From assembly GCA_001771275.1 (NCBI GenBank), contig METE01000004.1:135819-171268 (forward strand): a stretch of DNA of 35,450 nucleotides, read 5' to 3'. The DNA comes from a candidate division Kazan bacterium RIFCSPLOWO2_01_FULL_48_13. Lineage in GTDB: Bacteria; Patescibacteriota; Kazan-3B-28; UBA10110. Positions 1-35,450 of this stretch are shown piece by piece. Below the pieces are notes generated by a model that did not search any database, had not been told where the DNA came from, and saw nothing but the letters and a program-made list of their open reading frames with translations. The position numbers and the translations under genes are program-made. Position 1 is the stretch's first letter; the number at the start of each line of letters is the position of its first letter.

Positions 1-82
1 ATTTACCCTGCCATATATATTCTATAGGTCGGGTATAAACTTCTCATCCCTCCTTCCATCCAATCAACGATCTGTCGAATCG

Positions 83-172
83 TGGCGGAGAGGGAGGGAT
101 TCGAACCCTCGATAGCATTGCTGCTATGCGCGCTTTCCAAGCGCGTACACTAGGCCTCTATGTGACCTCTCC
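83..172 (-). tRNA. tRNA-Ser (anticodon GGA), CCA encoded
   Basis: Minus strand GGAGAGG...CCTCTCC acceptor stem, CGCGCTTGGAAAGCGCG anticodon arm, variable arm, GGGTTCGAATCCC T-arm, terminal CCA (tgg at 83-85). Confidence 0.95.
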
Positions 173-322
173 AACTGAAACGCTTGGCGTTAACATACAA
201 TATTCAATCTCCAATCTTCGGACATATTCATCCCCATTGGATATTGGACATTGGATATTAGCCCGTAGGGCTTTTGCCCTGACCACATATTATACCGGTT
301 TTTCCCTGTCCGCCATCGGGAC

Positions 323-351
323 TTGACTGATACCTGAGGCCCATCTATAAT
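323..351 (+). promoter_or_regulatory. sigma70-like promoter for the rpsF operon
   Basis: TTGACT (323-328), 17-nt spacer, TATAAT (346-351). Confidence 0.75.
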
Positions 352-436
352 CCTTCTGTATTCGTTTTATACTCCATAACCTTCTCTCCCCGAGCACAGC
401 CTCCGGGGTAACCCACAGGAAAGGAACCTTTTGCTT

Positions 437-1003
437 ATGGCCGAAGTTGAAGTCAACGACAAGAAGTCTTACGAGCTGACCCTGATCATCTCTTCCGATC
501 TGTCAGAATTTGATGCCGAGAAAGCCGCCGAGAAAATCCAAGCCTCCATCGCCGCCAAGGGTGGTGAGTTAACAGGCACTAGCAATTGGGGCAAGAAGAA
601 ATTAGCCTATATCATCAAGGGTAACGAATTTGGCTTTTATTACACCTTGGTCTTCGATATTGATCCTGAGGCAATCGCCACCCTCACTCGCGAGCTGGAA
701 CTGGCGCCCGAGGTGCTCCGCCATATAGTGATCTCGTTGGAAAAAGAAGGCGTGACTGCCGATCAGTTGTTTACCCCCGAGAAGGAGGAACAGATGATAG
801 CTGCCAGCGTTAAAGAAAAGATGGCTCCAGTGGCCGAGGTTAAACCAATGGTCAAGCCGATTCCGGCCGTGGTCAAAGAAACCCCCGTCGCTACCGAACC
901 GGGCTCCGCCCCGGAGGAGACTCCGACCCGGAAGGCTGAACCGATCAGCAAAGAAGAATTGGATCAAAAGATCGAGGAGGCGCTTAAATCCGATTTAGAA
1001 TAA
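437..1003 (+). CDS. rpsF: 30S ribosomal protein S6 with long charged C-terminal extension
   Basis: YELTLIISSDL...WGKKKLAYIIKGNEFGFYYTLVFD...LRHIVI; AGGAAAGG upstream; ORF could also start at TTG 431. Confidence 0.93.
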   Translation: MAEVEVNDKKSYELTLIISSDLSEFDAEKAAEKIQASIAAKGGELTGTSNWGKKKLAYIIKGNEFGFYYTLVFDIDPEAIATLTRELELAPEVLRHIVISLEKEGVTADQLFTPEKEEQMIAASVKEKMAPVAEVKPMVKPIPAVVKETPVATEPGSAPEETPTRKAEPISKEELDQKIEEALKSDLE

Positions 1004-1063
1004 CCTAACTCTCTAACCTGCTAATTAACTAACCTGCTGTTATATCACTAACCAGCTAATAAT

Positions 1064-1564
1064 ATGCGTGATCTCAACAAAGTGATGCTGATCGGAAATC
1101 TAACCAGGGATCCGGAGCTGCGCTCCACTCCCAGTGGTCAAAGCGTGGCCTCGTTTGCTGTCGCTACCAACCGAGCCTGGAACGATGCCGCCGGCCAGCT
1201 GCAGAAAGCAGTAGAGTACACCGATATCGTGGCCTGGGGCAAATTAGCCGAAATCGCCAGTCAGATAATGAAGAAGGGGCGGCGCGTTTATGTCGAAGGT
1301 CGGTTGCAGACCCGCAACTGGGAAGGTCAGGATGGCGTTAAGCGCTACAAGACCGAAGTAATCGCTTCGGATTTAATCGTGATGGATCGTCCTCAATCGG
1401 CCGGTTGGAATAATAATCAAGCCGAGACCGAGACAGCCCCCGCAACTCCGAGCGCCCCGGCAGCCGCCGAGCCAGTTGGCGCCCTCCAGGGTGGAGCGCC
1501 CTCCGGGGCGGAATCCACCGCCGCCAAAAGTGACGAAATCGACATCGAAGACATCCCTTTTTAA
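1064..1564 (+). CDS. ssb: single-stranded DNA-binding protein
   Basis: MRDLNKVMLIGNLTRDPELRSTPSGQSVASFAVATNRAW OB fold and acidic C-terminal DIEDIPF. Confidence 0.97.
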   Translation: MRDLNKVMLIGNLTRDPELRSTPSGQSVASFAVATNRAWNDAAGQLQKAVEYTDIVAWGKLAEIASQIMKKGRRVYVEGRLQTRNWEGQDGVKRYKTEVIASDLIVMDRPQSAGWNNNQAETETAPATPSAPAAAEPVGALQGGAPSGAESTAAKSDEIDIEDIPF

Positions 1565-1671
1565 AGAATTACGAATTTCAAACTTGTCCTCGGGTTCAAC
1601 CCGGGGATCCAGAAAAATAATTTTAAATTCTCCATTTTTAACTTTTCACTTGTCACCATTAACCAACTTAT

Positions 1672-1932
1672 ATGGCTCTCAGAAAAAAACCACGCAAACC
1701 AGCCACTTTCCCCAGGTACAATCTTCCCACCAAAAAGTACTGCTATTTCTGTAAGGAAGAGATCGACTACATCGATTTTAAAAACGCCAAGATGCTGGGG
1801 AAGTACATCTCCCGCTACGCCAAGATCGAACCTCGTCGCCGGAGCGGTACCTGCGCCAAACATCAACGAATGGTGGCGGCGGCCATCAAAAAAAGCCGAT
1901 TTATGGCATTGATGCCGTTCATCCCCTATTAG
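1672..1932 (+). CDS. rpsR: 30S ribosomal protein S18
   Basis: KYCYFCKEEIDYIDFKNAKMLGKYISRYAKIEPRRRSGTCAKHQRMVAAAIKKSRFMALMPF. Confidence 0.97.
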   Translation: MALRKKPRKPATFPRYNLPTKKYCYFCKEEIDYIDFKNAKMLGKYISRYAKIEPRRRSGTCAKHQRMVAAAIKKSRFMALMPFIPY

Positions 1933-1933
1933 C

Positions 1934-2494
1934 ATGTTCAGCATCACCGATCTCAAAACCGGGGTCGTCATCGAATTAGAGGGCGCGCCCTATGAAGTCG
2001 TTAAGTATCAGCACTCCAAAATGGGACGAGGCGGAGCGGTTTTGCGTACTACCCTTAAGAACCTGCTCACTGGTGGTAATATCGAACGCACCTTTCATGG
2101 CGACGAAAAATTTGCAGCCGCCGATATTACTTCTGGCCAAGCCCAGTTCCTCTACCAAGACGGCGATGAATATACTTTTATGGATACCACTTCATTTGAG
2201 CAGTTCCCTATCTCCCGGGCAATCTTGGGGCAGGATGTCTACTATTTATCCGAGGGGCATAATATTGAAATCCGTTACTACCGCGGGCGCCCGATCAGCA
2301 TTTTACTGCCCGCCAAGATGAAGTTTAAGATTACCGAAGCCGATCCTGCCGTTAAGGGCGATACCGTTACTAACCCATCCAAAAATGCCACCATCGAGAC
2401 CGGGCTGACTCTCAAAGTCCCCATGTTCGTCAAAGTGGGTGATACGATCCTGATAGATACTCGCGGCGGCAGCTACATCGAGCGCGCCAACTGA
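1934..2494 (+). CDS. efp: elongation factor P
   Basis: Full-length EF-P pattern: ITDLKTGVVIELEGAPYEVVKYQHSKMGRGGAVLRTTLKNLLTG...VGDTILIDTRGGSYIERAN. Confidence 0.97.
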   Translation: MFSITDLKTGVVIELEGAPYEVVKYQHSKMGRGGAVLRTTLKNLLTGGNIERTFHGDEKFAAADITSGQAQFLYQDGDEYTFMDTTSFEQFPISRAILGQDVYYLSEGHNIEIRYYRGRPISILLPAKMKFKITEADPAVKGDTVTNPSKNATIETGLTLKVPMFVKVGDTILIDTRGGSYIERAN

Positions 2495-2572
2495 TTTCGA
2501 CTTCCTGAAATCATCCCCAACCCTTCGTCATCCTGGCTGTCCGCCAGCCGGCGGCGTTCACACGCCGGGCTA

Positions 2573-2601
2573 TTGTTTTACCCCTATTAAAATAATATAA
2601 T
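2573..2601 (+). promoter_or_regulatory. putative promoter for ychF
   Basis: TTGTTT (2573-2578), 17-nt spacer, TATAAT (2596-2601). Confidence 0.55.
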
Positions 2602-2622
2602 GTGGATGCATAAAAATCTCAT

Positions 2623-3714
2623 ATGGCGCTATCAATTGGCATCGTTGGCCTACCCAATGTTGGAAAATCCACCCTCTTCAATGCCCTGCTCGGTAAGGCG
2701 ATCGCCTCCGCCAGTAATTTTCCATTCTGCACTATCGAGCCCAATGTTGGTATCGTTCCTGTGCCAGACGAAAGATTAGATGTGCTAACCAAAATGGAGT
2801 CTTCGGCCAAAACCGTACCGACTGCAATTCAGTTCGTTGATATTGCTGGATTGGTTAAAGGCGCTAACGAAGGACAAGGTTTAGGCAACAAATTTCTCGC
2901 CCACATTAGAGAGGTCGATGCCATCATCGAAGTAGTGCGATTATTCCCCGACCCCAATGTTATTCATGTTAGCGGAGCTATCTCGCCCAAAGATGATGTT
3001 GAGACTATTAATACCGAACTGATGTTAGCCGATCTTCAAATGATGGAAAAACATGTTCCTAAAGTGGAGAAGGAATCTAAAACTAATCCCAAATTAAAAC
3101 CAATTGCGGATTTTGGTGGACGAGTAAAGCAACACTTAGAACAAGGCAACAGTATCAGGAATATCATAGTAACCGACGAGGAAAAAATTTGGCTAAAAGA
3201 ACTTCAGCTAATGTCGGCCAAACCAATCCTATATGTTGCCAACATAGAAGTCTCCCAACTTAATGACGAATCCGCCCTCGCCCCGCTTCGCGCTATCGCT
3301 TCTGTTGAAGGTGCAAACTTAGTCGCTATCGATGCCAAAATCGAAGCCGAAGTGGCAGAGCTTAATCCAGCCGAACAGACAGAATATATTAAAGAATTAG
3401 GATTAGACGAACCCGGCCTTAATAAAGTAATTAAATCTGGTTATAAGCTATTAAATTTAATTACCTTCTTAACTACTGGCCCAGACGAAACCAGAGCTTG
3501 GACAATTACAACTGGCACCAAGGCTCCACAGGCCGCTGGTGTGATTCATACCGATTTCGAACGCGGATTTATCCGAGCCGAGATTGTTGGCTACGCCGAT
3601 TTAATTGCCGCCGGCTCAATGAAGCACGCCTCCGAACTTGGCTTAGTCCGGCAGGAGGGCAAAGAATATATTATGCAAGACGGTGATGTCGCCTATTTCA
3701 AGTTTAATGTTTAG
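2623..3714 (+). CDS. ychF: redox-regulated/ribosome-associated GTPase YchF
   Basis: [40 protein letters not shown]-terminal TGS-like region ending [11 protein letters not shown]. Confidence 0.96.
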
Positions 3715-5405
3715 AACCCGGCAAACAATTTAGTAATTGATCCCCACAGATCACTCACCCCCTGGGCGATCTGGCTAAACAATTTTTCTGTTCCATCCAC
3801 AAACAGCACCGCCTGATTGCTGGGCGTCCAAGTGGGCGCTCCACCCGTACTGGGGGCCTTAACGATCGCCGATTTTTTAGCGGGCTTCTTAACTACGATC
3901 TCCCACGACACCAGGTCACCCGTGATCCAAGTCTTATGCTCAGCCACTAAACCAAAATATTCTTTATAAGTTCCCACCCGGCTCGGGGCTTTGATGTTAA
4001 TTGTAAAACGCCCCACTCCCCCCGGAGGAGTGGTACTTTCCACATTCGAAGGGCGATCCTTCAACACCCAGTTCTTGCCCCGGAACCGGCTGGTGCGATC
4101 GCGCTTCTTTTCGGTCCCGATCCGCACCGGATGATTGCCGTCAGCCGTCCAGGTAATTAGGCCGGTGTTTTCAAAATCAGCCCACAAAGTCGCTTCCTGG
4201 CCCGGCGCCAATTCGATTCTGTTAAGGTTAGGTGATTGTTTAATTAATCGATCGGCATAGTATTCAATGCCACCGGTAGTTGGTGGCCGCACCGCCGATT
4301 TAACCACCACCCGCCAACTAATAGCCGGCAGATTAAGCCACTTAATATTTTCGATCACCAAGCTAAAACTATCGGTATAGTCCCCAACTTTGGCGGGGGC
4401 CTTAATATAGAATCGGAAGGTACCGGTTTGGCCGTAAGCTACTGAGCTCTCTTCCATTCGAGCTGCCTGATAGTTTAGCAGCCAACTGGCTGGATCGTAG
4501 AAAAGACTGGCCCGATCGCCGGGGGCTCGAAGTTGGATCTGATTATTCCCGTCTCCTACCCAAGTGTAGTTGCTGAGGTTTTTAACCTTAACCCATGCTT
4601 CGGACTTCTCTCCCGGCAGCAAATTAATTGGCGAAGTCGATTGATCAACCACTACCCCTTCGTAGGGATTGTCGGTTACCGTGATCAAGGTACCATAGAT
4701 ACCGGTGGCTCCGGTGGGATTGATCACTTTCAACTGGTATTGGCCAGCGCTGAATCTTAGCGGGACGGTTGCCCGCATCTCATAGCCCAGGTTAGTTGGG
4801 ACCGACAATTCCTGCGCTCCCAAATAAACCTTGGCGCCGAATTCCAAATAACTTCCCTTGATGGTCAGGGTGACCGCCGAATTGTTGCTAAAATCTCTTG
4901 GTGTCACTAAATCTATCATCGGAGCAGTAGCTACCCCGCTGCCAGGTCGATGACCGCCGCCTCCGGTGGAAGCAGCGGCAATGGTAAACACCGCGTCGCT
5001 TTGATCCGTTACCGTATCATCGCCTACTTCAGTAATTTTTATCTTGGCGGTGGTAGCGGCCGGGCTGGTTACCGTCCAAGGATGGCTGCCATCACTGGTA
5101 GTTGATGCGGTAATGGTTTCCCAACTCCCCCCCACGGTTCTCTGCAGCTCGATCTTGACATCGACCACTTCGCCAGCCGAATCCCAAGTAATATTGTAGC
5201 TGGTCCCGATCGTCCAGCTCTCACCGCCATTGGGATCGGTTACCGTCACCGTTCCACCCGCCGGGATGATGCTAAAGTTTAGCGTAGTGTTCGCGCTATC
5301 CGCTTTGGTAAATACTATCGCCAGTCCAATAAAAGATACCGCCAATATGGTGATCAGCTCCCGTTCGAGCAGCTTCCAGATAAATTTTTGTATTTGTTGT
5401 CTCAT
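3711..5405 (-). CDS. secreted/surface protein with Ig-like (GPI-Ser/Thr-type), IPT/TIG-like and two NBR1-type Ig-like domains
   Basis: N-terminal TM; PNGGESWTIGTSYNITWDS; IPT-like segment; two repeats of WTxDGN..IG...RASxF...PGxxGRFxxxIKAPxxVGxYxExFxLVxExxxW. Confidence 0.75.
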   Translation of the reverse strand: MRQQIQKFIWKLLERELITILAVSFIGLAIVFTKADSANTTLNFSIIPAGGTVTVTDPNGGESWTIGTSYNITWDSAGEVVDVKIELQRTVGGSWETITASTTSDGSHPWTVTSPAATTAKIKITEVGDDTVTDQSDAVFTIAAASTGGGGHRPGSGVATAPMIDLVTPRDFSNNSAVTLTIKGSYLEFGAKVYLGAQELSVPTNLGYEMRATVPLRFSAGQYQLKVINPTGATGIYGTLITVTDNPYEGVVVDQSTSPINLLPGEKSEAWVKVKNLSNYTWVGDGNNQIQLRAPGDRASLFYDPASWLLNYQAARMEESSVAYGQTGTFRFYIKAPAKVGDYTDSFSLVIENIKWLNLPAISWRVVVKSAVRPPTTGGIEYYADRLIKQSPNLNRIELAPGQEATLWADFENTGLITWTADGNHPVRIGTEKKRDRTSRFRGKNWVLKDRPSNVESTTPPGGVGRFTINIKAPSRVGTYKEYFGLVAEHKTWITGDLVSWEIVVKKPAKKSAIVKAPSTGGAPTWTPSNQAVLFVDGTEKLFSQIAQGVSDLWGSITKLFAGF

Positions 5406-5570
5406 CGGCTGGGTAGAATTAGCCCAATCTGATGTTCTTTAATTATACCATAAAATCACCCCGAAGTCAACCCCGCACTAATCCTAATCCAGATGGGTAC
5501 ACGACAAGCGCTGGCCAATCCACAGACCACAGCGCTTATACGGGTTGATGAAAGTTAATGCGGGACTCCT

Positions 5571-6530
5571 CTACCTCCGGGCTGGAGCCTCCTCCAGGCT
5601 GGCAGCCGGTACGGCAAAGATCATCTTGCCAGCGATGGTTTGAAACACCCGGGTAACCGATGCCTCAATTTCTTTGCCGATTAACCGGCTGCCCCCCTCT
5701 ACCACCACCATTGTGCCGTCATCCAAATATCCCACTCCCTGAGTTCTATCCTTCCCTGCCTGGACTAATTTGATATGCAATTTTTCTCCTGGCAGTACCA
5801 CCGGTCGGAGGGCATTATTTAATTCATTGATGTTTAATACTGTAATGTTCTGGATCTGAGCTACTCGGTTGAGATTATAATCTACCGTCATTAGCCGAGC
5901 TTTTAACTTACGAGCTAATTTAAGCAGTTTGGAGTCCACATCGACTTCGGATGGAAAATCTTCGTCGACCACTTTAATCACAATGTTCTTGTCTTTCTTT
6001 AGCTCGCTTAAGATATCTAAACCGCGCCGACCCCGGCTGCGTCTAAGGTCGTCGGCCGAATCGGCAATATTCTGCAGCTCTTCAAGGACAAATTTTGGCA
6101 GAATCAATCGAGCGCTTAGAAAGCCAGTTCGCACCACTTCTAAGATTCGCCCATCGATGATTACCGAAGTATCTACAATAATATCGGTGCCGTCGTGGGT
6201 GGGAGAGAACTCCCGCCTGATAGTGGCGCTAACCAAAGTATCAAAAAATTTACCGACGGATTTGGTAATAGCAGTACGCTGGTTGTAAGCATAGGTGGTA
6301 ACTATCGCTACGCTAAATACATTAACCAGCAGCGGCAGCCATTGACCAAATGGCCCTTCGATTCGATTTAACGGCACCGAGATCAGCGCCCCGATCGACA
6401 ATCCTACTACTACCCCTAAAGTGGCGATCACAAAATCGGCGGCCTTGATCTCGAGCGACTTTCTCGCGAACAAAAAATAGGCCACCACCAATAACAAAAC
6501 TAAGATGCCGAAAACTTGAGAAAACAACAT
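5571..6530 (-). CDS. PIN/TRAM domain membrane protein (YacL-like)
   Basis: N-terminal TM segments; PIN domain DIIVDTSVIIDGRILEVVRTGFL...RRGLDILSEL...LMTVDYNLNRVAQI; TRAM-like C-terminus GVGYLDDGTMVVVEGG. Confidence 0.92.
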   Translation of the reverse strand: MLFSQVFGILVLLLVVAYFLFARKSLEIKAADFVIATLGVVVGLSIGALISVPLNRIEGPFGQWLPLLVNVFSVAIVTTYAYNQRTAITKSVGKFFDTLVSATIRREFSPTHDGTDIIVDTSVIIDGRILEVVRTGFLSARLILPKFVLEELQNIADSADDLRRSRGRRGLDILSELKKDKNIVIKVVDEDFPSEVDVDSKLLKLARKLKARLMTVDYNLNRVAQIQNITVLNINELNNALRPVVLPGEKLHIKLVQAGKDRTQGVGYLDDGTMVVVEGGSRLIGKEIEASVTRVFQTIAGKMIFAVPAASLEEAPARR

Positions 6531-6611
6531 TGGATAAAAAATAATTAGATAAATCCCTACTGGTCTCAGGTTGTCGAAGAACTACCTGCCCGAATGACCA
6601 ATACCTTTTGG

Positions 6612-9095
6612 TCAGGCGGGTCTTTTAGCAGCCTTTATTTTACCCCCAGACAGCACTAATTTGCTACCTCGCTTATCCACCTGCACCTTAGCGCCCTTGC
6701 CAAACTCTCCTTTAAGGATCGCCTCCGCCAATTGGTCCTCGATCAGATTCTGGATCACCCGCCGGACTGGCCGAGCGCCACTCTCGGGTTCAAACCCTAA
6801 AGAGGCGATCAAGTTGCGAGCGGTGGCGCTGACTTCCAAGCCAATCCGCTGACCAGCCAGCCGATCCGCCAATTGATTCAGCTGTAGATCAACTATCCGC
6901 CGGATATCTTGTTGATTTAACGGGTGAAACACTACGATCTTGTCGATCCGATTAAGCAGCTCTGGTCGAAAGGTTTTCTTTAGTTCATCCATTACCTGGG
7001 CCTGCAATCTATCGTAATCGCTCTGACTAGCTGCTTTGTTCTCCTCTCGAAAACCGATCGCGGCCTGGCGGTTGAGCAGACCGGTACCTACATTGGAGGT
7101 CAGGATCACCGTAGTATTGCGGAATGATACTTTACGGCCCTTGGCGTCGGTTAAGAATCCGTCTTCCAAAATCTGCAGTAGAATATTCATCACATCCGGG
7201 TGGGCTTTCTCAATCTCATCCAACAGCACCACAGCGTAGGGTTTGCGCCGAATCGTCTCGGTTAATTTTCCGCCCTCTTCGTAGCCCACATAACCCGCTG
7301 GCGCCCCCACCAATCGGGCCACATTGTGCTTCTCCATAAATTCGCTCATATCGATCCTGACCAGCGCCTCTTTATCTTGGAACACCTCTTCGGCCAGCAC
7401 CTTGGCCAACTCGGTTTTACCGACACCGGTTGGGCCCAAGAACATAAACGATCCCATCGGCCGATTAGGGTTGCCGATCTGCACCCGGGACCTTCTAATA
7501 GCCGAGGCGACCGCTGCTACCGCCTCATCCTGGCCAATGATCCGGCTCTTTAAAGCGCTCTCCAAATCGCTAAGATTTTTGATCTCTTCGCTAGCCAACT
7601 CCCCCACCGGGACATTGGTCCACAGCGACACCACCTTGGCGATCTCTTCGGCGGTTACTTTGGGCCAGGCATCCTTATTGTCATCGGCGCCCTCTTTTTG
7701 CGCCGCATCGATCTTTTTCTGCAGTCGCAGCTCGGCCGCTCGCAGCTTGGCCGCCTGCTCGTAATCCTGCTGCTCGACCGCCGCCTCTTTATCCTTGACT
7801 ATCCGTTCCAGTTCGGTGCGCTCCCCGGCCGTTTTGGGATGCGCCAATCCGGCAGCGATCCTCACTGCTGAGGCCGCTTCATCAATTAGATCGATCGCCT
7901 TGTCCGGCAGATACCGATCATTGATATAGCGAACCGAGAGGCCCACCGCCGCCTCGATCGCGGCAGCCGGAATAGTGACCTTGTGATGCTCTTCGTATTT
8001 TTCTTTGATCCCCATTAAAATGCCCACTGTTTCTTGCGGTGTCGGCTCTTTAACCAAAATCGGTTGGAACCGCCGCTCGAGGGCGGGGTCTTTTTCAATA
8101 TGCTTGCGATACTCGTCGGTGGTGGTGGCACCGATCATCTGCAGCTCTCCCCTAGCCAAAGCGGGTTTTAAAATATTGGCCGCATCTAAGCTGCCCTCGG
8201 CGCTGCCCGCTCCCACTAAAGTGTGCAGCTCGTCTACAAACAAAATGACATCCTTGGTTTTGCGCACTTCATCGACAATCTGATTGATGCGCTCTTCAAA
8301 TTCTCCCCGGTATTTAGTGCCGGCCACCATCGCCGATGGATTCAATACCATCAATCGTTTATTCGCTAAATTCTCCGGCACCTCACGGTTGATCATCTTG
8401 ATCGCCAGACCTTCCACGATCGCCGTTTTGCCGATTCCCGGATCGCCGATCAGTACTGGATTATTCTTGGTTCGGCGATTGAGAATCTGGATCACCCGCT
8501 GGATCTCGTTGTCCCGTCCCACGATCGGATCGATCTTCCCCTCTTTGGCCAGACTGGTTAGATCGATGCTGTAGTTATCCAGGATCGGCGTATCGGATTG
8601 TTTGCCAGTTTTGGCCTTGCCCGTTTTAGCATCACCTGCTCCTGTCATTTCAGAGGCAGAGGCGCGGATCGTTTCTAACGACAGCTTGGCGATCTCCGCC
8701 GGGTCCGCTCCCAATTCTTTAATCAAGCGATGGGCCTCGCTGTTTTTATCCTGCACCATTGCCAACAACAGATGCTCGGTACCAATATAATAGCTGCCAT
8801 GCTGAGCGGCGATTAAGACTGCCGTTTCCACCAGCCTCCGGGCCCCCGGAGTTAAACCAACTTTAGTATCCGCGCTCTGCTGAGCCAGGCTGATAATCAT
8901 ATTGGCCCGTTCGGCGCTGACGCCAAAACTATGCAAGATCTCGTAGGCCGAACCGCCCCGCACATTTAGCATCGCCAACAGCAGATGCTCGGTACCCAAG
9001 TGGGCAGCACTCAAATCCCGCGCCACTTTTTGGGCATTGGTAAGTACCTTTTTTGCGTTAGTGGTGAATTTGTCTAAATAGTTGTATCCGTCCAT
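6612..9095 (-). CDS. clpC: ATP-dependent Clp protease ATP-binding subunit ClpC
   Basis: Clp N repeats; Walker [16 protein letters not shown] and [20 protein letters not shown]-like linker. Confidence 0.97.
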
Positions 9096-9100
9096 TGAGC

Positions 9101-10267
9101 TTAAGCTTCGGTTGATCCTTCAGTTGTCTTAGGCGGCGTTATTTCAGTGGTTGGCTCGATCGGTGCTTCGGCCGATTCGACTACTTCGGAGGACTCTGCA
9201 GCTTCCTCCGCTGCGGCTACTCCCGGCAGCGGCATCCCTTCTTTATCAACTTCAATCTGCCAGCCAGTTAGTTTGCTCGCCAACCGGACATTCTGGCCTG
9301 CCTTACCGATCGTCAAAGAGAGCTGATCGCCGGCCACTTTAATTTTAGCGGTTTTAGCGGATTCGTGCAGCTCTACTTCATCAACCTTGGCTGGCGCCAA
9401 AGCATTGATGATAAACTGCTGAGCGTTCACATCCCATAGCACGATGTCGATCTTCTCTTCGCCGATCTCTGCCATTACTGCCTGCACCCGGACCCCTCGT
9501 CGACCAACCAGTGAACCCACTGGGTCAATCGCCTCCTGATGAGAGACCACCGCCACCTTCGAGCGAACCCCGGCCTCGCGGGCAATACCTTTGATCTCGA
9601 CCGTTCCCGCAGTAATCTCCGGTACCTCCATCTCAAACAGCCGCCGGATCATCTCGGGATGCGCCCGCGAGACGATCACCTGCGGATCACGGCCGCCGGA
9701 TTGAACTTCGACTACATAAACTTTAAACCGTTGTCCCACATAATACCGATCAGTCCGCGACTGTTCCGACGGGAACAGAATACCGGAAGTTTTGCCGATG
9801 TCGATCATTACCACATCACCCTCGATCCGTTGGACCACACCCTGCACCAATTGGCCGATCTTGGATTGATATTCAGTAAAGATGATGTCGCGCTCCGCCT
9901 CCCGCAATCGCTGCAGGATAACCTGTTTGGCAGTCTGGGCGGCTACCCGACCGTACTCCGCCGGTGGAAAGACCTCTTCTTTTATCTCGCCCTCCAGCTC
10001 AGCTTTCTTATCAATCTTTTTAGCGTCTTTGAGTGAGATCTCCTTCATCGGGTCTTCTACCGTTTCGACAATCTTATGCACCACAAAGATTCGGGTCTTT
10101 TCGGTTTCAGGATCGATCTGGGCCACGATCGTCTGTTCCTTCTGGCCAAAATCCTTCCGATAAGCGGCGGCTAAAGCCGCCTCAACCGTTTCTAAGACCA
10201 CCTCTTTGGGGATACCTTTCTCTTCGGCAATCTGATTGATCGCTGACATAAATTGGGATGATTCCAT
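9101..10267 (-). CDS. nusA: transcription termination/antitermination factor NusA
   Basis: S1 and KH motifs: VDPVGSLVGRRGVRVQAVMAEIGEEKIDIVLWD..., TIGKAGQNVRLASKLTGWQIEV. Confidence 0.96.
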   Translation of the reverse strand: MESSQFMSAINQIAEEKGIPKEVVLETVEAALAAAYRKDFGQKEQTIVAQIDPETEKTRIFVVHKIVETVEDPMKEISLKDAKKIDKKAELEGEIKEEVFPPAEYGRVAAQTAKQVILQRLREAERDIIFTEYQSKIGQLVQGVVQRIEGDVVMIDIGKTSGILFPSEQSRTDRYYVGQRFKVYVVEVQSGGRDPQVIVSRAHPEMIRRLFEMEVPEITAGTVEIKGIAREAGVRSKVAVVSHQEAIDPVGSLVGRRGVRVQAVMAEIGEEKIDIVLWDVNAQQFIINALAPAKVDEVELHESAKTAKIKVAGDQLSLTIGKAGQNVRLASKLTGWQIEVDKEGMPLPGVAAAEEAAESSEVVESAEAPIEPTTEITPPKTTEGSTEA

Positions 10268-10285
10268 AACTCTCCTTTAGCTCTT

Positions 10286-10308
10286 AAAAAAGTGGGCTGC
10301 ACCCACTT
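10286..10308 (-). terminator. Rho-independent terminator
   Basis: Minus strand AAGTGGG-TGCAG-CCCACTT followed by TTTT, downstream of yraN. Confidence 0.75.
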
Positions 10309-10358
10309 CATCCAACAAAGTCAATCTATCATATCTCGGGTAAAAGTCAAATTAAAGG

Positions 10359-10712
10359 CTAAAAAGCATGGTCAATCAACCAGGCCTGATAGCGCCGGTC
10401 AGCCGGTCGATAGATGACTTCGACCACCCCAAAGTCGACCGGGCCAGGATGTCGGGCAGCTACTATATGGTAGTCAGCCAACCGCCGTAGCCGCCGCTGC
10501 TTGTCGTAAGTAACCGCCTCGCCCGGCCAGCCAAAGGATAGTCCAGCCCGGGTTTTAACTTCGATGAAATATCGTACACCCATTCGTTCGGCAATAATAT
10601 CTATCTCGCCCAGCGGGCAGACAAAATTCCGTTCAAGAATAATAAACCCTAAGGCAGCCAGCAGCTTGCCCGCCACTATTTCACCCGATTGGCCCAGGGC
10701 AGCTTCTCTCAC
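10359..10712 (-). CDS. YraN/UPF0102 family endonuclease-like protein
   Basis: GEIVAGKLLAALGFIILERNFVCPLGEIDIIAERMGVRYFIEVKTR. Confidence 0.94.
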   Translation of the reverse strand: MREAALGQSGEIVAGKLLAALGFIILERNFVCPLGEIDIIAERMGVRYFIEVKTRAGLSFGWPGEAVTYDKQRRLRRLADYHIVAARHPGPVDFGVVEVIYRPADRRYQAWLIDHAF

Positions 10713-11362
10713 TGCGACAACTGCAGATTAGCAGTAGCAGAGACAGTCTGCTTTACCGGTTTAAAACTTTGGCGATGCCAGCAGGATACACCCAGCTCCC
10801 GCAGTTTGATTTGATGGAACGCGGTACCGTAACCCTTATTAACCGATAGGCCATATCCCGGAGTTAGTTGGTCGATCTCATCCATCATTCGATCCCGTGC
10901 TACCTTGGCCACAATCGAAGCGGCAGCAATCGATAGGGACTTCTGATCGCCATCAATGATTCCCATCGATGGCGCGCCGGAGAATCCCACCCGAAACCCA
11001 TCTACCAAAATAAAATCCGGCCTGATCGAGAGATTACTCACCGCCCGACGCATGGCTAAATAGGTGGCCTGCCCCACTCCCATCTCGTCCAACTCATTGT
11101 TCTCAACGATGCCAATTCCAATGTCGGTCGCTAACCGGTAGACTTTTAATAAGATACTTTCCCGCTGCCGAGGAGTTAATAATTTCGAATCATTAATTCC
11201 ATACGAACGATTTAAAAAGGGCAGCACAACTGCTGCCGCCACTACTGGTCCAGCCCACGCTCCTCGACCAGCCTCATCCACTCCGACCACCACCAAATTA
11301 CCCTGGGATCTAAGCTCCCGTTCAAATTTGAAATTAGGCTTGACCTTCCTCTGTCTCCTCAC
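10709..11362 (-). CDS. rnhB: ribonuclease HII
   Basis: VVGVDEAGRGAWAGPVVAAAVVL...INDSKLLTPRQRE...SIVAKVARDR. Confidence 0.96.
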   Translation of the reverse strand: MRRQRKVKPNFKFERELRSQGNLVVVGVDEAGRGAWAGPVVAAAVVLPFLNRSYGINDSKLLTPRQRESILLKVYRLATDIGIGIVENNELDEMGVGQATYLAMRRAVSNLSIRPDFILVDGFRVGFSGAPSMGIIDGDQKSLSIAAASIVAKVARDRMMDEIDQLTPGYGLSVNKGYGTAFHQIKLRELGVSCWHRQSFKPVKQTVSATANLQLSQ

Positions 11363-11870
11363 CGCTGGGCACCTCCGCCTCTACTGTATCATCAGCCGAG
11401 GGTGTGGTCGAAGGCGCATCGGAAGTTACCTGAGCACTATCTTGCGCTTTAGCGGCCTCTACCGCTTCCGCCAGCTCTGCTTCAGTTGGGACCTGTTCCT
11501 CGTCGGCCGTCGCCACTAATTCCCAAACATCGCGATCGATCTTTTTATCCTTCATTTTAAGCGCCTTGCCGGATAACTCACGCAGATAATAGAGCTTTGA
11601 CCGGCGGACTTGCGAACCTTTTTTAAATTCGATTTTAACGATATTGGGAGACTGCAGCAGGTAGACTCGCTCTACCCCCACCCCTGAGGCGATCTTTCGA
11701 ACTGTAAAAGTAGCGTTGGGGCCAACCTGCCCGTGCGTCTTGATCACAATACCCTCAAATACCTGGATCCGCTCCTTGTCGCCCTCTTTGATCTTTTGAT
11801 GGACCCGGACAATATCCCCCGGGTGAACCTCGGGTAGTTTGGACTTGGATTGAACTAAACTTTTAACCAT
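11334..11870 (-). CDS. rplS: 50S ribosomal protein L19 with acidic C-terminal extension
   Basis: HPGDIVRVHQKIKEGDKERIQVFEGIVIKTHGQVGPNATFTVRKIASGVGVERVYLLQSPNI...KLYYLR. Confidence 0.96.
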   Translation of the reverse strand: MVKSLVQSKSKLPEVHPGDIVRVHQKIKEGDKERIQVFEGIVIKTHGQVGPNATFTVRKIASGVGVERVYLLQSPNIVKIEFKKGSQVRRSKLYYLRELSGKALKMKDKKIDRDVWELVATADEEQVPTEAELAEAVEAAKAQDSAQVTSDAPSTTPSADDTVEAEVPSGEETEEGQA

Positions 11871-11922
11871 AGCTTTATATACCTCGCTATGTTAGCAGAA
11901 AGGCTGACGGTAATCAAGAGGT

Positions 11923-11953
11923 AAAAAAATCGGGGTGGCTGGAGGCCACCCCG
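11923..11953 (-). terminator. Rho-independent terminator
   Basis: Minus strand CGGGGTGGC-CTCCA-GCCACCCCG followed by ATTTTTTT. Confidence 0.85.
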
Positions 11954-11956
11954 GGA

Positions 11957-13903
11957 TTACCGGGACGGTTTGATCGCCAACTGAGAGGCTCCCTCTTTCG
12001 TCAGCCAAAAGAATTCACTTAAATCTGGCTCCGCTTTGGTACAATCCAAAAACGATTGAATGTCCAGCAGATAGATGCCACTGACTCTATCCCACTCACC
12101 TACTAAATAGAGATGATTGTAGACAGGATCATAAGCGGCTTCGGAAAAATTGAACTGCCGATCAAGCGTCAATACAACATCTGTGTCATTCTGTTCAATG
12201 TTCCACTGGGCTGGATCGTATCGTACCTCAACCGACAGATGTTTGGCTAATAAACCGGTGACTACCGTGATTCGCTGGCTGTCAACTGCACTGCCTAAGC
12301 CAATCACGATCATACCGCCGATCGGTCCTTTAACCAGAAACGGCCGGGAACAATTGGATTGAATCAAGTTAGTCGCCGCTGCATTGCGTTCCCGCGGACT
12401 CACCCAGCGCAATTCATTAGAACTATCGACAATATAGAGTCGGCCCAATAGCTGATCGACCGTCCACACCGGCGGAGCGATCAATGTAATGTCGGTAGCC
12501 ACCACTGCCCGATCGTCATTCGCCAATCGATGAACTAATAGATTGCTGGCACTTTGGTAAGTTAGCCATCGATCATTCGGCGACCAAGCGGGACACCGAC
12601 TCTGCCCATCAAAACTGATCTGATGAGCCGCCACTCCCGACCAAACATAGATGTTGCTGACACCGTCATCATCAACATCAAACGCCAAGCTCTCGCCCGT
12701 ATCATCAAATTGAGGATGGCCGTGAACTCCTGCGATCGATAGCGTGTACGATCTTTCCCAATTCTCGTCCGCCAAAGTCAGTTGGCCATCCGGATTGATG
12801 TAAGCGAACCTCGCCCAAGCGAGAGCGCCATTCCCATCATTGGGAAGTTCAATAATATCCGGCGTAGCCGGCAGATCTGTCTCAACCCAATTAGACCTTA
12901 GCCTTAACACCTGATCGAGCCACTCCAGGGTCAATCGATCGAGAGCCAGATCGCCTTTGCCCGACACCAAGTCCCAATGATCGTAGCCATCGAGTATTTG
13001 ATAGAAGGGCACTTGGCCGTTGAGAATTCCGGAGGATACTGGCACCAATCCATCGCTCCGTCGGTCCATTTTGCTATCGCTGCCCCAGGCAGATTGAGCA
13101 ATGAGTGTCGCGCCCAATTCAGCAAACTGTCGATTGTCTTGAATGCCACCCATAAATCCCCGCTCCGCCAATAGCGCATCAACTAAATTAATGTTGCGCT
13201 CCCAAAAACTAACTGATGGAGTAGCGATCCGGCCGACAAAAAACTTTAACCGGCTATGGGGAGTCTTGGATTCTGGGTAGCTCACCGCCAACTGTTCTGT
13301 CCCCACTGCCAATCGATCAAACAACGGAATTAATTTAGCGTACAGCACTGGGAATGTTTTCTCTACTGCCTGATCCCGCACATTTTTGTGCGCTATCGGG
13401 GTAGATAGAATTGGACCGCCCAGCAATGCGCCGCCCGCCACATTCTGGTAGCGCTGATCCAACAGCCAACCAACCACCGCGCCTTCGCTATGGGCCACCA
13501 CAGCGATGGCACAGTTATCGCCAAAATTGCGATTACCGGCAATGGTTCGGGACAGATCGTCGGCTATTTTGGCAATATCCTGATTGGGGTAGTAACCGTA
13601 AAACCAATACTCGGCCAACGCGCTGACTTTGGCCCCAAACATCTCCGGCCCCAGCTGCTCGAAATTCCCAGTTTTGATGCTAAAGTAATCCTCCAACTCG
13701 GCTGGGTTGAGTCCATGGGGATCGGTAGTCGTTACACAACCGGGAATAAAAATGATCTTCTTGGGCGAATCAGCTGTTTGGTCCGACCAGCGCACCAATC
13801 GACCATTGCCCGGTTCGACCGCTGACTGATCGGTCGGCTTAACACATGCAGCCAGCCACATTAGCACTAACGCCAAACCCAAAATGCGCCGCATAACTAT
13901 CAC
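11957..13903 (-). CDS. lipoprotein with alpha/beta-hydrolase (PGAP1/lipase-like) domain and C-terminal WD40/PD40-like beta-propeller
   Basis: Lipobox LAAC; FIPGC; nucleophile motif VAHSEGAV; candidate Asp RRSDGLVPVSS and His GYDHWDL; later PQFDDTGESLAFDVDDDGVSNIYVW and CPAWSPNDRWLTYQS blade motifs. Confidence 0.65.
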   Translation of the reverse strand: MIVMRRILGLALVLMWLAACVKPTDQSAVEPGNGRLVRWSDQTADSPKKIIFIPGCVTTTDPHGLNPAELEDYFSIKTGNFEQLGPEMFGAKVSALAEYWFYGYYPNQDIAKIADDLSRTIAGNRNFGDNCAIAVVAHSEGAVVGWLLDQRYQNVAGGALLGGPILSTPIAHKNVRDQAVEKTFPVLYAKLIPLFDRLAVGTEQLAVSYPESKTPHSRLKFFVGRIATPSVSFWERNINLVDALLAERGFMGGIQDNRQFAELGATLIAQSAWGSDSKMDRRSDGLVPVSSGILNGQVPFYQILDGYDHWDLVSGKGDLALDRLTLEWLDQVLRLRSNWVETDLPATPDIIELPNDGNGALAWARFAYINPDGQLTLADENWERSYTLSIAGVHGHPQFDDTGESLAFDVDDDGVSNIYVWSGVAAHQISFDGQSRCPAWSPNDRWLTYQSASNLLVHRLANDDRAVVATDITLIAPPVWTVDQLLGRLYIVDSSNELRWVSPRERNAAATNLIQSNCSRPFLVKGPIGGMIVIGLGSAVDSQRITVVTGLLAKHLSVEVRYDPAQWNIEQNDTDVVLTLDRQFNFSEAAYDPVYNHLYLVGEWDRVSGIYLLDIQSFLDCTKAEPDLSEFFWLTKEGASQLAIKPSR

Positions 13904-13943
13904 CTCCTTCGGCGCTCAGCCTAAATCTCAAAGTACAGCATGC

Positions 13944-16900
13944 TCAGCTGGAGAGTTCCTTAATTAAATTCTGCTCCAACTCCTTGGTTTGATTGATCTT
14001 GGTCGTAGTCTTCAGCCGCTGCCAGACATTTTTAGCCAAGACCTCGATCTCAACCCCCATCTCACCGGGGTGCTGCCCTAACATCTGTTTGAGCGATTTT
14101 AATCTATCGGCGCCAAACTCTTTCGGCAGCCTGACTACCAAATTGCCCGCCTGATATCTAAAATAACCGCGATCAGCTGGCGGCGGCGTCATAGTGGCCG
14201 AGCCGCCGTTTGGTCGAGAAAACGGCGCGTTCCGTTTTAACTCAGCCAAAGCCGTTTCGGTAACCTCAATGATAGTTTCGGCGACAATCTTGGCTTCACT
14301 GCGTACGATGATCTCGCCCTCTTCTTCGCTCACCTGATCTTTAACATTGATCCGGCCATCGATTACCACCACTCGATCAATCGTCAATAGGTCGCGTAGG
14401 GCCTGCAGCACTTTGGGAAAAACGATCACCTCCAGACTCCCGGTCAGATCTTCCAGACGCATAAACATCATTTCTTCGCCCAGCTTAGTTTTGACTCGCT
14501 GGACCGAGGCGATGATCCCGCCGACTCGCGTCTTCTTGCCGTCGCTGTTCTCGTGCAATGTATTGATCGGGGTTACCAGCCCTGCCAACTGCGGCCCTAA
14601 TTCTTTGAGTGGATGCTTGGACACAAAAGTGCCCAACAACTCTTTTTCCCAAGCCAACCGCTCTTTCTCGGTTGATAAGGGACCGGGTTTTAACTGCAAT
14701 ACGGGAGCCGTGGCCATCTCTTTGCCAAAGATCCCCATTTGATTGATATCGCTGTCGCGATGCAGTCTCACTACAAATTCGACCATCCCCTCCACATTGT
14801 CAAACAGCTGCCGCCGATCGCCGAACTCATCCAAGGCCCCCGCTTTAGCCAGCGACTCCAAGGTTTTCTTATTTAGCGCGTCTTTCGGTACCCGAGTTAA
14901 GAAATCCACCAGATTAGCATAGGCGCCGTGTTCCTGGCGCTCGTCTACGATCAAGTCGGAGACCTTGCGGCCTACATTTTTTATTACATTGAGGCCAAAT
15001 CTAATATTGCCGCCATCTTTCACCACCGCGAAATCGGTAAAGCTTTCGTTAACCGACGGGGGCATTACTTTAATATTAAGATGCTCCGCCTCGGCGATAT
15101 TTTTGGCCACCTTATCCAGATCACCTTGGTCCGATGTCATCAAAGCTGCCAAAAATTCATTGGGATAATGCGCCTTTAAGTAAGCCGTTTGATAAGCGAT
15201 CATCGCATAGCAGCTGGCGTGAGCTTTGTTAAATCCATATCGGGCAAACGGCTCGACGAACTCAAACAAATGTTCAGCGATCCTTTTGTCCACTCCGTGG
15301 GCGATACCGCCTTCGATAAACTTCTTTTTCTGCTCGAACAACAGCGATTCGATCTTTTTACCGATCGCCTTTCTTAAGACATCCGCCTCACCCATGGTAA
15401 ATCCGCACAGATCCCGGGCAATTCTTAAGACCTGCTCTTGATAGACAGCGATACCGTAGGTCTCTTTGAGGATTGGCTCCAATTTGGGATGCAGATATTC
15501 AATTTTTTTTCTGCCGTGCTTACGATCAATAAAGTCCGGGATCAGCTCGATCGGTCCCGGCCGATACAGCGCCACCATTGCGATGATGTCCGAGAAGATC
15601 GAAGGTTTTAGAGCCTGTAAATTGCGCTTCATTCCGTCGCTTTCCAGCTGGAATACACCAGTGGTCAGGCCCCGACTCAATAACTGGTAGGTCGGCTTAT
15701 CGCCCAGGGGGATCTTGGATATATCAATTTCCACCTCGCGGGTCTTTCGAATAATGCGCAGGGCGTTTTTGATAATGGTAAGGTTTTTTAATCCCAAAAA
15801 ATCAATCTTCAGCAAGCCCAGCTTTTCGATCGGGAACATCGAGTACTGGGTGACCAGAGAAATGTCTCCCTTGCTGGCTGTTTGCAGTGGAGTGTAGTTG
15901 ACTAAATCCTGGTCGGCAATCACCACCCCAGCTGCGTGAACCGAAGTGTGGCGCACTACCCCCTCTAACTTGCGCGCCAGATCGATCAGGCTTTTAATCT
16001 TGGCATCTTGATCGTACAGGCCTTTTAGCTCGTCGACCGCCTTGATCGCTTCGTCCAACCCCATCCCAAACGGCACTAATTTAGCGATGCGGTCCATTTC
16101 GGAGTAGCTGAATCCCAGCGCCCGGCCAGTATCCCGCACGGCCGCCCGCGCCGCCATCGTACCAAAGGTAACAATCTGCGCTACCCGGTCTTTGCCGTAT
16201 TTGCTTACGACATATTCGATCACTTCACCGCGCCTGTCATCGGCAAAGTCAATATCAAAATCCGGCATCGAGATGCGTTCAGGATTCAAGAATCGCTCAA
16301 AGATCAGATCGTATTCCAGCGGATCAAGATCAGTGATGTTAAGCACATAGGAGACCAGGCTAGCCGCTCCGCTCCCTCGTCCCGGACCAACTACGATTCC
16401 ATGATCCTTCGCCCAGTGGATAAAATCAGCTACCACCAAAAAATACGACTCGTAGTTCATCTGATGAATCACCGATAACTCATACTCTAACCGCTGTTTA
16501 ACGACATCCAAAGGATTATCGCCAAACCGCCACTTAGTTCCTTTTACCACCATATCGAACAGCCGGCTTTGCGGCGTCTCCCCTTCCGGCAAATCAAATC
16601 GCGGCAAGATAATCTTGCCTAATTCTAATTTAACCTCGCACTGATCAGCTATCTTGCGCGTGTTGCTGATAGCTTCCGGCACATCGCCAAACGCCGCCAT
16701 CAATTCCGCCGGATCGGTCAGATCAAAAATCTCGCCCTTCATACTAAACCGTTTTTCGTCGGTTACCTTGGCTCCAGTCTGAACACACAGCAACACATCT
16801 TGCGCCTCGGCATCTTCGGCGCACAGATAGTGAGAATCGCAGGTGACCACCAGCGGCAAACTACGCTCACGGGCGATTAGTTTTAGCCGCTCATTAACTA

Positions 16901-17468
16901 TCTGCTGATCGGCGATATGCGGATGATGCTGCATCTCTAAATAGTAATTGCCGGGAAAAACTTTCTGATGCCAGGCTAACAGTTCCTCAATTCGTTTTTC
17001 ATCACCCGCTAAGACAGCCGACGGCAGCTCCCCCCTTAAGCACCCCGATAACACCACCAACCCTTCGGCGTGCTGCTCCAAAAACTCATAATCGATCCGC
17101 GGCCGATAGTAGTAGCCATCGATATGCGCCTTGGTGCTGATCTTCATTAAATTAAGATAGCCCTGAAAGTTGCGGGCCAGCAGCGTCAGATGAAAATAAT
17201 CTTTCTTGCCGGTAGCGGTCGGCGTTTTATTCAATAAGCTGCCCCGCACAATATAGATCTCACAGCCGATGATCGGTTTGATCCCAGCCTTAAGGCAGCC
17301 TTCATAAAATTCGATCACACCGTACATCGCCCCGTGATCGGTGAGCGCCAATGCATCGCCCCCCTGCTCCTTGGCTTTGGCAATCAGATCAGGGATCTTG
17401 CTTAGGCCATCCAACAGGCTGTAGTGGCTATGAACATGCAGATGAACAAATTTTGCTTTCTCATCCAT
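13944..17468 (-). CDS. dnaE: DNA polymerase III subunit alpha
   Basis: PHP domain FVHLHVHSHYSLLDGLSKIPDL; GPGRGSGAASLVSYVL; PDFDIDFADDRR; no intein-like interruption. Confidence 0.97.
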   Translation of the reverse strand: MDEKAKFVHLHVHSHYSLLDGLSKIPDLIAKAKEQGGDALALTDHGAMYGVIEFYEGCLKAGIKPIIGCEIYIVRGSLLNKTPTATGKKDYFHLTLLARNFQGYLNLMKISTKAHIDGYYYRPRIDYEFLEQHAEGLVVLSGCLRGELPSAVLAGDEKRIEELLAWHQKVFPGNYYLEMQHHPHIADQQIVNERLKLIARERSLPLVVTCDSHYLCAEDAEAQDVLLCVQTGAKVTDEKRFSMKGEIFDLTDPAELMAAFGDVPEAISNTRKIADQCEVKLELGKIILPRFDLPEGETPQSRLFDMVVKGTKWRFGDNPLDVVKQRLEYELSVIHQMNYESYFLVVADFIHWAKDHGIVVGPGRGSGAASLVSYVLNITDLDPLEYDLIFERFLNPERISMPDFDIDFADDRRGEVIEYVVSKYGKDRVAQIVTFGTMAARAAVRDTGRALGFSYSEMDRIAKLVPFGMGLDEAIKAVDELKGLYDQDAKIKSLIDLARKLEGVVRHTSVHAAGVVIADQDLVNYTPLQTASKGDISLVTQYSMFPIEKLGLLKIDFLGLKNLTIIKNALRIIRKTREVEIDISKIPLGDKPTYQLLSRGLTTGVFQLESDGMKRNLQALKPSIFSDIIAMVALYRPGPIELIPDFIDRKHGRKKIEYLHPKLEPILKETYGIAVYQEQVLRIARDLCGFTMGEADVLRKAIGKKIESLLFEQKKKFIEGGIAHGVDKRIAEHLFEFVEPFARYGFNKAHASCYAMIAYQTAYLKAHYPNEFLAALMTSDQGDLDKVAKNIAEAEHLNIKVMPPSVNESFTDFAVVKDGGNIRFGLNVIKNVGRKVSDLIVDERQEHGAYANLVDFLTRVPKDALNKKTLESLAKAGALDEFGDRRQLFDNVEGMVEFVVRLHRDSDINQMGIFGKEMATAPVLQLKPGPLSTEKERLAWEKELLGTFVSKHPLKELGPQLAGLVTPINTLHENSDGKKTRVGGIIASVQRVKTKLGEEMMFMRLEDLTGSLEVIVFPKVLQALRDLLTIDRVVVIDGRINVKDQVSEEEGEIIVRSEAKIVAETIIEVTETALAELKRNAPFSRPNGGSATMTPPPADRGYFRYQAGNLVVRLPKEFGADRLKSLKQMLGQHPGEMGVEIEVLAKNVWQRLKTTTKINQTKELEQNLIKELSS

Positions 17469-17510
17469 AGTTAAAACCCAAGGAATACCCTCTATTGTAA
17501 CAGATGGTTT

Positions 17511-18152
17511 TTACCGTTTCCGGCGCTCAAAAAATATCCAGCTCACCGCCACCACCCCTAAAATAATGGCTAACAGCAAGATCAGCCACCAGACCCAGCT
17601 TAAAACAAAATGAGTAAAACCCACTGCCAGATCGACCAGCCATTGGCCTGGCGCAGTATCAGCCAAAAACCACACTCCCACCAAAAATATCAATACTCCT
17701 ACCAATAACCCGCGCAGCAGCTGCGGATGCGATTCGCCAAAATACACCCACTCGTTGATAAATCGCTGCCACCAGCCTTTGGCTTCAAAATCACGGCCCA
17801 TTAAATCCAAAATGGCTTGTAGATAGATCGCTGTGGCATGTTCAGCCGTCTTCCGATCAATCGTAAACCCCGGCACCTCCACAATATCTTCGTAAACTTT
17901 GCGCGATTCCAATACCCCTTTTAAATTAGACAGCTGCCCTGCCACATTTTGGATTGCTTCGTGCATCGTCTCGCCAAAGCTGACAATCCCTAAGACTTCA
18001 CGGAACAATTTGTCCGCCTCGATCACCGCCATCCCGTAGGCCAGGTGATGCTTCATCGACAGCAGCCGCTCAATTCGCTTCCACTCTTTCTCGATGATGA
18101 TCTCTTCCTGATCCATCGCTTTAGTGGGCTCTTGGTCGTCCATACTATTCAA
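17511..18152 (-). CDS. conserved-looking membrane protein of unknown function (two C-terminal TM helices)
   Basis: ORF overlaps the leuS stop by 8 nt; hydrophobic stretches LLRGLLVGVLIFLVGVWFLA and VWWLILLLAIILGVVAVSWIFF. Confidence 0.75.
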   Translation of the reverse strand: MNSMDDQEPTKAMDQEEIIIEKEWKRIERLLSMKHHLAYGMAVIEADKLFREVLGIVSFGETMHEAIQNVAGQLSNLKGVLESRKVYEDIVEVPGFTIDRKTAEHATAIYLQAILDLMGRDFEAKGWWQRFINEWVYFGESHPQLLRGLLVGVLIFLVGVWFLADTAPGQWLVDLAVGFTHFVLSWVWWLILLLAIILGVVAVSWIFFERRKR

Positions 18153-20949
18153 CTATCAAATTAATAATCCGGCCTGGGACATAGTGGCTTTTAACGATCT
18201 GTTTGCCAGATAAATGAGCGGACAAAGCGGGTAGTGCTGTCGCTGCCTCTCGGATCTTGTCTTCGCTGTCGGTTGGCGATACCGATAAGACTCCCCGCAA
18301 CCGGCCATTTACCTGAACCGCTACTTTCACTAAATCTTCGATCAGCAGCGCCGGATCAAATTGCGGCCAGGCCGCCTTAAAAATACTTTGCTCATATCCT
18401 AACTTATCATAGATCTCTTCGGCGAGATGAGGCACTATGGGGGCCAGTAGCTTAACTAATTTTTCTAATGTCGGCTTGGTAATCCCCTTGGCAAAACACC
18501 GATTAACAAACTCCATCGACGAGCTGACTATCGTATTAAATTTCATCTGATCAATATCCTCGGTCACTTTTTTGATCAACTTATGAATCGCTCGATCAGT
18601 TTCGGGAGCTTTAGCCATGGGCTTTAGGCTCCAGAGCCGGTTCAAAAACCGGCGCACCCCTTCGATCCCCGCCGTGCTCCACGGCAGCGATTGATCAAAC
18701 GGACCCATAAACATTTCATACATCCTTAAGGCATCCGCCCCAAATACCTCCACCACCTCATCCGGGTTGACCACATTACCTTTGGATTTGCTCATCTTAT
18801 CTCCGTCCGCGCCCAGGATTAGTCCCTGATGCCGCAACTTCAAGAACGGCTCATCAAAATCAAGATATCCCAATTTATGCAGGACTTTTACAATAAACCG
18901 CGCATACAATAGATGGCCATTGGTATGTTCGGATCCGCCAATATAGAGATTCACCGGCATCCAATACTTTAATGATGCAGCGCTGGCAAACTCCGAGGTA
19001 TTGTGGGGATCACAATAGCGCAAGAAGTACCACGACGAGCAGACAAAGGTGTCCATTGTATCCAATTCCCGGCGCGCTCCCCGACCATATTTTTTGGCTA
19101 CCCCGGCTTGAAATTTCTTAGACAGCGCCAACGGCGATTCTCCGGTTGGCTGAAAATCAACATCCGTCGGCAACATCACCGGCAGGTCCGCCTCGTCTAC
19201 CGACACCGTTGTGTACTGACCCGCTGACCCGCTAATTTGCTTATATACTATCGGTATCGGCGCTCCCCAATATCGCTGACGAGAAATCAGCCAGTCGTGC
19301 AGTTTATATTGTACTTTTAATTCCCCACCAAACTTTTTGGCAATTTTCGCCGCCGCCTCTTTTGAGCTTTGACCATTAAACTCTTCTGAATTAATCAAAA
19401 CGCCTGTATTTGGATGAATCAACAGCTCCCTATAGAAACCATCCGCCCCCTCAGCCAACCAGCTGTAGACGTTTTCCGAAATCTCCCCTGGCTGCTCATC
19501 ATTAAAAGTCGCTCCATATCGGTCAATCAAATCATTGGTCTCTTCCGTAAGCTCCATTTCCTCCAGTCGACCATCCTTATGCTTAAAAATAAAATAAAAG
19601 CCGGCGGGGGTGCTGAATTCATTCCAAAAACCAGGCCGGATAACACCTCTGATGAATTGCTTGTATCCATCCAGCTGGTCAAAGGGTATTTCAATTTTAA
19701 AATCACCGCCGGATGTCTTGCCAACCACTTTCGCGCTAAGCTTTTTTAAATCGCTTTCATTCACCCCCATCACAAAACTGCGACTCTCCATCGTCGATTT
19801 CAATATTACTGGAATAATCGGCAGATCAAACTTCTTCGCAAATTCAAAATCTCGTTCATCGTGGGCTGGTACCGCCATAATGGCGCCCGTTCCATAATCG
19901 GTCAGCACATAGTCAGCTATCCAAATCGGGATGTCTTTACCGGTCGCCGGATTAACCGCGAAGCTTCCCGTAAATACACCTGTTTTTTCATGGGCCATCT
20001 TCCTGTCCAGCGCACTCTTTTTTTGGGTAGCGACAATATATTTATCTACCTCCGCCTTTTGTTCTGGCGTGGTCAGTTTTTCAACCAGATCATGTTCCGG
20101 CGCCAACACTAAATAGGTCGCCCCAAACAATGTGTCCGCCCGAGTCGTAAACACCTCGATTTTCCAATCGTCATGCCGAACTTGTTTCGGCATCTCGCCG
20201 TCAGATCCTGAATCAGGTTCAGGATGACAAGCGACTTGGAATTTTAAGGAAGCGCCTTCAGAGCGCCCAATCCAGTTCCGCTGTCCCATTTTGGTCGATT
20301 CTGGCCAGTCTAATTTATCCAAACCGCCGATCAGCTCGTCGGCAAAATCGGTGATCTTAAAGAACCACTGCTTTAATTTCTTCTGCTCCACTTCGGTATC
20401 ACAGCGATAGCAGCGGCCATCGATCACCTGCTCATTGGCCAGCACTGTCTGGTCCTTCGGACACCAGTTGGCATAGGCCTCTTTCTGATAGGCATAGCCG
20501 TTATCGTACAGGGTTTTAAAAATCCACTGAGTCCATTTATAATAATTTGGATCAGCGGTGCTTATCTCCCTATCCCAATCATAGGCAAACCCTAACGCCT
20601 TAACCTGCTGACTAAACCGAGCAATATTGGCTTTGGTTAATTTGGCTGGCGGCTGTCCGACCTGAATGGCATAGTTTTCGGCCGGCAGGCCAAAGGCATC
20701 CCAACCTACTGGTCTCATTACATTGAGGCCAAGCATCCGGTGGTACCGAGCGAGTATATCCGTGGCGGTATAGCCCCTGGGGTGCCCGACATGCAAACCA
20801 TCCCCCGAAGGGTAGGCAAACATATCCAAAGCATAAAACTTGGGTCGATTATCATTATCCACCGCTTTAAAAGATTGGTTGGCAGCCCAAAACTTCTGCC
20901 ATTTCCGCTCAACCTTTTGATGATTATACTTCTTGATCGCCACTTTCAT
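18145..20949 (-). CDS. leuS: leucyl-tRNA synthetase
   Basis: DMFAYPSGDGLHVGHPRGYTATDI (HIGH), KMSKSKGNVV (KMSKS); contains an in-frame palindromic repeat. Confidence 0.97.
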   Translation of the reverse strand: MKVAIKKYNHQKVERKWQKFWAANQSFKAVDNDNRPKFYALDMFAYPSGDGLHVGHPRGYTATDILARYHRMLGLNVMRPVGWDAFGLPAENYAIQVGQPPAKLTKANIARFSQQVKALGFAYDWDREISTADPNYYKWTQWIFKTLYDNGYAYQKEAYANWCPKDQTVLANEQVIDGRCYRCDTEVEQKKLKQWFFKITDFADELIGGLDKLDWPESTKMGQRNWIGRSEGASLKFQVACHPEPDSGSDGEMPKQVRHDDWKIEVFTTRADTLFGATYLVLAPEHDLVEKLTTPEQKAEVDKYIVATQKKSALDRKMAHEKTGVFTGSFAVNPATGKDIPIWIADYVLTDYGTGAIMAVPAHDERDFEFAKKFDLPIIPVILKSTMESRSFVMGVNESDLKKLSAKVVGKTSGGDFKIEIPFDQLDGYKQFIRGVIRPGFWNEFSTPAGFYFIFKHKDGRLEEMELTEETNDLIDRYGATFNDEQPGEISENVYSWLAEGADGFYRELLIHPNTGVLINSEEFNGQSSKEAAAKIAKKFGGELKVQYKLHDWLISRQRYWGAPIPIVYKQISGSAGQYTTVSVDEADLPVMLPTDVDFQPTGESPLALSKKFQAGVAKKYGRGARRELDTMDTFVCSSWYFLRYCDPHNTSEFASAASLKYWMPVNLYIGGSEHTNGHLLYARFIVKVLHKLGYLDFDEPFLKLRHQGLILGADGDKMSKSKGNVVNPDEVVEVFGADALRMYEMFMGPFDQSLPWSTAGIEGVRRFLNRLWSLKPMAKAPETDRAIHKLIKKVTEDIDQMKFNTIVSSSMEFVNRCFAKGITKPTLEKLVKLLAPIVPHLAEEIYDKLGYEQSIFKAAWPQFDPALLIEDLVKVAVQVNGRLRGVLSVSPTDSEDKIREAATALPALSAHLSGKQIVKSHYVPGRIINLIVE
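20169..20231. repeat. double-hairpin palindromic repeat inside leuS
   Basis: ATGCCGAA-CTTGT-TTCGGCAT (20173-20193) and ATCCTGAA-TCAGG-TTCAGGAT (20205-20225), outer GTCAT/ATGAC; translated as ...ACHPEPDSGSDGEMPKQVRHDD. Confidence 0.85.
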
Positions 20950-21038
20950 ACCCAGGCTTTTTATCTGTCCAGTAGCTTAATTTTAACATGGAGTCCCCAC
21001 CTATCTAAAATATCTTGCTACGGCCCAATAGGACGAAC

Positions 21039-21100
21039 ATCCCACACTAACAGACCATAAACTAACAAAAAACACGGATTGGTCTGTTTAGTGCTGGGAT
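21039..21100. repeat. 62-bp inverted-repeat (long hairpin) element
   Basis: ATCCCACACTAACAGACCA (21039-21057) versus TGGTCTGTTTAGTGCTGGGAT (21080-21100), near-perfect reverse complements. Confidence 0.85.
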
Positions 21101-21146
21101 AAGAAAAGCCGGGCATATCCTTGAAAATCTCAAGGTAGAGGCCCGG
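21101..21146 (-). terminator. bipartite hairpin followed by T-rich tail, terminator-like
   Basis: Minus strand CCGGGC-ctcta-CCTTGA-gattt-TCAAGG-atat-GCCCGG then CTTTTCTT. Confidence 0.6.
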
Positions 21147-21215
21147 TTAATCGAGATTGGGAGTTGCCCAGCTATTGATCGCGTGTCCAAATACCCTCAT
21201 TTACTCCTCCTGCAG

Positions 21216-21512
21216 CTATGGGTTGCCGGCACTAACCAGGATCTCTTGCAACACCTGCTCCATCGCCTCTCGCTTGGTAGCCTTGCCCTTCTTCACCCCC
21301 TGATCGACCTTCCGGCGAAATAGATGAGCCTGCTCTTTACTAAACACAATCTGCACCCCGGGCAGCTCTTTTAGTTCTGCTTTGGTGCAACGCTTGTGTA
21401 AAGTTGTGCGGTTCTCAACCACCGGTTCTAGGATGATCACCTCGTAATCGTCGGGTTGGTCTGGGGGGAAGATGAGGCAGGTGGGTTGATTGGGGAGAGC
21501 TTTGCCAGACAT
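21216..21512 (-). CDS. small protein of unknown function
   Basis: 98-aa ORF in the co-oriented gap between leuS and the Nudix-like ORF; basic C-terminal helix VDQGVKKGKATKREAMEQVLQEILV. Confidence 0.5.
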   Translation of the reverse strand: MSGKALPNQPTCLIFPPDQPDDYEVIILEPVVENRTTLHKRCTKAELKELPGVQIVFSKEQAHLFRRKVDQGVKKGKATKREAMEQVLQEILVSAGNP

Positions 21513-21638
21513 GGGCTTCGCCTCCTTGTCTGCGACAGACTACAAACTGAACTACAAAAACACCTGTTTTATCCCCGTCGTTCCTTTTGTCAAAGAACAT
21601 GGTGGATAGCTGGGCAACAGTTTCAACAGGCGCTTATA

Positions 21639-22295
21639 TTATACCGCCAGATCCGCTTTAATAAACGACTCCATCTTCTCGCGATAGTCGCGAAAGAGAA
21701 CGTGGATATCATAGGTAAATTGATCCGGATTGGCTGATAGTTCCCGAGCCAGAGCATCTAAGGTATAGAGCAGAACCCCCTTAGCTTCTCGGTCAACGGT
21801 TTTAATCGCCCCACCGTACAAACCAAAGAAAAGGTGGACCTTGTTAGCAATAACAACCTTCTCGCCATTAATGACCTTTTCCGAGTTGAATATGCGTACA
21901 CCCACCTGCTTCACTAGGGCAATGGTACTAAGATGGCTCCTTAAAAGCTGATGCGTTTTACGAAAATCTTCATCAGTACGCAAAACAATCGACGGGACCT
22001 GTAGCTCTTGGACAGTTTCGACCATGACCGAGTAGTCATCCGAATCTCCATATTGGATATGCCCACCAATCGATTTGTCCATCAGCCCGGCATTATGGAA
22101 CTTGGTGTCGGATCGCTTTTGGAGATATATCTCCCCCTTTTCGTCAAACATCAAAATGGCAATAATACCAACAGCCCTAGTCGGCTCGCCCGTCTCTTTA
22201 AAAGCCTTAATCTGCTCAGCATAAAACTCGCCGCGATCCATCGGGATATCGACACCGGGGTTGTTGAGCATATAAGTAGTAACGATCTCGCTCAT
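21639..22295 (-). CDS. Nudix hydrolase-like protein with degenerate Nudix box
   Basis: RAVGIIAILMFDEKGEIYLQKRSDTKFHNAGLMDKSIGGHIQYGDSDDYSVMVETVQELQV resembles a Nudix fold, but the REUxEExGU motif is incomplete. Confidence 0.7.
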   Translation of the reverse strand: MSEIVTTYMLNNPGVDIPMDRGEFYAEQIKAFKETGEPTRAVGIIAILMFDEKGEIYLQKRSDTKFHNAGLMDKSIGGHIQYGDSDDYSVMVETVQELQVPSIVLRTDEDFRKTHQLLRSHLSTIALVKQVGVRIFNSEKVINGEKVVIANKVHLFFGLYGGAIKTVDREAKGVLLYTLDALARELSANPDQFTYDIHVLFRDYREKMESFIKADLAV

Positions 22296-22309
22296 GGGAT
22301 GATATTTTC

Positions 22310-22385
22310 TGGTGGACCGTACCGGGATCGAACCGGTTACCTCCGCACTGCCAGCGCGGCGCTCTACCAGGTGAGCTAACGGCCC
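22310..22385 (-). tRNA. tRNA-Ala (anticodon GGC), CCA encoded
   Basis: Minus strand GGGCCGT...ACGGTCC acceptor stem, anticodon arm CCGCG-CTGGCAG-TGCGG, GGTTCGATCC T-arm, ACCA end. Confidence 0.95.
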
Positions 22386-23075
22386 TTATTGGACTATTTC
22401 AGGCAGAACCTTAGTAGCTTGGATTATATCGTTTAATATGTCTGCAGAGAAGTATGTAATCCTACAAACCCCTTTATATTCTTTCTTTAAAGTCGGTTTC
22501 CCAATAGTTCTGGGATCAATTTGAGCATTATAGAAAAGTTCTCTTCTTATGCCTGTGACTTTTCTCCAGAACTTCTCCAGAGCTTTAATATCACTGTCTG
22601 CTCTGCATTGTAGAGTAACCCGAAATTTATTTTCATCAACTGCATAGCATCCCCTTAATGCGGACAAAAACACCCTAATTACGCCTGGATCGGAATTACC
22701 GAAGTCCACAGACCCTCTCATAGTTTTACTTCCTTCCGCCCAGTAGAGACTGACCAAAAGTAGTTTATAAAAAATTGGGGAATCGCTGATTATGTTAAAA
22801 AATGTGCGATTCTTGTCCTTCAGTTCTTCAGCTTTTACGGCAGTTTGCTCTTTCTTCAGTGTGGCAGACTTTATTCTCGCTTTAGCCAGGCCTTCATTGG
22901 CAAGGACACTAATTCTACGATAATATTCATCACTCATTGGGATACTGCGCAGCCAGTAGTTTAATGTACTCTTGGGTATAGAAACCCCAAGTTCCTTGGA
23001 TATCTCTGCATAGGTCACCCCTCGTGCTCGCAGACTAATGGCACGGTCACGGATTGTAGATGAAGTTCTTTTCAC
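22386..23075 (-). CDS. HTH protein with LAGLIDADG-like C-terminal domain (homing-endonuclease-related candidate)
   Basis: N-terminal HTH SLRARGVTYAEISKELGVSIPKSTLNYWL; C-terminal LLLVSLYWAEGSKTMRGSVDFGNSDPGVIRVFLSALRGC. Confidence 0.65.
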   Translation of the reverse strand: MKRTSSTIRDRAISLRARGVTYAEISKELGVSIPKSTLNYWLRSIPMSDEYYRRISVLANEGLAKARIKSATLKKEQTAVKAEELKDKNRTFFNIISDSPIFYKLLLVSLYWAEGSKTMRGSVDFGNSDPGVIRVFLSALRGCYAVDENKFRVTLQCRADSDIKALEKFWRKVTGIRRELFYNAQIDPRTIGKPTLKKEYKGVCRITYFSADILNDIIQATKVLPEIVQ

Positions 23076-23119
23076 CCCCTAATTGTACCACAGACAGCCA
23101 CTATGGGGCGACCCTCTAA

Positions 23120-23506
23120 CTAAATCTTTAAATTCCGGGAGAAGAGATGTAGGATCGGCAATTGCTTTTCCACCCCCTTCACGGCAAAGTATACTCCCAC
23201 GCCGCTAATGCCAGCAAAGCCAAGCCAAGCCAATTTGCTCAGCCATTGCATCAGAGTTAATGCGCCAAAAGAGAACACTGAAGTCAGAAAAGCATCCACC
23301 AACCAGAGAATCACCATCACCACCACCTCGGCCAGAAATAATGTTACGCCCTGGCGGACATGGAACATTACAAATTTATCTTCCCGCTTAGCCACCCACG
23401 GTACTACGAATAGGATAGATAAGTAGCTCAACCCGGCAAAGACACGAGTGTCCAACTCCAGCGAGCTAACCGACTGATTAGGATTCTGTTCTTCCATACT
23501 TTCCAT
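23120..23506 (-). CDS. Tic20/DUF4870-like small membrane protein
   Basis: AGLSYLSILFVVPWVAKREDKFVMFHVRQGVTLFLAEVVV; start ambiguous (ATG at 23506 or 23497). Confidence 0.75.
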   Translation of the reverse strand: MESMEEQNPNQSVSSLELDTRVFAGLSYLSILFVVPWVAKREDKFVMFHVRQGVTLFLAEVVVMVILWLVDAFLTSVFSFGALTLMQWLSKLAWLGFAGISGVGVYFAVKGVEKQLPILHLFSRNLKI

Positions 23507-24917
23507 TATAGTCTGAATTAACCCATAAGACACCCACCAAACTAAGCCCTAACATAAACATTAATCGACCACTTGGCAAGGTCCACCAGTAGTGATCCAC
23601 TAAACCGATCACAGCTATTGTCACCGTCGCCCATAATCCCGCCACCCCCCACAACCGGCCCCGCCGCCCCAGCCGAACAGCCAAATAAGCGGCAGCCCCC
23701 AAGATCCACATTAATAATCCCAACCCCACTGGCCCCAGCTCGGCCAAGGCCAGCAGATAGATATTATGAACTGGTTGATAGTAGTTAAGACTACGATCGG
23801 TAGAATAGCTCCACCCACCTAAATCTGATCGGTACTGCCAGCTGTCTGCCTGACCGGTCCCAACGGGATTCCCGGGGAGCTGCCCTCCGGGCAAGAGTGC
23901 CCTCCCGGCCGGCTGCCAGATATTTAAAAAGTATTGGCCGATCCCCGTCCCGGTTACCGAATAGTTGGCATATACTTTTTTAAACTCCTGCCATTGTTCC
24001 TGCCGCGAACGCACGGATATCTGCTCGATCAAATTGGAATCAGCGCTCCAGCGCGGTACGACCGCCTGCCACTGGGTCAGCGCCACAATAACTACCGCTA
24101 AAATAATCGGCCAGCCGATCCGCAGGCTCTGCCGCAACCGAGCGGAATGTTTAAGCGCCAGCCAAATTAAAACCACCAGGCCACCGCCGATCAATGCCGC
24201 CCCAGCGCTGCGGGATAAAGATAGGATTAATCCAATTAGACCGATACCAGCGACCCACCACCAACTTAATCGGTTAATTAATCGACCACGATCAAACAGC
24301 AGGGGCCACATCATCGCCAAACCCATCACCAAATACCCGCCCAATACATTAGCGTGCGGCAGCGTGCCGTGCGCCCGCAACTGCCTGGCCCCATCGATCA
24401 ACACTACCGGGATGCCGGACTGGATTGGGTCCAACACCGATTCGCCCAACCATTTTAACCCTAAAGAGTGATTGGTAAAATACTGAGCGATCGCTAATCC
24501 GCTCTGAACCACCATCCCAGCCATCAGCGGATAAAGCAGCGCTTTAATATCAGCCACTCGATTGATCAAGTAAAAATAAAATCCGACATATAATAAAAAC
24601 CTCAGCGCCGCTTGAACACCCATCCATACATCGGGTTTGGCCCAGACCAACGACAGACACATCCATCCGGCCAGCAGCAGCAAAGGCAGGGTTAGACATT
24701 TGGGTCCCCAATTAAATCGACCAGTCCGTTTAAAATCCATCGCCCACAACAGTAGCAGTCCACCGATCAGCAAATCGCTTAAGAATAAACTGGTGGAGGC
24801 ATAGTCGACAAAAACGCCCTGATGAAAAACCGGGGCGATTACTTTGCGGACAGAGAACGGAATCGCAAATATGGTCAGCCACAGCCACCACTGATTAATC
24901 TTCTGCCAAAAGTTCAC
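23478..24917 (-). CDS. O-antigen ligase/polymerase-like polytopic membrane protein
   Basis: Many TM segments; LILSLSRSAGAALIGGGLVVL, GTGIGQYFLNIW and VHNIYLLALAELGPVGLGLLMW are typical Wzy_C-like motifs. Confidence 0.85.
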   Translation of the reverse strand: MNFWQKINQWWLWLTIFAIPFSVRKVIAPVFHQGVFVDYASTSLFLSDLLIGGLLLLWAMDFKRTGRFNWGPKCLTLPLLLLAGWMCLSLVWAKPDVWMGVQAALRFLLYVGFYFYLINRVADIKALLYPLMAGMVVQSGLAIAQYFTNHSLGLKWLGESVLDPIQSGIPVVLIDGARQLRAHGTLPHANVLGGYLVMGLAMMWPLLFDRGRLINRLSWWWVAGIGLIGLILSLSRSAGAALIGGGLVVLIWLALKHSARLRQSLRIGWPIILAVVIVALTQWQAVVPRWSADSNLIEQISVRSRQEQWQEFKKVYANYSVTGTGIGQYFLNIWQPAGRALLPGGQLPGNPVGTGQADSWQYRSDLGGWSYSTDRSLNYYQPVHNIYLLALAELGPVGLGLLMWILGAAAYLAVRLGRRGRLWGVAGLWATVTIAVIGLVDHYWWTLPSGRLMFMLGLSLVGVLWVNSDYNGKYGRTES

Positions 24918-25797
24918 TTAAGGCTCCCTCGATCGCGTCTCTAACCTGCGCCCTGCGATCATTAAAATGCAGCTTGATTATATTATCCTCCACCAGCACC
25001 GATGGGTTGACGCTGAGACGAGGCAGATTCCTTTTAATAATCCTCTGCTGGACTGATTTTAGTTTTTGTTCCAACCGATCGCCCCACCGGCCGCTTAATA
25101 CACTCTCAATTAGGCGGCAGCCTAAAGAAGAGTGGCCAATCGGCCATTCCTTGCTGCGTGGGCTGCGCCAAGCAATGGGGAGAGCTTGTTTTAGCCACGA
25201 GTTGGCCTGCCATAATCCTTTCGGCGCTCCCCCCGGCCAAATCTGAGTTACATCGGCCAGCCAAAACGATAGATAGTAGTCGTTATCTAAAGCAATCGGC
25301 TTAAGATCCAGCTCACTATCCCCCAGCCACAACTCTGGCGAGAATCTCCCATGCTTATTCACCCCCCGAACTCGGATCCGCAACAGGTTGAATATCAGCA
25401 GTAGAATCGCCCGGCAGGTCCACAATCGGCCCGATCTCCCCACGATCAGCAGATCAATATCGCTGCCCGGCTTAACATTATCGTAAGACAAAGTGTTGGT
25501 GACAAACGCCTCCCGCAAGAATGGCACATTGGCAAACAGCCAGCGGTAGCGTTTGGTTCTCTGCCAAAAACCGTCAGCCAACTTGGTCCGACTTAAACGA
25601 TCGCCAATCTGACTGCCATACCAGATTAAATCCTGCTCGTAGTTTATCTGAGGCAGCAATCGGATCACTTTTTTTAACTCTTCTTCCGAGAGCTCGTTCT
25701 GCCATAAGTATCGGCGCAGTTCCTTTAGTTTGAGCGGAAATTGAAAATGGCTAAAGAAAATTATCGGCACCAGAACTGATTTTTTTATTTCATCCAT
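24895..25797 (-). CDS. nucleotidyltransferase-fold protein
   Basis: VTNTLSYDNVKPGSDIDLLIVGRSGRLW resembles the Pol-beta NTase GS...DxD signature. Confidence 0.7.
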   Translation of the reverse strand: MDEIKKSVLVPIIFFSHFQFPLKLKELRRYLWQNELSEEELKKVIRLLPQINYEQDLIWYGSQIGDRLSRTKLADGFWQRTKRYRWLFANVPFLREAFVTNTLSYDNVKPGSDIDLLIVGRSGRLWTCRAILLLIFNLLRIRVRGVNKHGRFSPELWLGDSELDLKPIALDNDYYLSFWLADVTQIWPGGAPKGLWQANSWLKQALPIAWRSPRSKEWPIGHSSLGCRLIESVLSGRWGDRLEQKLKSVQQRIIKRNLPRLSVNPSVLVEDNIIKLHFNDRRAQVRDAIEGALSELLAED

Positions 25798-25825
25798 CGG
25801 CCCTCTTTACAGCTACATTATAGTA

Positions 25826-25941
25826 TACCCCGTTAGAAGTCCGCCGGACTTTCGCGCATTTACTTAAAATTTGTCTCGCGGAAAACGCTCCGCTCACTAC
25901 TGCGCTAACCAATAGATATCCGGTAAACTTCTAACAGGGTA
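25826..25941. repeat. 116-bp inverted-repeat element
   Basis: TACCCCGTTAGAAGT (25826-25840) and ACTTCTAACAGGGTA (25927-25941), with inner AGTCCGCCGGACT hairpin. Confidence 0.8.
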
Positions 25942-25986
25942 AAGCGACCTTATCTAAACTGACAAACTATGATAGTTTTAGCTTGT

Positions 25987-26976
25987 ATGAAAAAAGTTGT
26001 TTTATCTGGCATTAAACCGTCCGGCATCCCCCATTTAGGCAACTATGTGGGGGCGATCAGTTATTGGGTTGGGCTACAGAACCAATATGATCAGGCTATC
26101 TTCCCCGTGGTCGATCTGCATGCTATTACTGTACCGCAAACACCAAAAGTTCTTACTGAACAAACCTATCTAACCGCCGCTATTATCCTGGCTTCTGGCA
26201 TCGACCCAAAACGTTCGATCATATTTATCCAGTCGCACCTACCAGCTCACAGCGAACTCATGTGGTTGCTGACCACTATTAGCACTATGGGAGAGCTGAA
26301 TCGAATGACCCAGTACAAAGACAAGATCCAAAAAACCAGCAGCACCGAGGGTGTTGGTGTGGGTTTATTTACCTACCCCGTACTGATGGCCGCGGATATC
26401 TTTTTATATCAGGCGAATGTTGTGCCGGTAGGTGAGGATCAAAAACAACATGTCGAATTAGCCCGCAACTTAGCCGAGCGCTTTAACAAGCGGTTTGGTA
26501 AAACCTTTGTTGTTCCCGAACCCATCTTGCGTAAAGAGGGCGCCCGAATAATGGATCTATTAGATCCGACCAAAAAAATGAGTAAGAGTGATACCGACAG
26601 TGGTTGTATTTTATTGACCGACTCACCAGAAGTTATCCGCCAGAAACTGATGCGAGCAGTCACCGATTCGGGCACCAGTATTAAATTTGACCCCAACCGG
26701 AAAGGTTTGCACAACCTGCTCATTATCTATAAAGTATTATCCGGCAAAACCGAATCTCAGATTGAGAAGCATTTTGCGGGGAAGGGTTACCGCGAGCTTA
26801 AGCGAGAGCTGGCTGAATTAATCATCGCCCAACTCTCCCCCATTCAAAAACAGGTTGATCGTTATATGAAAAACAAAAAGCGGCTCGATGCGCTGTTAAA
26901 AGACGGCGCCAAACGAGCAGACAAGATCGCCCAAAAAACTCTGGCCGACGCCAAGCATAAGATCGGATTAATTTAA
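25987..26976 (+). CDS. trpS: tryptophanyl-tRNA synthetase
   Basis: MKKVVLSGIKPSGIPHLGNYVGAISYW; KKMSKSDTDSG. Confidence 0.96.
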   Translation: MKKVVLSGIKPSGIPHLGNYVGAISYWVGLQNQYDQAIFPVVDLHAITVPQTPKVLTEQTYLTAAIILASGIDPKRSIIFIQSHLPAHSELMWLLTTISTMGELNRMTQYKDKIQKTSSTEGVGVGLFTYPVLMAADIFLYQANVVPVGEDQKQHVELARNLAERFNKRFGKTFVVPEPILRKEGARIMDLLDPTKKMSKSDTDSGCILLTDSPEVIRQKLMRAVTDSGTSIKFDPNRKGLHNLLIIYKVLSGKTESQIEKHFAGKGYRELKRELAELIIAQLSPIQKQVDRYMKNKKRLDALLKDGAKRADKIAQKTLADAKHKIGLI

Positions 26977-28346
26977 GCCGGCTCTTGGATGGCAGCCGTG
27001 AGCTCGGTGGTTTTGTTGTCCAACCGTTCTTGCGACACTGCCTCAACATTCAACCGCAAGAGTGGTTCGTTGGAACTGGGTCTCACATTTAGCCACCAAT
27101 CGGAATAGGTCACCGTTAGGCCGTCCAACCAGTCGATAGCGCCATCAGCATATCTGGCAGCTAATTTCTGCATCATTAATTTGGGATCACTGACTTTAAA
27201 ATTGGTCTCGGGTATCTGATAGTATTGACGATAGGGTAATAAAATCTGGCTCAACGACTGCCCCCGCTTAGAGATTAGCGCCAGTACCATTACCGCTGCA
27301 ATTAAGCCAGAGTCGCCATTATAGTTGTCTTTAAAGAAGTAGTGGCCCGAATGCTCTCCTGCCAAAAATGCTCCATATTTTTTCATATCCGCTCGGATGT
27401 AAGCGTGTCCCACCTTGGTCCGATAAGCAGTAGCATGATGCTTGGCAATCACATCTCGCACATTCCATCCACAGATGGCGTTATGCAACACCACTCGAGT
27501 TCGATCTTGAGATAGGGTCTCATCAATTACTAACGCAGTGGTCTCCGATCCATTTACCCACTGGCCTTGGTCATCGACCAAGAACATCCGATCGGCATCA
27601 CCATCAAAAGCCAGACCCAAATCAGCCTCCATCTCCCTAACTTTGGCTTGCAGATCCAGCGTGTTCTTTGGCTCGATCGGACTTGGTAGATGATTAGGGA
27701 AATTGCCATCCGGCTCAAAATATAATTCGGTAACCTGAACAGGCAATCGCTTAAACAGCTCGTGTACGATCGGGCCCGCCACCCCATTACCAGCATCAAT
27801 CACTATCTTGAACGACCGCATAACTTGGGGATTAACAAATGATAACACATGGTTGACCCACCCAGGCAATAAATCAATCGGCGTAGTACCTTCTGGATTA
27901 ATATTAGATATTGGATATTGGACATTGAGATTGGCAACAATATTACCAATCTCTTGTAGTTCACCAGTTCCTCCTACTACTTCGCCGCCGCGCTTGAATA
28001 TCTTAAGACCGATCCACTCCTTGGGATTATGAGAGGCAGTAACATTGATAGTGATATCAAAATCCAAAGCGCCGGCTGCCCACGCCATCATATCGGTGCC
28101 AACTACTCCGCAGTCGGATACTTGGCAGCCCGCATCCATAAAACCACGACAGACTGCCCGATGAATCGCTAGGGCAGACAATCTAACATCCCTACCGATC
28201 GCTACGGTTTTACAATGAGAATACTCCTGAATTGCCTGAGCAATTAAGTAAGCGCCATCTTCGTTGAACTCCGTCGGATAAATGCCGCGAATATCATAAG
28301 CCCGAAAGATTGAACTATCTAAGCCCGGGCGATTACTATTCCCCAT
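26973..28346 (-). CDS. phosphomannomutase/phosphoglucomutase
   Basis: IFRAYDIRGIYP, TASHNPKEWIGLK, DAGNGVAGP, FDGDADRMFLVD, GEHSGHYFF. Confidence 0.95.
   Translation of the reverse strand: MGNSNRPGLDSSIFRAYDIRGIYPTEFNEDGAYLIAQAIQEYSHCKTVAIGRDVRLSALAIHRAVCRGFMDAGCQVSDCGVVGTDMMAWAAGALDFDITINVTASHNPKEWIGLKIFKRGGEVVGGTGELQEIGNIVANLNVQYPISNINPEGTTPIDLLPGWVNHVLSFVNPQVMRSFKIVIDAGNGVAGPIVHELFKRLPVQVTELYFEPDGNFPNHLPSPIEPKNTLDLQAKVREMEADLGLAFDGDADRMFLVDDQGQWVNGSETTALVIDETLSQDRTRVVLHNAICGWNVRDVIAKHHATAYRTKVGHAYIRADMKKYGAFLAGEHSGHYFFKDNYNGDSGLIAAVMVLALISKRGQSLSQILLPYRQYYQIPETNFKVSDPKLMMQKLAARYADGAIDWLDGLTVTYSDWWLNVRPSSNEPLLRLNVEAVSQERLDNKTTELTAAIQEPA
27893..27935. repeat. ATATTGGA-type degenerate repeat inside the phosphohexomutase gene
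   Basis: AATATTAGATATTGGATATTGGACATTGAGATTGG; translated as NLNVQYPISNI on the minus strand; similar to the intergenic copy near 200-260. Confidence 0.7.
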
Positions 28347-29008
28347 ACTTGTTTAGCTCCTTCCTGCCTTAATATTTTAGCGCACTCTTCGACCGTTGAA
28401 CCGGTGGCCACCACATCATCTACCACCACTACGATTTTACCCTCAACCAAGCTTGATTGTCCTCTTTTTAGGCGAAAAACCCCTTGAACATTGCTTCGCC
28501 GAGCTGGCTTCACCAAGCCGAACTGGGGTCGAGTGGACCGGGTACGGATCAGCGGGTCAGCCATCGTAACCACTAACCGTTTGGCCACTCCGCGCGCCAA
28601 TAGTTCCGCCTGGTTGAACCCCCGCTGCCAGTAGCGCCCTCGGTGGAGTGGCACTGGCACAATCAGATCAATCGGGTGATCGATCAACCGCACCGACCAC
28701 ACCATTAACTCCACCAGATAATCCGCCAAAACCCGCAAGCGACGATATTTAAGATTTAGAATCAGCCGGCGCAACGGATCCTGCCAATAACCACAGAGGA
28801 TGAGCCGAGAGAGGCCATTGGCCTGCCGGCAACTGGGACAGATTTTAAAACCCGGCGATAGCCGGCCACAGCGATAACAGAGCGGAGTTCTAACTAATGC
28901 TAAATTTTGCCAACACTCTTGGCATACCCACGCGCCGGGAGCTTTGCAATTGCCGCACCGAGGCGGAAAGATAATATCCCACAGCTGTTCTTTAAGCTGC
29001 TCCCACAC
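28319..29008 (-). CDS. comF: ComF family phosphoribosyltransferase-like protein
   Basis: CGNCKAPGAWVCQECW, CYRCGRLSPGFKICPSCR zinc motifs; VVVVDDVVATGSTVEECAKIL PRPP motif. Confidence 0.93.
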   Translation of the reverse strand: MWEQLKEQLWDIIFPPRCGNCKAPGAWVCQECWQNLALVRTPLCYRCGRLSPGFKICPSCRQANGLSRLILCGYWQDPLRRLILNLKYRRLRVLADYLVELMVWSVRLIDHPIDLIVPVPLHRGRYWQRGFNQAELLARGVAKRLVVTMADPLIRTRSTRPQFGLVKPARRSNVQGVFRLKRGQSSLVEGKIVVVVDDVVATGSTVEECAKILRQEGAKQVWGIVIARA

Positions 29009-31370
29009 TGATACCAGAATAGAAATATTTTAGAATCTGTTCGGCGCTCTGGCCATTGGCAGCCATATTATAAGAGCTCCACTGTGACAAGCCGACCCCG
29101 TGGCCATTGCCCTTACCGCTCAAAACAAAGTCAGGCGCATTACTGTCTCCGGTCACGCTAACAGTAAAGTTCATGCTCTTAACATAAGTACTATCGGTCA
29201 GATAATCGAATGTGTTAAGATCCATCGTGGCTCGCTTGCCAGTACTGGTAGCTAAAGTAACATTCCGCAACCGACCAGACGGATAGCGGTCGTCTATTGT
29301 CACCGCGATGATCGTCTCGCCCGCTCCCGCTCCCGCCTTTGCCAATTGATCGCTAAATCGATTCTGGATATAGCCTTGCGCCAAGGTCGCTTCCCAAGTA
29401 ACCGGCTTGGCGTACGGATCAATTACCCCAACAAGATACGGAATGGCCTTGGCAGAGTTGCCACTGCTCCAAACATTCTCCACACTTTCGGTTGCTCCAC
29501 CGCTGTCGGAGTGATAGTAGGTCAAAGCTGGTTGACCGTTGTACAGCGCTAACAGGCCCAGGGTGGCATCGACCGCCTGTGAAATACCCGGCCGATTAGT
29601 CTCGTGATTAAAGCCATAATAAACTTGATCGCGCGTATCATCGTAGATATCAAAAATGTCAGCCTTTGGGTCATTAATCCGCCGGACCGCAAAGGTCCGC
29701 GCCGCGATTACCTGCGCTTTGCGAGCTTCCAACGGCCAATTGTCGGGCACTTCCGCCAATCCCCTCAGATAGTCTTCCAGCTCCAACTCATTTACCAGCC
29801 AGACATTGCCACTATAACTCGACCGGCGGATAGTAACAATCCCCCGAAACCGATTATAGCTGCTGCTTACCCCATCATTGCTCACCGTAATAACAGAGTT
29901 CTTCAATGGAATAAACCTTAAATAATCCTCGACGGTTCGGGCCGCCCCATTGATATTAAGCGAATAGCCGCCATTCAGCGCCGTAGCTACCACCAGCTGA
30001 CTATCGGCAATTCTTTCCACCAGCCCCCGGCTATCGCCCCGTCTAATCACCATTCCGTTGCTGCTGCTGATCGTTATACTGCCAGTAGTCGAGCTTAGGC
30101 CCACCCGAATTGGCCGAATGAGCTTTAACTCTTCGTTAACTTTGATTTCCCAATAGATCCCCAGGTCGTCCATCCAGGCGACATTCTCTACTACCGGCCG
30201 AAAATATTCTTTATATTCACCCACCTGCTCTGGCGCTTTAATAGAAAAACTGAACCGTCCTGTCTCACCGGGGGCAATGTCCCGATCAACTTTTGCCGCT
30301 CGATTATTGCTTAACCAACTCGAATGGTAAAACAAGCTTTCGCGGTCTAAAACCCGGGCAGTTCCTAATTTGGTAGCGTTCTCTCCCGTAGCTTTCCAGA
30401 CCGTATTGCCTTTGTTGATCAGTTCGACCCAGAGCGTCGCTTCGGCCCCGGGCGTAAGTGATACCGGATCGGACTGCCGCATAAACCCCGCCGAGTAGAT
30501 CGCTGGCTGTACCGTTATCTCCACCACAAAATTAGATTTCGGCAGCCACGCCAAACCCTCTACCACTACCGCAAAGTTCTCTACATACTTACCAGGCTTA
30601 GCCGGCGCGCTAATCGTCAAATTAAACTCTCCCGTTCCCCCTGGGGCCACCGGAGATATAGTCGCGGTCGTTCGATTGTCGCTTAACCAGCTGCTCGCTT
30701 TAAAGGGACTCTTTCTATCAAATGGCTTGGCGGTACCGACTTTGACTGCATTTGGCCCGCTATTGGACCAAGTAATGTCACCCGTATTTTTGAATTTAAG
30801 ATGAAGTGATTGAACCTCACCCGCTTTAATAACAACCGGGTTCGGCGCCGCTACTATCTCACCGGTAATGGCAGCTGGGATAGCATTAACATCAACATAA
30901 AATTCAAATCCCTCAAACCACGCCACCCCCTCGGCGACCAGACCAAAATACTCTCGGTAGTTGCCCGCCGTGTTGGTTCCGAGAGTAATCTCAAACACGA
31001 ACCGCCCCACATTGCCGGGCGCAATTTCTGCTTCTGTCATACTGGCCACTCGATTGTCGCTTAACCAGCCGACCGCCCGAAGATTGCTCCCGCGGTCTCT
31101 TTTGCGTACCGTGCCGATCTTGACCGCATTATCACCAGAGTTTTTCCAAACAGCGGCTCCGGTATTTTTGATCTCTACCCAAATCTGTTTGGTCTCTCCC
31201 GTTTTTAAACTAACCCTCTCCGCCTGAGCCACCCACTGGGCGGTATAATCCGAAGCGGATATTGCCAGCTGCACCGAACCCAGCCCAAGAGTCAGGGCCA
31301 ACAAAAATATCCCCGAAAGTTGTGAATATCTTATCACCATCAATCTAATTTTCCTCTGTAAATTAATCAT
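28992..31370 (-). CDS. SpoIID/LytB-domain protein with three N-terminal NBR1-type Ig-like repeats
   Basis: LAEVPDNWPLEARKAQVIAARTFAVRR...YHSDSGGATESVENVW...GKGNGHGVGLSQWSSYNMA; three repeats of NTGxxxWxxxGxNAVKxGT...W...PGxxGxFxxxI. Confidence 0.9.
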   Translation of the reverse strand: MINLQRKIRLMVIRYSQLSGIFLLALTLGLGSVQLAISASDYTAQWVAQAERVSLKTGETKQIWVEIKNTGAAVWKNSGDNAVKIGTVRKRDRGSNLRAVGWLSDNRVASMTEAEIAPGNVGRFVFEITLGTNTAGNYREYFGLVAEGVAWFEGFEFYVDVNAIPAAITGEIVAAPNPVVIKAGEVQSLHLKFKNTGDITWSNSGPNAVKVGTAKPFDRKSPFKASSWLSDNRTTATISPVAPGGTGEFNLTISAPAKPGKYVENFAVVVEGLAWLPKSNFVVEITVQPAIYSAGFMRQSDPVSLTPGAEATLWVELINKGNTVWKATGENATKLGTARVLDRESLFYHSSWLSNNRAAKVDRDIAPGETGRFSFSIKAPEQVGEYKEYFRPVVENVAWMDDLGIYWEIKVNEELKLIRPIRVGLSSTTGSITISSSNGMVIRRGDSRGLVERIADSQLVVATALNGGYSLNINGAARTVEDYLRFIPLKNSVITVSNDGVSSSYNRFRGIVTIRRSSYSGNVWLVNELELEDYLRGLAEVPDNWPLEARKAQVIAARTFAVRRINDPKADIFDIYDDTRDQVYYGFNHETNRPGISQAVDATLGLLALYNGQPALTYYHSDSGGATESVENVWSSGNSAKAIPYLVGVIDPYAKPVTWEATLAQGYIQNRFSDQLAKAGAGAGETIIAVTIDDRYPSGRLRNVTLATSTGKRATMDLNTFDYLTDSTYVKSMNFTVSVTGDSNAPDFVLSGKGNGHGVGLSQWSSYNMAANGQSAEQILKYFYSGISVGAA

Positions 31371-31426
31371 AGATTAATCTGCCCAAATTACCAAAATATT
31401 GACCCTTATATATAATGGTAGTGCAG

Positions 31427-31852
31427 ATGAAGATTAGTGACTCAGTCCAAATATTTACCCGCTCAACCAACCGTCGGCTACCGACCAGCTTGACCGACCC
31501 CGAAGATGAGCTGATAGAAACTCCAGACGAGTTAGAACTGCCGATTGATGTGGCTCGTCGTGGCCAGAACCTTATTATTATGGCTCCGATTGTTGGGGCG
31601 GATGCCTCCGACATTAGTGTTACCGTCAATCAAGACATTCTATTTATCCACAAGGGCGCTACCCCTCCTCCCAGTCGGATGGATACCTACTATACTAAAG
31701 AGTGCCACTGGGGGCCGATCGCCCGAGAAGTTCACCTGCCCCTCTCGGTGGATGCCGACAATATCCAGGCGGCGCTCAAAGACGGCATACTAACTATTAC
31801 CCTGCCAATAATTAAATCAACCAGCCGAACCAAAGTAATCAAAATCCGATGA
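31427..31852 (+). CDS. Hsp20/alpha-crystallin family small heat-shock protein
   Basis: LIIMAPIVGADASDISVTVNQDILFIHKG...REVHLPLSVDADNIQAALKDGILTITLPI. Confidence 0.92.
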   Translation: MKISDSVQIFTRSTNRRLPTSLTDPEDELIETPDELELPIDVARRGQNLIIMAPIVGADASDISVTVNQDILFIHKGATPPPSRMDTYYTKECHWGPIAREVHLPLSVDADNIQAALKDGILTITLPIIKSTSRTKVIKIR

Positions 31853-32712
31853 GAAAGATTACCAAAGGAGTTATCGCCATCGCCGGATTCGGCACCCGGT
31901 TCCTTCCGGCCACCAAGACCGTACCCAAAGAGATGCTGCCGATTATCGATAAACCGATCATCCAGTACATCGTGGAAGAGATGGTGGAAGCCGGGGTCAA
32001 AGACATCATCTTAGTTACCAGCTGGCAGAAACGGGCGGTAGAAGATCACTTTGATCGGGCTCACGAAGTCGAAGAGCATCTCCAAAGCACCGGCAAGGCC
32101 GCTCTGCTCAACCAACTGCGCCGAATTGATAAACTGGCTAATTTTATATATATAAGGCAGAAAGGCGGCCGCGGCAATGGGGCGGCCATCCTCTCCGCTC
32201 AAAGCGTGGTTGGCGAAGAGCCATTTTTAGCAGCTTTCGGTGACGACTTAATCAAAACTAAGTCGGGTTACCCCTCGTTCAGCAAACAGCTGGTCGAAGA
32301 GTACACTCAGCATGGAACCGCTGTGCTGGGTGCTCAGCCAGTCGCCGCCGATCAAGCTCACAAGTACGGTATTATCGAAACCGATCCCCAAACGGGCTTA
32401 GTTAGCAAGCTAATCGAGAAACCAACTCGAGAGCAAACCAAATCTACTCTGGCCAGTTTTGGCCGCTATCTGCTGACCCCCGAGATTTTTGGCTATCTTA
32501 AAAAAACCGGCGCGGGCAAGAGTGGTGAGATTTGGCTGGCTGATGGTATTGCCGATATGTTAAAAAAATATCCGGTGCGTGTGTGCCAGATCAAGGGCGG
32601 CCAATGGTATACTACAGGTGATCCCGTTAGCTACTTCCGGACACTCCTCGCTTACAGTATGGATCATCCGGAACTGAAAAAGGAATTGAAGGAGTTTGTT
32701 AAAAAACTATGA
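31849..32712 (+). CDS. galU: UTP--glucose-1-phosphate uridylyltransferase
   Basis: KGVIAIAGFGTRFLPATKTVPKEMLPIIDKPIIQYIVEEMVEAGVKDIILVT. Confidence 0.95.
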   Translation: MRKITKGVIAIAGFGTRFLPATKTVPKEMLPIIDKPIIQYIVEEMVEAGVKDIILVTSWQKRAVEDHFDRAHEVEEHLQSTGKAALLNQLRRIDKLANFIYIRQKGGRGNGAAILSAQSVVGEEPFLAAFGDDLIKTKSGYPSFSKQLVEEYTQHGTAVLGAQPVAADQAHKYGIIETDPQTGLVSKLIEKPTREQTKSTLASFGRYLLTPEIFGYLKKTGAGKSGEIWLADGIADMLKKYPVRVCQIKGGQWYTTGDPVSYFRTLLAYSMDHPELKKELKEFVKKL

Positions 32713-34046
32713 AAAAACTGACCTCCATTCTATCGCTGTCATTGATTTCTGTGCTGATTCTCACGGCCGCGGGTTGCGCCACTCGCTCAACCGGCAGCCA
32801 AGTAAAGATCGACGACACCACCCCGATCGTGCTGCAATACGACCGGCTGTTTGACGATAGCACGGTCTTAGATGAAACGATCAAACGCTACCAGGAAGAT
32901 CATCCCAATATTACAGTAGTAGTTCGCAAGGTAAATCTGCAGCCCGGCGAAACCATCTACGACTATCAAGCCGACCTGATCAAGCAGATCGCGGATGGCA
33001 ATGGCCCGGATATGTTTATGATTCATAACGACTGGCTACCGTACAACAAAAACCACATCAGCCCGATGCCCGCCGAAATGATGAACACCCAAACCTACAG
33101 CGACACCTTCTACCAGGTGGCAATAGATGATTTCGTGGATGCTAATCGCATCTATGCCGTTCCCTACTACCTGGATAATCTCATGCTGTTTTACAACTCC
33201 GACATCTTTGACGAGGCAGGTATCCGCCGTCCGCCTCAAACCTGGCAGGAGCTGGTGGATATGGTGCCCAAACTAACCCAATACGGCACAGGCGATACCA
33301 TAAAGCAATCAGCGATCCCGCTCGGGGTAGCCGATAGCATCCCTCGCTTTGCCGAGATATTAGCCGCTCTAATTATGCAGTACGGCGGCGAGATGACCAC
33401 CGCCGATCACACTAAATCCACCTTCGATCTGCCGGCGCCCAATTCCAACCCCCCGTATTTCTCCGGCCGGGAGGCATTGCAGTTCTATACCGATTTCGCT
33501 AATCCCAAATCGGCTGTCTACACTTACACCGACGCTAAAAACAGCGACGGATCGTTTAAGTTCCCCATTGATGTTCAGGCATTTATGGAGGGCAAGGCCG
33601 CTATGATGATCGGTTATGCCTATCAGGTAGCCAACATCAAGAAGTTTGCTCCCAACCTAACTTTCGAGACTACTGCTCTGCCGCAGCTGCGACCGGGTGA
33701 GCCGCTGACTGTTGCTAACTATTGGGGTGAAACAGTTTCTAAAAACTCTAAACACCCCAACGAAGCCTGGGACTTTATCAATTTCGTAGTAAAAAACCAA
33801 TACAATTACGCTTGGGCCAGCCAGCGGGTACCCGCCACTAAAGACAGCCGCGATTCATATATCGATCGGCAATATTACGGCCCGGTGGCCCAACAGGCCA
33901 ATAATAGCAAGTCGTGGTATCGCCACAACTCGCCGGCAGTAGAAGAGATCTTTGGTCAAATGGTCAACAGCGTCCTGCACAGCGGGGTCGCTGTATCAAC
34001 CGCGATCGACACAGCCGCCCGCGACATTAATAAACTATCCTCCTAA
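32709..34046 (+). CDS. ABC-type sugar-binding (extracellular solute-binding) lipoprotein
   Basis: Lipobox LTAAGC; ADGNGPDMFMIHNDWLPYN, AVPYYLDNLMLFYNSDIFDEAGIRRPPQTWQELVDM, NEAWDFINFVV. Confidence 0.9.
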   Translation: MKKLTSILSLSLISVLILTAAGCATRSTGSQVKIDDTTPIVLQYDRLFDDSTVLDETIKRYQEDHPNITVVVRKVNLQPGETIYDYQADLIKQIADGNGPDMFMIHNDWLPYNKNHISPMPAEMMNTQTYSDTFYQVAIDDFVDANRIYAVPYYLDNLMLFYNSDIFDEAGIRRPPQTWQELVDMVPKLTQYGTGDTIKQSAIPLGVADSIPRFAEILAALIMQYGGEMTTADHTKSTFDLPAPNSNPPYFSGREALQFYTDFANPKSAVYTYTDAKNSDGSFKFPIDVQAFMEGKAAMMIGYAYQVANIKKFAPNLTFETTALPQLRPGEPLTVANYWGETVSKNSKHPNEAWDFINFVVKNQYNYAWASQRVPATKDSRDSYIDRQYYGPVAQQANNSKSWYRHNSPAVEEIFGQMVNSVLHSGVAVSTAIDTAARDINKLSS

Positions 34047-34048
34047 CT

Positions 34049-34282
34049 ATGCCGGCTCTGTGGGATTTGATCGATAAGCTAACCAAATCGGCCAACCACA
34101 TTGGCGGCGGGATCTTGTCAATTAGTGGAGCCGTAATAGTGGTGGCTTTGATTTGGGGTGGCATTCAGTATATGAACAACCCGGAGGCTGGCAAAAAAAC
34201 ACTCATCGGCGCGATTATCGGTCTACTAGTGGTTACTCTGTCATACTGGTTATTCGCGATGATTGTTAGCGTGCTAAAATAG
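34049..34282 (+). CDS. TrbC/VirB2-like small membrane protein
   Basis: Two TM helices around WGGIQYMNNPEAGKKTLIGAIIGLLVVTLSYWL. Confidence 0.75.
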   Translation: MPALWDLIDKLTKSANHIGGGILSISGAVIVVALIWGGIQYMNNPEAGKKTLIGAIIGLLVVTLSYWLFAMIVSVLK

Positions 34283-34315
34283 CCAGCTGGAGCACTTTTA
34301 GCTAAAGCGGTTTAC

Positions 34316-34324
34316 TGCTATAAT
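34316..34324 (+). promoter_or_regulatory. extended -10 promoter for the 117-aa pilin-like gene
   Basis: TGCTATAAT; strong GAAAGGGGAAG RBS before ATG 34365. Confidence 0.6.
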
Positions 34325-34364
34325 ATCAATGATTTAATTAGTCTTATTAAGAAAGGGGAAGTCT

Positions 34365-34718
34365 ATGAGCAAGTTCCAAAAGATCGGCAGCGTTGTGGGT
34401 ACGATAGTTGCCGCCATTGGGCAAGCCGGAGTGGTTTTCGCCCAAAGTGATATAAGAGTAGTAAACCCAACGCAAGTAGGGGGGAGCAGTTTCTCGGCAA
34501 TCATCACCATCATCAAAACAGTCGGCGGATGGATGATGACTTTGGCCGGCGCTTTGGCAGTTATCTATCTTATCTACGGTGGCATTATGTATATTACTGG
34601 TGGAGAGAAGGGCGCTGAGAAGGCCAAGACTATGATCATCAACTCCATTACCGGTTTAGTGATCGTGGCATTGTCCTACTTAATAGCCAACATGGTGTTA
34701 AACGCTATCGGCGCTTAA
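34365..34718 (+). CDS. TrbC/VirB2-like pilin-like protein with signal peptide
   Basis: Signal-like N-terminus ending VVFAQSD; LIYGGIMYITGGEKGAEKAKTMIINSITGLVIVALSYLIANMV. Confidence 0.85.
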   Translation: MSKFQKIGSVVGTIVAAIGQAGVVFAQSDIRVVNPTQVGGSSFSAIITIIKTVGGWMMTLAGALAVIYLIYGGIMYITGGEKGAEKAKTMIINSITGLVIVALSYLIANMVLNAIGA

Positions 34719-34742
34719 CCCCATACTGCTACGCATTCAATT

Positions 34743-34773
34743 CAAAAGCTCCGGCCAACCGGAGCTTTTGTTT
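34743..34773 (+). terminator. Rho-independent terminator
   Basis: CAAAAGCTCCGG-CCAA-CCGGAGCTTTTG then TTT; perfect 12-bp stem. Confidence 0.9.
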
Positions 34774-34800
34774 AACACCAAATCCCCTCGACCCCTTTCC

Positions 34801-34826
34801 CAGGGTTCGAATCCCTCCGACAACCA
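34801..34826 (+). pseudogene. orphan tRNA 3'-end fragment (T-arm, acceptor 3' half, CCA)
   Basis: CAGGGTTCGAATCCCTCCGACAACCA; no matching 5' acceptor or anticodon arm upstream. Confidence 0.6.
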
Positions 34827-34830
34827 AATA

Positions 34831-34864
34831 AAAAATACCACCCACCAATGCGGGTGTTATTTTT
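34831..34864. terminator. bidirectional terminator-like hairpin
   Basis: AAAAATACCACCC-ACCAATGC-GGGTGTTATTTTT. Confidence 0.75.
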
Positions 34865-34865
34865 T

Positions 34866-34942
34866 TGGCGCGCCCGGAGGGATTCGAACCCCCGACCTGT
34901 CGGTCCGTAGCCGACCGCTCTGATCCCCTGAGCTACGGGCGC
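34866..34942 (-). tRNA. tRNA-Arg (anticodon ACG), CCA encoded
   Basis: Minus strand GCGCCCG...CGGGCGC acceptor stem, GTCGG-CTACGGA-CCGAC anticodon arm, GGGTTCGAATCCC T-arm. Confidence 0.95.
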
Positions 34943-34998
34943 ACATAAATGTACCAGATGTCTGCCTAATTTTCCGGTCTCATCACTGTCGCTGAACG

Positions 34999-35111
34999 CA
35001 CTTCGTCTCGTCCCTCGTAGTCCAATCTATATCGGAATCCTCCTTCGCTCTTTGAGCTTCGGGCGGACAGGGAGGATAGACATCATAATTCCGATGAGAC
35101 TGGACGAAGTG
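34999..35111. repeat. 113-bp imperfect palindromic element
   Basis: Arms CACTTCGTC...GTCCA...ATCGGAAT..ATCCTCC and GGAGGAT..ATTCCGAT..TGGACGAAGTG. Confidence 0.75.
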
Positions 35112-35133
35112 GGAAGCTACGGGCGCATAAGAT

Positions 35134-35448
35134 TCAGATTTTCAGGAATCGATTGATCCTATCAATCAAGTCTTCCTGCTGATTCTTGGATTCCGGGATC
35201 TGATTACCTAATGCTCCCCGAACCTGCTCAATCAACTCCGGGAGGATAACCAATGAGATTACCGGCATAAACCTTTGGGTAGAAATTAGATTCAACTTAA
35301 TCGCCCCATCTGACTGCGATATCCAGAAAGTTTTCAGCTGATCGTAAGCCAAGGCCCGCTTGCCAATCGTTACTCCCTGGCTATCAATTCGACAGCCCAC
35401 TTTCTCCGGTGACATTCTACCCGATAAGTATAGTGCCACTCCCACCAT
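35134..35448 (-). CDS. hypothetical protein, ORF runs to the window edge
   Basis: 104-aa ORF; probably incomplete at its N-terminus. Confidence 0.5.
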   Translation of the reverse strand: MVGVALYLSGRMSPEKVGCRIDSQGVTIGKRALAYDQLKTFWISQSDGAIKLNLISTQRFMPVISLVILPELIEQVRGALGNQIPESKNQQEDLIDRINRFLKI

Positions 35449-35450
35449 AA

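Follow-up and report, generated by a model that had tools for sequence, protein, structure and literature searches.

The locus

The window, by which we mean the whole stretch of 35,450 nucleotides that was analysed, comes from a genome of 0.79 Mb (97% complete) and carries on its minus strand a free-standing ORF of 229 aa (22386–23075; GTG start, TAA stop), a putative homing endonuclease gene (HEG). Its TAA occupies 22388–22386 and an intact tRNA-Ala(GGC) gene, identified by ARAGORN and Rfam with its CCA encoded, runs on the same strand from 22385 to 22310, so that the spacer between the two is 0 nt. This tRNA gene has no intron and is the sole Ala(GGC) copy among the 46 tRNA genes of the genome. 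A Nudix-like gene (21639–22295, minus strand; Pfam NUDIX 23.4 bits against a cut-off of 21.1) starts 14 nt past the encoded CCA, its ATG lying at 22295. The contact between stop codon and tRNA, the encoded CCA at 22310 and the distance to the Nudix ATG had all been given in the preliminary description of this DNA, and its coordinates are right to the base.

On its 5' side the ORF is preceded by the 44-bp leader of the inserted segment (23076–23119, minus strand) and then by a membrane-protein gene (23120–23533, minus strand). The sequence TACAAT at 23087–23082 in the leader, 6 nt ahead of the GTG, is a possible −10 box; the promoter scan of the window locus did not pick it up. Elsewhere in the window, the LeuRS gene (18145–20949) contains an in-frame palindromic insert at 20155–20229 that encodes CHPEPDSGSDGEMPKQVRHDDW, in the manner of the palindromic repeats found within coding sequences elsewhere among bacteria; no further copy of it was found within the window.

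A helix-turn-helix joined to a LAGLIDADG-like domain

The N-terminus of the protein, about residues 3–45 (22941–23069, minus strand), is a helix-turn-helix (HTH), as had been proposed: the window protein gives a weak match to Pfam HTH_23, the match is clear in relatives and present in 71/115 family members, and the AlphaFold2 (AF2) model places helices at residues 3–17, 22–29 and 35–42.

The C-terminal domain carries the putative active-site motif LYWAEGSK (residues 110–117; 22725–22748, minus strand), in which LYWAEG has the acidic residue followed by Gly that characterizes LAGLIDADG motifs. A profile of the family matches I-DmoI with E=9.6e-5 (E=0.0082 for the C-terminal domain alone). The match covers the second LAGLIDADG half of I-DmoI, with LYWAEGSK aligned to LYVAEGDK and the following NSDP..I..FL..L aligned to the next I-DmoI segment. 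Glu114 and Lys117 of the window protein thereby align with Glu117 and Lys120 of I-DmoI, which are catalytic in that enzyme, and these positions are conserved throughout the family (Glu114 in 113/115 members, Lys117 in 104/115, and the intervening Gly115 in 112/115).

Searches with the window protein against Pfam, NCBIfam, PHROGs, PADLOC and, as a single sequence, the PDB gave weak, mostly HTH matches, and the Pfam families listed for the 115 members include no LAGLIDADG model. The AF2 models have pLDDT 93–95 and show the order helix (bearing the motif), strand, helix, strand, extra helix, strand, helix, which we compared with the alpha-beta-beta-alpha-beta-beta-alpha saddle of LAGLIDADG proteins. 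The first 50 PDB matches from Foldseek, with either the whole model or the domain, included no LAGLIDADG enzyme, the best being the OmpA-like protein YfiB (TM 0.3–0.4); against a viral library a homing endonuclease ranked first, as a weak match (prob 0.98, TM 0.26). The LAGLIDADG resemblance noted earlier is thus upheld by the family profile but not by Pfam or the fold search. Since neither Pfam nor the Foldseek PDB top 50 yields a LAGLIDADG protein, we call the domain LAGLIDADG-like; we treat membership of the LAGLIDADG family as probable.

Insertion and empty alleles

Comparison of tRNA-Ala loci between sister genomes reveals an allele without the ORF in a congener (G001), where the membrane-protein gene ends 5 bp before an intact tRNA-Ala and so marks the empty site. 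The O-antigen-ligase gene, the membrane-protein gene and the tRNA follow one another there as they do in the window, at 72% identity, and the window differs in carrying 44 bp plus the 690-bp ORF between the membrane-protein gene and tRNA-Ala(GGC). Neither direct nor terminal repeats were found at the window insertion. At a tRNA-Gln locus of another genus, marked by a constant upstream gene, two alleles are occupied, one retains a 3' HEG remnant and about 14 are empty. The gene therefore shows the traits of a free-standing HEG, in that it lies outside introns and inteins, is inserted precisely beside its proposed target and is absent from alleles of relatives. The G+C content of the ORF is 0.41, against 0.50 for the window, and is likewise below that of the flanks in 101/105 relatives.

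Family copies broken by internal stops occur at L014/L016 (G035 C1, about 769465–770071) and L074, one still at its tRNA-Gln and one at a site without a tRNA; their reading frames mark decay of the element. In genus g163, two loci (L166 and L173) have about 36 bp at and after tRNA-Gln that are 97–100% identical to L121 and differ in the remainder, which suggests that a small element, either conserved or repeated, adjoins tRNA-Gln.

The Nudix-like gene lies outside the element. The preliminary description had offered, as one of two readings, an operon with an embedded tRNA that included this gene. None of the eight nearest relatives searched yielded it, however, the sister genome carries other DNA at its position, and the order ORF–tRNA–Nudix is not kept across distant relatives. 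Not being conserved, the Nudix gene is ruled out as a partner of the ORF and is a bystander.

A family that abuts tRNA genes

Homologues of the window protein were found in 10/59 relatives. A Candidatus Kaiserbacteria locus is related through this protein, and on that ground the genome of the window is treated as a member of the CPR/Patescibacteria. A search with a 16-sequence profile detected the family in 109/380 genomes of the phylum (29%). More than 100 family loci were retrieved, and 115 full-length members were analysed. A same-strand tRNA gene lies directly 3' of the ORF in 104 of these 115. The tRNA starts between −25 and +40 nt from the ORF stop in 98/115 members, compared with 13/322 control ORFs (p=2.8e-64); the controls are the other ORFs of the same loci, which makes the comparison conservative because those loci are already tRNA-rich. 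The abutment seen at the window is therefore far beyond chance. Four further members (five with L096) are divergent from their tRNA and likewise sit at its 5' side, and seven have no nearby tRNA matching the pattern.

The spacing met most often, in 28 members, is −10, at which the stop is a conserved TAG at tRNA positions 8–10, and overall the ORF overlaps the tRNA in 48 of the 104 members with a downstream tRNA. In L054 and two others (gap −84 to −98) the ORF reads through the entire downstream tRNA before its stop. The adjoining tRNAs represent 19 anticodon identities. An ORF–tRNA pair that recurs throughout a phylum with 19 different anticodons is the pattern of a mobile element rather than of ordinary synteny. 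The window ORF is one of many genes, probably selfish and DNA-cutting, that make up this extensive and undescribed family in the small genomes of CPR/Patescibacteria. One genome of 0.6 Mb (G079) holds seven family members (L028, L091, L098, L102 and L119 among them), several of which lie at different isotypes. The family proteins that were tried had no match in phage and plasmid collections, and matches on viral contigs were limited to 22-residue HTH fragments.

In a maximum-likelihood tree of the 115 full-length proteins, tRNA isotype requires 21 parsimony changes for 19 states, compared with a mean of 83 and a minimum of 75 for shuffled labels, whereas host family requires 102 changes, against 101.7 when shuffled. 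All 12 Ala(GGC) members, all 12 Thr(GGT), 13 Ile(TAT), 7 Trp and 7 Lys(CTT) form groups, as do the Met, Asn, Gln and other isotypes, and the window protein belongs to the Ala(GGC) lineage. The tree follows isotype and not host; the protein therefore passes between unrelated hosts while keeping its tRNA. Such sporadic spread tied to one target gene is a further trait of free-standing HEGs. Two loci from different host families, L003 and L069, have an unusual tRNA-Ala(GGC) that is 99% identical between them, each adjoining a family gene. Such identity is expected if tRNA and HEG travel together, and joint transfer is likely on this similarity.

Altered anticodon arms and introns in the adjoining tRNAs

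The anticodon arm of the window tRNA, CCGCGCTGGCAGTGCGG (22343–22359, minus strand), differs from that of the sister genome, CCTCCATGGCATGGAGG. Within the order to which the window belongs, all HEG-less tRNA-Ala genes seen carry CCATGGCATGG while the window carries CGCTGGCAGTG. Across the family, CATGGCATG is present in 2/12 HEG-bearing tRNA-Ala(GGC) genes compared with 21/25 HEG-less ones, and CCATGGTAA in 1/6 HEG-bearing intronless tRNA-Thr(GGT) genes compared with 71/79 HEG-less ones (p about 1e-4 and 2e-4, respectively, for motifs picked after inspection of the sequences and counts that include relatives, which are not independent). The intron-bearing tRNA-Thr(GGT) alleles keep CCATGGT in 5/5 cases. 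The arm contrast is tempered by the greater divergence of HEG-bearing tRNA-Ala genes as a whole, which exceeds that of HEG-less ones in the rest of the tRNA (0.13 versus 0.07) as well as in the arm (0.42 versus 0.19). Four members (L036, L054, L062 and L063) are exceptions that keep the common arm. Among the 57 control loci fetched by pattern, four contain family genes; two of these are tRNA-Ala loci that the tally above includes on the HEG-bearing side, and in the other two the family gene does not abut the control tRNA. For tRNA-Ile(TAT) the anticodon stems of HEG-less genomes are too variable to give a consensus arm, and the pattern search for tRNA-Gly returned one site. These contrasts lend moderate support to the view that the arm changes may serve as self-protection of HEG-bearing alleles.

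An intron interrupts the adjoining tRNA in about 15 relatives. An Rfam group I intron (RF00028) occupies the anticodon loop in L005, L032, L035, L041, L043, L045 and L046, and RF00028 is also found in the tRNA of the divergent arrangements L096 and L098. In L009, L065, L066, L095 and L112 a conserved insert splits tRNA-Thr(GGT) just past the anticodon, between positions 36 and 37. It is about 190 nt long, has a common predicted structure and group-I-like segments, matches no Rfam family with the threshold relaxed to E 0.01, and is perhaps an undescribed group I subtype. The tRNA-Phe of L040 is split in the same manner, again with no Rfam match. At about 190–290 nt, these introns could not accommodate an endonuclease gene as long as those of this family. 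An ORF-less intron within the target and a free-standing HEG beside it make up the layout of collaborative homing, which is seen in about 15 relatives and not at the window. About 87% of members adjoin intronless tRNAs, and the intron-bearing ones are nested within few isotype clades (8 changes on the tree).

A model for homing into tRNA genes

We consider it likely that the ORF is a free-standing, isotype-specific HEG of a family that joins an HTH to a single-motif LAGLIDADG-like domain and parasitizes tRNA genes. A homing-type element set against a tRNA had been suggested from the outset, and this is supported by the empty sister site, the family-wide abutment, the isotype-sorted and host-independent tree, and the I-DmoI profile match with Glu and Lys kept. 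The emphasis shifts, the tRNA gene being the probable target and the Nudix gene incidental; of the two readings first offered, the homing one is supported and the operon one is not.

The target is probably the anticodon arm of the tRNA gene, judging from the arm comparisons; in DNA this arm is an inverted repeat and therefore suits a one-motif enzyme acting as a dimer. We infer a cycle in which a homodimer would recognize the arm and cut it in HEG-less tRNA alleles of its own isotype. Recombination repair from the HEG-bearing copy would then transfer the HEG together with the flanking tRNA, either resistant or intron-bearing, with the end of the HEG some 30–40 bp from the proposed cut. If the enzyme cuts the arm, carrier alleles must resist it, and two escape routes may be available: a changed arm, as proposed for the window and for most intronless tRNA-Ala and tRNA-Thr cases, and an intron in the anticodon loop, as in about 15 relatives, where the arrangement would amount to collaborative homing. 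Tight linkage to a single-copy tRNA gene would also be expected to hinder loss of the HEG.

A more far-reaching form of the model, which we regard as doubtful, holds that about 19 isotype-locked lineages use the inverted repeat of the arm as a dimer target and that, in the overlapping half, production of the nuclease is coupled to maturation of the tRNA. At the window locus, cleavage by RNase P would leave the TAA in place, and in 48/104 relatives, where the stop lies within or past the 5' end of the tRNA, it would remove the stop of the ORF. Maturation of the tRNA and completion of the nuclease would then exclude each other, and this exclusion would limit a potentially lethal enzyme.

Alternatively, the protein could be a domesticated regulator similar to WhiA, in which a LAGLIDADG-type fold is joined to an HTH; it would bind the neighbouring tRNA gene or the region upstream of it and control its transcription, with the adjacency reflecting local autoregulation. 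In WhiA/DUF199 a fold of the LAGLIDADG type has been recruited for transcriptional control (PMC3984707), and the HTH of the family and its co-directional position immediately upstream of the tRNA would suit such a role. We nevertheless find this unlikely: a regulator would not be expected in only 29% of genomes on a tree devoid of host signal, at low G+C and in several copies in some genomes, nor at a locus that is occupied in some genomes, empty in others and reduced to a remnant in one, and it would have no need of the catalytic Glu that 113/115 members keep.

An RNA-acting maturase or tRNA-binding protein, aiding the splicing or folding of a pre-tRNA encoded on its own transcript, is less probable again. 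LAGLIDADG maturases that assist group I introns are known (PMC3984707), isotype specificity fits RNA recognition equally well, and the introns of about 15 relatives would provide a substrate; however, about 87% of members, the window included, sit at intronless tRNAs, the intron-bearing members are confined to few clades, and the N-terminal HTH suggests DNA as the ligand. We give still less weight to a toxin or defence nuclease that attacks tRNA or invaders and is retained next to a resistant form of the tRNA. The changed arms and the single branch of the family per isotype could be read as resistant copies and their matching nucleases, but the genome has no other Ala(GGC) gene that could act as the sensitive copy, PADLOC gave no convincing match (best E 0.012), and the DNA-nuclease motif, the HTH and the intron-bearing alleles do not fit. 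Three further readings are hardly credible: chance abutment in a compact genome, vertically inherited gene order, and an integrase-type island, for which tRNA genes are common insertion sites. Against them stand the abutment statistics, the isotype-sorted and host-independent tree, the empty sister site, and an insert that consists of one ORF and lies at the tRNA 5' end instead of the 3' end; an integrase-type element, with its integrase and attL/attR usually at the tRNA 3' end, was rejected since neither integrase nor direct repeats are present.

Relationship to known systems

The free-standing HEG proposed here resembles I-DmoI and other LAGLIDADG enzymes in the profile match and the catalytic Glu and Lys. 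It differs in having one motif per chain where I-DmoI has two, in its N-terminal HTH, in the greater length of the insert that separates the last strands, in being encoded outside introns, and in that its LAGLIDADG likeness is seen by profile and not by global fold search. I-Ssp6803I, of the PD-(D/E)xK class, is encoded inside a group I intron, whereas the window gene lies outside and upstream of its tRNA. I-Ssp6803I is known as the endonuclease of the Synechocystis tRNA-fMet intron (Bonocora and Shub 2001, as cited in PMC3984707). T4 SegB is a free-standing endonuclease located between tRNA genes that homes into the tRNA region (PMC2988022), but it is a GIY-YIG nuclease confined to one phage locus; the window family consists of LAGLIDADG-like HTH proteins on bacterial chromosomes, with one clade per isotype, that abut or overlap their tRNAs.

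Collaborative homing, in which a free-standing HEG and an ORF-less group I intron converge on one site, is known from phage (PMC3984707), whereas the candidate pairs in the relatives sit at chromosomal tRNA genes. Insertions in CPR rRNA genes carry LAGLIDADG endonucleases (PMC11270868, in which tRNA is not mentioned); these share phylum and nuclease class with the window family and are located inside the rRNA-gene insertions. We found no description of a free-standing, isotype-sorted HEG family at tRNA genes in the literature searched, which was mostly freely accessible.

Implications

ORFs that overlap a tRNA gene recur in this family and, if our interpretation is true, it would account for some CPR tRNA genes being interrupted or preceded by odd ORFs. 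The family would provide naturally occurring, related endonucleases whose palindromic targets can be read from the sequence, of use for work on specificity, as well as candidate collaborative-homing pairs with and without an intron in cellular genomes, through which the question of how introns and endonucleases join would become directly testable. The tRNA genes of reduced-genome bacteria would then be host to a large, unrecognized guild of selfish genes, with roughly one lineage per isotype, that shapes both the sequence of tRNAs, through changed anticodon arms, and their introns.
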